Origin: Paucibacter sp. B2R-40
Lineage (GTDB): Bacteria; Pseudomonadota; Gammaproteobacteria; Burkholderiales; Burkholderiaceae_C
Length of the DNA: 64,000 bases
Direction of reading: 5' to 3'
Assembly (NCBI RefSeq): GCF_025717555.1
Contig: NZ_JAJIRP010000009.1
Location: forward strand, 186,001-250,000
The notes below the pieces were generated by a model. The model did not search any database. It saw only the letters and a list, made by a program, of their open reading frames with translations, and was not told the origin of the DNA. Numbering within the stretch: position 1 is the stretch's first letter; each line of letters opens with the position of its first letter. The position numbers and the translations under genes are program-made. Of the stretch, positions 1-64,000 are shown piece after piece.

Positions 1-1263
1 GGACTCCTGGATCAAGACCTTGATTTCTTTGGCCGCCGCCGCCGAGCGCGAAGCCAGGGCGCGCACTTCGGATGCCACCACCGCAAAGCCGCGGCCATGT
101 TCGCCGGCGCGTGCCGCTTCCACCGCGGCATTCAGCGCCAGGATATTGGTCTGGAAGGCGATGCCGTCGATGACGCCGATGATGTCGCCGATCTTCTTCG
201 AGCTGGCGCTGATGTCTTCCATCGTCGCTACCACCTTGGAGACCACGGCGCCACCGGCCGTGGCCGATTGGCGCGCCTTGGTGGCGATGCCGGCGGCACG
301 GCGGGTCAGGTCGCTGGCACCGTTCAAGTTGGCGGCAATTTGTTCCACCGATGCGGCGGTGTTTTGCAGATTGGCCGCCGAGCGGGCAGTGCGGTCGGAC
401 AGGTTGACATTGCTGTCGGCGATGTCGGAGCTGTTCTGCACCACTTCACCGGCGGCCTCGCTGACGCTGCTGACCACGCCCGACAAGGCGCGCTGCATTT
501 CTTGCATCGCTCTGAGCATCTGCGAGAGTTCGTCCTGGCCATGCGCCTCAATCACTTGGGTCAGGTCGCCGCCAGCAATGGCCTCGGCCGCAGCTTGAGC
601 TTGTTGCGCCGGCAGCACGATGGAGCGGGCAATCACCAAGCCGCCGCCAATGCCGATCACCGCTGCGACCGCCACAAGCACGGCGGTCAACAGCACCGAA
701 GAGCGCGCCAGTTCGCCGCCGTTAACGGCCAGGTCACGCGCGGTGTCGAACTGCAGATCGACCAGGCCTTTGAGGCCGTCTTGATAGCCTTGCTGCGCCG
801 GGCGCACATCGGTGATCAGGCTCTCGCGCGCCTCGTCCGGGCTGCCGTCTTTCTGGATTTTCTGGAACTTGGCCACGGCGTTGAAGAATTTCGCCTGATC
901 GGCCCGCACCTGGGCAATCAGCTCTTTTTCTTTGCCGCCGTCGAGCGTGGATTCCAGCGCGCTGAGCTGCTTTTCACTTTCCTGCAGTGCGCCTTCAATG
1001 GCGGCCTTTTGTTTCTTGATCTGGCGTGCTTCATCTAGCAGCAGCAAGTCGCGGGATGCGCGTGCGATCACATTGACCTGACTCTCCAGCCCGTTGGCGG
1101 AAGCGATCTTGACCAAGCTGGTGTTGGCTGTGTGATCCAAGTCCTTGGCCAAGCGGCTGGCCGTGCTGGCGCCATAGCTGCCGATCGCCACCAGCAGCAA
1201 AATCAGCAAGCCATAGCTGACCGCCAGGCGTTGGCTGATGCGTAGTTTTGTCAGTAGATTCAT
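1..1263 (-). CDS. Methyl-accepting chemotaxis protein (3' end cut by window edge)
   Basis: Transmembrane chemoreceptor that would signal through CheW/CheA to the flagellar motor. The first 421 codons are present and the C-terminal part of the signalling domain lies outside the window. Residues 1-32 hold a short cytoplasmic N-terminus and first membrane helix, followed by a four-helix-bundle type periplasmic domain (about 33-185), a second membrane helix (about 187-210), a HAMP region and the signalling domain. The hairpin tip, including [19 protein letters not shown], is intact near the window edge. The ATG at 1263 is preceded by a GAGGG ribosome site. The ligand cannot be told from the sequence. 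Confidence 0.93.
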
Positions 1264-1576
1264 TTATCGGGACCCTCGTCAACGATTGTTTCTTTTTGGT
1301 GCTTGTCGGTCTGAGCAAGCGCTTGATGGGATAGACGCCATCAAACAGCTATTCGGCGCCTGTTGCGGTTTCGGACGGGCCGGATCAAGACTTAAGGACA
1401 TCTTGAGCGCCACTTGCACCGTCCGTGATATTTGCCGCATCTCAGGCCGATCAGCTCAAGTCTGGCTTGAAGCTGTCGGCGCCAAAAATCGCGGCAAAGC
1501 TAGTGTCGGCGGCTTTGACAGTTATGTGTCAAAACCTGCCGACCCAGAGCGTGACAAAGTACCCGCTTGGAAAGGG
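1264..1576. other. Intergenic region upstream of the chemoreceptor gene
   Basis: About 310 bases without a convincing gene between the chemoreceptor start and the terminator of the cytochrome operon. Short reading frames here have no recognisable product. The region must hold the chemoreceptor promoter on the minus strand, but I found no clear sigma-70 or sigma-28 site with correct spacing. A perfect inverted repeat at 1514-1533 is listed separately. Confidence 0.6.
1514..1533. promoter_or_regulatory. Perfect inverted repeat TTTGACA-N6-TGTCAAA
   Basis: Two 7-base arms separated by GTTATG form a perfect palindromic site, as expected for a dimeric repressor or activator. It lies 250 bases upstream of the chemoreceptor start and just downstream of the cytochrome operon terminator. 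No fitting -10 box follows either TTGACA half at 16-18 bases, so it looks more like an operator than a promoter. The binding protein is unknown. Confidence 0.35.
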
Positions 1577-1600
1577 GAAAACCCCCGAATGGGGGCTTGC
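1577..1600 (-). terminator. Rho-independent terminator of the cytochrome c operon
   Basis: Read on the minus strand, CCCCC and GGGGG flank the 4-base loop ATTC and TTTT follows. It lies about 50 bases after the triheme cytochrome stop codon. Confidence 0.65.
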
Positions 1601-1646
1601 GGTGGGCGCGGATGGTGGGTCGGGATTGGCCGCGCGCAGCTCGGCT

Positions 1647-2918
1647 TCAGTCGACGCGTTGGGTCTTCAACTGCAAGACGTCGAGCGGGCGCACATCGGC
1701 GGCCTGGTTGCCCCAGGCATTGCGCACAAAGCTGGCCAAGGCCGCTTGATCGTTGTCGCTCAGGATGCCGGCAAAGGGCGGCATGCCGTAAGGGCGTGGA
1801 TTGCCGGCGGTAGCGGGGGAAAAACCGCCGCGTTGAATGATGCGCAAGAGGTTGGCCGGGTTTTGCATTTGTACCGTGCGGTTGCCGGCCAGGGCGGGGT
1901 AGGCCTCTTTGATGCCTTCGCCCTGCTCGCCATGGCAGCGGGCGCAATGGTCGGCGTACAAGCTTTGCCCGAGTTCACGCAGCGCCATCTCGGGCCGTTT
2001 GGGGGCGGCAGTTGGCACGGCCTGCTGAGGCAGGCTTTGCAGATAGACCGCCATCGCTGATAAATCCGCGTCACTCAGGTGCTGCGTGCTGCCGAGTATC
2101 ACTTCGCTCATTGGCCCCAGTGCGCTGCCCTTGGCGTTGCTGCCTGTCTTCAGCCATTGGCGCAAGGCTTGGACCGACCAGTCGGCCACGCCGGCCTCGG
2201 CCGGGTCGTGCAGCGAGGGCGCGTACCAAGCCAGCGCGGCCAGCATGCCGCCGGAGAAATCTGCCGCGCCCTGCGTGGCGCCCAGGCTGTTGCGCGCGCC
2301 GTGGCAGGCGTTGCAGTGTCCCAGGCCTTGGCTCAGGTAGGCGCCCCGATTCCACTCGGCGCTGCGGCTGGCGTCTGCTTGAAAGACGGCCGGGCGGAAA
2401 TAGAGCGCGCGCCATACCGCCAAGGCGGGCTGGGTGTTGTAGGGGAAGCGCAGCTCATGAGCGCGATTCGCCTGAACAACGGCGGGCAGGCTTTGCAAAT
2501 AAGCGAACAGGGCGTCGGCATCGTCGCGCGTGATCAAGGCGTAGTTGGTATAGGGGAAGGCCGGCGTCAGCAGGCGGCCGTCCTTGCTGCGGCCGTTGTG
2601 CAAGGCAGTCCAAAAGTCGGCGCTTGACCATAGACCCAGGCCGGTCGCCGGGTCGGGCGTCAAGTTGGGCGCGAAGACATCGCCAAACGGCGTCGGCAGC
2701 GCGCGCCCGCCGGCATAGGGCGTGCCGCCGCGCTGGGTGTGACAGCCCATGCAGTTGCCGGCGCGGGCGAGATAGGCGCCGCGCTCAATCAGGGCCGGCG
2801 TGCTGGCAACTTGGGCTTGATTCGGCGGCGCCTCGTCCAGATGATTGAGCCTGTATACCGTCGCTGCCGAGAGTGCCAGCGCAGCGAGCAGGGCCGCGGC
2901 AATCAGGCGGGCCTTCAT
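1647..2918 (-). CDS. Triheme c-type cytochrome, membrane-anchored
   Basis: Electron-transfer protein of 423 residues with three covalent heme sites: CMGCH (56-60), CNACH (201-205) and CARCH (324-328). Residues 1-22 form an uncleaved anchor or signal peptide. The three-domain layout resembles the cytochrome subunit of membrane-bound alcohol, aldehyde or gluconate dehydrogenases, which passes electrons to quinone or terminal oxidases. No dehydrogenase subunit is encoded beside it. The start ATG at 2918 overlaps the stop of the upstream cytochrome gene by ATGA, so the two are probably translated together. The reading frame is open further upstream to 3005, but that part has no signal-like character. 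The physiological donor is unknown. Confidence 0.88.
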   Translation of the reverse strand: MKARLIAAALLAALALSAATVYRLNHLDEAPPNQAQVASTPALIERGAYLARAGNCMGCHTQRGGTPYAGGRALPTPFGDVFAPNLTPDPATGLGLWSSADFWTALHNGRSKDGRLLTPAFPYTNYALITRDDADALFAYLQSLPAVVQANRAHELRFPYNTQPALAVWRALYFRPAVFQADASRSAEWNRGAYLSQGLGHCNACHGARNSLGATQGAADFSGGMLAALAWYAPSLHDPAEAGVADWSVQALRQWLKTGSNAKGSALGPMSEVILGSTQHLSDADLSAMAVYLQSLPQQAVPTAAPKRPEMALRELGQSLYADHCARCHGEQGEGIKEAYPALAGNRTVQMQNPANLLRIIQRGGFSPATAGNPRPYGMPPFAGILSDNDQAALASFVRNAWGNQAADVRPLDVLQLKTQRVD

Positions 2919-3607
2919 TGCAGACCACCGCATTCGAGCGGCAAGGAGGCGGGCAGGCTGCTCGCCGGCTTGGCCAGCGGGGGCAGGTCTTGCCCCGCCA
3001 ACCAATGCGAGATCGCATTGATTTCTTCGGGTCGCAGCTGCTTGGCGATATCAGCCATGCAGTCGGGCGCCACCGCGTGGCGCTGGCCGCTGCGCCAAGC
3101 CCCTAACTGACCATTCAGATAGTCGCGCGGCAGGCCCAGCAAGCCGGGGATGAAGGGCTGCACGCCCGTGAGCGCCTGGCCATGGCATTGCACGCAGGCC
3201 GGCAACTTGCGGGCCGGGTCGCCAGAGAAGATCAGCTGCTTGCCCCGGGCCAAGGCTGCGGCCTCAAGCGCAGGCTTTTGCGCCGGCGGGTAGGGCAGGC
3301 TCAAACTAGCAAAGTAGCCGGCCAACTCGAACAGATAGGCGTCACTCAAGGGGTCGATCAAGTCGCTCATCAAGCCATAGTGGCGCCGGCCGTCACGAAA
3401 ATTCAGCAATTGCTTGTACAAATAGCCTTGTGGCTTGCCGGCCAGACGCGGGTAATAGCCGTCGGCGGCGGCGCGACCTTCGCGGCCATGGCACTGCGTG
3501 CAGGCCTGCGCGCGCTGGGCGATCGAGTCCTCGAACTTGGCCGGCTCGGCCTGGACCAGCGGCGCCAGCAACAAGGCCGCCAAAGTCACAATAAATTTAG
3601 CTGTCAT
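2915..3607 (-). CDS. Diheme cytochrome c4-like protein
   Basis: Periplasmic electron carrier of 230 residues with a cleavable signal peptide (1-20, ending in VQA). Two heme motifs are present, CTQCH (36-40) and CVQCH (138-142), in a duplicated cytochrome c553-like fold typical of cytochrome c4. Methionine candidates for axial ligation follow each site. It lies between yggS and the triheme cytochrome on the same strand; its stop overlaps the next start. A TTG codon at 3613 directly after the yggS stop is an alternative start, but the ATG at 3607 gives a better signal peptide. Its likely role is to shuttle electrons between the triheme partner and a terminal oxidase. Confidence 0.88.
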   Translation of the reverse strand: MTAKFIVTLAALLLAPLVQAEPAKFEDSIAQRAQACTQCHGREGRAAADGYYPRLAGKPQGYLYKQLLNFRDGRRHYGLMSDLIDPLSDAYLFELAGYFASLSLPYPPAQKPALEAAALARGKQLIFSGDPARKLPACVQCHGQALTGVQPFIPGLLGLPRDYLNGQLGAWRSGQRHAVAPDCMADIAKQLRPEEINAISHWLAGQDLPPLAKPASSLPASLPLECGGLQ

Positions 3608-3613
3608 GCGCAA

Positions 3614-4315
3614 TTAAGTGGTGGATTGGCGTGCACCAAAGATGGCCGAGCCGACCCGCACCAGCGTGGCGCCTTCGGCTATCGCCGCTTCCAGGTCGGC
3701 GCTCATGCCTATCGACAAGGTGTCCATGGCCAGCCCCAAGTCTCGATTCAACGCGGCCAGCAGGGCGGCCAAAGCGCGGTGCGGCTGCCGCTGAGTTTCG
3801 AAGTCAGCGGCAGGCTCAGGGATGGCCATCAGGCCGCGCAGACGCAAACGCGGCAGGGCCTGAACTGCCTGCGCCAGCGACGCGACTTCGCCCGGCAGCA
3901 GGCCGCTCTTGCTGGCCTCAGCGCTGATATTGACCTGCAGGCAGATATCCAGCGGCGGTAAATGGCTGGGGCGTTGCTCGGCCAGGCGTTCGGCGGTCTT
4001 GAGCCGGTCGACGCTGTGCACCCAGTCGAAGTTCTCGGCCACCGGGCGGGTCTTGTTGCTCTGCAGCGGGCCGATCAAGTGCCATTCCAGCTGAGGGCGC
4101 AGCGCGCTCAGCTCTGCGATCTTGTCCAGTCCCTCTTGCACATAGTTCTCGCCAAAGCGCCGCTCGCCGGCTTCAAATGCCGCTTGCACGGCGCTGGCCG
4201 GAAAAGTCTTGCTGACCACCAGCAGCGTGACGCTTTGCACGCTGCGCCCGGCCTGGGCGCAGGCCTTGGCGATGCGTTCGTGCTGTTCTTGTATGTTCTC
4301 TGCGATCGTCGCCAT
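3614..4315 (-). CDS. yggS: PLP homeostasis protein, YggS/PROSC family
   Basis: Cytosolic pyridoxal-5'-phosphate-binding protein of 233 residues that buffers PLP and affects amino- and keto-acid balance; no catalytic activity is established for the family. The PLP lysine is K36 in VVSKTFPA. Other family signatures are RFGENYVQE, WHLIGPLQSNK, SIGMSADLEAAI and the C-terminal RVGSAIFG. The ATG at 4315 places the lysine at the usual position; the reading frame continues upstream but would overlap the pilT leader. It is divergent from pilT with 29 bases between, a common arrangement in proteobacteria, and leads the minus-strand cytochrome operon. Confidence 0.96.
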   Translation of the reverse strand: MATIAENIQEQHERIAKACAQAGRSVQSVTLLVVSKTFPASAVQAAFEAGERRFGENYVQEGLDKIAELSALRPQLEWHLIGPLQSNKTRPVAENFDWVHSVDRLKTAERLAEQRPSHLPPLDICLQVNISAEASKSGLLPGEVASLAQAVQALPRLRLRGLMAIPEPAADFETQRQPHRALAALLAALNRDLGLAMDTLSIGMSADLEAAIAEGATLVRVGSAIFGARQSTT

Positions 4316-4344
4316 AATGGCCCTCAGCTCATCTGCCCACATCT

Positions 4345-5388
4345 ATGGACATCACTCAACTATTGGCATTCTCGGTCAAGAACAAGGCCTCCGACCTGCA
4401 TCTCTCGGCCGGCCTGCCGCCAATGATCCGGGTCAACGGTGATGTGCGGCGTATCAATGTCGAGGCGCTCGAGCACAAAGATGTGCACGATATGGTCTAC
4501 GACATCATGAATGACTCGCAGCGCAAGATCTACGAAGAGTCGCTTGAGGTTGACTTCTCCTTCGAGATTCAGGGCCTGGCGCGCTTTCGCGTCAATGCCT
4601 TTAACCACAACCGGGGTGCCGGTGCGGTGTTCCGAACCATTCCAAGCAAGATCTTGTCGCTTGAGCAGCTCAATGCGCCGAAGATTTTTGCCGAGCTGGC
4701 ACTGCGCCCACGCGGCCTGGTGCTGGTGACCGGGCCAACCGGCTCGGGTAAATCGACCACCTTGGCCGGCATGGTCAACCACCTGAACGAAAACGAATAC
4801 GGCCACATCCTCACCATCGAGGACCCGATCGAATTCGTGCATGAATCAAAAAAGAGCCTGATCAACCAGCGCGAGGTCGGGCCACACACGATGAGCTTTG
4901 CCAACGCGCTGAAGTCGGCGCTGCGGGAAGACCCGGACGCGGTGCTGGTCGGTGAAATGCGTGATTTGGAAACCATCCGCCTGGCGCTGACCGCGGCTGA
5001 GACTGGCCATTTGGTCTTCGGCACCCTGCACACCAGCTCCGCCGCTAAGACGGTGGACCGTATCGTTGACGTCTTCCCGGCGGCCGAAAAAGAAATGGTG
5101 CGGGCGATGGTGTCGGAGTCGCTGGTCGGCGTGATCTCGCAAAGCCTGTGCAAGTTGAAAGACGGATCGGGTCGGGTGGCCGCGCACGAGATCATGCTGG
5201 GCACCTCGGCGATCCGCAATCTGATCCGCGAGAACAAAGTAGCGCAGATGTATTCGTCCATCCAGACCGGCAACAGCCAGGGCATGCAGACCTTGGATCA
5301 GAACTTGACCGATCTGGTGCGGCGCAACATCATTGCGCCGTCCGAAGCCCGCGCGAAAGCCAAGTTCCCAGAGAACTTTCCGGGCTAA
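4345..5388 (+). CDS. pilT: Type IV pilus retraction ATPase PilT
   Basis: Hexameric cytoplasmic ATPase of 347 residues that powers pilus retraction and twitching motility. Visible are the N-terminal PAS-like domain (to about 100), the Walker A motif GPTGSGKST (130-138), the Asp and His boxes around ILTIEDPIEFVH and GTLHTSSAAKTVDRI, the Walker B region DAVLVGEMRD, and the C-terminal AIRNLIRE signature that marks PilT rather than PilB or PilU. Length matches the family. pilU follows in the same direction after 72 bases. The structural genes pilMNOPQ lie 49 kb away in this window. Confidence 0.98.
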   Translation: MDITQLLAFSVKNKASDLHLSAGLPPMIRVNGDVRRINVEALEHKDVHDMVYDIMNDSQRKIYEESLEVDFSFEIQGLARFRVNAFNHNRGAGAVFRTIPSKILSLEQLNAPKIFAELALRPRGLVLVTGPTGSGKSTTLAGMVNHLNENEYGHILTIEDPIEFVHESKKSLINQREVGPHTMSFANALKSALREDPDAVLVGEMRDLETIRLALTAAETGHLVFGTLHTSSAAKTVDRIVDVFPAAEKEMVRAMVSESLVGVISQSLCKLKDGSGRVAAHEIMLGTSAIRNLIRENKVAQMYSSIQTGNSQGMQTLDQNLTDLVRRNIIAPSEARAKAKFPENFPG

Positions 5389-5460
5389 TCATTCGATCTC
5401 TTTTTGGTGGCCCCGCTATATTGCTGCGGGTCAGTTGACGCTCAGGGAACCGCAAAAATC

Positions 5461-6597
5461 ATGGAACGCGATCAAGCCACCAAATTCATCAATGATCTCC
5501 TGCGCCTGATGATTTCGCGCAAGGGCTCGGATCTGTTCCTGACGGCCGAATTTCCGCCCGCCATCAAGGTCGACGGCAAGGTCACCAAGGTCTCGCCCCA
5601 GCCGCTGACCGGCCAGCACACGCTGCAGCTGGCGCGCGCCATCATGAACGACAAGCAGGCGGCCGATTTCGAGCGCAGCAAGGAATGCAATTTCGCCATT
5701 TCGCCACAAGGCGTGGGGCGCTTCCGGGCTAACGCTTTTCTTCAGCAGGGCTCAGTCGGCCTGGTGTTGCGCACGATTCCGGCCGATGTGCCGACCATCA
5801 CTTCGCTTGACCTGCCCCCCATATTGCGCAAAGTTGTGCAGGAAAAGCGTGGTCTGGTGATCGTGGTCGGGGCCACTGGTTCGGGCAAGAGCACTTCGCT
5901 GGCGGCCATGGTCGATGAGCGCAATCAGACGACCTTCGGCCACATCATCACGATCGAAGACCCGATCGAGTTCGTTCACCCGCACAAGAACTGCATCATC
6001 ACCCAGCGCGAGGTTGGCATCGATACCGACAGCTGGGAGCAGGCGCTGAAAAACACGCTGCGGCAAGCGCCCGATGTGATCCTGATGGGCGAGGTGCGCG
6101 ACCGCGAGACCATGGAGCACGCGGTCGCCTTCGCCGAGACTGGTCATCTCTGCATGGCCACGCTGCATGCCAACAGCGCCAACCAGGCGCTTGACCGCAT
6201 CATCAACTTCTTCCCCGAGGAGCGCCGCGCGCAACTGCTGATGGATTTGTCGCTGAACTTGCGCGCCTTGGTCTCGCAGCGCCTGCTGCCGCGCCGCGAA
6301 GGCAAGGGCCGAGTCGCGGCGGTCGAGATCATGCTCAATTCGCCGCTGATCTCGGACTTGATCTTCAAGGGTGAGATCGGCGAGATCAAGGAGATCATGA
6401 AGCGCTCACGCGAGCAAGGCATGCAGACTTTTGATCAGGCCCTGTTTGATCTCTATGAGACCGGCAAGGTCACCTATGAAGACGCGCTGCGCAATGCCGA
6501 CTCGGTCAATGACTTGCGCCTGCAGATCAAGCTCAATAGCGAGCGCGCGCGCGCCGAGGATATGTCCGCAGGGACCGAGCATTTCACGATTGTTTAG
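5461..6597 (+). CDS. pilU: PilT-dependent retraction ATPase PilU
   Basis: Paralogue of PilT, 378 residues, which assists PilT in forceful pilus retraction. Walker A is GATGSGKST (137-145); Walker B lies in DVILMGEVRDRETMEHA; the His box is in ATLHANSANQALDRI. It lacks the AIRNLIRE element and has the longer C-terminus typical of PilU. The ATG at 5461 fits the family N-terminus (MERDQATKF); the frame is open upstream to 5404 without similarity. A short 5-bp hairpin in the 72-base gap after pilT is probably too weak to end transcription, so the genes are likely co-transcribed. Confidence 0.97.
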   Translation: MERDQATKFINDLLRLMISRKGSDLFLTAEFPPAIKVDGKVTKVSPQPLTGQHTLQLARAIMNDKQAADFERSKECNFAISPQGVGRFRANAFLQQGSVGLVLRTIPADVPTITSLDLPPILRKVVQEKRGLVIVVGATGSGKSTSLAAMVDERNQTTFGHIITIEDPIEFVHPHKNCIITQREVGIDTDSWEQALKNTLRQAPDVILMGEVRDRETMEHAVAFAETGHLCMATLHANSANQALDRIINFFPEERRAQLLMDLSLNLRALVSQRLLPRREGKGRVAAVEIMLNSPLISDLIFKGEIGEIKEIMKRSREQGMQTFDQALFDLYETGKVTYEDALRNADSVNDLRLQIKLNSERARAEDMSAGTEHFTIV

Positions 6598-6615
6598 CGG
6601 GCTAATTGTTTATTT

Positions 6616-7512
6616 ATGAGCACAAGAACTTACGACAACGTTGCGCCAAAGAAGTTGGCATTTCTAGGCCTGGGCGTCATGGGCTACCCGATGGCCGGCC
6701 ATTTGCAGCGCGCCGGCCATGCAGTGACGGTCTACAACCGCACGGCGGCCAAGGCGCAGGCCTGGGTGGCTGAATATGGCGGCAGCTTGGCCGCCACGCC
6801 GGCCGAGGCCGCGGCGGACGCGGACATCGTGTTCGCCTGTGTCGGCAATGATGATGATCTGCGCTGGGTGGTGCTGAGCAGCAAGGGCGCTTTTGCCGGC
6901 ATGAACAAGCCCGGCGCAATTCTTGTCGATCACACCACCGCCTCGGCGGAAGTGGCGCGCGAGTTGCACGGTGAAGCCTCGAAGCGTGGCCTGCATTTTG
7001 TCGACGCGCCGGTGTCGGGCGGCCAGGCGGGTGCCGTCAACGGCGCGCTGACGGTGATGTGCGGCGGCGACTTAGGCCCATTCGAGGCCATGCAGCCGGT
7101 CACGATGGCCTATTCCAAAGCGGTCACGCGGGTCGGCGAATCGGGCGCCGGGCAGTTGGCCAAGATGGTCAATCAGATCTGTATCGCCGGACTCGTGCAA
7201 GGCTTGGCCGAGGCCATTGCCTTTGGCGGCAAGGCGGGCCTGGACATGAAGCAGGTGCTGGACGTGATCGGCAAGGGCGCGGCGCAAAGCTGGCAGATGG
7301 ATAACCGCGGCAAGACCATGGTGGACGGCAAGTTCGACTTCGGCTTTGCCGTCGACTGGATGCGCAAAGACCTGGGCCTGGTGCTGGATGAGGCGCGCCG
7401 CAACGGCGCAAGGCTGCCGGCGACCGCCCTGGTTGATCAGTTCTATGCCGATGTGCAAGCGGCGGGTGGCGGCAGGCTGGATACCTCCAGCCTGATCAAA
7501 CGTTTGACTTGA
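6616..7512 (+). CDS. NAD(P)-dependent beta-hydroxyacid dehydrogenase family protein
   Basis: Cytosolic oxidoreductase of 298 residues in the 3-hydroxyisobutyrate / tartronate semialdehyde reductase / glyoxylate reductase family. The Rossmann motif GLGVMG is at 18-23, the substrate-binding signature DAPVSGGQAGA at 130-140, and the catalytic lysine K183 in GQLAKMVNQ. A helical C-terminal domain follows. Substrate specificity cannot be decided: glyoxylate/succinic-semialdehyde reductase or 3-hydroxyisobutyrate dehydrogenase are both possible. It starts 18 bases after pilU and may ride on that transcript, though no functional link is obvious. Confidence 0.9.
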   Translation: MSTRTYDNVAPKKLAFLGLGVMGYPMAGHLQRAGHAVTVYNRTAAKAQAWVAEYGGSLAATPAEAAADADIVFACVGNDDDLRWVVLSSKGAFAGMNKPGAILVDHTTASAEVARELHGEASKRGLHFVDAPVSGGQAGAVNGALTVMCGGDLGPFEAMQPVTMAYSKAVTRVGESGAGQLAKMVNQICIAGLVQGLAEAIAFGGKAGLDMKQVLDVIGKGAAQSWQMDNRGKTMVDGKFDFGFAVDWMRKDLGLVLDEARRNGARLPATALVDQFYADVQAAGGGRLDTSSLIKRLT

Positions 7513-7526
7513 GCTTGACTTGAGTT

Positions 7527-8186
7527 TTACTTTGCTGCCTCGGCCTTAGCAGGCTTGGGCAGCATCCGCGCCAACTCTTCTTCGCTGATGATCTCGACGG
7601 CGCGCACCACTTTTGTCACGCCGCTGACGCCGCGCGCAATACTGACCGCACGAGCAGCCTCGCGCTCGGTGACCCGGCCCATGATGAAGACCTCACCGCG
7701 TTCGACCACGACGTAGAAGGCGTTTGAGATCAAGTCGGGCGCATCGACCAGGCTGGCCTTGACCTTGGTGGCAATCAGCACATCGTTGGAGCGGCTGGTG
7801 TAGGAGCTCAGGAAGGTCACGGCGGTCTCGTTCAGCACTTGGCTTACGTTTTCAACGCCGGCGACGATTTGCTCCAGCTTGGCGCGGTCGGCTTCGGTTT
7901 TCGTCTCACCGGTAATCAAGACCATGCGGTTATAGCTGTTGACGTTGACATGCACTCGGTCGCCAAGTTGTTCGCGGATGCGAGCGCCGGCCTTGTATTC
8001 GATGCCCTCGTCTTCCACTTGGGCGCCCGAGGTCCGCCGGTCGGTCGCCATCAAGCTGCCGCCGACCATGGCGCCGCCCACGGCCAGCGGCACGCAGGCG
8101 CTGCTGACGACGGCGCCTGCCAAGGCGAGCAAGAGCACCGGGAGGCGCGAAAGCTTGTGGAGTGATGAAACAGCTCGAATAGTCAT
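7527..8186 (-). CDS. dolP: Outer-membrane BON-domain lipoprotein, DolP (YraP) family
   Basis: Predicted outer-membrane lipoprotein of 219 residues. The signal peptide ends in a lipobox with the acylated cysteine at C31 (VSSAC). Two BON domains follow, at about 66-130 and 140-205, a fold that binds anionic phospholipids. In Escherichia coli DolP supports envelope integrity and BamA function. The C-terminus is a short Lys/Ala-rich tail. It is the last gene of a minus-strand yraN-diaA-dolP group, the same gene order as in enterobacteria, which supports the name. It converges with the dehydrogenase gene with only 14 bases between. Confidence 0.9.
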   Translation of the reverse strand: MTIRAVSSLHKLSRLPVLLLALAGAVVSSACVPLAVGGAMVGGSLMATDRRTSGAQVEDEGIEYKAGARIREQLGDRVHVNVNSYNRMVLITGETKTEADRAKLEQIVAGVENVSQVLNETAVTFLSSYTSRSNDVLIATKVKASLVDAPDLISNAFYVVVERGEVFIMGRVTEREAARAVSIARGVSGVTKVVRAVEIISEEELARMLPKPAKAEAAK

Positions 8187-8210
8187 GGTTTTCCTGGAAA
8201 AAGGGCCGGC

Positions 8211-8786
8211 TTATACGCCGTCACCCAGCAATTGAACATCGACCGCATCGCACAAGCAGTGGGCGAGCAAGCGCTGCGCCTCGGCGACGCGGGCGCTGCG
8301 GGAGTGATGGACGCGAATTTGGACATCGGTGTCGCGCAGCAAGCCTTGCAGCTCATCGACGGCGCTGCCGGTGATGGCGATCACGCTCATGTCTTGCTCA
8401 TGCGCGGCCCCAAGAACCTCGGCCCATTGGCTCAAGCCCGTTTGGCGCGAGTCGAAGATCAGCAGAAGATCGCCCGGGTGCCCGTGGGCCTGGATCTGAC
8501 GCGTCAGGGCTGCCAGCTCCGAGCTGCTGCCATGGGCTTGGGTGTCCAGGCTCCAGGCGGCTAGGCCCGGCCTGTCCTGCTCGAAGCGGCCGACCAGCAG
8601 AGCGGCCATATAGCTGGCGTCAAGTGCCGAAAGCCCCAGGCCGCAACACAGCACGCGGCCGCCGCCGGTGATGCCGTCGAGCAGCATTTGCGCGGCGCTG
8701 GCCAGCGGGCGTGACAAGGTCTCAGCAGCCTGATAAAGCAGGTCGGCGCTCTCGAAGAATTGTTGTTGGATGCGTTGCTCTAGCAT
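8211..8786 (-). CDS. diaA: SIS-domain protein, DiaA / phosphoheptose-isomerase-like
   Basis: Cytosolic sugar-isomerase-fold protein of 191 residues. The single SIS domain spans almost the whole length (GGRVLCCGLGLSALDASYMA, then LLIFDSRQTGLSQW). Its place between yraN and dolP matches DiaA, which binds DnaA and promotes timely replication initiation; closely related GmhA proteins make ADP-heptose precursors. The usual G-x-S phosphosugar loop reads GLGLSA here, and the central serine-rich loop is changed to DSRQTGLS, which argues against an active isomerase. The symbol rests on gene order. Confidence 0.8.
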   Translation of the reverse strand: MLEQRIQQQFFESADLLYQAAETLSRPLASAAQMLLDGITGGGRVLCCGLGLSALDASYMAALLVGRFEQDRPGLAAWSLDTQAHGSSSELAALTRQIQAHGHPGDLLLIFDSRQTGLSQWAEVLGAAHEQDMSVIAITGSAVDELQGLLRDTDVQIRVHHSRSARVAEAQRLLAHCLCDAVDVQLLGDGV

Positions 8787-8827
8787 GGGGCCGGATCATA
8801 AGCGACAGGGGTCGCGGTCAGCCAAGC

Positions 8828-9208
8828 TCAGTCTACGAGGTCAAACGCAGCCTGAATCCACTCGATGGCTTCACCGTCGATCGCCAACACATCAAAGCGG
8901 CAGGGCGGCGGGCTGGCGATGTTCAAGAGGTAATGTTGGGCGGCGTAGATCAGCCTGCGCTGCTTGGCGGGCGTGACGCTGGCTGCCGCGCCGCCATGCG
9001 ACAGGCCGGCGCGGGCGCGCACTTCGACGAACACCAGCGTGCTATCGCGTTCACGCAGAATCAGGTCGACTTCGCCGCCCCGCGCGCCCGGGCCGGCGGC
9101 GACCCGATAATTGCGCTCCACCAGGCGCAGACCGCGCTGCTGCAAATAGCGCAGTGCCAGGTCTTCCGCCGCCGATCCGAGAATCTTGGGAGAGCCCCTT
9201 TTGAACAT
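8828..9208 (-). CDS. yraN: YraN family (UPF0102) endonuclease-fold protein
   Basis: Small protein of 126 residues with a restriction-endonuclease-like fold. The family motifs are AEDLALRYL near the N-terminus, GEVDLILRE, FVEVRAR and the basic TPAKQRRL helix. The conserved D and E-x-K-like residues (here EVR) could form a nuclease site, but activity is not established for the family. It is divergent from rsmI with the starts about 22 bases apart and is followed by diaA after 41 bases. Confidence 0.93.
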   Translation of the reverse strand: MFKRGSPKILGSAAEDLALRYLQQRGLRLVERNYRVAAGPGARGGEVDLILRERDSTLVFVEVRARAGLSHGGAAASVTPAKQRRLIYAAQHYLLNIASPPPCRFDVLAIDGEAIEWIQAAFDLVD

Positions 9209-9230
9209 AGTTGCCGATGCCTCCCTGCTG

Positions 9231-10127
9231 ATGATGCAGGCCGCCGCCGCCGCGGCGGGGAGTCAGCAGTATCCCGCGTCCACGCTGTATGTGGTGGCCA
9301 CGCCGATCGGCAATCTGGCCGACATCACCTTCCGCGCCGCCCATGTGCTGGGGTTGGTTGACGCGGTGGCTTGCGAGGACACCCGGGTCAGCGCCGGCTT
9401 GCTGCGCCATCTCGGCCTGCACAAGCCGCTCTTGAAACTTCACCAGCACAACGAGCATGAGGCCAGCGCGAGCCTGGTGGAACGGCTCAAACAAGGCGAG
9501 CGCATCGCCTACATCAGCGACGCGGGCACGCCCGCTATCTCCGACCCGGGTGCGGTGCTGGTGGCGGCGGTGGCCGCAGCGGGCTTGCGGGTCTTTCCGC
9601 TGCCGGGTGCCAGCAGCACGGTGACGGCGCTGAGCGTGGCCGGCGACACGGTGGCGCAGGGCTTCGAGTTCGCTGGCTTTTTACCGACCAAGGCGGCCGA
9701 GCGCCGCACGGTTTTGCTGACGCTGTGCGGTCGGCCGCGCAGCCAGGTTTTGTTTGAAGCGCCGCATCGCATCAAGGCGGTGATCGAGCTTTTGGCCGAA
9801 GTCTGTCCGACGCAGAAGGTGACTGTCAGCCGCGAGCTGACCAAGCAGTTTGAAACCGTCCATACGGCCTTGGCGGCCGAGTTGCCGGCCTGGATGGCGG
9901 CGGATGCGCAGCGCGAGCGCGGCGAGTTTGTTTTGGTGCTGCACGCGGTCAAGCCCGAGGCGGCGTCTGAAGGTGAGTTGCCGGCCGAGGCTTTGCGTGT
10001 GCTGGCGCTGCTGAGTGCTGAGCTGCCCTTGAAGCAGGCGGTGGCGCTGGCGGCCGAAATCAGCGGCAGCTCGCGCAACCGGCTTTACGACTTCGCTTTG
10101 GCGCAGAAAAGAGCACGCGAGCAATAA
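9231..10127 (+). CDS. rsmI: 16S rRNA C1402 ribose 2'-O-methyltransferase RsmI
   Basis: SAM-dependent tetrapyrrole-methylase-fold enzyme that methylates the ribose of C1402 in 16S rRNA, at the decoding site. Signatures are LYVVATPIGNLADIT, EDTRVSAGLL, ISDAGTPAISDPG and the PGASSTVTALSVAG loop, with FAGFLPTKAAERR and SRELTKQFET later. The ATG at 9231 (or 9234) gives an N-terminus of normal length. A TTG at 9201, in frame and 8 bases after a GGGAG site, is a serious alternative and would overlap yraN. It is divergent from yraN-diaA-dolP; enterobacteria have lpoA between rsmI and yraN, and it is absent here. Confidence 0.95.
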   Translation: MMQAAAAAAGSQQYPASTLYVVATPIGNLADITFRAAHVLGLVDAVACEDTRVSAGLLRHLGLHKPLLKLHQHNEHEASASLVERLKQGERIAYISDAGTPAISDPGAVLVAAVAAAGLRVFPLPGASSTVTALSVAGDTVAQGFEFAGFLPTKAAERRTVLLTLCGRPRSQVLFEAPHRIKAVIELLAEVCPTQKVTVSRELTKQFETVHTALAAELPAWMAADAQRERGEFVLVLHAVKPEAASEGELPAEALRVLALLSAELPLKQAVALAAEISGSSRNRLYDFALAQKRAREQ

Positions 10128-10150
10128 GCGAGCTCGGCGCGCCGCCAGGG

Positions 10151-10648
10151 TTACTGAGGGGCCGTTGCTTGGCTCTTGCGGGCCTGATCCAGACGCGCCG
10201 CTGCCGATTTCATATCCCCCGAAGCCGAGTGCAAGCTGCCGGCTTTGCCGAGGCCAAAGGCCGGCATATTGACGTAGATGTTCTCGTAGCTGCCTGGGCT
10301 GGCCGCATAGGTTTCATGCCAGATGCCGACCGAGCCGTCGTCGCCTATGGCCTTGTTGAAGGCCGTCCAGGCCGGCAAGTGCGCGGCTTCACGGTTCTTG
10401 GCGTAGGCCAGCAGATGCTCCATCGAGCGCCAATACTGCACCATGATCAGGGTGCGAGAAAACCAGCTTTCGCCATGCAAGAAGCCCAGCTCGGGGTTCT
10501 TTTCGAGCTCGCTCAACATGCGCGGCATGGCGGCCGCCACCGGCCACCATTTGTGCACCTTGAGTGGCTTGTTGATGCGCATGCCTATCATGAAGACGAC
10601 GAAATCGCCGTCCAGTTTGGCTGTAAGGCGGGCGGCATTGATCATCAT
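10151..10648 (-). CDS. DUF4188 domain protein
   Basis: Cytosolic protein of 165 residues in the DUF4188 (monooxygenase-like, dimeric alpha/beta barrel) family. Recognisable core: GDFVVFMIGMRINKPLK, VHKWWPVAAAMPRML, HGESWFSRTLIMVQYWRS. The function is not known; some relatives are annotated as phenylacetaldoxime dehydratase-like or antibiotic-monooxygenase-like. Its ATG at 10648 overlaps the stop of the upstream NAD(P)-binding gene by ATGA, so the two are co-translated. The pair faces a LysR regulator. Confidence 0.85.
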   Translation of the reverse strand: MMINAARLTAKLDGDFVVFMIGMRINKPLKVHKWWPVAAAMPRMLSELEKNPELGFLHGESWFSRTLIMVQYWRSMEHLLAYAKNREAAHLPAWTAFNKAIGDDGSVGIWHETYAASPGSYENIYVNMPAFGLGKAGSLHSASGDMKSAAARLDQARKSQATAPQ

Positions 10649-11622
10649 GCTGTTGCTCCTGCCGCTGCCCCTGCTGCCACCCATGCGGCAGGCATGCCGA
10701 GTGCGACCAGACTGTCTCGCAGCGCAGTGGCCAGCCGCGTTTGAGGCGGCTCACCGATCAGCAGGCGCAGCTCGGTGTCATCCAAACGGTGCGGACGTAG
10801 CCACAAGTAGCGCATCTCGGCGATCGCGCGCCAGCTGGCGACGAATGGAGATCCGAGGCGAATCGCCAGCCAAGGCAAACCGCCTGTTTTCAAAGGCTGG
10901 CCCCAGGCTTGCTCCAGGGTTTGCTGCATGACTCGACCCTCCACCGAATGGCCGGCGAAATGCAGGCGGTGATGGCCGCTCAAGGTGCTGCGCTTTTCAG
11001 CGACGCGCACAAAGCATTCGGCCAGATCGGGCAGATAGGCCCAGGCATGGGTCTGGTCCAGTGGGCCGGGATAGATGAAGCGGCCGCTCTTGAGTTTTGA
11101 GGCCAGGGCCAGATCGAACCAGCTGCCAGTCCCCGGGCCACCAAAGAAGTCACCGGCCCGCAGCACCACCGAGTCCAAGCCCGGCTCGGCAGCCATGCGC
11201 GCCTCCATCGCTATGCGCAGGCCTGCTTTGGGGGTGTTGGCTCGTTCGGGCGTGTGGGTCGTCAGCAGGCTGGGCAAATCGCTGCCGAAGTTATAGACAT
11301 TGCCGGGCAACATCAGCAAAGCGCCGAGTGCCTTGGCCGTTGCCTGGGCGGCGTCGGCCAGCGGCAGCAGCAATTGATGCCATTCGGTATAGGGCGGGTT
11401 CAAGGCGTTGATGACGACGCTGGCACCTTGTGCGCCTTTGAGCAGGGCGGCCCGGTCAAGCGCGTCGCAGTTCAGCGTGCGTACATTGGCGAGTTGGCTC
11501 AATTCATCCGGCAGCGGCTTACGGGCCTGCGCGATCACCTGCCAGCCGGCTGCGGCGAAGGCGCGCGTCAAACAATGGCCCAGGCGGCCGGCCGCACCAA
11601 GAATCAAAACGGAGGTTTGCAT
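10645..11622 (-). CDS. NAD(P)-binding Rossmann-fold protein, extended SDR type
   Basis: Protein of 325 residues related to NAD-dependent epimerases and NmrA-like sugar-nucleotide or redox-sensing proteins. The dinucleotide motif GAAGRLG lies at residues 9-15 from the ATG at 11622. The classical YxxxK is not obvious: GNVYNFG occurs where the active tyrosine is expected, without a lysine four residues on. It heads a two-gene operon with the DUF4188 gene and is divergent from a LysR regulator with 117 bases between, so that regulator probably controls it. Substrate unknown. Confidence 0.82.
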   Translation of the reverse strand: MQTSVLILGAAGRLGHCLTRAFAAAGWQVIAQARKPLPDELSQLANVRTLNCDALDRAALLKGAQGASVVINALNPPYTEWHQLLLPLADAAQATAKALGALLMLPGNVYNFGSDLPSLLTTHTPERANTPKAGLRIAMEARMAAEPGLDSVVLRAGDFFGGPGTGSWFDLALASKLKSGRFIYPGPLDQTHAWAYLPDLAECFVRVAEKRSTLSGHHRLHFAGHSVEGRVMQQTLEQAWGQPLKTGGLPWLAIRLGSPFVASWRAIAEMRYLWLRPHRLDDTELRLLIGEPPQTRLATALRDSLVALGMPAAWVAAGAAAGATA

Positions 11623-11712
11623 AGCGAGTCCTGCTGTTGTTGTCACGATTGCTTGGGCTGAAGTTTGAGTCGCTTGAGGTCAATTCGGAAGTGGCTATCA
11701 TGCAAGCCAGGT

Positions 11713-11726
11713 ATTCAAAAATGAAT
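11713..11726. promoter_or_regulatory. Candidate LysR operator (inverted repeat ATTCA-N4-TGAAT)
   Basis: A perfect 5-base inverted repeat around AAAA lies in the 117-base gap between the divergent LysR gene and the SDR/DUF4188 operon, 13 bases before the LysR start. A/T-rich dyads in this position are typical of LysR sites; the strict T-N11-A form is not met (T-N10-A is). Confidence 0.4.
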
Positions 11727-11739
11727 GACGAGGCCGTGA

Positions 11740-12612
11740 GTGCTTGATTGGTCACAAGTGCAGATCTTTTTAGGGCTGGCTGAAGCGGGCTCTTTGAGTC
11801 GTGCCGTGGGCTTGCTGGGTCAGAGTCAGCCGACCTTGAGTCGGCAGTTGTCGGCCTTGGAGGCCGCACTTGGTCAAAGCTTGTTCGAGCGCCACCCGCG
11901 CGGCCTGAGCTTGACCGCAGCTGGCCAAGCGCTGCTGCCGGCCGCAAGGCGCATGCGCGAGGGGGCGCAAGAGCTGAGCATGGCGCTGGCGGCACGAGAA
12001 AAGAGCCTGGCCGGCACGGTGCGGATCACAGCCAGCGAGATCGTCTGCTGCTATTTTTTGCCTGAGTTCTTGGCGCAGATGCGGCTCGACCATCCGGAGA
12101 TACAGCTTGAGTTGGTCGCCAGCGACGAGGTCGAAAATTTGCTGGAGCGCAGCGCCGACATTGCGCTGCGCATGGTGCGACCCGAGCAAGGCATGTTGGT
12201 GGCGCGCAAGCTGGCTGACTGGCCGCTAGGGCTCTATGCGCACCGGCGCTATTTGGCCCGCCACGGCGTGCCCACGGTGGCAACCATGGGCCAGCACCAA
12301 TGGCTGGGCTATGACCGCTCCGACCAGTTGCTGCGCGGCTTTGCGGCGGCAGGGTTTCCGGTGACGCGCGAGTTTTTCGGTTTGCGCAGCGACAGCCACG
12401 TGGCGATCTGGGAGGCGATGCGAGCCGGCTGCGGTATCGCCGTGGGGCTGCAGCGCGGGGCCGCGCTCGATCCAGATCTTCAACAAGTGCTGCCCGAAAT
12501 GCCGATACCGCCGCTGCCACTGTGGTTGACCGCTCACCGCGAACTGCGCGATACGCCGCGGCTGCGTTTGGTGTTCGAGGCCTTGGCGACTTGGGCCCTT
12601 GCGAGTCCGTGA
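11740..12612 (+). CDS. LysR-type transcriptional regulator
   Basis: DNA-binding regulator of 290 residues. The winged helix-turn-helix covers about 1-60 (FLGLAEAGSLSRAVGLLGQS, QPTLSRQLSALEAALGQSLF) and the effector-binding domain about 90-290. The GTG at 11740 is preceded by a GAGG site; the upstream in-frame ATG runs into a stop. It is divergent from the SDR-DUF4188 operon, the usual arrangement for a LysR regulator and its target. The inducer is unknown. Confidence 0.92.
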   Translation: MLDWSQVQIFLGLAEAGSLSRAVGLLGQSQPTLSRQLSALEAALGQSLFERHPRGLSLTAAGQALLPAARRMREGAQELSMALAAREKSLAGTVRITASEIVCCYFLPEFLAQMRLDHPEIQLELVASDEVENLLERSADIALRMVRPEQGMLVARKLADWPLGLYAHRRYLARHGVPTVATMGQHQWLGYDRSDQLLRGFAAAGFPVTREFFGLRSDSHVAIWEAMRAGCGIAVGLQRGAALDPDLQQVLPEMPIPPLPLWLTAHRELRDTPRLRLVFEALATWALASP

Positions 12613-12656
12613 TTTGCCTTCGAGCGAACTGGACCCGTCCCTCCTACAATGAACCC

Positions 12657-14120
12657 ATGATTTCGCGCGAACCCACCCTTGCCCGCCTGGTAGCAGCCCG
12701 TAGCCAATTGCTGGAGCCCTACGGCCTCAGCGAACCTTTGCTCGCCAAAGCGCTGCGGCTGATCACCGAACACCGGGTCGACGACGCCGACCTCTACTTT
12801 CAGCACACCCGCTCCGAGGGATGGAGCTTGGAAGAGGGCATCGTCAAGAGCGGCAGCTTCAGCATCGACCAGGGCGTTGGCGTGCGTGCCGTGGCCGGCG
12901 AAAAGACCGCGTTTGCCTATTCCGACGACATCTCCGAGGCCGCCATCATTGATGCGGCCTTGACGGTGCGCTCGATTGCCGCCGCGGGCCAGAGTCGGCG
13001 CGTCAAGGTGCCCGCCAATCCGACCGTGTCAAAGAGCCGCTCGCTGTACGGCCCGGCCGACCCGATTGCCAGCCTCGACAGCACCGAAAAAGTTGCGCTG
13101 CTGGAGCGCACCGAGCGCATGGCGCGCGGCAAAGACCCGCGTGTGGCGCAGGTGATGGCCGGCCTGGCCGCCGAGCATGAGGTGATCCTGGTGGCACGCG
13201 CCGACGGCACCTTGGCGGCCGATGTGCGGCCGCTGGTGCGCCTGAGCGTGACGGTGATTGCCGAAAGCAATGGCCGGCGCGAGGTCGGCTCGGGCGGGGG
13301 AGGTGGGCGTTTTGGCCTGGCCTATTTCACCGACGAGATGATCGCCAGCTATGTCGATCAAGCCGTCAACGCAGCGCTGACGAATCTCGAGTCACGCCCG
13401 GCCCCGGCCGGCGAGATGACCGTGGTGCTTGGCCCCGGCTGGCCCGGTGTGCTCTTGCACGAAGCGATCGGGCACGGCTTGGAGGGCGACTTCAACCGCA
13501 AGGGTTCGAGCGCGTTTGCCGGCCGCATCGGCCAGCGCGTGGCGGCCAAGGGTGTGACGGTCTTGGATGACGGCACGCTGGCGGATCGCCGCGGCTCACT
13601 GAATGTCGACGATGAAGGTTGCGCTTCGCAGCGCAATGTCTTGATCGAAGACGGCATCCTGAAGGGTTATATCCAGGACGCGATGAATGCGCGCCTGATG
13701 AAGGTGGCGCCGACCGGCAACGGCCGACGTGAGAGTTATGCCCATGTGCCGATGCCGCGCATGACCAACACCTATATGCTCGGCGGCGACAAAGACCCCA
13801 AGGAAATCATTGCCAGCATCAAGAAGGGCATCTACGCGACCAATTTCGGCGGTGGTCAGGTCGACATTACCTCGGGCAAATTCGTGTTCTCGGCCAGTGA
13901 AGCCTTCTGGGTCGAAAACGGCCAGATTCAGTACCCGGTCAAGGGTGCCACCATCATCGGCAGCGGCCCCGAAGCTTTGACGCGGGTCACGATGATTGGC
14001 AATGATATGCAACTCGACACCGGCGTCGGCGTCTGCGGCAAAGAGGGGCAGAGCGTGCCGGTCGGCGTCGGCCAGCCAACGCTGCGTATTGACGGCCTGA
14101 CGGTCGGCGGCACGGCCTGA
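12657..14120 (+). CDS. tldD: Metalloprotease TldD
   Basis: Cytosolic zinc peptidase subunit of 487 residues that, with TldE/PmbA, degrades unfolded peptides and matures some modified peptides such as microcin B17 and CcdA. The HEAIGH motif (268-273) carries two zinc-binding histidines and the catalytic glutamate; the third ligand is expected near the conserved C-terminal region. DFNRKGSSAFAG and NGRRESYAH match the family. The ATG at 12657 gives a length close to that of E. coli TldD (481). No tldE gene is in the window. Confidence 0.96.
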   Translation: MISREPTLARLVAARSQLLEPYGLSEPLLAKALRLITEHRVDDADLYFQHTRSEGWSLEEGIVKSGSFSIDQGVGVRAVAGEKTAFAYSDDISEAAIIDAALTVRSIAAAGQSRRVKVPANPTVSKSRSLYGPADPIASLDSTEKVALLERTERMARGKDPRVAQVMAGLAAEHEVILVARADGTLAADVRPLVRLSVTVIAESNGRREVGSGGGGGRFGLAYFTDEMIASYVDQAVNAALTNLESRPAPAGEMTVVLGPGWPGVLLHEAIGHGLEGDFNRKGSSAFAGRIGQRVAAKGVTVLDDGTLADRRGSLNVDDEGCASQRNVLIEDGILKGYIQDAMNARLMKVAPTGNGRRESYAHVPMPRMTNTYMLGGDKDPKEIIASIKKGIYATNFGGGQVDITSGKFVFSASEAFWVENGQIQYPVKGATIIGSGPEALTRVTMIGNDMQLDTGVGVCGKEGQSVPVGVGQPTLRIDGLTVGGTA

Positions 14121-14131
14121 TTGTTGTTCGG

Positions 14132-14148
14132 CCGCCGCAATGCGGCGG
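14132..14148 (+). repeat. GC-rich hairpin after tldD
   Basis: CCGCCGCA and TGCGGCGG form an 8-base inverted repeat around a single base, 11 bases after the tldD stop. No T-run follows, so it may pause or weakly terminate tldD transcription rather than act as a full intrinsic terminator. Confidence 0.45.
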
Positions 14149-14179
14149 TTCCGCAATATTCGCGTGCTACATTCAAGCC

Positions 14180-14251
14180 ATGCCTTTCCAGAAGTTTTAC
14201 TCTTTCTTTTGGTTCTCAAACCGCACCGGCGGCAGAGAGGCGAACGCGTAA
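14180..14251 (+). CDS. Aromatic-rich leader peptide of the DAHP synthase attenuator
   Basis: Short reading frame of 23 codons from ATG 14180 to TAA 14249-14251. It begins MPFQKFYSFFWF, so seven of residues 3-12 are Phe, Tyr or Trp. It lies just upstream of an intrinsic terminator and 97 bases before the DAHP synthase gene, the first enzyme of aromatic amino-acid synthesis. This is the classic layout of a ribosome-mediated attenuator such as pheL or trpL: stalling at aromatic codons when charged tRNA is scarce would prevent the terminator. The ribosome-binding site is weak (AAG at 14175-14177). The peptide itself probably has no other function. Confidence 0.8.
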   Translation: MPFQKFYSFFWFSNRTGGREANA

Positions 14252-14311
14252 ACCAAAAACGCAAATCAAATTTCTGAAAACCGCCGGGTTCACCCCCGGC
14301 GGTTTTTTTTT
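14226..14311 (+). promoter_or_regulatory. Attenuator: antiterminator arm and intrinsic terminator before DAHP synthase
   Basis: The terminator is a perfect 12-base stem: AAAACCGCCGGG (14277-14288) pairs with CCCGGCGGTTTT (14295-14306) around TTCACC, and T continues to 14311. An alternative pairing exists: CCGGCGG at 14226-14232, inside the leader peptide codons 16-18, is complementary to CCGCCGG at 14281-14287, the terminator's 5' arm. A ribosome stalled at the aromatic codons (14186-14215) would leave 14226-14232 free to form this antiterminator. The terminator lies upstream of, not after, the synthase gene, so it controls entry. The switching is inferred from the layout. Confidence 0.78.
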
Positions 14312-14347
14312 GCTCATCGAATCAGAATCAGAAAGACCGCCCACGAT

Positions 14348-15475
14348 ATGAACGCCAAGAATGTGAAAGCTGAGGCCGCCGCCGAACGTTGGTACTCGCC
14401 GCAGGACAAAACCAGCGAGACCGATGACCAGCGCATCGTCGACGTCACGCCGCTGCCGCCGCCGGAACACCTGATCCGCTTCTTCCCGATTCGCGGCACG
14501 CCGATGGAACCGCTGATTGCCGGCACCCGCGCCAAGATTCGCAAGATCATGCAGCGCAAGGATGACCGCTTGCTGGTCATCATCGGCCCCTGCTCCATTC
14601 ACGACCCGGCCGCTGCGATCGAGTACGCCCGCAAGCTGCAGGTGCAGCGCGAGAAATATGCCGACACTTTGGAAATCGTCATGCGCGTCTACTTCGAGAA
14701 GCCGCGCACGACGGTGGGCTGGAAGGGCCTGATCAATGACCCCTATCTGGACGAGAGCTACCGCATCGACGAGGGTCTGCGCATCGCTCGCCAGTTGTTG
14801 CTGGAGATCAACCGACTGGGCATGCCGGCCGGCTCCGAGTTCCTCGATGTGATTTCGCCGCAATACATTGGCGACCTGATTTCCTGGGGCGCGATCGGCG
14901 CGCGCACGACCGAAAGCCAGGTGCACCGCGAATTGGCCTCGGGCCTGTCCGCACCGATCGGCTTCAAGAACGGCACCGACGGCAATATCAAGATCGCAAC
15001 CGATGCGATCCAGGCAGCTGCGCGCCCGCACCACTTTTTGTCGGTGCACAAGAACGGTCAGGTTGCGATCGTCGAGACCAAGGGCAATAAGGACTGCCAT
15101 GTGATTCTGCGCGGTGGACGGGCGCCCAATTACGACGCCGAGAACGTGGCTGCAGCCTGCAAGGATCTGGCCGCTTCCAAGCTCGACACCACGTTGATGG
15201 TCGACTGCTCGCATGCCAATAGCTCCAAGCAGCATCTGCGACAGGTGGATGTGGCGGCCGATGTGGCGGCGCAGATCAAGGCGGGCGGTAAGAGCATCTT
15301 CGGCGTGATGGTGGAAAGCCATTTGATCGACGGCGCGCAGAAGTTCACCCCCGGCAAGGATGACGCGAAGACGTTGGAGTACGGCAAGAGCATCACCGAT
15401 GCCTGCTTGGGCTGGGATGATTCGCTCAAGGTCCTGGAATTGCTCAGCGATGCGGTAAAAGCGGCGCGCGGCTGA
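14348..15475 (+). CDS. aroG: 3-deoxy-7-phosphoheptulonate (DAHP) synthase, class I
   Basis: Condenses phosphoenolpyruvate with erythrose 4-phosphate, the first step of the shikimate pathway. The protein has 375 residues, in the AroF/AroG/AroH (type I alpha) family. Visible are GPCSIHD with the metal-binding cysteine (C82), RVYFEKPRTTVGWKGLINDP, the GARTTESQVHRELASGL loop, GFKNGTDG, and the histidine in DCSHANS. The symbol aroG is by family; which aromatic acid inhibits it cannot be read safely. An aromatic-rich leader peptide and terminator precede it, which suggests transcription attenuation by aromatic amino-acid supply. aroK and aroB lie 47 kb away in this window. Confidence 0.95.
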   Translation: MNAKNVKAEAAAERWYSPQDKTSETDDQRIVDVTPLPPPEHLIRFFPIRGTPMEPLIAGTRAKIRKIMQRKDDRLLVIIGPCSIHDPAAAIEYARKLQVQREKYADTLEIVMRVYFEKPRTTVGWKGLINDPYLDESYRIDEGLRIARQLLLEINRLGMPAGSEFLDVISPQYIGDLISWGAIGARTTESQVHRELASGLSAPIGFKNGTDGNIKIATDAIQAAARPHHFLSVHKNGQVAIVETKGNKDCHVILRGGRAPNYDAENVAAACKDLAASKLDTTLMVDCSHANSSKQHLRQVDVAADVAAQIKAGGKSIFGVMVESHLIDGAQKFTPGKDDAKTLEYGKSITDACLGWDDSLKVLELLSDAVKAARG

Positions 15476-15521
15476 TTTTTGGGCCAGAATCGGCGCGTCA
15501 CAAGCCCACCAAAGGCCAGCG

Positions 15522-15833
15522 ATGCGCAGTCTAGTGAAGGTCGTGTTCAGCCCGATTCAGCAGTTTGATCTGACTGTTGACGCGGAGGAGGTCTTGAGTT
15601 TCGAGGCTGCGCGCCAATGGCTGGATGAGCAGTTCGTTCAGCATGAATGCGTGCCGATGCGCGGCACCGGCAAGGTCTTGCTGGCCGACAAGATCCTCGG
15701 CATTGCCTCTGTCGCTGGCCCGGCAGCATTTGGGGACCCCGCTTGGGCCCTGGACTATGCGCGGGCCACCAGCGGTGCCTTGAGCAAGGCGCTGCTGCGG
15801 GTCGATGTGGCGAAGCGCACGTTGTCCTATTGA
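15522..15833 (+). CDS. Hypothetical protein, 103 residues
   Basis: Not recognised. The ATG at 15522 has an AAGG ribosome site 7 bases upstream, and codon use resembles the neighbours, so the gene looks real. The protein is soluble, mixed alpha/beta, with no membrane segment or metal motif; it has a single cysteine. Residues 24-38 (VLSFEAARQWLDEQF) look helical and acidic. It follows DAHP synthase by 46 bases in the same direction and may be co-transcribed. It ends 4 bases from the convergent TRIC gene. Confidence 0.65.
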   Translation: MRSLVKVVFSPIQQFDLTVDAEEVLSFEAARQWLDEQFVQHECVPMRGTGKVLLADKILGIASVAGPAAFGDPAWALDYARATSGALSKALLRVDVAKRTLSY

Positions 15834-15837
15834 GTAT

Positions 15838-16509
15838 TTAGGCGCTCAGTTGCGGCGCCGGCAACTGCCAGCCATAGTGCAGCGCCGCCAGTCGCAGCGC
15901 CACCACCATCAACATGCCGGTGAAAAAAGCCAGTTGACGCGGCACACCCAAAGCGCGCAGCAAGAGATAGGCGCTGATGCCCCCGATGGCCGCACTTGCA
16001 TAGATGTCGCGGCGCAGCAGCAGTGGCACTTGGCCCGTCATCAGGTCGCGCAGCACGCCGCCGCCGCTGGCGGTGATGGTGCCCAGCAATACGACCACCA
16101 AGCGCGGCTTGCCGGCCTCCTCGGCAATTTCGGCGCCGCACAGGGCGAACAAGGCCAGGCCGAGGGTGTCAGCGATCAAGAGTGCGCCATTGCCGGTCTG
16201 CAAGACTTGACCCCAGCCGCTGGCCAGCTGGGTGGCCAGCGTGGTCAGCAGGGCCGTCAGGGCGATGACCTTGATATAGCGGGTGTCACGCATCCAGAAA
16301 ATCGGATGACGGCCCAAGAGCATGTCACGCAGCGTGCCGCCGCCGATCGCGGTGATCGCGGCCAGCACCAAGACGCCGAATAGATCGAGCCTGGCCTGCA
16401 TCGCGGCCAAGGCCCCGCTGATGGCAAACACGGCAACGCCGGCCAAGTCCATCCAGTACAGGACGATGCGCGCCTTGGGGGTCAGGGACTCATTGGAATA
16501 GGAATTCAT
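15838..16509 (-). CDS. Trimeric intracellular cation channel (TRIC) family protein, YicG/UPF0126
   Basis: Inner-membrane protein of 223 residues built from two repeats of about three helices plus one C-terminal helix. Each repeat carries the glycine-rich signature: [19 protein letters not shown] in the first and [19 protein letters not shown] in the second. These form the pore in bacterial TRIC homologues, which conduct potassium and other cations. Start chosen at ATG 16509 (MNSYSNES); MPAMNSYS nine bases upstream is equally possible. It is divergent from htpG. Confidence 0.9.
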
Positions 16510-16669
16510 GGCCGGCATTTTGGCAGCGCTGCCGTCGACGCACCAAAAAGGGCTTGAAGCCGGCCGAGACGACCCCACATCGGGTGCACGGGCGCAAGCT
16601 CAGTTGGGCGGCGGCGGCGCAAGCCGGCCCCTCATCACCTGTTTCAGCCATTTGAAAGAAGCGCAAATC

Positions 16670-18553
16670 ATGACAAAGCAAACCCATGCCTTCCAGGCCG
16701 AGGTCAAGCAGATCCTGCACCTGGTCACCCATTCGCTCTACTCCAACAAGGAGATTTTCCTGCGCGAGCTGGTCTCCAACGCGTCGGACGCCTGCGACAA
16801 GCTGCGCTTCGAAGCGCTCGACAACGCCGCCTTGTTCGAAGACACGCCGAATCTGGAAGTGCGTGTCAGCTTTGACGAAGCCGCCCGCACCGTCACGATC
16901 AGTGACAACGGCATTGGCATGAGCGAGGAAGAGGCGATCTCGCATCTGGGCACCATCGCCAAGAGCGGCACGCGCGAATTCATGGCCAAGCTCGAAGGCG
17001 ACCAGAAGAAGGACGCCAACCTGATTGGCCAGTTCGGCGTCGGTTTCTACTCGGGCTTTATCGTTGCCGACCGTATCACCGTCGAAACCCGCCGTGCCGG
17101 CGTGGCCGCCGATGCAGCGGTGCGCTGGACGTCTGAAGGCACCGGCGACTACGAAGTCGAGACCATCACCAAGGCCGGCCGCGGCACCGACGTGGTCTTG
17201 CATCTGCGCGAAGGCGAGGAAGAATTCCTCAAGACCTGGCGCCTCAAGTCCGTCATCAGCAAGTACTCCGATCACATCTCCCTGCCCATCTTGATGCGCA
17301 AGGAAGAGTGGGATCCGGAGAAGTCCACCCAAGTCCTGAAGGACGAGTGGGAGCCGGTCAACAAAGCCTCGGCGCTATGGTCGCGCTCGAAGAGCGAAGT
17401 CACGCAAGAGCAGTACGACGAGTTCTACAAGCAAATCAGCTACGACACCGAAGCGCCGCTGGCCCACACGCACAACCGCGTTGAAGGCCGCAGCGAGTAC
17501 ACGCAGCTGCTCTACATCCCTAAGAAGGCGCCGTTTGACCTGTGGAACCGCGACAAGCGCGGTGGCGTCAAGCTGTATGTGAAGCGCGTCTTCATCATGG
17601 ACGATGCCGAGGCGCTGATGCCGGTCTATCTGCGCTTTGTGAAGGGCGTGATCGACTCGGCCGACCTGCCGCTGAACGTCTCGCGTGAGTTGCTGCAAGA
17701 AAGCCGCGACGTGAAGGCGATCCGCGAAGGCTCGACCAAGCGCGTCTTGTCGATGCTGGAAACGCTGGCCGACAGCGAGGACGCGGCCGAGCGCGCCAAG
17801 TATGCCGACTTCTGGAAGGACTTCGGCTCGGTCTTGAAGGAAGGCATTGGCGAGGATCACGCCAACCAGGAACGCCTGGCCAAGCTACTGCGCTTTGCGT
17901 CCACCCATGCCGACGAAGGCGTGTCGCTGGTCGATTATCTGAAGCGTGCCAAGGACGATCAGGAAGCGATTTACTACATCACGGCCGACTCTCTAAGTGC
18001 CGCCAAGAACAGCCCGCAGCTGGAGATCTTCCGCAAAAAGGGCATCGAAGTGCTGCTGCTGGTGGACCGAGTCGACGAGTGGATGCTCTCGCATCTGTAT
18101 GAGTTTGAAGGCAAGGCTTTGCAGTCGGTTGCCAAGGGCTCGATCGATCTGGGCAAGCTGCAGGACGAGGACGAAAAGAAGAAGGCTGAGGCCGATGCCG
18201 AGACCTTCAAGCCGCTGCTGGACCGTCTGAAGGAGACGCTCAAGGCCCGCGCCAAGGATGTGCGCGTGTCGACTCGCTTGGTCGACTCTCCCGCCTGTAT
18301 CGTCGTCGAAGAGGGCGATATGAGTGGCCACTTGGCGCGCCTGCTCAAGCAAGCCGGCCAGGCCGCTCCGAGCAGCCTGCCGACGCTGGAAATCAACGCG
18401 GAGCATGCGCTGGTGAAGAAGCTGAGCAGCAGTGAGGCCCATTTCGACGACCTCGCTAATGTGATCTTCGATCAGGCCGTGCTCGCCGAAGGCGGCCATC
18501 TGGAAGACCCGGCCGCTTATGTGCGCCGAGTCAACGCGATGCTGCTGGGCTGA
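16670..18553 (+). CDS. htpG: Molecular chaperone HtpG (Hsp90)
   Basis: Cytosolic ATP-dependent chaperone of 627 residues. The N-terminal GHKL ATPase carries [30 protein letters not shown] and GQFGVGFYS. The middle domain includes the [13 protein letters not shown] region, and the C-terminal dimerisation part ends without an MEEVD tail, as is normal in bacteria. The ATG at 16670 matches the family start ([11 protein letters not shown]); the frame is open further upstream without similarity. I see no clear sigma-32 promoter. Confidence 0.98.
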
Positions 18554-18558
18554 TGTTT

Positions 18559-18590
18559 TTTGACGGGGGCTACTTGAAGCCCTCGTCAAA
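18559..18590. repeat. Inverted repeat at the htpG/srkA convergence
   Basis: TTTGACGGGGGCT and AGCCCTCGTCAAA, separated by ACTTGA, pair over 13 bases with one mismatch. The repeat overlaps the last srkA codons. T residues lie before, not after, the hairpin on the plus strand, so it is at best a weak two-way stop for the convergent genes. Confidence 0.45.
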
Positions 18591-19640
18591 GGCGATGTCG
18601 TCGTCTCTGAAGTTGTCCAGCACGACTTCATCCGCCGGCCGCATCGCCTCCAGTTGTTCATTCAACTTGGCAACTTGGTCATGCCAATAGTTGGGCGTGC
18701 CGAACCAGGGGAAGGCCAGCGGAAACGCTGGATCGCCCCAGCGCTTGGCCAGCCAGGCGCTGTGATGAATCATGCGCAGTGTGCGCAGCGGCTCAATGAG
18801 CTTGAGCTCACGGCGGTCAAACTTGGCGACCGCTTCATAGCCCTCCAGCACGCAGGCCAGTTGCTGTCGCGTGGCCAGCGCGTCGCCCGACAAGAGCATC
18901 CATAAGTCTTGTACGGCCGGGCCGGTGACGGCGTCGTCCAAGTCGACAAAATGTGGGCCGTGGTCGGGCGTCCAGAGGATGTTGCCGGGATGGCAGTCAC
19001 CATGCAGGCGCAGCAGTTGCAAATCCGGAATTGCATCAAACGCGGTTTGAATGCGGGCCAAGCAAGCATTGACGACCGATTCCCAGACACTTGCGACTTC
19101 AACCGGCAGCGTTTGGTTGGCGAGTAGCCAATCTCGGGCGATTTGACCCGGTTCAGCCCCAACCCAGCTCAAGCGATGTTCAAACGGCCGCTGCCGGCCC
19201 ACCAGATGCAGGCGCGCGAGCAGGCGGCCTATCCAAGTCAACACTTCGGGGTCGTCTAGTTCTGGCGCACGGCCACCCTGGCGCGGCGTGACGGCGAAGC
19301 GCTGATCGCCAAAGTGGGCCAGCGTCGCCGGGCTACCGCTCAGTTTCAACTGACCCTTAATATCGGCAAGTGTCCATGGCGCGGCAACCGGCACTTCCGC
19401 CGCCGCCAAGGCCAAGGCGAATTGGTGTTCTTCGAGAATCTGCGCGTCGGTCCAGCGGCCGGGCCGGTAGAACTTCGCCACTGCAATCCGCCCATCTTCC
19501 AGATGCAGCTGCAGCACGCGGTTCTCGTAGGAGTTCAGCTGCAGCATGCGGCCGTCGCCGTAAAGGCCGGCGGCGTCGAGGGCGTCCAGCATGAATTCGG
19601 GCGTCAGGTTGCCGAAGCTGCGATCTAAGTCTGGGTTCAT
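18570..19640 (-). CDS. srkA: Stress response serine/threonine kinase SrkA (YihE/RdoA)
   Basis: Cytosolic protein kinase of 356 residues with the aminoglycoside-phosphotransferase/choline-kinase fold. The catalytic loop is LRLHGDCHPGNILW and the metal-binding motif is FVDLDDAVTGPAVQDLWML. E. coli SrkA counters cell death under stress, probably by antagonising MazF. The ATG at 19640 agrees with the family N-terminus. It is convergent with htpG, and a terminator separates it from the upstream DUF2726 gene, so it has its own promoter or depends on readthrough. Confidence 0.93.
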   Translation of the reverse strand: MNPDLDRSFGNLTPEFMLDALDAAGLYGDGRMLQLNSYENRVLQLHLEDGRIAVAKFYRPGRWTDAQILEEHQFALALAAAEVPVAAPWTLADIKGQLKLSGSPATLAHFGDQRFAVTPRQGGRAPELDDPEVLTWIGRLLARLHLVGRQRPFEHRLSWVGAEPGQIARDWLLANQTLPVEVASVWESVVNACLARIQTAFDAIPDLQLLRLHGDCHPGNILWTPDHGPHFVDLDDAVTGPAVQDLWMLLSGDALATRQQLACVLEGYEAVAKFDRRELKLIEPLRTLRMIHHSAWLAKRWGDPAFPLAFPWFGTPNYWHDQVAKLNEQLEAMRPADEVVLDNFRDDDIAFDEGFK

Positions 19641-19647
19641 TGAGGGG

Positions 19648-19686
19648 AAAAAGAAAACGGCGCCAGACCGGTTGGCCTGACGCCGT
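19648..19686 (-). terminator. Rho-independent terminator of the DUF2726 gene
   Basis: On the minus strand a 13-base stem (ACGGCGTCAGGCC with GGTCTGGCGCCGT, including G-U pairs) around AACC is followed by TTTCTTTTT. It lies 30 bases after the DUF2726 stop and just before srkA. Confidence 0.75.
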
Positions 19687-19715
19687 AGTATCAGTGCAAA
19701 TTTTCAGTGCGACGC

Positions 19716-20591
19716 TCAGCGTGGCAAGCGGCCACCATAGCGGGGTGAATCTACCACCAGTCCGACGATGTCATTTGGCGCCTCATCGGGATAACGCGAC
19801 TCGCCGGCCAAGGCTTCGCCAAACGGCGTCACGCTGTGTGCGCCTGCGCTGCTATTGCGCGCCATGCGGGGCAAGTCAGGCCCTGCGGCGGTGTCGAAGC
19901 GGCTGTCTGGCGCGAAGAAAGAGTCATGAAAGACGGCAGAGTCTTGCCAAAGACTGTTGCGACCTTTGGCGCCAGCTGCATTGACGCCGCCAATCGATTG
20001 AGTACTCGCGCCGCTGCGGCGTGGTGTCGAACCATTGATGGCGCTGCGCGCATTGACCGTGCTGTGGGGTGCGGGGGCAGGTTGGGGGCCGCGTGAATTG
20101 CTGTTGCTGAAGGGTACCAAGAGCTGCAGTTCGGCGGCGCTGGGTAAATTGTCGATAGCGCAGCGCAGATAACGTACCCGGCAGGCGCCCAGCACCGATT
20201 GCTTGATCTGCAAGCCTCGGCCGGAAATGCCGCGCTCGCTGTCCAGATCAACGGCCGCCAGAACGCGGCCGTTCGGGCTGCAAATTGCAAAAGTAACGTG
20301 GATGGCGCCCAGTAACTCGAACCAATAGCGTACTTCGCTCGCTTCGGTGGGCTGGCAAAACCGGACCATCGGCAGCTTGGCCAGAATCACATGGTGGGGC
20401 AGCGCTTCTTTGAGCAGGCGGTAGACGCGGCGTTCGTCGGCGCTGAAGACCGGCCTGGCCGTCAAGGCCCATTCAGTGGGCAAGGGCTTGTTGCCGGCGT
20501 TCTTTGGGCGACGCAAGACCCAGGCCGCAAGAAAGGCAAGCAGGCTGCTGCCCACGACCGAAGCGACTATCCACGGAATGGTGATTTGCAT
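19716..20591 (-). CDS. Membrane-anchored DUF2726 domain protein
   Basis: Protein of 291 residues with one N-terminal membrane helix (about 5-27) and a cytosolic remainder. The DUF2726 region, about 40-155, contains SADERRVYRLLKEALP and the nuclease-like ICSPNGRVLAAVDLDS; the fold resembles restriction-endonuclease-like proteins but its activity is not established. Residues 165-291 are Ser/Ala/Pro-rich and probably disordered. It has its own terminator downstream. Function unknown. Confidence 0.78.
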   Translation of the reverse strand: MQITIPWIVASVVGSSLLAFLAAWVLRRPKNAGNKPLPTEWALTARPVFSADERRVYRLLKEALPHHVILAKLPMVRFCQPTEASEVRYWFELLGAIHVTFAICSPNGRVLAAVDLDSERGISGRGLQIKQSVLGACRVRYLRCAIDNLPSAAELQLLVPFSNSNSRGPQPAPAPHSTVNARSAINGSTPRRSGASTQSIGGVNAAGAKGRNSLWQDSAVFHDSFFAPDSRFDTAAGPDLPRMARNSSAGAHSVTPFGEALAGESRYPDEAPNDIVGLVVDSPRYGGRLPR

Positions 20592-20719
20592 TGCCCTCGT
20601 CCGCCATTTATTGAGTTTGCACTGTTTGTCCAGCGCTTATTCGGGCAATGTAGCGCATTGGTATGACAAATAGGCTTGGTAGCTACCCCCGGTTTGAGTG
20701 GGGGTCCAACTGAAACTCT

Positions 20720-21460
20720 CTACAGCTTTGCGGCCTTGCCGGCCTCGTTGAATTTGGACTTCACTTCGGCCACACCGTCGATGATGTGACCGATGACGCG
20801 CACATGGCGCTTGAATTGGAAGTCCAATTCGGCCATATGACGCTCAATCGCTTCGCCAACATGGGACGAAACGGTATCGGGCGGGAGGCGCAGCCAAGCT
20901 TCTGACTCGGAGCCGTCACGCTCCACCGTAGCGCCGGCATTGCGGGCAATCTTCAACATAGCGCCGTTTTCACTCAGTGCGTGGATGAAGAGCGTGTCGA
21001 TGCCGCGATTGCGGGCGTGCAGGGCGGCGCGCTCAAACAGCCTGGCGCCCAGGCCGCGGCCGCGTGCCTGACTCAACACCGATACGCCAAACTCGGCCAT
21101 GGCAGGCAAGCCGGCGCGCTGCGGTTGCGGAGAGTAGGCCAGATGGGCCATCGCAATCAGGTCGAGTTTGCGGTTGAAGATGCCGAACACTTCATCTCGA
21201 TCAAAGTCCATCGCCATCGCATAGCGGCTGATTTGCTCGTCCGCTGCCGCATAGCCAAAGCGCAGATAGCGGTCGCGTTCGGTTAGGGCCAAAAGGTGCA
21301 AGGCGATCCGCTTGCGATGGCGACGGGCCAGCGAGCGAATAGGAATCCAGTTGGCCATACGCTTCAATGCTGCTGTTGGCCCCCAAGCTGCGAGCACACC
21401 GGTGCTTGAACTGAGTAGTCCGGGCGACGTTGTGTTCCTTGGGTCGGCGGTGGGCTTCAT
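20720..21460 (-). CDS. GNAT family N-acetyltransferase
   Basis: Predicted acetyltransferase of 246 residues from ATG 21460. The GNAT core shows an acetyl-CoA loop in SQARGRGLGARLFERAALHARNRG and a downstream strand ending in NGAMLKIARNAGATVERDGSE. The C-terminal 50 residues form an extra helical segment. The start is uncertain: MANWIPIRSL at 21358 is an alternative, and the frame is open to 21529. No clear ribosome site supports any of them. The substrate is unknown. Confidence 0.8.
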   Translation of the reverse strand: MKPTADPRNTTSPGLLSSSTGVLAAWGPTAALKRMANWIPIRSLARRHRKRIALHLLALTERDRYLRFGYAAADEQISRYAMAMDFDRDEVFGIFNRKLDLIAMAHLAYSPQPQRAGLPAMAEFGVSVLSQARGRGLGARLFERAALHARNRGIDTLFIHALSENGAMLKIARNAGATVERDGSESEAWLRLPPDTVSSHVGEAIERHMAELDFQFKRHVRVIGHIIDGVAEVKSKFNEAGKAAKL

Positions 21461-21849
21461 GTGAGGCGAAGGAAGAGAGGCAGGCGAGGCTGTAAGTAAT
21501 AACCCTGATTTTAACGTAGAGCAGACCAAATGTAGGCCAGATGCGGGTTTGTGTCGCTAGGCAGTAAAGATTAGCTATTTCTTTGGACTTCCTGCTAGAA
21601 TGATCGGCTTTTCCGTATTTGGCTGCGGGGAAGAAGTTTTTGCGCGCTACGTGAGAGGTTGCGAGAGCAGGATTTTTGGGGTGGCTTTGTGCCGCTGCAA
21701 AGCGTACTGCTTCCAATAAGCAACACCGAGCGAAATCAATGCGTCTGCCGGCTTTCGGTCGTTGGATGAGGGTAAGTGAGCGCAAAGATCTAAATCAGCC
21801 ATCCGACCGCTGGATCCTATTGTGGGATCTAAGCATTCGAAAGTAACTC
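21461..21849 (+). other. Intergenic region: long leader of rplM-rpsI
   Basis: Nearly 390 bases (320 if the acetyltransferase uses the longest start) without a convincing gene. A likely promoter at 21593-21601 would give a transcript leader of about 240 bases before rplM. A short hairpin (GATCC and GGATC around a 6-7 base loop, about 21813-21829) sits 20 bases before the rplM start. I recognise no known riboswitch or ribosomal-protein leader class. Confidence 0.5.
21593..21601 (+). promoter_or_regulatory. Extended -10 promoter for rplM-rpsI
   Basis: TGCTAGAAT matches the extended -10 form TGnTANAAT. The -35 region is poor, as is common for extended -10 promoters. It would start transcription near 21608. 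Confidence 0.5.
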
Positions 21850-22278
21850 ATGAAGACCTTCAGCGCCAAACCGGCAGAAGTGACGCACGAGTGGTTTGTG
21901 ATTGACGCCACCGATAAGGTGCTCGGACGTGTTGCCAGCGAAGTGGCACTCCGTTTGCGCGGCAAGCATAAAGCCATTTATACGCCTCACGTAGATACCG
22001 GCGATTTCATCGTCATCATCAACGCAGAAAAACTGCGTGTCACGGGCAACAAGGCCAATGACAAGGTGTACTACCGCCACTCGGGTTTCCCCGGCGGCAT
22101 TCACGCCACGAAGTTCAAGGACATGCAAGCCAAGCATCCAGGCCGCGCGCTGGAGAAGGCTGTCAAGGGCATGCTGCCCAAGGGTCCTTTGGGCTACGCC
22201 ATGGTGAAGAAGCTGAAGGTCTATGCCGGTGACACGCATCCGCATGCCGCTCAGCAGCCCAAGGCTCTGGAAATCTAA
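21850..22278 (+). CDS. rplM: 50S ribosomal protein L13
   Basis: Large-subunit ribosomal protein of 142 residues, the usual length. Family marks are [51 protein letters not shown] and the [10 protein letters not shown] segment. It forms the conserved operon with rpsI, which begins 9 bases after its stop. Confidence 0.99.
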
Positions 22279-22287
22279 GGAACGATG

Positions 22288-22680
22288 ATGATCGGAAACT
22301 GGAACTACGGTACAGGCCGCCGCAAGTCGTCGGTCGCTCGCGTCTTCATCAAGAAGGGCACTGGCCAAATCGTCGTCAATGGCAAAGCCATCGGTGACTA
22401 TTTTGGTCGTCAAACTTCCATCATGATCGCCAAGCAGCCTCTGCTGCTGACGAACCATGGTGAGACCTTTGACATCAAGGTGAACGTTCATGGTGGTGGT
22501 GAGTCGGGTCAAGCCGGTGCATTGCGCCACGGCATCACTCGCGCTCTGATCGACTATGACGCAACCCTGAAGCCCGAACTGAGCCGCGCTGGCTTCGTTA
22601 CGCGTGATGCGCGTGAAGTTGAGCGTAAGAAGGTCGGTCTGCACGGTGCTCGTCGCAGGAAGCAGTTCAGCAAGCGCTGA
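22288..22680 (+). CDS. rpsI: 30S ribosomal protein S9
   Basis: Small-subunit protein of 130 residues, with [15 protein letters not shown] at the N-terminus and the basic C-terminal tail ([14 protein letters not shown]) that reaches the P-site tRNA. Two ATG codons are adjacent (22285 and 22288); the second fits the AAGG site at 22277-22280 and the family start. Co-transcribed with rplM. Confidence 0.99.
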
Positions 22681-22729
22681 TCCTGCTGGTTTGCCGGCGC
22701 GGACCTCGTCTGTCGCTGGCATGCACGCT

Positions 22730-22756
22730 ACAAAGCCGCTCTTCGAGCGGCTTTGT
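22730..22756 (+). terminator. Terminator of the rplM-rpsI operon
   Basis: A perfect 12-base stem, ACAAAGCCGCTC with GAGCGGCTTTGT around TTC, lies 50 bases after rpsI. The U-tract is short (TTCATTT). Confidence 0.7.
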
Positions 22757-22841
22757 TCATTTGAGAAGAGCATATCGGCCTGCATACGAATAACCCTGCG
22801 CCAATATGGTCTCGCCATGCGTGAGAACATCAGGTTAGTGG

Positions 22842-22850
22842 TGCTATAAA
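22842..22850 (+). promoter_or_regulatory. Extended -10 promoter for erpA
   Basis: TGCTATAAA is a strong extended -10 element 56 bases before the erpA start. The -35 position (TGAGAA, 17 bases upstream) is poor. Confidence 0.5.
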
Positions 22851-22905
22851 GGTCCGTGATTCCGTGGACAATAGCGGCCGAAGTGCAATTACATCAGGAT
22901 TCCAT

Positions 22906-23280
22906 ATGAGCGCAGTTCTTGAATCACCCGCGGCCGATGCCGATGCAATGCCCGTTCCCTTGATCTTCACCGACAGCGCCGCCGAGAAGGTGGCTGACTT
23001 GGTGGCCGAGGAAGGCAATCCCGAGCTGAAGTTGCGCGTCTTTGTGCAAGGCGGCGGCTGCTCCGGCTTCCAGTACGGTTTCACCTTTGATGAAGCGGTC
23101 AATGAAGATGACACGCAGATGCACAAGAACGGTGTGACCTTGCTGATCGATGCGATGAGCTTGCAGTACTTGGCCGGTGCAGAAATCGACTACAAAGAAG
23201 ACCTGCAAGGTGCGCAGTTCGTGATCAAGAATCCGAACGCCACTACCACTTGCGGTTGCGGATCAAGCTTCTCGGCCTGA
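22906..23280 (+). CDS. erpA: Iron-sulfur cluster insertion protein ErpA
   Basis: A-type carrier of 124 residues that delivers Fe-S clusters to apoproteins, for instance in isoprenoid synthesis and respiration. The three cluster-binding cysteines are C52 in GGGCSGF and C116 and C118 in CGCGSSF. The N-terminal extension to about residue 18 is longer than in E. coli, as in Burkholderiales. The ATG at 22906 has an AGGA site 6 bases upstream. It stands alone between two terminators. Confidence 0.97.
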
Positions 23281-23296
23281 TCACCCGTTGTTAAGC

Positions 23297-23326
23297 AAAA
23301 AGCCGCCAAATTCTGGCGGCTTTTTT
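23297..23326. terminator. Bidirectional terminator between erpA and anmK
   Basis: AAAAAGCCGCCA and TGGCGGCTTTTT pair around AATTC, with T-runs in both directions. It serves erpA on the plus strand and probably anmK on the minus strand, whose stop is at 23331. Confidence 0.85.
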
Positions 23327-23330
23327 GTAT

Positions 23331-24470
23331 TCAAGCCGGGTAGAGCGCGCCCAATAGGCGAGGGCCCAGCGCGCCGGTGGCGGCGGGCAGATTGCCCGGC
23401 AATTGGCGCAGATGGCGCATGGCCAACCAGGCAAATGCTGCGGCCTCCACCTGCATCACCGGCAGCCCTCTTGCGTCGCTGGCCATCACCTGTGTGCTGG
23501 GCAGCAATGCCTGCAAGCGGGCCATCAGATGCTTGTTCAAGGCCCCGCCGCCGCAGACCAGCAACTCTTGCGTGTTCGGGCCATGCCGTAGCAGACTTTG
23601 GGCAATTGTCTGTGCACTCAATTCAAGCAGGCTGGCCTGCACGTCTGCCGGCAGCATTTCGCTTTGCAGTCTGCGGTTCAGCCAAACGCGGTTGAACAGG
23701 TCGCGCCCGGTGCTGCGCGGTGGCGCTAGGGCAAAAAAAGGCTCGTCGAGCAGTCTGGCCAGCAAACCTGGCAAGACTTGCCCCTTGGCCGCCCAGGCGC
23801 CGCCCGCGTCAAATTCGCAGCCCAGATGTTGTTTGACCCAGGCATCCATCAGGCAGTTGCCTGGCCCGCAGTCAAAGCCTAGGGTACTGTCGTCGCTGCC
23901 GTCGCTGCCGTCGCTGCCGTCGCTGCCCAATAGGCTGATATTGCTGATGCCGCCGATATTGACAACGGCGATGTTGCGACCAGGTTGTGCAAATTGCGCG
24001 CGATGGAATGCCGGCACCAGGGGCGCACCTTGGCCGCCGGCCGCTACGTCGCGACTGCGCAGATCGCAAACCACCGCCACACCGCTTTGTTCCGCGAGCA
24101 GGGCGCCGTTCAAGAGTTGGGTGGTGTAGCCGTAGCCATCGAACTCGCCGGGTCTATGCCTGACCGTCTGTCCATGGGCGCCGAGTGCCGCGATGGCACT
24201 GGCTTTGAGGCCGCAAGCTTCAAGCAGCTGCGCAACCAGATCTGCGTAGCTACGCGCCAAGGCATTGGCGGCCAAGGCGGCTCGGTGCAATTCGTTGTCG
24301 CCCGGGCAGTTGAGTGCGAGTAGCTCATCGCGCAAAGCCGGGCTGAAGGGTTGGTGCAGGTGGCCCAGCACCTGCATGGCTGCACCATCTGCGGGGAAGC
24401 GCGCCAATAGTGCGTCCACCCCGTCCAGCGAGGTGCCGGACATCAAGCCAATGAAGAGCTCGCTACTCAT
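23331..24470 (-). CDS. anmK: Anhydro-N-acetylmuramic acid kinase AnmK
   Basis: Cytosolic kinase of 379 residues that opens and phosphorylates 1,6-anhydro-MurNAc to MurNAc-6-phosphate in cell-wall recycling. Family marks: GLMSGTSLDGVDALL at the N-terminus, LGAHGQTVRHRPG, NIGGISNISLL, FDCGPGNCLMDAW and VCGGGALNKHLMARL. A four-unit GSD tandem repeat (23892-23927) inserts a flexible loop after NISLLGSDG, just before GFDCGPGN. It is followed upstream by the M23 peptidase gene, a fitting partner in wall turnover. Confidence 0.97.
   Translation of the reverse strand: MSSELFIGLMSGTSLDGVDALLARFPADGAAMQVLGHLHQPFSPALRDELLALNCPGDNELHRAALAANALARSYADLVAQLLEACGLKASAIAALGAHGQTVRHRPGEFDGYGYTTQLLNGALLAEQSGVAVVCDLRSRDVAAGGQGAPLVPAFHRAQFAQPGRNIAVVNIGGISNISLLGSDGSDGSDGSDDSTLGFDCGPGNCLMDAWVKQHLGCEFDAGGAWAAKGQVLPGLLARLLDEPFFALAPPRSTGRDLFNRVWLNRRLQSEMLPADVQASLLELSAQTIAQSLLRHGPNTQELLVCGGGALNKHLMARLQALLPSTQVMASDARGLPVMQVEAAAFAWLAMRHLRQLPGNLPAATGALGPRLLGALYPA
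23892..23927. repeat. Four perfect 9-bp tandem repeats inside anmK
   Basis: The unit GTCGCTGCC is repeated four times without error. On the coding strand it encodes Gly-Ser-Asp repeats. It could vary in copy number by slippage without shifting the frame. Confidence 0.9.
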
Positions 24471-24493
24471 TTGCGGCGAGCCGCTTTTGGGTT

Positions 24494-25888
24494 TCAGTCG
24501 GCGCCGCTGACGCCGCCGTCCATGCTTTGCGCGACATTCAGCTGCGTCTTCACGCTGGCGACGGTCTGCTTGAACTGGTTGCGGGCGTAATTGGGCAAAG
24601 TGACGGCCTCAGACGCACGGGCAATCGCGCGCGGGTCTTGGTGGCTGCCCTTGACGCGGAACTCGAAATGAAGGTGCGGGCCGGTCGCCCAGCCGGTCGC
24701 GCCGACGGCGCCAATCTTTTGGCCCTGCTCAATGCGCTGGCCCTTCTTGACGTCAATGCGGCTCAAGTGTGCGTACACGGTTGTGCGATCACCGTTGTGG
24801 CGCACATGGACAACATTGCCGAAGCCGTTTTGCCAGCCGGCGAACTCAATCACGCCGTCGCCGACTGTGCGTACCGCCGTGCCTGCAGGGGCACCGTAAT
24901 CAACACCGAGGTGCTGACGCCAAGTTTGCAGAATCGGATGAAAGCGCATCGAAAAACCGGAGGTCACGCGCGAGAACTCCATCGGGCTGGCCAGGAAGGA
25001 GCGGCGCTTGCTTTGGCCATCAAAGCCGTAGAAATTGCCCTTGCCGGTGGCGTTGTCCTTGAACCAGACGGCCGAATGGGTGCGGCCATTGTTCACAAAT
25101 TCGCCGGCAATCAGGCGCCCGGCGGAATTATCCCAACTGACGCTTTCGCCGTCGGCGGTCATGCTTTCATAGACGACGGAAAAGCGGTCGCCCTTGCGCA
25201 GTTCGCGGTGAAAGTCGATGTCGCCCGCGAACATATCGGCCATCTGTGAGGCGATCGCGTCCGGGATGCGCGCTTCGTCGGTGGCAGCGAACAAAGAGCT
25301 TTGGATGCTGCCGCTGCCCAAGCGAATTTGCGCCTGCAGCGGCGCGGTTTCCAACTTGGAAACAAAGGCCTTGCCTTCGCGCGTGATGCTCAGGCGACTG
25401 AAGTGCGTGCCTTGCTGTTCGGCCTTTTCGGCCGGGAAGCGCACCACCATGGCTTGCACCACGCCTGCGGCGTCTGCGGTCAACTGCACCGACTTGCCCG
25501 CGCGGCCCTGCAGCGTGCGCCTGGCCAAGGGATCATTGCGCAGGAACTGGGCAGCGACCGGGTCGAAGGCACCCAAGCGTTTGAAGAGACTTTCGACCGT
25601 ATCGCTGCTGCGGGTCAACTCGCTGCGGCTGAGGCCAATTTGGTGCTCTGCCAAGGCCGAAAGTTGCGCCTCAAGATCATTCGTTTGTACCAACTCGGCC
25701 AGCGTGCGCTGGGGCAGGTCGCGTGCATCGGGAGCGAGGGGCGCAATACCAAAGGCGGTGACGGCAAAGCCGGTCAGTAAACCCACCACGGTGCCGGTCA
25801 ATGCACGTGGATGCTTGGCGGCAAAGGCTTCGGCTCGCGCAAAAGCCTGAGCCGCGGCCACTTTCACTTCAATCATCCGGTCGGTCAC
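24494..25888 (-). CDS. M23 family peptidoglycan endopeptidase, membrane-anchored
   Basis: Zinc endopeptidase of about 464 residues that would cut peptide cross-links in peptidoglycan, similar to MepM. One membrane helix lies at about 30-52 (VVGLLTGFAVTAFGIAPLAP), then a periplasmic linker and OapA/LysM-like region. The C-terminal M23 domain carries the zinc ligands in HLGVDYG and HLHFEF. The start is uncertain: GTG 25888 follows GAGG at some distance, TTG 25912 and ATG 25876 are alternatives. It is divergent from tyrS and 23 bases upstream of anmK, a conserved neighbourhood in Burkholderiales. Confidence 0.9.
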   Translation of the reverse strand: MTDRMIEVKVAAAQAFARAEAFAAKHPRALTGTVVGLLTGFAVTAFGIAPLAPDARDLPQRTLAELVQTNDLEAQLSALAEHQIGLSRSELTRSSDTVESLFKRLGAFDPVAAQFLRNDPLARRTLQGRAGKSVQLTADAAGVVQAMVVRFPAEKAEQQGTHFSRLSITREGKAFVSKLETAPLQAQIRLGSGSIQSSLFAATDEARIPDAIASQMADMFAGDIDFHRELRKGDRFSVVYESMTADGESVSWDNSAGRLIAGEFVNNGRTHSAVWFKDNATGKGNFYGFDGQSKRRSFLASPMEFSRVTSGFSMRFHPILQTWRQHLGVDYGAPAGTAVRTVGDGVIEFAGWQNGFGNVVHVRHNGDRTTVYAHLSRIDVKKGQRIEQGQKIGAVGATGWATGPHLHFEFRVKGSHQDPRAIARASEAVTLPNYARNQFKQTVASVKTQLNVAQSMDGGVSGAD

Positions 25889-26117
25889 GTTCTCGAATCC
25901 CTCGTTGCTCAAGCAGGCGCCGATTCAGCGTCTGCTTGACAAAAGTGGCGCGTCTTTGCTTGAGGCGCGTCCACTAGAATTGGCATCTTTGTTGCTGCAC
26001 CCCCCTACTTTTGGGGGTGGCGGCGTCAAACTAGGCGCGAGTATACCGAGTTGATCGGCGCGTCAAACTCTAGAAAACCCCATATATCAAGGCTTTAGCC
26101 GAGGCTCGACAGCTGCC

Positions 26118-27356
26118 ATGTCCGAAATTCGAACTCCCGTGCCCGCATTTCCCGTCACCGATCGCGTGCGCGAGGCTTTTGCTGTCAGCAAGCGCGCCTG
26201 TGATGAACTCCTGCCGGAGGCTGATTGGTTGCAAAAACTGGCCAAGTCAGAGGCCACCGGCGTGCCGCTGCGCATCAAGCTGGGTCTGGACCCGACCGCG
26301 CCTGATATCCACCTTGGCCATACCGTGGTGCTCAACAAGCTGCGCCAGTTGCAGGACCTGGGCCATCAGGTGATTTTTCTGATCGGGGACTTCACCTCGA
26401 TGATTGGCGATCCGTCCGGCCGCAACGCGACGCGCCCGCCGCTGACGCAGGAGCAGATCAAGGCCAATGCCGAGACCTACTACGCCCAGGCCAGCCTGGT
26501 GCTGGACCCGGCCAAGACCGAAATCCGTTACAACTCCGAGTGGAGCGATCCTCTGGGTGCGCGCGGCATGATTCAGTTGGCGGCGAAATACACGGTGGCG
26601 CGCATGATGGAGCGCGACGACTTCACCAAGCGTTTCGCCGCGCAGACACCGATTTCGGTGCATGAGTTCCTCTACCCGCTGATGCAGGGCTATGACTCGG
26701 TCGCCTTGAAGAGCGATATCGAGTTGGGCGGCACCGACCAGAAGTTCAATTTGCTGATGGGCCGGCATTTGCAGCAGGAATATGGCCAGGAGCCGCAGTG
26801 CATCCTGACCATGCCGCTGCTGGAGGGTCTGGACGGCATCGAGAAGATGTCCAAGTCCAAGAACAACTACATCGGCATCAGCGAGCCGGCCAACAGCATG
26901 TTCGCCAAGGTCTTGTCGATCAGCGATGTGTTGATGTGGAAATGGTTTGCGTTGCTGAGTTTCAAGAGCGAGGCCGAGATCGCGGCGCTCAAAGCTGAGG
27001 TTGAGGCTGGGCGCAACCCCAAGGAAGCCAAAGTCTTGCTGGCCAAGGAAATCACCGCCCGCTTCCACAGCGCCGACGCGGCCATTGCTGCCGAGGCGGA
27101 CTTCAACAACCGCGCTCGTGGCGGTATTCCGGACGATATTCCTGAAGTCACGCTGAGCGGCGCGCCTATGGGCGTCGGCGCGATGCTCAAAGCGGCCGGT
27201 TTGGTCGCTTCAGGCGGCGAGGCCACCCGTATGATCGAACAGGGTGGCGTCAAGATAGATGGCGTGACCATCAGCGACAAGGCCTTGAAGCTGGAAGCCG
27301 GCAGCTTTGTCGCTCAGGTAGGTAAACGCAAGTTCTCTCGCGTCACCCTGAGCTGA
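26118..27356 (+). CDS. tyrS: Tyrosyl-tRNA synthetase
   Basis: Class I aminoacyl-tRNA synthetase of 412 residues that charges tRNA-Tyr. The HIGH-type motif is HLGH (65-68) and KMSKS lies at 243-247. A C-terminal S4-like RNA-binding domain covers about 345-410. It belongs to the TyrZ-like subgroup ([14 protein letters not shown]). The upstream gap holds a C7/G7-type hairpin (25998-26019) and a TAGAAT box at 25975-25980, giving a leader of about 130 bases; a role in control is possible but unproven. Confidence 0.98.
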
Positions 27357-27363
27357 GCTGGGC

Positions 27364-28260
27364 TCAGCGATTCGAGATACCGGCCGCCACATGGCCGGCC
27401 GGCACATGCGGGGCCGCATTGGCGACATGGCCGGCCTGATCGTCAAAGAAGAAGTCGGGCTCGAACTCGCGCAGGAATTCGCCCTTGGCCAAGCCGCCCA
27501 GAAACATCGCCTCGTCCACTTCGATCTGCCAGTTCATCAAGGTGCGGATGGCGCGCTCATGCGCCGGTGCGCTACGAGCCGTCACCAACGCGGTGCGCAC
27601 CCGCATCGTGTCATTGGGCCTGTGTTGCAAGCGCTGCAAGGCTTCGAGCACCGGCTTGAAGGGCCCGGCCGCCAGTGGCGTATTGGCGTGCGTGGACTCG
27701 TGGCTTTGAAACGCGCTCAGGCCGTCGCGCTGAAAGACCTGCTCGGCCTCGTCGGAGAACAGCACCGCATCGCCGTCAAAAGCGATGCGCAGCTCATGCG
27801 GATGTTCGGCCGAGGCGCGCGCCGACAGCGGCAGCACGCGCGCTGCCGCGACGCCGGCCGCCAGCGCCGAGCGCACATCGGCCTCGTTGGTGGACAAGAA
27901 CAGCTGCGCCTTCAAGGGCCGTAAATAGCGCCAGGGGGACTCTCCGCGCGTGAAGACGCCGCGCTGAATGCCCAGTCCGTAATGCGCTGCCGAGCGGAAT
28001 ACCCGCATGCCCGAGACCGGGTCATTGCGCGACAGCACAACGATTTCGACCCGGGGATGCTCCGGCTGGTTGAAGGCCAGCAACTTGTTGACGAGTGAGA
28101 AAGCGACGCCGGGTTTGGCTGGTAAATCGAGGCGGCTTTCTTGCAAGGCCATGTAGGCGCGGTCATCGCCGGCCTCGAACAGCTCGTTTTCTTCTTCGAA
28201 ATCGAACAGGGCACGGGACGAAATAGCGACGACCAGTTGTCCGTCCAGATTCGCCGCCAT
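27364..28260 (-). CDS. Cytosolic 5'-nucleotidase (NT5C1-like)
   Basis: Protein of 298 residues in the 5'-nucleotidase family related to eukaryotic cytosolic 5'-nucleotidase I, predicted to dephosphorylate nucleoside monophosphates. Motifs: VVAISSRALFDFEEEN at the N-terminus, VVLSRNDPVSGMRVF, LFLSTNEADVRSAL, and RIAFDGDAVLFSDEAE, which carries the acidic residues expected for a HAD-type active site. It starts 3 bases after the gspF stop, so it is likely read through from the secretion operon, although no role in secretion is known. It converges with tyrS. Confidence 0.87.
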   Translation of the reverse strand: MAANLDGQLVVAISSRALFDFEEENELFEAGDDRAYMALQESRLDLPAKPGVAFSLVNKLLAFNQPEHPRVEIVVLSRNDPVSGMRVFRSAAHYGLGIQRGVFTRGESPWRYLRPLKAQLFLSTNEADVRSALAAGVAAARVLPLSARASAEHPHELRIAFDGDAVLFSDEAEQVFQRDGLSAFQSHESTHANTPLAAGPFKPVLEALQRLQHRPNDTMRVRTALVTARSAPAHERAIRTLMNWQIEVDEAMFLGGLAKGEFLREFEPDFFFDDQAGHVANAAPHVPAGHVAAGISNR

Positions 28261-28263
28261 GTT

Positions 28264-29475
28264 TTACTTGACCCAGGTGTTGAGTTGAATGATAGGCATC
28301 AGCACGGCCAAGACAATCATCAAGACGATGGCGCCCATCACCACGATCAAAATCGGTTCCAGCAAGGTGGCGGCGGCCATCGAACGGCGCTGCACCTCGA
28401 CGCTGAGCTGCTTGGCGGCGCGCTCCAGCATCTGCGGCAGTTGGCCGGTTTGTTCGCCCAGGCGCGCGAACATCGCCAGGATGCCGGGGAAGCGCTTCTT
28501 GCCCGCCAGCGCCGAGCCCAGGGGTGCACCTTCGCGCACCTGCACCAAGGCATCCAGCGCATCGGCCCGCATCGCGCGGTTCGACAGCGTCTCGGCGGCC
28601 GCCTGCAAGGCCTTCAGAATCGGCACGCCGGCGCCTGCCAGCATCGCCAAGGTGCTGGCGAAGCGCGCCGCGTTATAGCCGCGCGCCAGCCTCCCGAGCA
28701 GCGGTACTTGCAAAACGCCGGCATCAAAGCGTTTGCGAAAGGCCTCGCCGCGCAGCGCCGCCGACAAGGCCATGCCGCCGGCAACCAGGGTCAAGATCAT
28801 CAACCAGCCCCATTCCCGCACAAAGGCGCTGATGGCCAACATCGCCACCGTCAAAAACGGCAGCGCGCGCTTGGAATTCGTGAATACGGTGGCGATCTGT
28901 GGCACCACATAGGTCACCAAGAAGATCACGATCATCACCGAGATCAGCGACACGATGGCCGGGTAGGCCATCGCACCGACCAGCTTGCCGGACAGGTCTT
29001 GGCGCTCTTCCAGATCGTCTGCGAGCTTTTCCAAGACATGGCCGAGCGCGCCGCTCTGCTCGCCTGCCGCCACCACGCCGCAAAAGACCTCGTCGAACTC
29101 GCGCGGCGCGGTGGACAAGGCATGCGCGAAGGACGCGCCGGCGTTGACCTCGGCCTTCAGCTGCGACAGCAACTCGCGTTGGCGGGCATCCTCACATTCA
29201 TCGGTCAAGGCGGTCAATGCGCGTTCGACCGGCAGGCCAGAGCCGACCAGACCGGCCAACTGCCGAGTCCAAACGGCCAAGGCCGTCGCATTGAAGACTC
29301 GCCGGGTGAAGCGACTGGCGCTGGCCTGGCCATGCTGCTGCACGGTCTGCAAGCTCAGTGGCACTTGGCCTTGCGCGCGCAGAAGAGCCCGCGCGGCGCG
29401 CGGTGTGTCTGCTTCGATCAGTCCGCTGACGCTGCGCCCGGAGGCGTTGAGGGCTTCGTATTTATAGGCCGGCAT
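28264..29475 (-). CDS. gspF: Type II secretion inner-membrane platform protein GspF
   Basis: Polytopic inner-membrane protein of 403 residues at the base of the type II secretion pseudopilus. It has two repeated T2SSF cytoplasmic domains (about 70-190 and 270-395) and three membrane helices (about 168-192, 215-245 and 375-400). The N-terminal MPAYKYEALNASGRSV is typical. It lies 2 bases after gspE. Confidence 0.97.
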   Translation of the reverse strand: MPAYKYEALNASGRSVSGLIEADTPRAARALLRAQGQVPLSLQTVQQHGQASASRFTRRVFNATALAVWTRQLAGLVGSGLPVERALTALTDECEDARQRELLSQLKAEVNAGASFAHALSTAPREFDEVFCGVVAAGEQSGALGHVLEKLADDLEERQDLSGKLVGAMAYPAIVSLISVMIVIFLVTYVVPQIATVFTNSKRALPFLTVAMLAISAFVREWGWLMILTLVAGGMALSAALRGEAFRKRFDAGVLQVPLLGRLARGYNAARFASTLAMLAGAGVPILKALQAAAETLSNRAMRADALDALVQVREGAPLGSALAGKKRFPGILAMFARLGEQTGQLPQMLERAAKQLSVEVQRRSMAAATLLEPILIVVMGAIVLMIVLAVLMPIIQLNTWVK

Positions 29476-29477
29476 GC

Positions 29478-30899
29478 TTATTCGCGGGTGACCCGCAAAA
29501 CTTCCTCGGCTGAGGTGATGCCGGCGGCCACCAACCTGGCCCCATCGTCGCGCATCGAGCGCAATCCGCCCGCTTGCGCCGCCGCCAGCAATTCGCTCTC
29601 GGCCGCTTGCTGGTGTATCAGTCCACGCACCTTGTCGTTAGCGATCATCAGCTCATAGACGCCGGTGCGGCCTTTGTAGCCGGTCTGGCTGCAGGCGTCG
29701 CAACCAACTGGGTGATATTTTCCTTCTTCATCGACGCGCTTGCATACCGGGCACAACTTGCGAACCAGACGCTGCGCGAGCACACCCAGCAGACTGGAAC
29801 TAAGCAGAAACGGCTCGATGCCCATATCGGTCAAGCGCGTCACCGCACTGACCGAATCATTGGTATGCAAGGTGGCCAGCACCAAGTGGCCGGTCAGCGA
29901 GGCCTGGATGGCGATCTGTGCGGTCTCATGGTCGCGGATTTCGCCGATCATGATGACGTCCGGGTCCTGCCGCAGAATCGCGCGCAGCGCCTTGGCGAAG
30001 GTCAGGTCGATCTTGGCATTGACCTGTGTCTGGCCGATGCCGCCCAGCTCGTATTCGATCGGGTCTTCCACCGTCAACACATTGGTCGTGCCGGTGTCCA
30101 CCGTTTGCAGCGAGGCATACAAACTGGTGGTCTTGCCGCTGCCGGTCGGGCCGGTCACCAGCACAATGCCATGTGGCTGCTGCACCAGGCGCTTGAAGCT
30201 GCTGAGCACGTCGCCGCTCATGCCTAAGCCTTCGAGCGTGAATTTCGATTCGCTCTTGTCCAGCAGCCGCAGCACGGCGCGCTCGCCATGGGCCGAGGGC
30301 AGCGTCGAGACCCGCACATCGATGGCGCGGCCGCCGATGCGCAGCGAGATGCGGCCGTCTTGCGGCAAGCGCTTCTCGGCGATGTCCAGCTCGGCCATGA
30401 TCTTCAGGCGCGAGATCAGCGCGGCATGCAGGCCGCGGTTGGGTTGCACGACCTCACGCAGCGTGCCGTCGACGCGAAAGCGTACCGAGCTGGCGCGCTC
30501 ATAGGGTTCGATGTGGATATCGCTGGCGCCGTCCTTGGCGGCCTGCGTCAGTAATGCGTTAAGCATGCGGATGATGGGGGCGTCGTTGGCCGCCTCCAGC
30601 AAGTCCTCAACGGCCGGTAAGTCCTGCATCATGCGCGACAGATCGACCGCGCTCTCGACCTCGCCGATCACCACCGCCGCACTCGATTCGCTGCCTGCAT
30701 AGGCCGCGTTGATGCGCTCACTCAAGGTGCTGCGTGGCTCTTGCTCGAAACGGTCGACGATGTAAAGCCGCTGCACCTCGGACAAGGTCGCCAGGCTGAC
30801 CTCGGGCGGCGCCCACAGCACAAGCGTGCTGCCGTCGTCCTCCATCAGCACAGAATTGGCCTTGGCAAAGGCGTAGGGCAGGGGGTGGCGGATGGCCAT
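29478..30899 (-). CDS. gspE: Type II secretion ATPase GspE
   Basis: Hexameric ATPase of 473 residues that drives pseudopilus assembly. Walker A is GPTGSGKTTSLYASL; the Asp box VEDPIEYEL, Walker B DVIMIGEIRD and His box LATLHTNDSVSAVTRL are present. The zinc-binding C-terminal element shows the pairs CPVC and CDAC. The short N-terminal N1E domain should bind GspL. The start lies 25 bases after gspD. Confidence 0.97.
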   Translation of the reverse strand: MAIRHPLPYAFAKANSVLMEDDGSTLVLWAPPEVSLATLSEVQRLYIVDRFEQEPRSTLSERINAAYAGSESSAAVVIGEVESAVDLSRMMQDLPAVEDLLEAANDAPIIRMLNALLTQAAKDGASDIHIEPYERASSVRFRVDGTLREVVQPNRGLHAALISRLKIMAELDIAEKRLPQDGRISLRIGGRAIDVRVSTLPSAHGERAVLRLLDKSESKFTLEGLGMSGDVLSSFKRLVQQPHGIVLVTGPTGSGKTTSLYASLQTVDTGTTNVLTVEDPIEYELGGIGQTQVNAKIDLTFAKALRAILRQDPDVIMIGEIRDHETAQIAIQASLTGHLVLATLHTNDSVSAVTRLTDMGIEPFLLSSSLLGVLAQRLVRKLCPVCKRVDEEGKYHPVGCDACSQTGYKGRTGVYELMIANDKVRGLIHQQAAESELLAAAQAGGLRSMRDDGARLVAAGITSAEEVLRVTRE

Positions 30900-30924
30900 T
30901 GGGTGTCAATCTACAAGGATGCGT

Positions 30925-33159
30925 TCAGGGTTGCTGTTGAGGCTGGGCCTCGGGGGCGACAACAGCCTTGGGCGGCTTTGAGGCCTCAAGCGCCGCGGCC
31001 GAGCCCGGCAAGCTTGGCAAGACTGGTACGCCGGTATCGGGCAGCACAAAGCTCGGCGCTGGTTGGGATTTTTGCTGCACAGCTCGAATCGACTCATAGC
31101 GGTCCAGCGTCATCTGGTCGGCCGACTGCTGGTCGCGCATCACGACCGGACGCAGGAAGACCATCAGATTGGTTTTCACCCGCTTGCGGTTCTCGCTCTT
31201 GAACAGTGCACCGACCAGCGGCAGATTGCCCAGGCCAGGGACCTTGTCGTCGCCGTCGCTGTATTCATCTTTGAGCAGGCCGCCCAGCACAATGGTCTGC
31301 CCATCGTCGACCACCACGGTGGTTTCGATCGAGGCCTTGTCGGTGGTGGGGCCCAAGCTGGAGGTGCCCGGCACAACGGCAGAGTTTTCCTGGAATACCG
31401 TCATCCGAACCGTGCCGTTTTCGCCGATCTGACTGCGAATGCGCAGGGTCAGGCCGACGTCCTTGCGGTCCACGGTTTGAAACGGATTGACGGCGCCCCC
31501 TGCGCTGCCAGTATTGGAGAAGGAGCCGGACAGGAATGGCACGTTCTGGCCGATCACGATCTTGGCTTCTTCATTGTCCAGCGAGACCAGATTTGGCGTT
31601 GACAGCACATTGGCGCCGGCCTGCGACTCCAGGAAGTTGGCGATCGCGCCAAGCGTGTAGAAGCTGCCCAGCTTCTTCAGAAAGCCCAGGTTGAAACCCA
31701 TCGGTGCGGGGTTTGCTGCCAGCGCCGTCGCGACGCCGGTGCGCCCTTGGGCGACCGCCAGGGAGCCATTGATGATATTGCTTGAACCGGTGCCGAAGTT
31801 GGTGCCAGCGCCGGTGATGATGCTGTCACCCTTTTCACCAAACAGGTTCTGCCACTGCACGCCGAATTGCGCCGCCTTGCTGGCATCAACCTTGACGATC
31901 ATGGTTTCGACATAGACTTGCGCGCGGCGCGAATCCAGTTGGTCGATGACACCACGGATCTGGCGATAAAAAGGACCGCTGGCGGTGATGATCAAGGAGT
32001 TGGTCGAGGGGTCAGCCTGCACAAAGCCGCCGGTTGAGGGCCCTTGGCTCTGCGCCACCGGGGTGGTGGCGGCCGTGGAGGGGCCGCTGCTGCTATTGCC
32101 CTGGCCGGCGCCGGTCAGCGGTGATCCGCCTAAATTGCTGCTGCTGCTGGTGCTGCCGCTGCTTTGCGAATTGCCAGAGGTGCCGCTCGCACCACCTGCC
32201 CCGCCGGCAAAAGCGGCCCGCAGCACCGTCGCCAGCTTGGTCGCGTCGGCGTTCTTCAGATAAACCACATGGATATTGCTGCCGGTGCCGCCGTCACTGG
32301 GTGGCTGATCGAGCTTGTCTATCATGGCCCGCGCCATTGCCATCCGGGCCGGGTTGGAGGCACGCAGAATCAAGGCATTGCTGCGCGGATCAACCAGCAC
32401 GCTCAAGCTGCCGCCGGCTTGGCCCGGCACTGCTGCAACGCCGCCATCGGCAAGCTTTTGCACCAAGGCGGCCAGGTCGGACGCGACCGCATGCTTGAGC
32501 GGGACCACCTCCAGGTCGGTGCTGCCCGGGGTGTCCATGGTCGCGATGATGCGGCCCAGGCGCTGCAGGTTCTCGGCGTAATCGGTGATTACCAGGCTGT
32601 TATTGCCCGGATTGGCATTGATGGTGTTGTTGGGGCTGATCAAGGGGCGCAGCACCGCCACCAGATTGTTGGCATTCTCGTGATTGAGGCGGAAGATCTG
32701 CGTGATGATCTGGTCACCGCGCACGGTGCTGCTGCCCACTGCAACCGAGCCCGCCTGCAGCTTGGCGTCGGCCTCGGGTACGACCTTGTACATGCCGGTG
32801 TTCTCAACCACCGTGAAACCCAGGCCACGCAGCGCAGCCAGGTAATTCAGGTAGGCCTCGCGCACGGTCAGGGGTTGTTCGCTATAGAGGGTGATTTGGC
32901 CCTTGACGCGGGGGTCGATGATGAACTGTCTGTCCATCATCACGCCGATGGCGCGCGTGACGGCCTCGATATCGGCATTGACGAAGTTCAGCGTCACCGG
33001 TGTTTGGGCCTTCAAGGCCGGGCCGCGTGTGCGGCTGCTGGCGGTGGCCTGGGCGGTGGAGGGCTGGGCCCAGGCGGGGTTCAAAAGTGCCAAGGCCAGG
33101 ACGGAGAGGCCAAGCTGCCGACCTCGAAGCGCGGTTTGGGAGCGCATTTTCATTGTCAT
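30925..33159 (-). CDS. gspD: Type II secretion outer-membrane secretin GspD
   Basis: Secretin of 744 residues that forms the outer-membrane channel. It has a signal peptide (1-31), N0-N3 periplasmic domains (about 50-400) and the secretin domain (about 430-690) with VPFLSGSFSNTGS and the C-terminal VPGLGNLPLVGALFKSE signature. A Gly/Ser-rich low-complexity insert (about 320-380) interrupts the N3 region. The ATG overlaps the gspN stop by ATGA. No gspS pilotin gene is visible here. Confidence 0.97.
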   Translation of the reverse strand: MTMKMRSQTALRGRQLGLSVLALALLNPAWAQPSTAQATASSRTRGPALKAQTPVTLNFVNADIEAVTRAIGVMMDRQFIIDPRVKGQITLYSEQPLTVREAYLNYLAALRGLGFTVVENTGMYKVVPEADAKLQAGSVAVGSSTVRGDQIITQIFRLNHENANNLVAVLRPLISPNNTINANPGNNSLVITDYAENLQRLGRIIATMDTPGSTDLEVVPLKHAVASDLAALVQKLADGGVAAVPGQAGGSLSVLVDPRSNALILRASNPARMAMARAMIDKLDQPPSDGGTGSNIHVVYLKNADATKLATVLRAAFAGGAGGASGTSGNSQSSGSTSSSSNLGGSPLTGAGQGNSSSGPSTAATTPVAQSQGPSTGGFVQADPSTNSLIITASGPFYRQIRGVIDQLDSRRAQVYVETMIVKVDASKAAQFGVQWQNLFGEKGDSIITGAGTNFGTGSSNIINGSLAVAQGRTGVATALAANPAPMGFNLGFLKKLGSFYTLGAIANFLESQAGANVLSTPNLVSLDNEEAKIVIGQNVPFLSGSFSNTGSAGGAVNPFQTVDRKDVGLTLRIRSQIGENGTVRMTVFQENSAVVPGTSSLGPTTDKASIETTVVVDDGQTIVLGGLLKDEYSDGDDKVPGLGNLPLVGALFKSENRKRVKTNLMVFLRPVVMRDQQSADQMTLDRYESIRAVQQKSQPAPSFVLPDTGVPVLPSLPGSAAALEASKPPKAVVAPEAQPQQQP

Positions 33160-34076
33160 CCGATCGAAATGACGGAGCGCGCGCCTTGGCGGCGTCCGAT
33201 GATATTCAGTAAATTATTCAGAGCCGCTTCGCGCCCCGGCGCGGCCGAGGCCTCGCCCAGAAAGCGTGCTTTGCCGGCACCCATGGTGCCTTCGCCCGAC
33301 AGCAGCAGCGCGCCGTCCAGCGTGATCAATTTGAGCGTGCTGATGCCGGCCTTGGATTCGTCGCTGCTTTGTGCGGCCAGCGTGAAGCGGTAGCTGCCCA
33401 AGGGTGCCAGCGTGGAGATGCGCGAGGATAAATTGATCAGATCCAGATCCAGCTGACCAAACTGGCGCCAGCGCCCCTGCACCCATTCCAGCTTGAAGTC
33501 CCGCGCCGTCAAGCGGATCGAGCCGCCCAGTTGCAAGGTGTTCCAAGGCGTGCCCAGGCCCGCCAGCATGCCCGCCGGCCAGCGTGCCAGCCAATCCGCA
33601 TGGCTGATCAGTGCGACCTCGAAACGGCCCCAGCCGGGCCGAATCTGCAATTGCAGCTCCCCATTGATGCAGCAGTCTTGGCTGGCCTTCAAGGCCAGCG
33701 CCATGCCTTGCACATGCATGGACCAGCGCAGCCGGCCCGGCAAGAGGCTGGCGTCGCGGCTGTCGGCGCCGCCGGTCAAGACCAGCACGCCGCTGCCATT
33801 CCAGATGCTGCCGCGCGTGTCGGTGATCAAGACATGCCCATTGCTGGCCGAAGCCAAACCGTGCGCCAGCCAACTGGCGGGCGCAAACATGATCAATGAC
33901 AGCAGGCCGCCGAGCACGGCGCCGGTAACGCTCCAGCGCAAAGCGCTCTGGTTGCGGCCGCGCCAGCTCGGCTCAATCTGGCGTGAGTCTTGCCACTGAG
34001 TCGGGCTCAGCTCGGTCAGCGGTGCCTCATTGCGGGGGCGCCGGCTGAACCATGATTTGATCGACAGGCTGCTCAT
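33156..34076 (-). CDS. gspN: Type II secretion protein GspN
   Basis: Accessory inner-membrane protein of 306 residues. One membrane helix lies at about 47-70 (SVTGAVLGGLLSLIMFAPASW), followed by a periplasmic domain with the GspN-type segment LLPGRLRWSMHVQG. GspN is absent from some type II systems and its role is unclear. It is coupled by overlapping stop and start codons to gspM upstream and gspD downstream. Confidence 0.85.
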   Translation of the reverse strand: MSSLSIKSWFSRRPRNEAPLTELSPTQWQDSRQIEPSWRGRNQSALRWSVTGAVLGGLLSLIMFAPASWLAHGLASASNGHVLITDTRGSIWNGSGVLVLTGGADSRDASLLPGRLRWSMHVQGMALALKASQDCCINGELQLQIRPGWGRFEVALISHADWLARWPAGMLAGLGTPWNTLQLGGSIRLTARDFKLEWVQGRWRQFGQLDLDLINLSSRISTLAPLGSYRFTLAAQSSDESKAGISTLKLITLDGALLLSGEGTMGAGKARFLGEASAAPGREAALNNLLNIIGRRQGARSVISIG

Positions 34077-34582
34077 GGGGCGGCTCCGCTGAGCATCAGC
34101 ACGATGGTGCCGGAGTAGCCATTCGGGCTGCGTTGCAATTTGGCTTCCAGCGGCCGGGCGCGGGCGGCGCTGCGCACCTCACCCAGCCATGACTGCAAAG
34201 GTTCGGCGCCGACGCCATTGATGCTCAACACCGCCCGGTCACCGTTGACACTGAGTTTGGCGGTGGGCCCGAGATGCTCGCTGGCTGCTTGCAAGGCTTG
34301 GGCGGCGAGCGCGATGGGCACCGCTGGCGTGGCGCGCAATTCGCGTGTCTCTGCGGCCAACGCCTGCATTTCTTGCAACTGCAGCTCCAAGGCTTCCAAC
34401 TGCGCCGGGGCTTGGCGCAAGGTGCGCAAGCCGGGCTGAATGGCGATCAGCCAAAGCAGCAGCAGAGCCAAGATCCAGGCGACGAATTGCAGTGCGAGTT
34501 GATCGCGGTCGGCCAGCGCCTGCCAGCGGGTTTGCGCCTGCGCTTTCAGCGTCTGCCATTTGAGGAATTTGGGCTGATTCAT
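34073..34582 (-). CDS. gspM: Type II secretion protein GspM
   Basis: Inner-membrane platform protein of 169 residues with a single membrane helix (about 30-48, FVAWILALLLLWLIAIQPG) and a small periplasmic ferredoxin-like domain that partners GspL. Gene order and overlap with gspL and gspN support the call. Confidence 0.9.
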   Translation of the reverse strand: MNQPKFLKWQTLKAQAQTRWQALADRDQLALQFVAWILALLLLWLIAIQPGLRTLRQAPAQLEALELQLQEMQALAAETRELRATPAVPIALAAQALQAASEHLGPTAKLSVNGDRAVLSINGVGAEPLQSWLGEVRSAARARPLEAKLQRSPNGYSGTIVLMLSGAAP

Positions 34583-35847
34583 GTTTTGTTGGCGTTTGAA
34601 GAAGCCGGGCCTTGGGCCCGGCTGAGCGTCAAGCGTCCCTCGACGGCGTCGAGCTGCCAGCCCTCACTGCTCAATTGGCTGCGGAACTGTTGAACTTGCG
34701 CGTCGCTCCAACCATTGGCAGAGAGCGAGAGTCGGCCGGATTCGAACGACAGCGTCTCGACCGGGCCGCGTTCGGCCGGCCAAGCGGTGGCTGCCGCAGC
34801 CAGCAGAGTTTCGAGGTCTTGATCGCTGCTGCGACCGGCCGATGCGCGCAGCTGATCGGTTTCGCGCTGCATCTGCACCGGCGCATCGCGGATCGCGCGC
34901 ACCTGTGGAAAGCTGGCAGTCAGGGTGCTGTCCATCGCGGCGCGCCTGGCTTTGAGTTGGTGGTTATGCTGCCAGGCCAACAGGTTCAAACCCAACACTT
35001 GCACGGCCACCAAGCCGGCCAAGCCCCAGCGCACCGGCTTCCAATTGCGACGCATCAAGCCGCGCAGCAGATGGCGCAAGGCGCGGATGCCGCGTGTTCG
35101 CGGTGCCAACTCGAATTGGCGCAAATTCCAAGGGCTGTCGATGGCGGCCAGGGCGCGCTCGGCCGGTGTGATGACATTGACGGCGGTGCCCAGCCAGCGT
35201 TCGGACTGCGCGGCCACCTCGGGCGCTGCCGTCCATTGCGATATTTGCACCAGCGAGGCCGGGAACAGTTGGCGCGGCAGGCTACCGTCCAGCGGGAAAT
35301 TGGTCACCCCCTCAGGGTGGCTCCAACGCAGTGCGATCGGGCTTAGTTCATTGCCGGTTTCGTAAAAATGCCCGCGCGGCGGTGCATCGGGCCAGGCCAG
35401 CGGCGTGACGCGGTCGACAAAGACCTGTGCGGCCTCTAAGGTAGTCAAATGTTGTTGCAGCCAGGCCCGCGAGGTGATCGCGACCCAGGCAATATCGCCG
35501 CCAGAGGCTTCGGCCTCGATGGCGAAATGCAGGCCTTCTGCATCATCGAGCAGCGACTCTTCCAACATGCCGGCCAGTGCAGAGCGCATTTGCCGACCGG
35601 CGCGTGGCAAGCTTACTCGCTGCCAGGACAGATCGGATTCGGCCGGAATGGCGATCACCACATCGGCATGCGGCAACTGTGCCGCAGCGCGGTTGCCCTG
35701 GGCCGAGATGCTGCTCCCGTCATTGGTCAACACATAGTCATAGTCGCGCCCAGGCACGGCGCGACCCAGGCCTTCAAGGGTCTGGGTGCTGCGGCCTTGT
35801 GCATGCAGGCGACTGCGGGCGGGCAAGAAGAGGAGTAGCGTACTCAT
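34579..35847 (-). CDS. gspL: Type II secretion protein GspL
   Basis: Bitopic inner-membrane protein of 422 residues that links the GspE ATPase to the platform. The large actin-like cytoplasmic domain covers about 1-265, the membrane helix lies at about 275-295 (VRWGLAGLVAVQVLGLNLLAW), and the periplasmic ferredoxin-like domain is at the C-terminus. The 107-base gap to gspK upstream is the largest break in the gspG-to-gspF run; it contains a TTGACA on the minus strand (35887-35892) without a clear -10, so an internal promoter is possible. Confidence 0.93.
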   Translation of the reverse strand: MSTLLLFLPARSRLHAQGRSTQTLEGLGRAVPGRDYDYVLTNDGSSISAQGNRAAAQLPHADVVIAIPAESDLSWQRVSLPRAGRQMRSALAGMLEESLLDDAEGLHFAIEAEASGGDIAWVAITSRAWLQQHLTTLEAAQVFVDRVTPLAWPDAPPRGHFYETGNELSPIALRWSHPEGVTNFPLDGSLPRQLFPASLVQISQWTAAPEVAAQSERWLGTAVNVITPAERALAAIDSPWNLRQFELAPRTRGIRALRHLLRGLMRRNWKPVRWGLAGLVAVQVLGLNLLAWQHNHQLKARRAAMDSTLTASFPQVRAIRDAPVQMQRETDQLRASAGRSSDQDLETLLAAAATAWPAERGPVETLSFESGRLSLSANGWSDAQVQQFRSQLSSEGWQLDAVEGRLTLSRAQGPASSNANKT

Positions 35848-35954
35848 GGAAGCGGTGGAGCCTATCTCATTCTAGAAGTCTGAAAATGTCAAATGCTCTG
35901 AAATCAAAGACTTAGATCGGCTATTTGTAGCGCGGCCGCAGCAATTCTGAGGCA

Positions 35955-36962
35955 TCAAGGTTTCGTTTCAATACGGGGCACGACACGTTGGCGATCCAGG
36001 ACAAGGATTTCCAAATCGCGCCTTTGTACCAAAGATTTTTCTTCCAGCACTCGCTCCTCCAGGCGCAGCCGCCCATTGACGATGAAAAAGGCGGAGTTGA
36101 CCGAGGCTCGTTCGGCGGTGACTTGCACGCCCTTGGGGAAAAAATCGGCAGTTTCCTCCAGCTTACTCAAGGGCTTGGCCTGCCGGACTTGCACCAAGCG
36201 TTCTGCGGACGCCAGATCCATGCCGTCGAACAAGGCCGCAATGACCTCGCGCGGCGCGGTGTTCAGATTGACGGGCGTGGCAACCGGCAAGAAGGTGATC
36301 AGCGGGCTCAGTCGCTCGATGGTGTCGGCACTCAGACCGAACCAGGCGAGTTGGGCTATGTTCTTGGGTTGCAAGGGTATTTCGGATTTTTCCCCGCTAG
36401 ATGTCTGCGTATCCGATTCGCTCTTGGCCGCATAGGCACTGCGCAGCTTGCCAATGATCAGCGCAGCCGTGCCGGGCGCTGCACCGGCACTGACGACCAA
36501 GCGTTCCAACACCCGTTGCTCCAAAGGCGGCACAAGCTTGCCGCCCAGCAGATGCCGCAGGTTGTAGCGCGATTGAGCATCTTGCAGACTGCCGGACAAA
36601 AAGGCTTCCGGGCCGTCGTCGGCATTGCTTTTGTCGGCAGCCAAGAAGGTTGACAAGCGCGCTTCGGCCAGCGGCACCGCCCAGACTTCGCCCAAATGGT
36701 CGACGGCTTGCTCGCCACGGCGCTGCGCATCGCGGTCGGCCCGGGCGTCTTCGCGCAGTATCAATCTGGCCCAGTCGAGTGAGCCCTGCAAAATCCAGCT
36801 GGCCTGAGCGCGGGCGCGCTCGGCCGCCTCAATTTGCACCGCGCGATACTGGCGCCATACCATCGCCGAGGCCAGCGTCGCCACCAAGGTGACGATGATC
36901 ATCGCGGTCAGCAAGGCAGCCCCTTGCTGTTGGGCTCGCAGAGGCTGAGTCGTGCGGATCAT
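35955..36962 (-). CDS. gspK: Type II secretion minor pseudopilin GspK
   Basis: Tip pseudopilin of 335 residues, the largest of the minor set. The N-terminal prepilin segment GAALLTAMIIVTLVATLASAM lacks the usual Glu5, as expected for GspK. The inserted alpha domain and the PVNLNTAPREVIAALF helix-hairpin-helix motif are visible. It overlaps gspJ by ATGA. Confidence 0.95.
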   Translation of the reverse strand: MIRTTQPLRAQQQGAALLTAMIIVTLVATLASAMVWRQYRAVQIEAAERARAQASWILQGSLDWARLILREDARADRDAQRRGEQAVDHLGEVWAVPLAEARLSTFLAADKSNADDGPEAFLSGSLQDAQSRYNLRHLLGGKLVPPLEQRVLERLVVSAGAAPGTAALIIGKLRSAYAAKSESDTQTSSGEKSEIPLQPKNIAQLAWFGLSADTIERLSPLITFLPVATPVNLNTAPREVIAALFDGMDLASAERLVQVRQAKPLSKLEETADFFPKGVQVTAERASVNSAFFIVNGRLRLEERVLEEKSLVQRRDLEILVLDRQRVVPRIETKP

Positions 36963-37612
36963 GCTTGCGGCCTCAACTCAACCTGGCGCGTCAACGGCCC
37001 ACCAAAGCCGCTACCCGGGCCGAACTGAAGCAGCATGCGGATACCGCTGGGCAGCGATTGGCGGGGCTTTTCCGGCGCAGCCGCACCCGATGCACCGGAC
37101 GCAGGAGGCGGCGGCGGGACGGTGTCGTCGCTGCCGCTGGACAAGCAATTGCTCCAGCTATTGCCTCGGTAGCAATAGAGCTGCCAACCGGTGACGCCCT
37201 CCAGTGCGCGCACCTGACCCGCGTCTTGAGCCAGCAACTGCGCACCATGTTTGAAATTCTCTTCCAGCGCGCCAACCGTCTGCACGGGCTTGCTTTCCCA
37301 ACGGTTGAGTGCGCCGCCACGCACCACCCAGGCAACCACCTGGATGCCTTGCGGGTGTTGGCGGGTCAGGCGCAGGCTGGCACCATCGAAATTCAAGGCT
37401 TCAACGCTGCCGCTGTCTTGAATGGAGCGTAGGTCTTGCTCCCACTGCGCCAGCACGGTTTGCAGGCGCGCACTTTGGTCCAGGTTGGTCTGCGCGATCT
37501 CGCGGCTCTTGATCAGGGCATCGAGCCCGCGCCAAGCCATCATGGCCATGGTGGACATCACGACCAAGGCAACCAGCACCTCGATCAAGGTAAAACCACG
37601 GGGGCGCTGCAT
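36959..37612 (-). CDS. gspJ: Type II secretion minor pseudopilin GspJ
   Basis: Minor pseudopilin of 217 residues. Prepilin peptidase site at G-F in MQRPRGFTLIEVLVAL, with Glu5 present. The C-terminal part has a Pro/Ala/Ser-rich loop. The ATG at 37612 gives a normal 6-residue leader; the open frame upstream is not prepilin-like. It lies 1 base after the gspI stop codon. Confidence 0.94.
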   Translation of the reverse strand: MQRPRGFTLIEVLVALVVMSTMAMMAWRGLDALIKSREIAQTNLDQSARLQTVLAQWEQDLRSIQDSGSVEALNFDGASLRLTRQHPQGIQVVAWVVRGGALNRWESKPVQTVGALEENFKHGAQLLAQDAGQVRALEGVTGWQLYCYRGNSWSNCLSSGSDDTVPPPPPASGASGAAAPEKPRQSLPSGIRMLLQFGPGSGFGGPLTRQVELRPQA

Positions 37613-37613
37613 G

Positions 37614-37973
37614 TCAGTAACGGCCCATGATGGTCGAGAGCGAGAGCAGCTGATTGCCGGCTTCGTCGCGAATAGCGGCGTCGACGCGACGAAAACTCGG
37701 GTTTGGCGTCGGGCGCACGGTGATCTGGCCCTTATAAGTTTCCCCAAACTGCTCGCAAGTGAAGTCGCTATCGCCGACGCTGGGGAATTGTTTGGACAGC
37801 CGCAACTCGGTCAGCTGGTTTTCGGCGCACCACTGCGCGGCACTGATGGTGCGCAAACGCCCCGCGTTCAAGGTGAGTGCACCGGCGGCCTTGACGCCGG
37901 CGGTCAGGGCAATCGCCACAATGACCAAGGCGACCAAGACTTCGATCAGGGTGAAACCGCGCTGTTGATTCAT
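37614..37973 (-). CDS. gspI: Type II secretion minor pseudopilin GspI
   Basis: Minor pseudopilin of 119 residues with leader MNQQRG and FTLIEVLVALVIVAIAL. The family pattern AAQWCAENQLTELRL is present. It overlaps gspH by ATGA, within the G-H-I-J-K order. Confidence 0.95.
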   Translation of the reverse strand: MNQQRGFTLIEVLVALVIVAIALTAGVKAAGALTLNAGRLRTISAAQWCAENQLTELRLSKQFPSVGDSDFTCEQFGETYKGQITVRPTPNPSFRRVDAAIRDEAGNQLLSLSTIMGRY

Positions 37974-38455
37974 GGTGCCGGCGCAGCGGTCACTTCAAAA
38001 GCCGACATGCCGTCAGTCGTCAAGACGATTTGCTGAGAGCCCAGGCTGAGTTGCAGGCGCTGCGCACCAATCATCGGCTCAGGCCCCAAGCTGATGAAAT
38101 TTGCCCCGGCAATCTGTACGGCGATCGGCTCACCGAGCCAGCGCTGCGGCAATTTGACCCGCTTGGGCAAGCCGACGAATTGGAAGTGGTCGGCACTGTC
38201 CTTTTTGGTCGGTGCCCATTGCACCGGCAGCCCAGCGGCGCGGCTTTCTGCCCGAGCAGTTTCGAACAGCGCGGTCAGGCGCTCTGCCTCGCGCTCCAAC
38301 TGAGCGGCGGCCGGGTCGCGCAGCGACAGGCTGACGGTGGCCGTTGCGATGGCAATCAAGGCCACGACTACCAAAAGCTCGATCAGGGTGAAACCGTACG
38401 CCTCGCGGCGACGGCCGCGTGCATTCACCCAATCACGACCCAGAGCTCGCAACAC
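37970..38455 (-). CDS. gspH: Type II secretion minor pseudopilin GspH
   Basis: Minor pseudopilin of 161 residues from GTG 38455, directly after the gspG stop. The prepilin segment is YGFTLIELLVVVALIAIA. Another GTG at 38428 would shorten the leader from 21 to 12 residues and may be the real start. The C-terminal GspH domain ends in a hydrophobic beta region. Confidence 0.9.
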   Translation of the reverse strand: MLRALGRDWVNARGRRREAYGFTLIELLVVVALIAIATATVSLSLRDPAAAQLEREAERLTALFETARAESRAAGLPVQWAPTKKDSADHFQFVGLPKRVKLPQRWLGEPIAVQIAGANFISLGPEPMIGAQRLQLSLGSQQIVLTTDGMSAFEVTAAPAP

Positions 38456-38914
38456 TTACTGCCAAGAGCCAATATCAGCGTCATTGCCTTCGCCGCCTGC
38501 GCGGCCGTCGGCGCCGAAGCTGTAGACGTCGATCTCGCCCTTGATGCCGGGGTTGGCATATTGATAGGGCTGCTTCCAGGGATCCATCGGCAGCTTCTCG
38601 ACATAAGGCTTCCAGTTTGGTGGCGGCGTGCCGGCAGTGGGCTTGCGCACCAAGGCTTCGAGGCCTTGTTCTGCACTGGGATAGCGCTGGTTGTCGAGCT
38701 TGTACAGCTTCAAGGCCTGCATCAAATTATTGACGTCGGTGCGCGCGGCGGTGACGCGGGCCTCGTCGGCGCGGTCCAGCACATTGGGCACGACCAGCGC
38801 GGCCAATACGCCGATGATGACCAAGACGACCAGCAATTCGATCAAGGTGAAGCCGGCGCTGCGGCGAGTGTCGCGGCTGCGGGGAGTAGATGGCGGCGAG
38901 GCTTGGATATGCAT
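38456..38914 (-). CDS. gspG: Type II secretion major pseudopilin GspG
   Basis: Major pseudopilin of 152 residues. The leader of about 20 residues ends at G-F in SAGFTLIELLVVLVIIGVLA; the family marks YKLDNQRYPSAEQGLEAL, DPWKQPYQY and a calcium-site-like C-terminus (SFGADGRAGGEGNDADIGSW) follow. The ATG at 38914 fits; a longer frame upstream overlaps gspC antisense and is not coding. First gene of the minus-strand operon, divergent from gspC with 66 bases between. Confidence 0.97.
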   Translation of the reverse strand: MHIQASPPSTPRSRDTRRSAGFTLIELLVVLVIIGVLAALVVPNVLDRADEARVTAARTDVNNLMQALKLYKLDNQRYPSAEQGLEALVRKPTAGTPPPNWKPYVEKLPMDPWKQPYQYANPGIKGEIDVYSFGADGRAGGEGNDADIGSWQ

Positions 38915-38980
38915 TTGGGCGTGAGCTTGGAGGGGTGAAGTTGAAGCTACTAACTGCCTACCTGATGAGTGAAGCAGCGG

Positions 38981-39568
38981 ATGAATCATAATCTGCTCAT
39001 GCTTGCACGAATGATTGCTTTTTTGGTGTGGGGTTTGCTCGCCTGTAGCGGCGGCTATTGGCTGATTCAATTGCTGGCCAAACCCATACAGGTACCCAGT
39101 CAGGCGCAGCCGGCGCTGGAGCAGCGCAGTGGTCAAGCCGATTTGACGCGCTTGTTCGGCGCGGCTGCGTCGGTGGTGGCCGAAGCGGCACCGGCGGTCG
39201 AGAGTCGATTCAAACTGCTGGGTGTTGTCGCGCCTAAGAAGGTCGGGGCGAGCCAAGCGGGTGAGGGCGTCGCCTTGATCGCGGTGGACGGTATTGCCCG
39301 CACGGTCCGCGTCGGAGCCTCGGTGGATGGCAATCTGCAATTGTTGTTCGTTGACGGGCGCTCGGCCAGTTTGGGCGAGGCGGGCGTGGTCAGCATGACC
39401 TTGCAAATCAGCCCGCTGGCAGCAGCCGCAACCGGGGCCTTGCCTACGGCGCAGGCTTCGCCGGTGGTGCTGGGCTCTTATGCGCCACCTCCTCCACCTC
39501 AACAGCCGCAGCTGGAAAGTCAACCGCGGCCATTGAATGATCCGTCCGGGCCGCCCAATTCGCGTTAA
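38981..39568 (+). CDS. gspC: Type II secretion protein GspC
   Basis: Inner-membrane protein of 195 residues connecting the platform to the secretin. One membrane helix (about 7-30, MLARMIAFLVWGLLACSGGYW) and a periplasmic homology region (about 60-130, FKLLGVVAPKK and GIARTVRVGASVDGNLQLLFVDG) are present. No PDZ or coiled-coil domain follows; the C-terminus is Pro/Gln-rich. The ATG 38981 was preferred to GTG 38969. It is divergent from the rest of the secretion operon. Confidence 0.88.
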   Translation: MNHNLLMLARMIAFLVWGLLACSGGYWLIQLLAKPIQVPSQAQPALEQRSGQADLTRLFGAAASVVAEAAPAVESRFKLLGVVAPKKVGASQAGEGVALIAVDGIARTVRVGASVDGNLQLLFVDGRSASLGEAGVVSMTLQISPLAAAATGALPTAQASPVVLGSYAPPPPPQQPQLESQPRPLNDPSGPPNSR

Positions 39569-39571
39569 GAC

Positions 39572-40591
39572 TCAAGGCGAGGCTGCATCATGCAGATCGG
39601 TGAGCAGGGCGGCGGCGCTGCGGATCATCGGCCAGGCCAAGGCCGCACCGGTGCCGTCAGCGCTGTCCATGCCCAGTTCCAGCAAAGCCGAGGCATGAAA
39701 CATGGCCAGTGCCTCATCCAGGCCGCGGTGCACATGGCTGCGGCAAAACACCGCAAAGTCGGTGACCGGCGGCGCAATTTTTGCGGCAATTTTCAAGGCC
39801 GCGCAGGCGGTGATGCCGTCGACGATGATGAGGCTGCGCTTGGAGGCGGCCACCAACATGGCGCCTACCATCACGGCAATCTCGAATCCACCAAACGCCG
39901 CTAACACTTCCATCGGGTCGCTGACATCGCGGTGCCGGGCCTGCGCCGCCTGCAAGACATTGAGCAAATGGGCCAGGTCGTCCTGACGCATATCGGGGCC
40001 TGAGATCACAAAGTCACGCAAAGGGCAGTCCATCAAGCGCGCCAACACCAAAGACGCGCTCTCGGCCGAGCCCTGGCCCATGCCGGCGCAGGCCAGCACA
40101 TTGCCGCTGAGCTTGTCGGCAATCTCCATGCCGACGCGCACACCCGCATGGGCTTGCTCCAAAGTCATGGCTGAACTCACTCTTGAGTTGCGCGTGCCGT
40201 GAGCGATCTTGCGGGCTAGCAATTTCGCGTGCGGCGCCAGCGGCTCGGCGATGCCGCAATCGACCAGCACCATCTGCATTCCCTGGATGCGCGCAAAAAC
40301 CGCCAGCGGCAGTCGATTCTGCAGCGCCAGCATGGCTTGCTCGCGCGTGCTGCGGCCCCATTGGCTGCCGATGCCGTCCACGGCCAAGCCGTGATCGGCG
40401 GCAAATACGGCCAATGTCGGATCGCGAAAACGTGGCGTGAGGCTGTTCTGAATCAGACCAAGCCGCACCGCCAGCGGTTCCAACTCACCCAGCCCGCCGG
40501 CAATGGCCGCATGCCGATCAACCCGGTCACGCAGCGCTTTTTCCAACACTGGATTGGCCGTCGGACTGATCAGGGACTGTTGGATGGGCAT
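39572..40591 (-). CDS. CobT-like phosphoribosyltransferase homologue with altered active site
   Basis: Protein of 339 residues clearly related to nicotinate-nucleotide:dimethylbenzimidazole phosphoribosyltransferase (CobT), which makes alpha-ribazole phosphate for cobamide loops. Shared features: AADHGLAVDGIG, VDCGIAEP, AHGTRNS, AFGGFEIAVMVGAML and DGTGAALAWPM. Two key glutamates of Salmonella CobT are changed: the one in GELG reads Gly170 in AGMGQ, and the catalytic one in LGEGSGAAL reads Asp312 in SADGTGAAL. GTG 40612 is an alternative start. No other cobalamin gene is nearby. It may have a different substrate or reduced activity; function uncertain. Confidence 0.75.
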   Translation of the reverse strand: MPIQQSLISPTANPVLEKALRDRVDRHAAIAGGLGELEPLAVRLGLIQNSLTPRFRDPTLAVFAADHGLAVDGIGSQWGRSTREQAMLALQNRLPLAVFARIQGMQMVLVDCGIAEPLAPHAKLLARKIAHGTRNSRVSSAMTLEQAHAGVRVGMEIADKLSGNVLACAGMGQGSAESASLVLARLMDCPLRDFVISGPDMRQDDLAHLLNVLQAAQARHRDVSDPMEVLAAFGGFEIAVMVGAMLVAASKRSLIIVDGITACAALKIAAKIAPPVTDFAVFCRSHVHRGLDEALAMFHASALLELGMDSADGTGAALAWPMIRSAAALLTDLHDAASP

Positions 40592-40685
40592 TGGCGGGCT
40601 GGCGCGCGGCACACGTAGAGGCTGGATTTTGAAGGCGAGGAGGCGTCATGCGCATCCGCACTTGCCCCTGTCGCTGTCAATTCAT

Positions 40686-42278
40686 TTATCCCAGGAATTG
40701 TTTGTAAACCGGGTTGTTGGACTCGTCTACATAGGGGTAGTTCAGTGAGTCCAAAAATGCCCGCAGCGCGGCGTTGTCACCGCGCGGCACCTGAATGCCG
40801 ACCAAAATGCGGCCGTAGTCGGCGCCCTGGTTGCGGTAGTGAAACAGGCTGATATTCCAGTCCGGGTGCATCGAGCTCAAGAAGCGCATCAAGGCCCCTG
40901 GCCGCTCCGGGAAGATGAAACGGTACAGATGCTCATTGCGCGCCAAGTCGGAGCGCCCGCCCACCATATGGCGGATATGCAGCTTGGCCAACTCATCGTC
41001 GGTCAGGTCCAGCGTTTCGAAACCGTGCTTGGCAAAGGTCTTGGCCAGCTTGAGCGACTCTTCGCGTTTTTGGGTGGCGATGCCGACGAAGATGTGAGCC
41101 TTGTTGGCGTCCGAAATTCGGTAATTGAATTCGGTCACGCTGCGTGGCCCCAGCAACTCGCAAAAGCGCTTGAAGCTGCCGCGCTCCTCGGGGATGGTGA
41201 TGGCAAACAACGCCTCGCGGTGCTCGCCCACTTCGGCGCGCTCGGCCACAAAGCGCAGGCGGTCGAAGTTCATATTGGCGCCGCAGGTGATGGCGACAAA
41301 GGTCTGGCCCTTGCAAGCCTGTGCGGCCACATATTGCTTGATCGCCGCGACGCCTAGGGCGCCGGCCGGCTCCAGAATGCTGCGGGTGTCTTCGAACACA
41401 TCTTTGATGGCAGCGCACACCGCATCGGTCTCCACCAGCACAAAGTCGTCCACCAGCTCACGGGTGATGCGAAAGGTTTCTTCGCCCACCAGTTTGACGG
41501 CCGTGCCGTCGGAGAACAGGCCCACGTCGGCGAGCGTGACGCGCTTGCCGGCGCGCACCGAGCGCACCATGGCGTCGGAATCCTTGGTCTGCACGCCGAT
41601 GACCTTGATCTCGGGGCGCAGCGCCTTGATGTAGGCGGCCACGCCTGAGATCAGCCCGCCGCCACCGATGGCGACAAAGACCGCGTCAATCGGTCCTTGA
41701 TGCTGGCGCAAGATCTCCATCGCCACTGTGCCCTGTCCGGCGATCACATCGGGATCATCGAAGGGATGCACAAAAGTCAGTCCTTGCTCGCGCTCCAACT
41801 CCAGCGCGCGGCCAAAGGCGTCGGTGAAGCTGTCGCCGTGCAAAATGACTTCACCGCCGAAGGACAGCACCGCGTCGATCTTGACCTTGGGCGTGGTCAC
41901 GGGCATCACGATCACGGCGCGGCAGCCGAGCTTCTTGGCCGATAGCGCGACGCCTTGTGCGTGGTTGCCGGCCGAAGCGCAGATCACTCCTTTAGCCAGA
42001 GCCTCGGCGCTCAAGTTCACCATTTTGTTGTAGGCGCCGCGCAGCTTGAAGCTGAATACCGGTTGCTCGTCTTCGCGCTTGAGCAAGACCTTGTTGCCCA
42101 ATCGTTTGGACAGGTTCTTGGCGGGTGTTAGCGAAGTCTCAACCGCGACGTCATAGACGCGGGCATTCAGAATTCGCTGTAAATAGCTGTTGTCGCTGGG
42201 AATCAGCGCAGGGAGGGCTGGCTTAGCTGCTGCGGCAGCTTTTGCGGTCCGGGTTCTTGCGGGGGACGGGCCAGCCAT
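40686..42278 (-). CDS. ilvA: Threonine ammonia-lyase, biosynthetic
   Basis: PLP enzyme of 530 residues that converts threonine to 2-oxobutanoate, the first step of isoleucine synthesis. The PLP lysine lies in FSFKLRGAYNKM; the phosphate-binding loop is AIGGGGLISGVA. Two C-terminal ACT-like domains (about 350-530) give isoleucine/valine feedback control. The ATG at 42278 has a GGAG site 6 bases upstream. The 5' region is long, with a promoter at 42541-42570 and a strong terminator at 42400-42432 before the gene, which suggests control in the leader. Confidence 0.97.
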   Translation of the reverse strand: MAGPSPARTRTAKAAAAAKPALPALIPSDNSYLQRILNARVYDVAVETSLTPAKNLSKRLGNKVLLKREDEQPVFSFKLRGAYNKMVNLSAEALAKGVICASAGNHAQGVALSAKKLGCRAVIVMPVTTPKVKIDAVLSFGGEVILHGDSFTDAFGRALELEREQGLTFVHPFDDPDVIAGQGTVAMEILRQHQGPIDAVFVAIGGGGLISGVAAYIKALRPEIKVIGVQTKDSDAMVRSVRAGKRVTLADVGLFSDGTAVKLVGEETFRITRELVDDFVLVETDAVCAAIKDVFEDTRSILEPAGALGVAAIKQYVAAQACKGQTFVAITCGANMNFDRLRFVAERAEVGEHREALFAITIPEERGSFKRFCELLGPRSVTEFNYRISDANKAHIFVGIATQKREESLKLAKTFAKHGFETLDLTDDELAKLHIRHMVGGRSDLARNEHLYRFIFPERPGALMRFLSSMHPDWNISLFHYRNQGADYGRILVGIQVPRGDNAALRAFLDSLNYPYVDESNNPVYKQFLG

Positions 42279-42346
42279 GAAATCTCCGATGCGAAACTGT
42301 TGCGGTGCGGCATGATAAGCGAGGCGCTTGGTGCAGGCGCCGGCAT

Positions 42347-42401
42347 ATGGCGGGCTCTTGGCGGGCCCTTGGCGGGCAATTGGTGCGCAATTGGCGGGCA
42401 A
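42347..42401. repeat. Five degenerate 11-bp tandem repeats in the ilvA leader
   Basis: Units ATGGCGGGCTC, TTGGCGGGCCC, TTGGCGGGCAA, TTGGTGCGCAA and TTGGCGGGCAA follow each other without gaps, with consensus TTGGCGGGCAA. The last unit touches the A-run of the terminator at 42400-42432. Confidence 0.85.
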
Positions 42402-42432
42402 AAAAAAGCCCAAGCTTTTGCAAGCTCGGGCT
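42400..42432 (-). terminator. Intrinsic terminator upstream of ilvA
   Basis: On the minus strand AGCCCGAGCTT pairs with AAGCTTGGGCT (11 pairs, one G-U) around a GCAA tetraloop, followed by eight T. No minus-strand gene ends here: the nearest upstream gene is on the plus strand. It must therefore act within the ilvA leader or end a small RNA. Confidence 0.85.
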
Positions 42433-42433
42433 G

Positions 42434-42534
42434 AATCCACCATGGAGGCGGTGGAGGAGACAATCGGTGCGAAGCAAGCGCTTGGCTGTAAATCAACTGA
42501 AATACCGCTTTAAGACCACTTGCTCATTTCGCTT
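42434..42534 (-). ncRNA. Possible leader RNA or small RNA upstream of ilvA
   Basis: A transcript from the promoter at 42541-42570 ending at the terminator near 42400 would be about 135 bases long; the body before the terminator is given here. No known RNA family is recognised. Only the promoter and terminator support it. Confidence 0.35.
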
Positions 42535-42540
42535 GGGGTG

Positions 42541-42570
42541 ATTTTAGCCGAAAGTTATGCTGCGCTGCAA
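42541..42570 (-). promoter_or_regulatory. Sigma-70-type promoter for the ilvA leader
   Basis: On the minus strand TTGCAG (-35) and TAAAAT (-10) are separated by 18 bases. Transcription would start near 42534, giving an untranslated leader of about 255 bases. Confidence 0.6.
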
Positions 42571-42642
42571 TATTTCCTTGTGAATACTTGAGTTCTTGTG
42601 AAGCATCGCTGCCAAGTTGGCGGCAAAAAATGGAGAGTTTCT

Positions 42643-43065
42643 ATGGAGTGCACGATCAATTGGATGGGCGCAGGTGGTATGGCTTTTGTGGCCGAAACCG
42701 GCAGTGGTCATCTCTTGGCAATGGACGGTGCGCCAGACGGCGGCGGGCGCAACTTGGCGCCGCGACCGATGGAGACTGTGTTGGCCGGCACCGGTGGCTG
42801 CACGGCGTATGACGTGGTCTTGATCCTCAAGCGTGGTCGCCACGACGTGACCGGCTGCCAAGTCAAACTGACTGCGGAGCGGGCGCCGACCGAGCCCAAG
42901 GTGTTCACCGCCATTCACATGCATTTTGTGGTGACCGGGCGCGCGCTCAAGCAAGATGTGGTCGAGCGTGCGGTGGCCTTGTCGCACGAAAAATACTGCT
43001 CCGCCAGCATCATGCTGGGCAAGACGGCCGTGATGACGACTTCGGTGGAGTTGATCGAGTGCTAA
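42643..43065 (+). CDS. OsmC family protein (YhfA-like)
   Basis: Protein of 140 residues with the OsmC/Ohr fold, a family of thiol-dependent peroxidases and related proteins. One cysteine lies in LAGTGGCTAYDVV and the second in SHEKYCSASIML, the two positions expected for redox-active OsmC proteins. The short form without the Ohr N-terminus resembles YhfA. The ATG 42643 has GGAGA 6 bases upstream. Substrate unknown. Confidence 0.9.
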   Translation: MECTINWMGAGGMAFVAETGSGHLLAMDGAPDGGGRNLAPRPMETVLAGTGGCTAYDVVLILKRGRHDVTGCQVKLTAERAPTEPKVFTAIHMHFVVTGRALKQDVVERAVALSHEKYCSASIMLGKTAVMTTSVELIEC

Positions 43066-43082
43066 GCGCCCGAGCGCGCTGA

Positions 43083-43730
43083 CTAAATGTAATGGGCGGT
43101 GCGCGTCATCAGACGTGCGGCCAGCTTCATCAGCTTCTTGATCGGGCTGGGCAATGTCCGCGCCCCTGCAGCAAGGGCCTCCTCGGCGTGGCGTGCCTCT
43201 TCCTCCTTCATTTGGGACACGATGGCGCGCGAGCGCTGATCACTCAGCGGTAAGCGATCTAAATGAGTCGCCAGGTGTTGTTCCACTTGGCGTTCGGTTT
43301 CGACCACAAAACCCAGGCTGACACTATCGCCCGCCATGCCGGCCAGGCTGCCAACGACAAAGGCGCCGCCATACCAGAGCGGGTTCAAGCGGCTGGTGTG
43401 GCTGCCCAACTCATCAATGCGCTGCCGAGTCCAAGCGAGATGATCCATCTCTTCCTTGGCTGCCTGGGCGAAGTGGGCGCGCAATTCGGGGTCGCGGGTC
43501 AGCAGTGCCTGTGATTGATAAAGCGCTTGCGCGCAAATTTCGCCAACGTGATTGACGCGCATCAGCGCACCAGCGAGCCTGCACTCATCTGGAGTCAAGG
43601 TGAAGTCCTGACTCAAGGCCCCGGCCGGTGAGCTGCGAGCGGCTGGCGGTTTGCCGAATACGGTTCTCAATCCATGGTCTGCGCTGGCAAGCAGCGAATC
43701 CAATTTTGAGAGCTCGATTTGGGTTGGCAT
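43083..43730 (-). CDS. coq7: Ubiquinone biosynthesis hydroxylase Coq7
   Basis: Di-iron monooxygenase of 215 residues that hydroxylates 2-polyprenyl-3-methyl-6-methoxy-1,4-benzoquinone, the penultimate step to ubiquinone. Iron ligands lie in NHVGEICAQ, EEMDHLAW, ETERQVEQHL and EEEARHAEEA. This enzyme replaces UbiF in many Burkholderiales. It converges with the OsmC-like gene and is divergent from the porin. Confidence 0.95.
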   Translation of the reverse strand: MPTQIELSKLDSLLASADHGLRTVFGKPPAARSSPAGALSQDFTLTPDECRLAGALMRVNHVGEICAQALYQSQALLTRDPELRAHFAQAAKEEMDHLAWTRQRIDELGSHTSRLNPLWYGGAFVVGSLAGMAGDSVSLGFVVETERQVEQHLATHLDRLPLSDQRSRAIVSQMKEEEARHAEEALAAGARTLPSPIKKLMKLAARLMTRTAHYI

Positions 43731-43816
43731 GGGTGGGACAGGGGACGATGTGGTGGTTCAGTTTAAGAGCGGGCGACCAAATCCAAGCGAATATGACGTT
43801 GTTGTGATGCTTGTTT

Positions 43817-43833
43817 TTTGTTGTGAGTCAACA
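43817..43833. promoter_or_regulatory. Inverted repeat TTGTTG-N5-CAACAA before the first porin
   Basis: A perfect 6-base dyad overlaps a possible -35 (TTGTGA, 43821 region) whose -10 would be TAGTTT 17 bases on. It could be an operator for the porin or the divergent coq7. Weak evidence. Confidence 0.3.
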
Positions 43834-43978
43834 ACGCAAACCCTAGTTTTATCGAGCGTGTCGTCGAAAAGCGGCATTCATCTGGTGCAATACGGCAACT
43901 TCCGATGAAGGGAGTGGGTCCGGCGAGCGCTGAGTGGCGTTTGCAGATCGGCCCTTTTTGAACACTTAGGAGTATCGA

Positions 43979-45004
43979 ATGAAGAAATCTATTGTTGCTT
44001 TGGCCGTACTCGGCTCGTTCGCTGGCGTCGCAGCTGCTCAATCGTCGGTGACCCTGTTCGGCGTGATTGACGCTGCTATGCGTTACACCGATGCGAATGG
44101 CAAGCATGTCTACAGCTTGGCTTCCGGTGGCAACACCACCAGCCGTTTCGGCGTGCGTGGCGTTGAAGATCTGGGCGGTGATCTGAAGGCTGGCTTCTGG
44201 CTGGAAAGCGAAGTCAATACCGATACCGGTGCTTCCGGTGCATCCTTTTGGGCTCGTCGTGCAACGGTCAGCTTGATCTCGGCCAGCATGGGCGAAGTTC
44301 GCCTGGGTCGTTTCAAGACCGTGACCAAGTTGACGATCGAAGAGTTTGACCCGGTGAGCGCCACGGGTCTGGGTTCGGTTTTCAACTTGTACAGCAAGCT
44401 GGGTTCGACTGTTGACATGAGCCGCAGCGACAACCAAGTTTCGTACTCGGCTCCTGCCAATCTGGGTGGCTTCTACGGCGGCTTGGAAGCGTCGGCTGGT
44501 GAAGGCCCTGCGACGAACTTGAACAAGAGCGTTGGTGGACGCGTTGGCTACAAGGCTGGTGCGTTCAGCTTGGCAGCAGCTTACACAGAATTTGGCGTGA
44601 ACACCAAGTTCAAGCTGATGACTTTGGGTGGATCTTATGACTTCGGCATGGCCAAGGTCAGCGGTTTGTACTCAACCACCGACTACAGCCCGCACAAGCA
44701 AGACCTGTACACGATCGCTGTGACCGCGCCTGTTGGCGTGGGTAGCGTTTGGGCTTCGTACACTGATGCGAGCTACAAGAAGGGCAATGCCCTCAAGGCC
44801 GTGTCTGGCGATGCTTACCAATTGGCTGCTGGCTATGTGCACAACCTGTCCAAGCGCACTGCGCTGTACACAACCGTGTCCTACATCGACAACAAGGCTG
44901 GCGCAAACTTCGGCGTGAATGGTGTTGGCGCAGCCGCCAACCCAGCTGTTGTTGCAGACGGCCGTTCCGGCGGTGTCGACGTCGGCGTGCGTCACAGCTT
45001 CTAA
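43979..45004 (+). CDS. Gram-negative general porin
   Basis: Outer-membrane trimeric 16-stranded beta-barrel of 341 residues in the Burkholderiales porin family. Signal peptide about 1-20 (ends GVAAAQ), first strand SSVTLFGVIDAAMRY, and C-terminal GVDVGVRHSF with the terminal Phe recognised by the Bam machine. The L3 region carries ARRATVSLISASMGEVRLGRF. An AGGAG ribosome site precedes the ATG. Strong terminator after it; codon use suggests high expression. Confidence 0.95.
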   Translation: MKKSIVALAVLGSFAGVAAAQSSVTLFGVIDAAMRYTDANGKHVYSLASGGNTTSRFGVRGVEDLGGDLKAGFWLESEVNTDTGASGASFWARRATVSLISASMGEVRLGRFKTVTKLTIEEFDPVSATGLGSVFNLYSKLGSTVDMSRSDNQVSYSAPANLGGFYGGLEASAGEGPATNLNKSVGGRVGYKAGAFSLAAAYTEFGVNTKFKLMTLGGSYDFGMAKVSGLYSTTDYSPHKQDLYTIAVTAPVGVGSVWASYTDASYKKGNALKAVSGDAYQLAAGYVHNLSKRTALYTTVSYIDNKAGANFGVNGVGAAANPAVVADGRSGGVDVGVRHSF

Positions 45005-45042
45005 GCTTGACGGCTGATGGGCTTTCGGGCCTGTTGACCAGT

Positions 45043-45067
45043 AAGCCGCCTTCGGGCGGCTTTTTTT
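45043..45067 (+). terminator. Terminator of the first porin gene
   Basis: AAGCCGCC and GGCGGCTT pair around a TTCG tetraloop, followed by seven T. Confidence 0.9.
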
Positions 45068-45197
45068 ATGCCCGCAGGAACGAGGAGTCTCCTGAGTGAC
45101 AGGGTTAGCGCCTGTGGGAAGCCCGCAACATAGCCCCCTAAGAGCGAGCTGGATACTCCAAAATCAATTCATTCGAATCTGATAACAGGAGACATCC

Positions 45198-46466
45198 ATG
45201 AAAAAATCTTACCTCGCCCTCAGCTTGTTGGCAGCAAGTACCTCCGCCGCTTGGGCGCAGACCAGCAGCGTGACGCTGTATGGCATCGTCGACGCTGGTG
45301 TGACTTACACCTCAGGCGTGCGCGGCGGCAACGTCACGCAGTTGGTCAGCGGCATCATGGATGGCTCGCGTTTGGGCGTGCGTGGCACCGAGGACTTGGG
45401 GGGCGGTTTCAGTGCCGGGTTTACGCTCGAAAATCGCCTTGAAGCCGATACAGGCGGAACCAATAACCGCCCAGTGTCGGGTTCGCAATTGCCCGATCGC
45501 ATGACGCAGGCGGCCCTCTTTGTGCCAGGTTTTTCGGCCTTTCCGCCCGCCAATCAAGCCGCAATTCAAGGCGCAGTGACCAAGGTCGCGGGTGCACTTG
45601 GCCCCAGCTTCGGAGTCAACGTCGCCAATAACTTCTGGGATCGCCAAGCCTTTGTTCGTTTGGTGACACCAATCGGTGCCGTTTCTGCCGGGCGCCAGTA
45701 CACGCCTGCATACCTGATGCAAGCCGAGTTTGACATCATGCAGACGCAGTCCAGCTTGGCCGCAGGTCAAGTTGCGAGCTTCCCCTCTGCGATCGACATT
45801 CGCCAAAGCAACTCGGTGCAATACGGCATTCAAACCGGTGGCTTCACTGCCGCCGCCATGGTGGCCGCTGGTGAAGGTTCGACCTCGCAAGGCCATTTCA
45901 TGGGGCTGATGAGCTACTACCGCTCTGACGCCTTCACGGTCGGCTTTGGCTATCAAGAACGTGAAAACGAAAGCGGCCAAAAGTCGCTAAAGAACCTCGT
46001 CGTCGGAGCCTCGGCAGCGATTGGCCCGGGAAAGCTGAGTGCCATGTATGTCACGGCCAAGGATGAGAATCCCTCAGGTTTGAGTAGCATTCGCCCACTC
46101 TTGATTTCAGGAGGAGCATCTGCCGGCGCTGCTAGTTTGGTGGCAAATGCCTTCATCAACGCCTTCAGGCAAGACTCCGTGTTGATGCATATCGGCTACA
46201 AGATGACGATGGGGGCCAACACCTTCTATACGGCCTACTCGAAGCTCAATGACAAAACTAAATTTGACGCCGATACCCAGTCTTACGGGGTGGCCTACAC
46301 CTACGCTTTCTCCAAGCGTACAGATGTGAATGCAGTGCTGACTCACTTCGATAACAAGGGCTTGGGTCAGATGGCTCCTGGCGGCGCCGGTTTCCTGGGC
46401 GGTGTGACCACCAGCGCCGGAACCGATTCCAACAGCTTCGGCGTGGGTTTGCGCCACCGCTTCTGA
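45198..46466 (+). CDS. Gram-negative porin, long form
   Basis: Second outer-membrane porin of 422 residues. Signal peptide about 1-20 (AAWAQ), first strand SSVTLYGIVDAGVTY, terminal strand FGVGLRHRF. It is about 80 residues longer than its neighbour because of a Pro/Ala-rich insertion near residues 100-150 (FVPGFSAFPPANQAAIQGAV) in the loop-3 area, which may narrow or reshape the pore. GGAGA precedes the ATG. It has its own upstream gap after the first porin's terminator. Confidence 0.93.
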   Translation: MKKSYLALSLLAASTSAAWAQTSSVTLYGIVDAGVTYTSGVRGGNVTQLVSGIMDGSRLGVRGTEDLGGGFSAGFTLENRLEADTGGTNNRPVSGSQLPDRMTQAALFVPGFSAFPPANQAAIQGAVTKVAGALGPSFGVNVANNFWDRQAFVRLVTPIGAVSAGRQYTPAYLMQAEFDIMQTQSSLAAGQVASFPSAIDIRQSNSVQYGIQTGGFTAAAMVAAGEGSTSQGHFMGLMSYYRSDAFTVGFGYQERENESGQKSLKNLVVGASAAIGPGKLSAMYVTAKDENPSGLSSIRPLLISGGASAGAASLVANAFINAFRQDSVLMHIGYKMTMGANTFYTAYSKLNDKTKFDADTQSYGVAYTYAFSKRTDVNAVLTHFDNKGLGQMAPGGAGFLGGVTTSAGTDSNSFGVGLRHRF

Positions 46467-46514
46467 TCAGGCCAACTCGCGGGCGCGCTTGATTCGAGCG
46501 CCCGGAGGTGGACG

Positions 46515-46535
46515 GCGGGCCGCGAAGCGGCCCGC
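46515..46535 (+). terminator. Hairpin after the second porin gene
   Basis: GCGGGCCGC and GCGGCCCGC pair perfectly around GAA, 48 bases after the stop. Only a weak T-rich tail (TGCTATTTGG) follows. Confidence 0.5.
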
Positions 46536-46588
46536 TGCTATTTGGCTTGACGACTTTTGCTTCAATGAGGTCTCCGTATACTCGTCGC

Positions 46589-47365
46589 ATGCCTTCAAGA
46601 AACCAGAATGAGCCCCGCTTGCATCACCGTTGTGTTTTGTCGCTGGGCTTGCTCGGTCTCTTGCTGGGCTGCGCCAACCCCGAGCTTCCCACCGCTACGG
46701 CGCAAGAGCCTATGTCTGCGGCGCTGGCAGATTGGTCGGCGCGCGAGTTGCCGGGCAAGTTAAGCACGCAGTACTCTATGGCGCACAGGGACGGGCAGGC
46801 TTGCGTGTTGGCAAAGGCTTCAAAGTCCGTCAGCCTATGGCGCCGCCCCTTGAAGATTGATCCGGAGCAGATTGCCGGCTTGCAGTTTGATTGGTGGATA
46901 CAGACGCTCGACTTGCGGGCCTCCGTGCTTGATCCGGATACGGATGACGCGCCGGCACGGTTGCTCTTGGGCTTTGATGGAGACGAAAGCCGCTTGTCGA
47001 TGCGCAACCGCATGCAGTTTGAATTGGTGCAAACCTTGACCGGTGAGGCGCCACCTTTTGCGACCTTGATGTATGTGTGGGATGCCAACGCCGCGGCCGA
47101 AACGATGCTGATCAGCTCGCGCAGCGACCGTATCCGCAAGATCGTCGTTGGCTCGGGCGAAGGCGGGCGCGGGCGTTGGCAGCGCCTGCGGCGGGACGTG
47201 AGGGCTGACTACATCAAGGCCTTTGGTGAGGCGCCGGGCAAGCTGAGCTCGATGGCCCTGATGACGGATGGGGACAATACCGGCAGCCGCGCCGAGGCCT
47301 GTTACGGCAGTATTTTGTTATTGGGTGCCGACCAGCAAGCGCTCCAGGGCAGCTTGAAATTTTGA
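46589..47365 (+). CDS. DUF3047 lipoprotein
   Basis: Predicted lipoprotein of 258 residues. Lipobox cysteine C28 in LLGLLLGC. The DUF3047 domain (about 55-255) shows LQFDWWIQT, ARLLLGFDGD and ATLMYVWDA, a beta-sandwich family of unknown function. ATG 46565 is an alternative start. It lies 185 bases before an ABC transporter operon that lacks a binding protein; whether it is connected is unknown. Confidence 0.82.
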   Translation: MPSRNQNEPRLHHRCVLSLGLLGLLLGCANPELPTATAQEPMSAALADWSARELPGKLSTQYSMAHRDGQACVLAKASKSVSLWRRPLKIDPEQIAGLQFDWWIQTLDLRASVLDPDTDDAPARLLLGFDGDESRLSMRNRMQFELVQTLTGEAPPFATLMYVWDANAAAETMLISSRSDRIRKIVVGSGEGGRGRWQRLRRDVRADYIKAFGEAPGKLSSMALMTDGDNTGSRAEACYGSILLLGADQQALQGSLKF

Positions 47366-47550
47366 TGTCACGCCTATCCAGCTAGACTGCTCTAAGGGCT
47401 TTCCCGTTTGTGGCGATGCACGCTCTTCGCCATCATGGCCCAGCTTCGGTGGCGAGTCGATCTTTCGGCCGATGCACACTTTCATCTTACTCAGCCTCTC
47501 CTGGCAGCCGACGCTCGCGTCGTTCGTCTGGCTCCACCTGTTTCGCGCAC

Positions 47551-48528
47551 ATGCTAGTTTTTATTCTCAGACGCCTCGCCCAAGCCATCATCGTGATGCT
47601 GACGGTGGCCTTTATTGCTTTCATGCTGTTCCAGTACGTGGGCGATCCGGTGACCAATTTGCTGGGACAGGATGCGACCGAGGAACAGCGTATTGCCTTG
47701 CGCCATGACCTCGGCCTCGACGCGCCATTCCCAATCCAGTTCGCCCGCTTCATCGGCAATGCGCTGCAAGGCGAGTTTGGGCTCAGTCTGCGCCAGGGCC
47801 GCAAGGTCTCCAGTCTGATCGTCGAGCGCTTCCCGGCAACCTTGGAGCTATCGATGGTGGCCGGTTTGATTGCGCTGGGTGTGGGCATTCCGCTGGGCGT
47901 ATATGCGGCCTTGCGGCGCGGGCGGGCAAGCTCGCAGTTGCTGATGATGTTTTCGCTCTTGGGCGTCTCACTGCCGACCTTCTTGATTGGCATTTTGCTG
48001 ATCCTGGTGTTCGCGGTTTGGCTGAAATGGCTGCCCAGCTTCGGCCGCGGCGATGTGACCGCGTTCGGCTCTTGGACCACCGGCCTGCTGACCGCCGATG
48101 GCCTGCGTCATGTCTTGCTACCAGCGATCACGCTGTCGGTTTTTCAGCTGACCTTGATCATGCGTTTGGTGCGCTCCGAAATGCTGGAGGTACTGCGCAC
48201 CGACTACATCAAGTTCGCCCGCGCGCGGGGCTTGAGCAACCGCAGTGTCTACTTTGGTCATGCCTTGAAAAACACCTTGGTGCCGGTGATCACCATCACC
48301 GGCCTGCAACTTGGCTCTTTGATCGCCTTCGCCATCATCACAGAGACCGTGTTCCAGTGGCCGGGTATGGGTTTGCTGTTTATTCAGGCGGTACAGTTCG
48401 CCGACATCCCGGTCATGGCTGCGTACCTGTGCCTGATCTCCTTCATCTTCGTGACCATCAACCTGCTGGTCGACCTGCTCTATTTCGCGGTCGACCCGCG
48501 CTTGCGCGTCGAAGGCAAGGCGCATTGA
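47551..48528 (+). CDS. Dipeptide/oligopeptide-type ABC transporter permease (DppB-like)
   Basis: Inner-membrane permease of 325 residues, six predicted helices, starting MLVFILRRLAQAIIVML. The ATPase-contact EAA loop is in DYIKFARARGLSNRSVYFGHALKN. The ATG at 47551 fits the family; the open frame upstream is not coding-like. First of four genes in one direction (permease, permease, ATPase, ATPase). Confidence 0.93.
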   Translation: MLVFILRRLAQAIIVMLTVAFIAFMLFQYVGDPVTNLLGQDATEEQRIALRHDLGLDAPFPIQFARFIGNALQGEFGLSLRQGRKVSSLIVERFPATLELSMVAGLIALGVGIPLGVYAALRRGRASSQLLMMFSLLGVSLPTFLIGILLILVFAVWLKWLPSFGRGDVTAFGSWTTGLLTADGLRHVLLPAITLSVFQLTLIMRLVRSEMLEVLRTDYIKFARARGLSNRSVYFGHALKNTLVPVITITGLQLGSLIAFAIITETVFQWPGMGLLFIQAVQFADIPVMAAYLCLISFIFVTINLLVDLLYFAVDPRLRVEGKAH

Positions 48529-48574
48529 TGATGTCACCCGCTGAACCCCGTCTTCTTGCCGAGTTCCTTCACGC

Positions 48575-49510
48575 ATGAGTTCTCTTTCCTCGACTGCTGC
48601 GCCCGGCGTGCTGAGCCGCTTTTTTGCGGGCGACGTCTGGCATTCTTTCCGCTCGTCGCCGGTGGCGATGATGGCGGCGGTGATCGCCTTCATTTGTATT
48701 TTCTGTGCGCTGTTTGCGGAATTCATCGCTCCGCACAACCCTTTTGATCTGGCCTCGCTGGAGCTGATGGACGCGCGCTTGCCGCCCGCTTGGATGGAAG
48801 GCGGCAGCAGCAAATACCTGCTCGGTACCGACGACCAAGGGCGCGACCTGCTTTCGGCGCTGATGTACGGCGCGCGCATCTCTCTGTTCGTCGGCTTCGC
48901 CTCGGTGCTGTTGTCGATGACGATAGGCGTCGGCCTGGGCCTGCTGTCGGGCTTTGTGGGCGGCAAGGTCGATGCCTTCATCATGCGCATCTGCGATGTG
49001 ATGTTGTCCTTCCCGTCCATCCTGATCGCGCTGCTGATCGACGGCGTTGGCCGGGCGATGTTTCCGAACGCGCATGACAGCTTGGCTTTTTTGGTCTTGA
49101 TTCTGGCGATCTCTTTGACCGGCTGGGTGCAGTACGCGCGCACGGTGCGCGGCACAACGATGGTGGAGCGCAACAAGGAGTATGTGCAGGCGGCTCGCGT
49201 GATTGGCGTGGCGCCGGGGCGCATCATGCGCCGCCATGTCTTGCCCAATGTCCTGGGGCCGGTGCTGGTGCTGGCGACCATTCAGGTGGCGGCGGCCATC
49301 ATCACCGAGGCGACGCTGTCATTTCTCGGTGTCGGTGTGCCGCCGACCAGCCCCTCGCTGGGGACCTTGATCCGCGTCGGCAATGACTTTTTGTTCTCGG
49401 GCGAATGGTGGATCACGATCTGGCCCGGCGCCATGCTGGTGCTGATCGCGCTGAGCGTGAACTTGCTGGGCGACTGGCTGCGCGATGCGCTCAACCCTCG
49501 CCTGCGTTGA
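48575..49510 (+). CDS. Dipeptide/oligopeptide-type ABC transporter permease (DppC-like)
   Basis: Second permease of 311 residues. The N-terminal OppC-type segment lies before LLGTDDQGRDLLSALMYGAR; the EAA loop is EYVQAARVIGVAPGRIMRRHVLPN. The partner permease ends 46 bases upstream and the first ATPase starts 18 bases after its stop. Substrate probably a peptide, but the family also carries nickel and sugars. Confidence 0.94.
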   Translation: MSSLSSTAAPGVLSRFFAGDVWHSFRSSPVAMMAAVIAFICIFCALFAEFIAPHNPFDLASLELMDARLPPAWMEGGSSKYLLGTDDQGRDLLSALMYGARISLFVGFASVLLSMTIGVGLGLLSGFVGGKVDAFIMRICDVMLSFPSILIALLIDGVGRAMFPNAHDSLAFLVLILAISLTGWVQYARTVRGTTMVERNKEYVQAARVIGVAPGRIMRRHVLPNVLGPVLVLATIQVAAAIITEATLSFLGVGVPPTSPSLGTLIRVGNDFLFSGEWWITIWPGAMLVLIALSVNLLGDWLRDALNPRLR

Positions 49511-49528
49511 TAGACAACTCTTTCTCTC

Positions 49529-50512
49529 ATGACCCAAGCTCTTCTTGAAGTCCGCCATCTGCGGGTCGAATTCCCCACCCGCCACGGCACTTTGCTGGCA
49601 TTGGACGACATCAGTTTTGACATCGCGCCGGGCGAGATCCTTGGCGTCGTGGGCGAATCCGGTGCCGGCAAGTCACTGACCGGCGCGGCCATCATCGGCT
49701 TACTCGACCCACCGGGCCGCATCGCCTCGGGTGAGATCCTGCTCGAAGGTCGGCGCATCGATAACTTGCCCTATGACGAGATGCGCAAGATTCGCGGCCG
49801 GCAAATTGGCGCCATTTTTCAGGATCCGTTGACTTCGCTGAATCCGCTCTACACGGTGGGGCGGCAGCTGATCGAGACCATCACCACACATCTGAACTTG
49901 AGTGAGAGTCAGGCGCGCAAGCGCGCCATCGAGCTACTGGAGCAGACCGGCATTCCGGCGGCCGAGGCGCGTATTGACCAATATCCGCACCAGTTCTCCG
50001 GGGGGATGCGGCAGCGGGTCGTGATTGCGCTGGCGCTGGCCGGCAGCCCGAAACTGATCGTAGCGGATGAGCCGACCACGGCGCTGGATGTGTCTATCCA
50101 AGCGCAAATCATTGCCCTGCTCAAAAGTATCTGCAAGGAGCAGGGTGCGGCGGTGATGTTGGTCACCCACGATATGGGCGTGATCGCCGAGACCTGCGAC
50201 CGCGTGGCCGTACTTTACGCTGGCCGAGTGGCCGAGATCGGGCCGGTGCATAGTGTTATTCACAAGCCTGCTCATCCCTATACCGCCGGACTGATGGGCG
50301 CCATCCCTGCGATGGACGAAGACCGCGAGCGCCTGCTGCAGATCGACGGTGCGATGCCGCGCTTGAATGCGATTCCAAAGGGCTGCGCCTACAACCCGCG
50401 CTGTCCGCAGGTGTTCGATCGCTGCCGGGTCGAACGGCCTGAGCTGACTATCGTTGGTGACACTGGTGCCGCTTGCTGGCTGCACAGTGCAACTCAAGGA
50501 GTAGCCGTATGA
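49529..50512 (+). CDS. ABC transporter ATPase (DppD/OppD-like)
   Basis: Cytoplasmic ATPase of 327 residues. Walker [12 protein letters not shown], signature [15 protein letters not shown], Walker [13 protein letters not shown] and switch His in VTHDMG. The C-terminal oligopeptide-transporter extension ([14 protein letters not shown]) has the cysteines that often bind a 4Fe-4S cluster. It overlaps the next ATPase by ATGA. Confidence 0.95.
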
Positions 50513-51495
50513 GTGCGCCCTTGGTTGAGGTGAAGGACCTGGCGAAGATTTTCGATGTCTCGCCGCCCTGGTTGAACCGCGTGATCGAGCGCAAGCCGCG
50601 GCAGTTTGTGCATGCGGTAGATGGCATCAGCTTCAGCATCGAGCGGGGCAAGACGCTGGCCTTGGTCGGTGAGTCGGGCTGCGGCAAGAGCACGGTGGCG
50701 CGGCTGCTGGTGGGCTTGTATGAGCCGACCCGAGGCACGGTGTTGTTCGACGGCATCGACACCGCCAAGACCTTGGCCTCTAGCGGCGCCTTGGCCTTGC
50801 GCCGGCGCATGCAGATGATTTTCCAAGATCCCTATGCGTCTTTGAATCCGCGCTGGAAAGTGGTTGACATCGTCGCCGAGCCACTGCGAGAGCATGGCTT
50901 GGTGGCAGGCTTGGAGGCGCAGCGGGCGCGGGTTGGTGAGTTGCTGAGTTCGGTCGGCTTGTCGCCGCTGGACCGCGAAAAGTTCCCGCATCAATTTTCC
51001 GGCGGCCAGCGCCAACGCATCTCGATTGCTCGTGCACTGGCGACGCAGCCTGAGTTCTTGGTCTGCGATGAGCCGACCTCGGCGCTCGACGTGTCGGTGC
51101 AGGCGCAGGTGCTCAACATCATGAAGGACTTGCAGCGCAGCAATGGGCTGACCTATCTCTTCATCTCGCACAACCTGGCGGTGGTGCGCCATGTGGCCGA
51201 CCAGGTCGGCGTGATGTATCTGGGCCGTTTGGTCGAATTGGCCGACAAGGCCGAGTTGTTCGCGCGCCCGCGCCACCCCTACACGCGGATGTTGCTGGAT
51301 GCGATTCCCGATATCCATATGACGGGCCGGGCTCGCACGCCGGTGCAGGGCGAGGTGCCCAATCCGCTCAATCCGCCAACGGGTTGCAGTTTCCACCCTC
51401 GTTGCCCCTTGGCGACCGAACGCTGCAAGGTCGAGCGCCCGCTGATGCGGCAATTCAAAGGCGTGGCGGTCGCCTGCCACGAGGCAAGCGCGTAA
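50509..51495 (+). CDS. ABC transporter ATPase (DppF/OppF-like)
   Basis: Second ATPase of 328 residues. Walker [15 protein letters not shown], signature [16 protein letters not shown], Walker [13 protein letters not shown], His switch SHNLAV and the C-terminal [12 protein letters not shown] cluster. AGGAG precedes the ATG at 50509, which overlaps the upstream stop. It ends the transporter operon and converges with lptM. Confidence 0.95.
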
Positions 51496-51498
51496 AGG

Positions 51499-51723
51499 TC
51501 AAGGCTTGGCGGGGCTGGACGCAGGTGCGGCCGAAGCTGCTGCCGTACCTGGAGAAGACTCGGGTAGGCGCAAGGGACCCTTTTGTCCGCAGCCCTGCAG
51601 CATTGCCGCATAGCTGAGCAGCGTCAGCAGCAAGGCGGCAGGCCCGGGTCGATTTGACCCTGTGCGCTTAACGGCCAAGTTGGGCGAGAATACACTGACC
51701 GGCATCTTGTTCGTTTTCATCAT
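51499..51723 (-). CDS. lptM: Small lipoprotein LptM (YifL)
   Basis: Lipoprotein of 74 residues whose lipobox LQGC is followed directly by GQKGPLRLP, the LptM signature. LptM helps the LptD/LptE lipopolysaccharide translocon mature. The acylated cysteine is C45; the 44-residue leader is long, and M7 (51705) may be the real start. It is divergent from cyaY with 18 bases between. The usual lysA partner does not follow; dppF converges instead. Confidence 0.85.
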   Translation of the reverse strand: MMKTNKMPVSVFSPNLAVKRTGSNRPGPAALLLTLLSYAAMLQGCGQKGPLRLPESSPGTAAASAAPASSPAKP

Positions 51724-51741
51724 TGCGGAAGTTTATCGCCC

Positions 51742-52110
51742 ATGTCTGCTATTTCGTCCGCTGCACCTGCCGCCACCCCCCTCACCGACGCCGAATACCT
51801 CGCCAAAACCCGCGCGATGCTGGATCAAATCGAGGCCAAGATTGACGAATGGTTGGACAGCGACGTGATCGACATCGACAGCCATCGCAGCGGCGGCCTG
51901 TTGGAGCTGAGCCTGCCCGGCGGCAGCAAGATCATTCTGAACACTCAAGCGCCCTTGCAGGAGTTGTGGATGGCCGCCCGCGCGGGCGGTTTCCACTTTC
52001 GCTATGTCGATGGCTTGTGGTTGGACACCAAAACCAGTGCAGAGTTTCTTGCCATGCTTGCCACCCAAGCCAGCGCTCAAGCTGGCAAGCCGCTCAGCTT
52101 CAGCGCTTAA
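51742..52110 (+). CDS. cyaY: Frataxin-like iron donor CyaY
   Basis: Iron-binding protein of 122 residues that modulates Fe-S cluster assembly. It shows the acidic first helix (EYLAKTRAMLDQIEAKIDEW), the strands DIDSHRSGGLLELSLPGGSKIILN and the tryptophan motif QELWMAARAGGFHF. Divergent from lptM; its last 11 bases overlap the convergent mrcA gene. Confidence 0.96.
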   Translation: MSAISSAAPAATPLTDAEYLAKTRAMLDQIEAKIDEWLDSDVIDIDSHRSGGLLELSLPGGSKIILNTQAPLQELWMAARAGGFHFRYVDGLWLDTKTSAEFLAMLATQASAQAGKPLSFSA

Positions 52111-54484
52111 ACAAATCGAGAATGCTTTTCTTCTCGTCTTCGCCCGCCGCCTTGGGCAAATGAGCCTCGTCATCGCTGAGTGCGGGAACGCCGGCTTTGC
52201 CGCTGAATTCGTCAAAGTACCATTCGCCGTTGACGTTCAACACACCTTCGGGCGCCGAGGGTTCGGAGACCGCCACGCCGCGCAGCGCGAAGCCCATGTA
52301 CTCGATCCAGATCGGCAGCGACAAGCCGCCGCCGGTTTCTCTATCGCCTAGCTTGCGCGGCTGGTCGTAGCCGATCCAGACGACCGCCACCACTTCTTTT
52401 TGATAGCCGGCAAACCAGGCATCCATCGAGTCATTGGTGGTGCCGGTTTTGCCATAGATGTCCGGCCGTTTCAGTTGCGCCTGCGCCTTGGCGGCGGTGC
52501 CGCTGCGCGTCACTTCTTGCAGCAAGCTGGTCATCAAGAAGGCGTTTCTGGCTTCGATGGTGCGCGATTCCTCACCGAGTTGGCTGGGCGCTGCCTCAAA
52601 CAAGACGCGGCCCTTGTTGTCGGTCAGCTTGGCGATCAGTTGCGGCGCAACCCGGTAGCCGCCGTTGGCGAACACGGCATAGCCCTGCGCCATCTGCATC
52701 GGGGTGACCGAGCCGGCGCCCAGTGCCATCGTCAAATAGGCCGGGTGCTTTTCCGCCTCGAAACCAAAACGCGTCAGCCATTGCTGCGCAAAGCCGACGC
52801 CGATCGAGTTGAGGATGCGGATAGACACCATGTTCTTCGATTTTGCCAAGGCGCGCCGCAGCGGCATGGGCCCCTCGAAGGTGCCGTCGTAGTTCTTGGG
52901 CTCCCAAGGCTGGCTGCCGGTGGTCGAGGCGCTGAAAAACAGCGGTGCATCATTGACGACGGTGCTCGGCGTAAAGCCTTTTTCGAGCGCCGCAGAATAG
53001 ATAAACGGTTTGAAACTGGAGCCGGGTTGGCGCCAGGCCTGCGTCACATGGTTGAACTTGTTCTTGGCGTAGTCGAAGCCGCCGACCATCGCCCGGATGC
53101 GCCCGTCGCGCGGGTCCATGGCAATGAAGGCGCCTTCAACCTCGGGCAACTGGGTAATCGTCCATTCGTCCTTGCCGGCTTTGCCGGATTTGATGACGCG
53201 AATCACCGCACCGCGGCGGATGCGGGTCTTGGGGTTGCCTTTGTCGCTCAGGCCCGAGGTCGCCGGTTTGAGGCCTTCGCCACTGAGGGTCAGGGTTTCG
53301 CCGTTTTGCAGCGCCGCCACGACTTTGCGCGGGTCGGCCTCCAGGACCACGGCGGCCAGCAACTCGTCATTGGCCGGGTGGTCCGCCAGCGCCTCGGCGA
53401 TTCGTACGTCCAGGGCCTTGGGGTCTTTGGGCAGGTCGACATAGGCTTCCGGCCCTCGGTAAATCTGGCGCCGCTCGAAGTCCATGATGCCGCGCCGCAG
53501 CGCTCGGTAGGCCGCGGTTTGTTCTTCCGATCGCAGGGTCAGATAGACGTTTAGACCGCGCGTGTAAGCCTCATCCCCATACTGATTGAACATCAACATG
53601 CGTGCGGCCTCGGCGACATATTCGGCATGTTGCGGTGATTCGCTGATCGGACGGAAGACCAGTTTTTCGGCCTTGGCGGCATCACGTTGCTCTTCTGTGA
53701 TGAAGCCGTTCTCCAGCATCCGCTCGATGATGTATTGCTGGCGGATGGTGGCGCGCTTGAGGTTGTTGATCGGGTTGTAGGCGGACGGGGCCTTGGGCAG
53801 CCCCGCCAACATCGCGGCTTCAGCGACCGAAATGTCGCGCAGCGGTTTGCCGAAATAGACCTCGCTGGCGGCGGCAAAACCGTAGGCCCGATGACCCAGA
53901 AAAATCTGGTTCATATAGATCTCGAGAATCTCGTCCTTGCTGAGCGCGCTTTCTATCTTCAGCGACAGCAAAATCTCATAGATCTTGCGCGTCAAGGTCT
54001 TCTCGGTCGAGAGATAGAAGTTGCGCGCCACCTGCATGGTGATGGTCGACGCGCCTTGGCTACGTGATTCGCCGAAATTGGCCAGGCCGGCGCGAATGAC
54101 GCCAAGATAATCGACCCCGCCGTGCTGGTAAAAGCGCGCATCTTCGATCGCCAAGACGGCGTCTTGCATGCGCTTGGGGATCTCTTTGATCGTCAGGAAG
54201 TTGCGGCGCTCTTCGCCGAACTCGCCCAGCAAGACGCCGTCGTTGGACAAGACGCGCATCGGCAGCTTGGGCCGGTAGTCGGTCAATCCGCTGATATCGG
54301 GCAGGTTCGGGTAGGCCATGGCCAGCGCTAGGGCGATCAGCAGCAAGCCCGAAAACACACCGGCCAGCATCAAGCCGACCAGCCATGAAGCCGTGCGTCC
54401 TAGGACGGACAGGGCGGTGCGCCGCTGTACGGGGGGGGTCTCGGACTTGATTGTTCGAGGGGCAGTCTTTTTGGCTTCGCTCAT
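52100..54484 (-). CDS. mrcA: Penicillin-binding protein 1A
   Basis: Bifunctional peptidoglycan synthase of 794 residues: a membrane helix (about 33-57), glycosyltransferase family 51 domain (EDARFYQHGGVDYLGV and SQGASTITMQVARNFYL), an OB-like PCB_OB domain and the transpeptidase with the catalytic serine in SSFKP and KTGTT. The C-terminal tail is acidic/basic (DEKKSILDLFKR). It is divergent from pilM, the standard mrcA-pilM arrangement. Confidence 0.97.
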   Translation of the reverse strand: MSEAKKTAPRTIKSETPPVQRRTALSVLGRTASWLVGLMLAGVFSGLLLIALALAMAYPNLPDISGLTDYRPKLPMRVLSNDGVLLGEFGEERRNFLTIKEIPKRMQDAVLAIEDARFYQHGGVDYLGVIRAGLANFGESRSQGASTITMQVARNFYLSTEKTLTRKIYEILLSLKIESALSKDEILEIYMNQIFLGHRAYGFAAASEVYFGKPLRDISVAEAAMLAGLPKAPSAYNPINNLKRATIRQQYIIERMLENGFITEEQRDAAKAEKLVFRPISESPQHAEYVAEAARMLMFNQYGDEAYTRGLNVYLTLRSEEQTAAYRALRRGIMDFERRQIYRGPEAYVDLPKDPKALDVRIAEALADHPANDELLAAVVLEADPRKVVAALQNGETLTLSGEGLKPATSGLSDKGNPKTRIRRGAVIRVIKSGKAGKDEWTITQLPEVEGAFIAMDPRDGRIRAMVGGFDYAKNKFNHVTQAWRQPGSSFKPFIYSAALEKGFTPSTVVNDAPLFFSASTTGSQPWEPKNYDGTFEGPMPLRRALAKSKNMVSIRILNSIGVGFAQQWLTRFGFEAEKHPAYLTMALGAGSVTPMQMAQGYAVFANGGYRVAPQLIAKLTDNKGRVLFEAAPSQLGEESRTIEARNAFLMTSLLQEVTRSGTAAKAQAQLKRPDIYGKTGTTNDSMDAWFAGYQKEVVAVVWIGYDQPRKLGDRETGGGLSLPIWIEYMGFALRGVAVSEPSAPEGVLNVNGEWYFDEFSGKAGVPALSDDEAHLPKAAGEDEKKSILDLFKR

Positions 54485-54762
54485 GGGCCTCCGGATGGGG
54501 TGGGCGGATTATAGAAAGCCGGCTCGTCAGTTCCGCGGCAGCTTGGCGAAATGGCACTGCGATTTGCTCGATTTCCAGCTGTTTGACTTGTTGCCCCGTT
54601 TTCCCTGCTTTTTCAGTGCTTAAGCCCAGCTCGAAGGCGTGTATGTTTCGCAACGTGGCGTTACTTGCTGTGACCTTGTTTCCGTAGGGGCCCAAGGTCT
54701 TTGCTGCTAGCATTCAAATAACTTATTAATAGTCCGGCGATAAACGTTGGGGGATTCACGTC

Positions 54763-55842
54763 GTGGGAATACTTGACGTATTGAGGGGTCGTAAACATCC
54801 GGCCATGATTGGCTTGGATATCAGTTCCTCCAGTGTCAAATTGGTCGAGTTGGGTCAGAACGCCAGCGGCGAAATGGTGCTGGAGCGTTTTGCGACCGAG
54901 CCTTTTGAGAAAGGTTGGATCACCGACGGCCAGATCGAAAAATTCGATGAGGTGGCCGATGCTGTGCGCCGGGTAGTTGCGCGCAGTGGCAGCAAGACGC
55001 GTGACGCCGTGCTGGCGATGCCGCAGTCCGCCGTCATCACCAAGAAGATCATGTTGCCAGCCGGTCTGCGTGACGAAGAACTGGAAATACAGGTTGAGGC
55101 CGAGGCCAATCAATACATCCCGTTTTCACTGGACGAAGTCAGTCTAGACTTTTGCGTGATCGGCCCCAGCCCGACTTCGGTCGGTGACGTGGAGGTGTTG
55201 ATCGCCGCGTCGCGCAAAGATCGGGTGCAAGATCGCCAAGGTCTGGCCGAGGCCGCGGGTTTGCGTCCGGTGATCCTGGATATCGAATCGCACGCTTCCC
55301 GCATGGCGATGGGCCGCTTGATCGCCAATTTGCCGAATGAAGGCAAAGATGCCCTGGTTGCGCTGTTTGAGATCGGTGCCGATACGACCAGCCTCAAGGT
55401 CTTGCGTGACGATGAAATGCTGTATGACCGCGACCAGGCTTTCGGTGGTTCGCAGTTGACGCAGCTGATTTCTCGCCAATATGGTTTTTCTTTCGAGGAA
55501 GCCGAGCAAAAGAAACTCAGCAATGATTTGCCTGAGGATTTCACGACGGCGGTGTTGAATCCCTTTGTCGACAGCCTTTCGCAGGAGATTGGCCGTGCCT
55601 TGCAGTATTTCTTCACCAGCACGCCGCATCACAAAGTGCATTACGTGATGTTGGCCGGTGGTACGGCGACCTTGTCGGGTTTGAAGGAGCGCGTCACCGA
55701 GTTGACCGGCTTCGCCTGTATGGTGGTCAATCCATTTGAAAATATGGCGCTCGGCGCGTCGATTCGTGAACCTAAATTGCGCCGCGAGGCACCGGCCTAT
55801 TTGACGGCTTGCGGCTTGGCAATGCGGAGGTTCTTCCAGTGA
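54763..55842 (+). CDS. pilM: Type IV pilus inner-membrane platform protein PilM
   Basis: Cytoplasmic actin-like protein of 359 residues that binds the PilN N-terminus. Nucleotide-binding regions: MIGLDISSSSVKLVEL and VMLAGGTATLSGLKERV. GTG start at 54763 with GGGGGA upstream. First gene of pilMNOPQ. The 278-base gap to divergent mrcA must hold both promoters; a TGCTAGCAT element near 54705-54715 is a possible -10. Confidence 0.97.
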   Translation: MGILDVLRGRKHPAMIGLDISSSSVKLVELGQNASGEMVLERFATEPFEKGWITDGQIEKFDEVADAVRRVVARSGSKTRDAVLAMPQSAVITKKIMLPAGLRDEELEIQVEAEANQYIPFSLDEVSLDFCVIGPSPTSVGDVEVLIAASRKDRVQDRQGLAEAAGLRPVILDIESHASRMAMGRLIANLPNEGKDALVALFEIGADTTSLKVLRDDEMLYDRDQAFGGSQLTQLISRQYGFSFEEAEQKKLSNDLPEDFTTAVLNPFVDSLSQEIGRALQYFFTSTPHHKVHYVMLAGGTATLSGLKERVTELTGFACMVVNPFENMALGASIREPKLRREAPAYLTACGLAMRRFFQ

Positions 55843-56498
55843 TATTGATCAACCTACTTCCGTACCGGGAAGAAAAGCGCAAGCGTCGCAAGACCGCCTT
55901 TTTTGTCGGGCTTGGCGTTGCTGCAGCCGTGGGGGCTGGCATCGTCGCTGCGGCCTATATGCTGGTGCAGCACATGACCTCTGAGCAGCAGCGCCGCAAT
56001 CAGTTCTTGACGGTGGAGATCGGGCGGCTCGACGATCAGATCAAAGATATTGCCAATCTGCGCTCCGAAATCGAGTCCTTGAAATCGCGTCAGCGTGCGG
56101 TGGAAGATTTGCAGACCGACCGCAATACGCCGGTGCAATTGCTCAATGAGTTGGCTCGCCATACGCCTGAAGGTGTCTATTTGACCTCGATTCGGCAGGC
56201 CGACAAGATCGTCACCATCACCGGCATCGCGCAAACCAATGAGCGTGTGTCGGAGTTCTTGCGCAATACCTCGCGCAACTCTGAATGGTTGGATAGACCC
56301 GAGTTGGTCGAAATCAAGGTGGCGAATCTGAGCACCAATAGCCGCGACCAGAAGCGCCTGTACGACTTCTCGATGCGAGTTTCGATCAAAGAGCCGAACC
56401 GCGAAGCAGGTGCTAAGCCCGCTGTGCCTGGCTCCTCTGCTTCCGGGGCCGCAGCCACATCGGCCGCTGTGTACCCGCTCGCGCCTAACCAGTCCTGA
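55839..56498 (+). CDS. pilN: Type IV pilus protein PilN
   Basis: Inner-membrane protein of 219 residues. The N-terminal INLLPYREEKRKRRK binds PilM; one membrane helix (about 20-43) and a periplasmic ferredoxin-like domain follow, with a coiled-coil stretch at about 50-90. The GTG at 55839 overlaps the pilM stop (GTGA) and has GGAGG 8 bases upstream. Confidence 0.95.
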   Translation: MILINLLPYREEKRKRRKTAFFVGLGVAAAVGAGIVAAAYMLVQHMTSEQQRRNQFLTVEIGRLDDQIKDIANLRSEIESLKSRQRAVEDLQTDRNTPVQLLNELARHTPEGVYLTSIRQADKIVTITGIAQTNERVSEFLRNTSRNSEWLDRPELVEIKVANLSTNSRDQKRLYDFSMRVSIKEPNREAGAKPAVPGSSASGAAATSAAVYPLAPNQS

Positions 56499-56505
56499 GG
56501 CAAGC

Positions 56506-57204
56506 ATGGCGATCAAGGCGATTTCAATGAAGTTCGAGCCCGGAGTCTGGTTCGAGGGAGTGGCGGATCAGTTTCGCGGCCTCAACACCAGCGAGCCGGG
56601 CCAATGGCCCTGGGCGCCGAAGCTGACCTCTTTTGCAGCGGTAGCGGTGCTGGTGATGGGGCTGGGCTGGGTGTTTTTGTTGGCGGATGTGCAGTCGGCG
56701 CTGGACGCTGAACGCGAGCGCGAGCCCGTGCTGCAGCAAGATTACAAAGGCAAGCTGGCCCAGGCGGTCAATCTGCCGGAGTTGCGCAAGCAGAAGAGTC
56801 AGGTTGAGGAATATGTGACGCAGCTGGAAAAGCAGTTGCCCGGCAAGGCCGAGATGGACGCATTGCTGTCCGATATCAACCAGGCCGGCATTGGGCGTGG
56901 CTTGCAGTTCGAGTTGTTCCGACCCGGTCAAGTAGTGGTGAAAGACTATTACGCCGAGTTGCCCATTGCGCTGCGAGTGTCCGGGCGGTATCACGACATC
57001 GGCGCCTTTGCCGCCGACGTTTCCAATTTGTCGCGCATTGTGACCTTGCACAATTTGAATGTGCTGGCGCCCACGGGCAAGGATGCCGCCAGTGGCAACT
57101 TGAGCATGGAAGCGACCGCGAGAACCTACCGCTACCTCGATGCGCTCGAGGTGGCTGACCAGAAAAGAACTGCAGCCAAGGCTGCGGCGGGGGCCAAAAA
57201 GTGA
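56506..57204 (+). CDS. pilO: Type IV pilus protein PilO
   Basis: Inner-membrane partner of PilN, 232 residues. Membrane helix at about 40-62 (AAVAVLVMGLGWVFLLADV), coiled coil to about 120, and the PilO domain (about 125-215). GAGG at 56497-56500, overlapping the pilN stop, supports the ATG at 56506. Confidence 0.94.
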   Translation: MAIKAISMKFEPGVWFEGVADQFRGLNTSEPGQWPWAPKLTSFAAVAVLVMGLGWVFLLADVQSALDAEREREPVLQQDYKGKLAQAVNLPELRKQKSQVEEYVTQLEKQLPGKAEMDALLSDINQAGIGRGLQFELFRPGQVVVKDYYAELPIALRVSGRYHDIGAFAADVSNLSRIVTLHNLNVLAPTGKDAASGNLSMEATARTYRYLDALEVADQKRTAAKAAAGAKK

Positions 57205-57728
57205 AGGCGCGATTGATCTCGGTGATGTTGCTCGGCAGTTTGCTGACGGCTTGCTCGGCCGATATGGACGAGTTGAGTCAGTGGATGGAGCAGCAAAAGC
57301 GCGAAGCCAAGCCCACCATCAAGCCCTTGGTACCCCCCAAGAAATTTCTGCCGCAACCTTATGAGGCCGCTGCCGGTGTAGACCCCTACAGCCCTCAAAA
57401 GCTCAGTGTCGCGATCAAGCAGGAGGCGGCCCAGCCCAACTCTTTGCTCAGCGCGGAAATGAACCGTCGCCGTGAGCCTTTGGAGTCCTACCCGCTGGAC
57501 AGCATGTCCATGGTCGGCAGCATGATGCGCCAAGGTCAGCGCTATGCCTTGCTGAGAGCCGATAACTTGCTTTACCGCGTCAGAGACGGCGAGCATCTGG
57601 GTTTGAATTTTGGCCGAGTGATGAAGATTTCAGAAACCGAGATCACGCTGCGCGAGGTCGTTCAAGACGCCGCAGGTGAATGGGTAGAACGCACAAGTAC
57701 CCTCCAGCTTCAGGAGCAGGGACGATGA
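57201..57728 (+). CDS. pilP: Type IV pilus lipoprotein PilP
   Basis: Inner-membrane lipoprotein of 175 residues linking PilNO to the secretin. The lipobox is LLTAC with C18; a proline-rich linker and a beta-sandwich domain (GMVGS-like SMVGSMMRQGQRYALLRADNL) follow. GTG start overlaps the pilO stop by GTGA. Confidence 0.95.
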   Translation: MKARLISVMLLGSLLTACSADMDELSQWMEQQKREAKPTIKPLVPPKKFLPQPYEAAAGVDPYSPQKLSVAIKQEAAQPNSLLSAEMNRRREPLESYPLDSMSMVGSMMRQGQRYALLRADNLLYRVRDGEHLGLNFGRVMKISETEITLREVVQDAAGEWVERTSTLQLQEQGR

Positions 57729-59923
57729 AAATATTGCAGCAGGAGACATTCGGCATGGGCCATTGGCGCACGTTGGGCATAGGTTTGGCGGCATTGCTCG
57801 GCGTTTTGCTGACAACGCAGGCGCAGGCTCAAATCAGTATTCGTTCAATCAACAGCGTTCAGCAGGCTGGCGTTGAAGTGGTGCGCATCGAGATGTCCGA
57901 GCCCTTGACCGAGGTGCCCAAGGGCTTCACGGTGCAAACGCCGCCCCGCATCGCCATCGATTTGCCCGGCGTGGTGAATGGCATCGGTCGCTCTTTGGTG
58001 GAGGTCAATCAAGGCAATCTGCGCTCTGCCAACGTCGCTCAAGCGGGTGATCGCACGCGGGTGGTGCTGAATCTGCGTCAACCCTCGGGCTACCGTGCCG
58101 AGTTGCAAGACAGTGCCTTGTTGTTGATTTTGGAATCAGCCCCTGGCGCCGCAAAGAGCCCCGGAGAGCCGGTGCATTTCGCTTCCAGTTTGAATGCTGA
58201 AACGCAGCTCTTGCGCGACATTGATTTCCGCCGTGGTCAGGACAACGCCGGCCGCATCGTGGTCAACCTGCCCAGCAATCAAGTCGGGGTCGATATTCAA
58301 CAACAGGGCCAGAATTTGGTGGTCGAGTTTTTGCGCTCCAGCCTGCCTGAAAGCCTGCGCCGCCGGCTTGATGTGTCGGACTTCGGCAGCCCGGTGCAGA
58401 CGATCTCGACCTCGCAAGTGGGGGACCGCGTGCGCATGGTGGTGGAGCCCAAGGGCGCCTGGGAGCACAGTGCGTATCAGAGTGACAACCAGTTTGTGTT
58501 GGAGGTCCGGCCTCAAAAGCTCGACCCGAACAAGTTGACGACAGGCCCTGGCTTTGCCGGCGACAAGCTGTCATTGAACTTTCAGAACATTGAAGTACGC
58601 GCGCTGCTGCAGGTGATTGCCGACTTCACCAACTTCAACGTCGTCACCAGTGATTCGGTGACCGGCAATGTGACCCTGCGGCTGAAAGATGTGCCTTGGG
58701 ATCAGGCACTGGACATCATCATGCAGGCCAAGGGCTTGGGTCTGCGCAAGTCGGGCAATGTGCTTTGGATTGCTCCCAAGGACGAGTTGGCGGCCAAGGA
58801 AAAGCTGGATCTGGAGTCCCGTGCACAAATCTCGCTGTTGGAGCCGGTGCGTACCCAGGCCATTCAACTCAACTACACCAAGGCCGAGGAAGTGGCCAAG
58901 GGCTTGAATGGGCAGAGCTCCGGCGGCAGCGGCGGCGGTGGTGGTGGCGCGAGTGGAGCCGGTGGGCAGAACTCATCGCGCATTTTGTCGCCGCGCGGCA
59001 GCGTGATGTTCGAGTCGCGCACCAATCAATTGTTCGTGACCGATATCCCGTCCAAGTTGGAAGAAGTTTTGGCGATGATTGCCAAGATCGACATTCCAGT
59101 GCGGCAGGTTTTGATTGAGGCGCGCATTGTCGAGGCTGATGACAAGTTTGGCCGCTCGCTCGGCGTCAAGCTTGGCTTCAATGATTTGCGCGGCCAGCAA
59201 GGTGGCATACCGGGCCGCAATGTGGGCGGCAACCAATATGTGGTGGCCGGCGGCAACTACAACGGCGTGGGGTTCAGCACCAAGCAAACGAACGAAAACA
59301 ACTTCGCCAACACGCAGTTTGTGAACTTGCCGGCCAATGTGTCTTCCGATGCATTCGGCGGCGCCACCGCTGCTAACTTTGCGCTGTCGCTGTTCAGCTC
59401 TACCGCCAATCGTTTTTTGAACCTTGAGTTATCTGCGCTGGAGTCCGACGGCAAGGGCAAGATCATTTCAAGCCCGAGGGTGATCACCGCCGATCAGGTC
59501 AAGGCCTTGATCGAGCAGGGCGAGGAGTTGCCTTATCAAGTGGCCACTGCCAGTGGCGCCACCTCGATCCAGTTCCGCAAGGCCAATTTGAAGCTGGAAG
59601 TCACGCCACAGATCACGCCCGAGGGCAATGTGATCCTCAACGTCGACATCAACAAGGACAGTCGAGGCACGCTGACCCCGCAAGGCTTTGCCATCAACAC
59701 CAAGCATGTGCAAACGACAGTGCTGGTCGAAAACGGCGGCACGGTGGTGATTGGCGGCATCTTCACGCAGGATGAACGGGACGATGTTTCCAAGGTGCCC
59801 GTCTTGGGCGATGTGCCTTACCTCGGCAATTTATTCAAGACCAAATCGCGCTCGTCGATAAAGACCGAGTTGCTGATTTTCCTGACGCCCAAGGTTGTCA
59901 GTGATAGAGCAACCGTTCGGTAG
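57725..59923 (+). CDS. pilQ: Type IV pilus secretin PilQ
   Basis: Outer-membrane secretin of 732 residues through which pili pass. Signal peptide about 1-38 (ends AQAQ), one or two AMIN domains (about 40-260) that bind peptidoglycan, STN/N0 domain (about 275-370), N1 domain and C-terminal secretin (about 470-730) with VPVLGDVPYLGNLFKTK. A poly-Gly stretch lies at about 400-416. ATG overlaps the pilP stop (ATGA). Confidence 0.97.
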   Translation: MKILQQETFGMGHWRTLGIGLAALLGVLLTTQAQAQISIRSINSVQQAGVEVVRIEMSEPLTEVPKGFTVQTPPRIAIDLPGVVNGIGRSLVEVNQGNLRSANVAQAGDRTRVVLNLRQPSGYRAELQDSALLLILESAPGAAKSPGEPVHFASSLNAETQLLRDIDFRRGQDNAGRIVVNLPSNQVGVDIQQQGQNLVVEFLRSSLPESLRRRLDVSDFGSPVQTISTSQVGDRVRMVVEPKGAWEHSAYQSDNQFVLEVRPQKLDPNKLTTGPGFAGDKLSLNFQNIEVRALLQVIADFTNFNVVTSDSVTGNVTLRLKDVPWDQALDIIMQAKGLGLRKSGNVLWIAPKDELAAKEKLDLESRAQISLLEPVRTQAIQLNYTKAEEVAKGLNGQSSGGSGGGGGGASGAGGQNSSRILSPRGSVMFESRTNQLFVTDIPSKLEEVLAMIAKIDIPVRQVLIEARIVEADDKFGRSLGVKLGFNDLRGQQGGIPGRNVGGNQYVVAGGNYNGVGFSTKQTNENNFANTQFVNLPANVSSDAFGGATAANFALSLFSSTANRFLNLELSALESDGKGKIISSPRVITADQVKALIEQGEELPYQVATASGATSIQFRKANLKLEVTPQITPEGNVILNVDINKDSRGTLTPQGFAINTKHVQTTVLVENGGTVVIGGIFTQDERDDVSKVPVLGDVPYLGNLFKTKSRSSIKTELLIFLTPKVVSDRATVR

Positions 59924-59991
59924 TCGTCGACAAACATAGTGGGAGTTGCCGCGTCATGAGGTCGATGCGAGCATTGCAGGAGTATGCAGAA

Positions 59992-62442
59992 ATGACTAGC
60001 AGTAAGAAACTTGAAGGCTTCGCCCGGCGCTGTGCGCAGGCTTTACTGAGTCTGGCGGTGGTCGGGGTATTGGCCGCTTGCGGGGGAGGGGGCTCCGACG
60101 CTGGCACCCCGATTTTTCAGGATTCCAGCAACCCGGTCACGCCACCGTCGGCCTCGACTTTGGTGGACCTGGCCTTGGTGGCCGACAAGCAAACAGTGCC
60201 TAACACCGGCGCCGAGGTGGTTACCTACACCGTCACCGCGCTTGGGGCAGGCAATGCTGCATTGATTGGTGTGGAGGTGCCGGTCACGGTCGAAGTGGAT
60301 GCTGGTGCCGTGGTGACTCCTTCGGCCAAAGTTACCGATAAGACCTCCGCCAAAATGACGGCAGTGGTAGCCCTGATCGACAAAACAAGTCGCACGGTCA
60401 ATTTGACGGCCAAGAGCGGGGCCATCAGCAAAAAACTCAGCTTCAATGTGGTGGACAGTGTTACCGGCAGCGCTGTCGCAGATATGTCGGTCGTGGTCGA
60501 CAAAATTACGATTCCCAATACCGGCGCTGAAGAGGCCAGCATTACCGTGACGACACTAGACGCCGCGCGCTCGGCGATTGGCGGCGTTGCAGTCAGCATG
60601 CAAGTCGTTGACGTGGGTGATGCGGTGGTGCTGGATCCCGGCAACACAACCACCGGTGATAGCACCGGCCAACTGACGCGCCGGCTCAAACTGCAAAACA
60701 ACAAGACCAAGCGGACGATTGCCGTTAAAGCGACCAGCGGAACGGTGTCACGCACCATCACCGTGGACGTCGTAGATCCACCGGCCGGCACAGTGTTGAC
60801 CGCCAGTGACCTGACGCTTTCCATCAGCAAAAACAGCATCAATAACTCGGGCAGCGAAACAGTCGATGTGATTGCCCGGGCGGTTGACGCCAATCGAAAT
60901 GCTTTGGCGGGTATCGATGTTATTTTCCGGGTTGATAGCGATGCTGTGCTGACGCCTATTAATACTAAGACCGATGCCAAAGGCGAGGCCAAAGCCACGG
61001 TCGGTATTGGCGCAAATCGTACCGTGCGAACGATTACTGTGTCCGCTGAGAGCAGCGCCTTGAAAGGGGTGCGGTTGTTGAGTGTGACCGGTGCGAAATT
61101 ACAAGCAACTGTCAATCAGCCAAATCGTCTAGTGGGCGAACAGGGGTCCGTCGATTACAGCTTGCTGGATGTCAATGGCAGCCCGATCGATGGGGTGGAG
61201 ATTGTCGCCACCGGACCGGGCGGCGCAAGTGGCCGCGGGTTCACCAATGGCCAAGGTAAATGGACGTATTCGTACAAAGCCGAAGGCAATGGCAAGATGT
61301 CGATCAAGGCGGTTGGCGGTGCCGGTGACACGCCTGTTGAGTCTTTTGTGAATGTGGCAGCAAAACCTGCCGCGCTGGATCCTGCGGTCAAGATCCTGTC
61401 GGCAACCATGACCATGGATGCGCTGGTGGTGAAAGTCAACGAGATTGGCAAAGACGTTAACCGAGCCGAAATCAGAATTCTGTTCCGTGGCGAGAAAAAC
61501 GCGCCGATTGAGAATGTACGTGTCCATATTGGTTTGGGTGCAAACAATACTTCTACCGATGGTCGGTTCAGCGTCAGCGAGAGTGACCCGCCACTGCTAT
61601 CGGATAAAAACGGTTTAGTGACCGTGAGTTTCATTGCTGGCGAACGCCCTAGCCCGACCGACGGAGTCAAGATACAAGGTTGTTATGGCCGAACCGATGA
61701 TTTGGGGACCACGGCGAACGGGTGCTTGAACGGCCTCGCCATCAATCCGGTGACCTTGACCGTGGTTGAGACGCCTGTTTCTATCTCTATTGGCGGAGAT
61801 GATGTCTTGGCGATTGGCGATACTGGCTTGACTTATATTGCCAAATTCACCGTTTTGGTGGTTGACTCAGCCGGTAACCCAAAATCGGATGTACAGGTAA
61901 CGCCTATGGTCGACCTGCTGGGTTATGGCAAGGGGCAGTATGTTTATGACCTGGCCAATAAGAAATGGGTCATCCCGGTTGATGCCACGCCCCCGCCAAA
62001 TGGGCCGTTACCAATATTTTTGCAATGCCCAAATGAAGATAGGCTGGATCCTGACGGCGCCAGAAATGGAACCCTTGAGGTGGGCGAGGATATCAATGGC
62101 AATCTTCAGCTTGATCCTCGAAAATCAGATGTGTCGGTTGCCTTGGAAGGTAGTACAAAGACCGATAAAAACGGGCTTGCAACTTTGAGAATTGAATATC
62201 CAAAAAGTATGGCTTCTTGGGTTCGGTATATGATCAAAGTGAGCGCGCCCGGTGTGTTGAGCCCGCCGGCTTGGTATGGTCGCTATGAAGAGCGATGGTT
62301 GCCGGCACTGACTGCGGCCATCAAGAGCGATAGCTCGCCCGCGTTTCAAATCAGCCCCTACGGTATAGATACGACTGGGTATAAGAATAGTTCGACCGAC
62401 CCTTTGGTCCCGATTGGCGCCGGTTGTTTCACTAAGAAGTAG
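59992..62442 (+). CDS. Large lipoprotein with bacterial Ig-like repeats
   Basis: Predicted surface or periplasmic lipoprotein of 816 residues. Lipobox VLAAC (C30) followed by a GGGGSDAG linker. At least three repeats of about 100 residues begin with similar phrases (LVADKQTVPNTGAE, VVDKITIPNTGAE, SISKNSINNSGSE) and resemble Big_1 invasin/intimin-type Ig domains; the last third is less regular and has two cysteines. ATG 59992 has AGGAG 9 bases upstream; ATG 59956 and 59965 are alternatives. It separates pilQ from aroK. An adhesin or pilus-linked role is a guess. Confidence 0.82.
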   Translation: MTSSKKLEGFARRCAQALLSLAVVGVLAACGGGGSDAGTPIFQDSSNPVTPPSASTLVDLALVADKQTVPNTGAEVVTYTVTALGAGNAALIGVEVPVTVEVDAGAVVTPSAKVTDKTSAKMTAVVALIDKTSRTVNLTAKSGAISKKLSFNVVDSVTGSAVADMSVVVDKITIPNTGAEEASITVTTLDAARSAIGGVAVSMQVVDVGDAVVLDPGNTTTGDSTGQLTRRLKLQNNKTKRTIAVKATSGTVSRTITVDVVDPPAGTVLTASDLTLSISKNSINNSGSETVDVIARAVDANRNALAGIDVIFRVDSDAVLTPINTKTDAKGEAKATVGIGANRTVRTITVSAESSALKGVRLLSVTGAKLQATVNQPNRLVGEQGSVDYSLLDVNGSPIDGVEIVATGPGGASGRGFTNGQGKWTYSYKAEGNGKMSIKAVGGAGDTPVESFVNVAAKPAALDPAVKILSATMTMDALVVKVNEIGKDVNRAEIRILFRGEKNAPIENVRVHIGLGANNTSTDGRFSVSESDPPLLSDKNGLVTVSFIAGERPSPTDGVKIQGCYGRTDDLGTTANGCLNGLAINPVTLTVVETPVSISIGGDDVLAIGDTGLTYIAKFTVLVVDSAGNPKSDVQVTPMVDLLGYGKGQYVYDLANKKWVIPVDATPPPNGPLPIFLQCPNEDRLDPDGARNGTLEVGEDINGNLQLDPRKSDVSVALEGSTKTDKNGLATLRIEYPKSMASWVRYMIKVSAPGVLSPPAWYGRYEERWLPALTAAIKSDSSPAFQISPYGIDTTGYKNSSTDPLVPIGAGCFTKK

Positions 62443-62462
62443 TTCGTAGGACTAGTCGTTTG

Positions 62463-63020
62463 ATGATCTCACTCGTCGGTATGCCGGGCGGTGGCAAGTC
62501 CACCGTCGGTCGTGCCTTGGCGCGGCAATTGGGCGTGCGATTCGTCGACACCGATGCGGAAATTGAAGCGCGCTTGGGTGAATCGATTCGCAGCTTTTTT
62601 GATCGCGCCGGTGAAGCGGCCTTCCGGGATATCGAGTCCGAAGTACTGAGTGATATTCTGGCCCGGGAGGGCGAGCTGGTTTTGGCCACCGGCGGGGGCA
62701 TTGTTCTGCGCGAGGCCAACCGCGATCTATTGCAGCGGCATTCCACGGTTTTGTATTTGCGCTCCACGCCGGAAGAATTGTTTCGGCGCTTGCGCCACGA
62801 CACACAGCGACCGCTGCTGCAGGTGCGTGATCCTTTGGGTAAATTGCGCGAGCTCTATCTGCAGCGCAATCCGCTGTATCGGCGCTGCGCCCATTTTGTC
62901 CTCGAGACCGGCCGTCCCTCGGTCAACGGCCTCGTCAATATGGCGCTGATGCAACTTGAGTTGGCCGGGCTGGTTGACCCTGATCGCGTCGCGGCGACGG
63001 TCGGTGCCGAGAAGCATTGA
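62463..63020 (+). CDS. aroK: Shikimate kinase
   Basis: Phosphorylates shikimate at the 3-position with ATP. 185 residues: Walker [13 protein letters not shown], shikimate-binding [16 protein letters not shown] and GGGIVLRE, and the lid arginine in [10 protein letters not shown]. The ATG 62463 follows a TTG at 62460. It precedes aroB in the conserved aroK-aroB pair. Confidence 0.97.
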
Positions 63021-63076
63021 TTGAAGGGCTGCAGTGCATGCCGGAGTGGCCTTGTTCGCCTCGTACACTTGACGGC

Positions 63077-64000
63077 ATGACTGCTGCAACCACTTCACTT
63101 TCCGCCATCAAGCCTCAGATTGTTCCTATCGCGCTTGACGAGGGCCAGCGTGGCTATGACATCTTGATTGGCGCCGGGCTTTTGGATCAGTCCGCCAGCT
63201 TTGAGGGTCTTCCCAAAGCAGCTGCCGCGTTGATCGTCAGCAACGAGACCGTAGCGCCGCTGTTTTTGCAGCGCCTGCAAACGCAATTGGCCAAACAGTA
63301 TGCGCGTGTGGACGCTGTGCTGCTTCCCGATGGCGAACAGTTCAAGGACTGGGCGTCGCTGAACCTGGTCTTTGATCGCCTGCTGGAGACCGCTTCCGAT
63401 CGCAAAACAGTGCTGTTTGCCTTAGGAGGCGGCGTGATCGGGGATATGACGGGCTTCGCGGCGGCAGTCTATATGCGCGGGGTACCCTTTGTGCAGGTGC
63501 CGACCACCTTGTTGGCACAGGTCGACTCTTCGGTCGGCGGCAAGACCGCCATCAATCATCCGCTGGGCAAGAATATGCTCGGTGCCTTCTATCAGCCGGC
63601 CCGTGTGATCGCTGATCTGGACTCCTTGGACAGCCTGCCGCAGCGCGAGTTGTCGGCGGGCTTGGCCGAGGTGATCAAGTATGGGCCGATTGCCGATGCG
63701 GCCTTTCTGGATTGGATTGAGCTCAATCTAGATGCCATGCTGGCGCGCGACAAAGTTGCTTTGGCCTATGCGGTCAAACGCTGCTGTGAGATCAAGGCTT
63801 GGGTGGTGGGGCAGGACGAGCGCGAACAGGGGCTGCGCGCCATCCTCAATTTCGGCCATACCTTTGGCCACGCGATTGAGACCGGCCTGGGTTATGGCGC
63901 ATGGCTGCACGGTGAGGCGGTCGGCTGCGGCATGGTGATGGCGAGCGATTTGTCGGTCCGCCTGGGGCTAATGCCGGCCGAGTTTTTGCCGCGCATGCGC
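63077..64000 (+). CDS. aroB: 3-dehydroquinate synthase (3' end cut by window edge)
   Basis: Second shikimate-pathway enzyme, converting DAHP to 3-dehydroquinate with NAD and a divalent metal. The first 308 codons are present (family about 360). NAD loop [33 protein letters not shown], and metal-binding histidines in [10 protein letters not shown] and HGEAVGCGM are intact. It follows aroK by 56 bases. Confidence 0.97.

Follow-up and report, generated by a model that had tools for sequence, protein, structure and literature searches.

A probable ribosome-mediated attenuator with an aromatic leader peptide upstream of a DAHP synthase gene in Burkholderiales

The stretch between tldD and a DAHP synthase gene of Paucibacter sp. 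B2R-40 very probably serves as a ribosome-mediated transcription attenuator of the latter gene. DAHP synthase is the entry to aromatic synthesis, and E. coli adjusts this step to three end products by means of three isoenzymes together with TyrR and TrpR. In the present case, the sensing of several end products appears to be combined in one RNA element, which occurs in many families of the order and in four Gammaproteobacteria beyond it. A sequence-only reading had proposed attenuation of the DAHP synthase from an aromatic frame, a terminator and a competing pairing. Our comparison supports this interpretation through the conserved aromatic ORF, the conserved terminator, two-sided base changes, and a covariance model that takes no account of genes and yet lands before DAHP synthase genes.

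The window, i.e. the whole 64-kb stretch that was analysed, covers positions 186,001 to 250,000 of contig NZ_JAJIRP010000009.1 in a genome of 5.6 Mb. Upstream of the element lies tldD (stop codon 14118-14120). The downstream gene was recognized as a DAHP synthase by TIGR00034 (525.6 bits versus a cut-off of 173.2). As the narrower AroG model NF006723 gave 539.3 bits and thus stayed under its cut-off of 568, we use aroG as a shorthand for this gene. The closest named relative found by AroG is a Roseateles MAG with 97% identity (L059). All features are listed in Table 1.

Table 1. Features of the aroG leader region, in coordinates of the window
Feature	Position	Strand	Basis
Extended -10 element TGCTACATT	14165-14173 (hexamer 14168-14173)	+	TGnTAnnnT at fixed spacing across genera
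Predicted transcription start, A of leader ATG	14180	+	Inferred from promoter placement
Leader ORF, 23 codons, MPFQKFYSFFWFSNRTGGREANA	14180-14251	+	Translation, genus comparison, chance controls
Putative control codons F9, F10, W11, F12	14204-14215	+	Geometry
Region 1: TTCTC 14213-14217 (last Phe codon and Ser) and CCGC 14221-14224	14213-14224	+	5' side of 1:2 hairpin
Region 2 core CCGGCGG, within ORF codons 16-18	14226-14232	+	Complementarity, covariation
Region 2 alternatives: antiterminator with region 3, or GCGG (14229-14232) with region 1
GAGAG, 3' side of outer 1:2 stem	14235-14239	+	70/71 identical at each of five A1 columns
Region 3, terminator 5' arm, core CCGCCGG 14281-14287	14277-14288	+	Conserved terminator
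Region 4, terminator 3' arm 14295-14306 with T-run 14303-14311	14295-14311	+	Conserved terminator
aroG, class I DAHP synthase (3-deoxy-7-phosphoheptulonate synthase), putative regulated gene	14348-15475	+	TIGR00034

The aromatic leader ORF

The 23-codon frame singled out by the sequence-only reading is present as described, with aromatic residues at positions 3, 6, 7, 9, 10, 11 and 12 (seven of residues 3-12). When the window's 300-nt upstream stretch was subjected to dinucleotide shuffling, only 1 of 5000 shuffles contained an ATG-started ORF of this density (7 aromatics in 12 residues). For the family we took the best aroG match from one genome per genus, which yielded 118 matched genera; 109 of them, including that of the window, were examined, and nine whose matches were only partial or ranked low were set aside (G035, G056, G059, G084, G090, G099, G109, G128, G131). 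An ATG ORF with at least 4 aromatics in 12 residues precedes aroG in all 109 genera, starting about 130-260 nt ahead of the matched gene start. The best density ranges from 4 to 9 aromatics per 12 and amounts to at least 6 in 101/109, a value reached by 7 of 2180 dinucleotide shuffles and by 0/109 on the reverse strand. The second DAHP synthase of the same genome (58% identity, L002) has no such ORF upstream, and at 12 second-paralogue loci of the genus the best upstream ATG ORF holds at most 3 aromatics in 12. By the shuffle, reverse-strand and second-paralogue controls, a chance ORF is ruled out.

The commonest leader type resembles FYFAYFWFSHRPGGGEASA, Burkholderia and its relatives carry the type MSAKFYFYFFWYLRPLADREG, and an Oxalobacteraceae-type leader reads FFTGYFYFSDSNPKAVE. 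Phe is encoded by TTT in 62% of the cases in the 109 leaders versus 4% in 29 aroG genes; a slow codon or an unstructured, U-rich RNA are possible reasons for this excess.

Relatives without the frame, which the sequence-only reading counted against attenuation, do occur, but are clearly outnumbered by those that retain it. The ORF is missing in 3 of 18 same-genus genomes (L016, L018, L019), where a terminator-like repeat remains. In L018 and L019 this repeat contains a 171-base stretch flanked by an imperfect inverted repeat (CCTAGGGATGCTC ... GAGCATCCCTGG), whose appearance suggests a small mobile insertion. Among 80 loci from named genomes, 17 had no ATG ORF with at least 4 aromatics in 12; these include L086, with almost no upstream sequence, and L103, which has a GTG-started leader instead. 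All three Polynucleobacter loci lack an aromatic ATG ORF. Two Cupriavidus copies that are 74-76% identical to the window's AroG have no leader ORF, whereas the Cupriavidus leader precedes a copy of 62% identity (L131). Therefore, leader and gene orthology are not always coupled.

Competing helices and their distribution

The perfect 12-bp terminator noticed earlier was likewise recovered, with the arms AAAACCGCCGGG and CCCGGCGGTTTT flanking a loop at 14289-14294. A crude script detected a terminator at 158 of 186 ORF-bearing loci, leaving 28 without detection, and in 92/109 family genera. CCGCCGG in region 3 and CCGGCGG in region 4, with the T-run, make up the terminator. Region 2 repeats the sequence of region 4, and its core is the exact complement of that of region 3, which bears out the competing 7-bp pairing of the sequence-only reading.

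Region 2 is located in the ORF directly behind the aromatic cluster and tracks the changes in region 3. Thus, CCGCCGG is matched by CCGGCGG (peptide TGG/PGG), CCGTCGG by CCGACGG (peptide TDG; L185, L191, L192, L195, L198, L210) and CCGCCAG by CTGGCGG (peptide PLAD, Burkholderia). At the CCGTCGG/CCGACGG loci region 4 keeps its G, and the terminator resorts to G-U pairing. In L216, regions 2 and 3 match over 13 nt with wobbles. Behind the aromatic cluster, a stretch able to pair with the terminator 5' arm over 7 bp or more, G-U pairs included, is present at 113 of 144 strong-terminator loci; at the other 31 the complement is shorter. Leaders also fit their own terminators better than foreign ones (mean score 20.9 versus 18.7; 0/5000 permutations, 132 loci). 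By eye, TTTTGG in the window's ORF could also pair with a CCAAAA downstream of the ORF, but this pairing was discarded, as visual inspection of the 71-genus alignment described below showed no conserved partner.

Aligning the tldD-aroG gap across Burkholderiales, as the sequence-only reading had suggested, revealed the conserved aromatic ORF and terminator as well as two-sided changes in the competing pairing. We used three alignments, namely A1 (71 genera), A3 (all 85 available strong-terminator sequences) and the order-wide A2 (54/55 sources), which was fitted to the 1:2 and 3:4 helices and not to 2:3. On A1, which was obtained from the 85 sequences by removing 14 by hand, several of them with poor 2:3 pairing, 90.1% of the 2:3 cells are paired, 3 of 7 pairs show two-sided changes (reached by 2/500 shuffles) and 8 cells are two-sided (0/500). 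On A3 the values are 87.5%, 3 pairs (13/500) and 9 cells (0/500), and the number of pair types is no higher than in shuffles (113/500). Since the CCGACGG leaders may represent one clade, these changes may reflect few independent events. A2 contains 16 two-sided 2:3 cells (0/500 shuffles), with pair types no better than shuffled (330/500). Taken with the complementarity, the two-sided changes support a predicted 2:3 antiterminator that would be exclusive with the terminator. The terminator helix 3:4 itself shows two-sided changes in 5 of 10 pairs order-wide, on an alignment fitted to this structure.

While ORF, terminator and 2:3 pairing of the attenuator layout stood, the sequence-only reading had overlooked a putative protector helix 1:2, as well as the predicted leaderless start treated below. 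In the 1:2 hairpin, TTCTC of the last Phe-Ser codons pairs with GAGAG beyond region 2. Inside the family it is nearly invariant, with 94.6% of cells paired and 3 two-sided cells (2/500 shuffles), and its covariation score is no better than that of shuffles (110/500). Other families have, for example, ATCCC/GGGAG or TTTCC/GGAAG in its place. Order-wide, 4 of 5 pairs of the outer stem show two-sided changes on an alignment fitted to this structure, and the outermost pair forms in 67% of cells only. The stability of the hairpin is barely above that of shuffles (mean z -0.28, 171 loci). Codon choice offers an alignment-free sign of 1:2 pairing: Phe is TTT in 92/98 cases two codons ahead of the last aromatic codon and TTC in 90/98 at that codon, and the Ser that follows is TCN in 91/93.

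Two covariance models were built, R1 from A1 and R2 from A2, the latter taking no account of genes. R1 found one copy with an opposite-strand shadow in the window's own genome and matches in 104/399 genomes of the order at E<=0.01 (59/159 genera); all 29 loci fetched from other genomes precede aroG and have an aromatic uORF. R2 matched 128/399 order genomes at E<=0.01 (76/159 genera) and 104/399 at E<=1e-4. It further matched 23/369 class genomes, of which four, from Gammaproteobacteria outside the order (L250-L253), are DAHP leaders such as MNAARASFYFWYYFPKPLAEEGLRSP. Because strict filters miss weak cases, these shares are lower bounds.

We checked 128 R2 places, of which 124 belong to other families of the order and 4 stem from the class-level search, against the positions of DAHP synthase genes; 17 of the checked genomes had contributed sequences to R2 itself. 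The match lies directly upstream of a DAHP synthase gene at 81/81 places with E<=1e-7, 96/97 with E<=1e-4 and 97/128 with E<=0.01, where gene positions are best matches, with lower-ranking paralogues partly omitted and none seen by eye beside an R2 match. The 96 places at E<=1e-4 are located 13-145 nt upstream on the same strand. Matches above E 1e-4 were not accepted as members, as only 1/31 is next to a DAHP synthase gene and most of those inspected resemble ordinary terminators.

Proposed leader start, switching and sensed amino acids

Promoter and Shine-Dalgarno (SD) counts were made on 108 genera, L177 being dropped because its longest ORF begins upstream. The extended -10 motif TGnTAnnnT, whose hexamer begins at -15 to -12 relative to the leader ATG, occurs in 96/108 genera; all other scanned positions together gave 4 instances. 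The base at -1 is C or T in 99/108. An SD-like tetramer was found in 0/108 leaders versus 77/101 estimated aroG starts. From the fixed spacing and the absent SD we infer that the leader ORF of the window's family is probably read from a leaderless mRNA beginning on the ATG. The proposal is limited to this family, since leaders of the Burkholderia and Oxalobacteraceae types have, by eye, TATAAA/TATAGT-like boxes farther upstream. Between tldD and the leader promoter, a G+C-rich inverted repeat without T-run is present at 14130-14150 (GGCCGCCGCAATGCGGCGGTT).

From this arrangement one can propose how the switch would operate. With charged Phe- and Trp-tRNA (in most relatives also Tyr-tRNA), the ribosome would pass the last aromatic codon and cover region 2 while the polymerase makes regions 3 and 4, so that the 3:4 terminator would halt transcription before aroG; after release of the ribosome, region 1 could hold region 2. 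When charged aromatic tRNA is scarce, the ribosome would stall once one of the final aromatic codons occupies its A site; it would sit on region 1 with its front edge just short of region 2. Region 2 would then pair with region 3, thereby blocking the terminator and allowing transcription of aroG.

The spacing of the elements is in line with this model. If the first base of the final aromatic codon is taken as the reference, region 2 begins at +10 to +13 nt at 94/144 loci; its end is most often (48/144) 17 nt ahead of the stop codon. A ribosome covers A-17 to A+12, with the front edge at about A site +12. By this footprint, region 2 would be covered from right after the last aromatic codon to about the stop codon, and a stall more than about five codons before the end would free region 1 for 1:2 pairing. 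The effective codons would thus be about the last five.

Equilibrium folding with ribosome masks discriminated poorly between the states. Over 104 loci, the mean probability of 2:3 before region 4 exists was 0.58 for the free RNA, 0.71 with a stalled ribosome and 0.55 with the ribosome at the stop codon (0.97, 1.00 and 0.83 in the window), and 3:4 in the full leader reached 0.93-0.94 in every state. At single loci the 2:3 probability even shifts the wrong way, as at L113 (1.00 free versus 0.21 stalled). We therefore assume that the switch is decided kinetically.

The sequence-only reading expected a stall at any of three aromatic codons to relieve termination. This would fit most relatives: of the 109 genera, 74 have all three residues within the last five codons; taken singly, Phe is present there in 108, Trp in 98 and Tyr in 83. 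In the window itself these codons are S-F-F-W-F; Tyr7 lies one codon outside, and Phe and Trp are therefore the best-supported signals there. Whole leaders contain all three residues in 100/109 genera. We regard it as evenly balanced whether the leaderless leader mRNA functions as a three-input OR gate, in which a shortage of Phe-, Tyr- or Trp-tRNA would each relieve termination, with the sensed set fixed by a codon ruler. This ruler would be the stretch of about five codons in which the ribosome covers region 1 and not region 2. If the ruler is real, lineages could retune the sensed amino acids by shifting residues. The OR gate, if real, would belong to a lineage whose one examined member, the window's own genome, has no Trp repressor TrpR by a search that was positive in E. 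coli and B. subtilis, and shows two matches to a TyrR-type HTH, both below the cut-off.

A serious though unlikely alternative keeps the attenuator as described but lets it sense essentially one amino acid (Phe, or Phe and Trp), with the other aromatic residues being incidental or related to the RNA. Phe strongly predominates, with a mean of 4.4 per leader versus 1.6 for Tyr and 0.96 for Trp. Trp is absent from leaders of the Oxalobacteraceae type (e.g. L128, L135, L136), and the place of Tyr in the window fits this alternative, too. In addition, transcription downstream of the aroR leader of C. glutamicum, which contains Phe-Tyr-Phe, responds to limitation of Phe and not of Tyr, according to the available part of a review (PMC11802643). 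On the other hand, Trp directly precedes the last aromatic residue in 89/109 genera, Tyr is found three residues before it in 77/109, and all three residues occur together in nearly every leader. Moreover, the Trp codon TGG is not part of any paired region and thus has no obvious function at the RNA level.

It is rather improbable that the aromatic nascent chain arrests the ribosome in response to a free metabolite, as in TnaC, with the same RNA switch downstream. The strong conservation of the core FYFAYFWFS inside the family would suit such an arrest peptide. Yet, depending on the position, one aromatic residue replaces another (F/Y at -7 to -3) and the core differs between families (FYFYFFWYLRPLAD, FFTGYFYFSDSNPKAVE, FYFWYYFPKPLAEEG), as expected of codons and not of a tunnel-binding sequence, and the C-terminal part of the leader follows the RNA pairing. 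More doubtful still is a general sensor of translation stress, in which any slowing of the leader ribosome, e.g. by antibiotics, would induce aroG; another bacterial uORF has been reported as such a sensor in the part of the source at hand (PMC12121999), but the strict aromatic bias and the nature of the downstream enzyme would be left unexplained. The least credible reading, a plain tldD terminator beside a functionless ORF, could appeal to the frequency of intergenic terminators and to the three same-genus genomes that keep a terminator-like repeat without the ORF, but it is ruled out by the ORF conservation with its chance controls, the 2:3 covariation, the promoter placed at the ORF, and the fact that R2 also matches ahead of DAHP synthase genes beyond the family, Gammaproteobacteria included.

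Relation to known attenuators and further observations

Every component of the proposed ribosome-mediated attenuator is known; what appears to be undescribed is the order-wide combination of three kinds of aromatic codons, a probable leaderless start and a region 2 inside the ORF. Two systems described or proposed before DAHP synthase genes are the aroR-aroF attenuator of C. glutamicum, reportedly treated by Neshat et al. in 2014, and a uORF of Acholeplasma, a member of another phylum. As far as the accessible portions of the reports go, peptide attenuation of the DAHP synthase has been described for aroR-aroF, with a short leader peptide containing Phe/Tyr codons (PMC11802643, PMC4046766). 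In contrast to the present element, aroR is actinobacterial and, judged by its description only, has the Phe-Tyr-Phe motif and the response to Phe mentioned above. For Acholeplasma aroF, peptide attenuation is a proposal: uORFC-13-1 is a Phe-coding U-run uORF just before a terminator upstream of the DAHP synthase gene, which is similar to our case. By the excerpted description, on which alone our comparison is based, it covers Acholeplasma and environmental sequences only (24 representatives, at least one Phe codon; PMC8632094).

The pheL/pheA attenuator (Rfam RF01859, Phe_leader) has the same layout, and its model spans 14179-14312 weakly (E 0.2). With 23.5 bits versus a gathering score of 55, membership of the window is rejected; the best of ten relatives, L138, scores 39.9 bits. 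Unlike pheL/pheA, the present element precedes a different gene and holds Tyr and Trp codons as well. The sRNA ncS54 (Burkholderia sRNA 54) was considered as a known transcript of the leader and dismissed, giving a weak match only in the window and no match at E<=1 in ten loci, four of which are Burkholderia, Caballeronia, Paraburkholderia and Cupriavidus.

E. coli trpL likewise arranges mutually exclusive 1:2, 2:3 and 3:4 helices around a leader ORF. However, it starts from a Shine-Dalgarno sequence and has its stop codon between regions 1 and 2, whereas the present ORF contains region 2, carries codons for several amino acids and probably has a leaderless start. The latter trait recalls trpL of Sinorhizobium meliloti, whose attenuator RNA begins at the ATG of the leader ORF; in the sections available, this system differs by coding for Trp only, by its gene trpE, and by a released RNA and peptide that act in trans (PMC7298713, PMC10117765).

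The sequence-only reading was right to call peptide attenuation of this step a different solution from that of E. coli, although the C. glutamicum case is a precedent. E. coli employs TyrR/TrpR control plus attenuators of pheA and trpE, as stated in the part of the source consulted (PMC11878033). The available main text of a broad attenuator survey contains neither 'aroG' nor 'aroF' (PMC2965389), and no attenuators of Phe or Tyr operons are reported for Actinobacteria in the accessible part of another study (PMC1262725). In the open-access literature, which leaves room for a report elsewhere in print, we found no aroG leader element of Burkholderiales. Multi-amino-acid attenuation could be studied on this element as a model: in its roughly one hundred natural variants, the aromatic codons are displaced against the pairing regions. 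The element would also add a likely leaderless attenuator in Burkholderiales and a practical handle for aromatic-product strains.

Several minor observations were made at related loci. In family f23 (G157, G286, G381, G438, G466), tandem DAHP synthase genes, 41-107 nt apart by match coordinates, directly follow the leader. In two genomes of one genus in f28, another family of the order (L277, L279), a similar aromatic leader (MVTFSVVYNVYFYWYRSSGG...) with a terminator is followed by the gene for a protein of about 204 aa other than a DAHP synthase; L277 is the sole place at E<=1e-4 without a DAHP synthase gene directly downstream, and its protein has no Pfam family over the cut-off. In L280 (f22), a GNAT acetyltransferase gene is preceded by a leader with four consecutive Tyr (MSILWNCSSLPFCRYYYYPVSK...) and by a terminator. 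The class-level match L261 has a Phe/Tyr-rich leader (MTVYPRNFYYFSSRFFFGRS...) before ORFs that by eye resemble chorismate mutase/prephenate dehydratase, perhaps a pheA attenuator. MAG contigs assigned to Planctomycetota, Verrucomicrobiia and Gemmataceae (L101, L104, L105) encode an AroG of 66-70% identity with no R1 match, which would be due to transfer or mis-binning. One DAHP synthase match (G339:C11:791693-792763) contains an in-frame TGA. Finally, the sole Rfam match at gathering score in the window is the Betaproteobacteria toxic small RNA RF02278 at 42400-42462 on the minus strand (61.3 bits versus 50).
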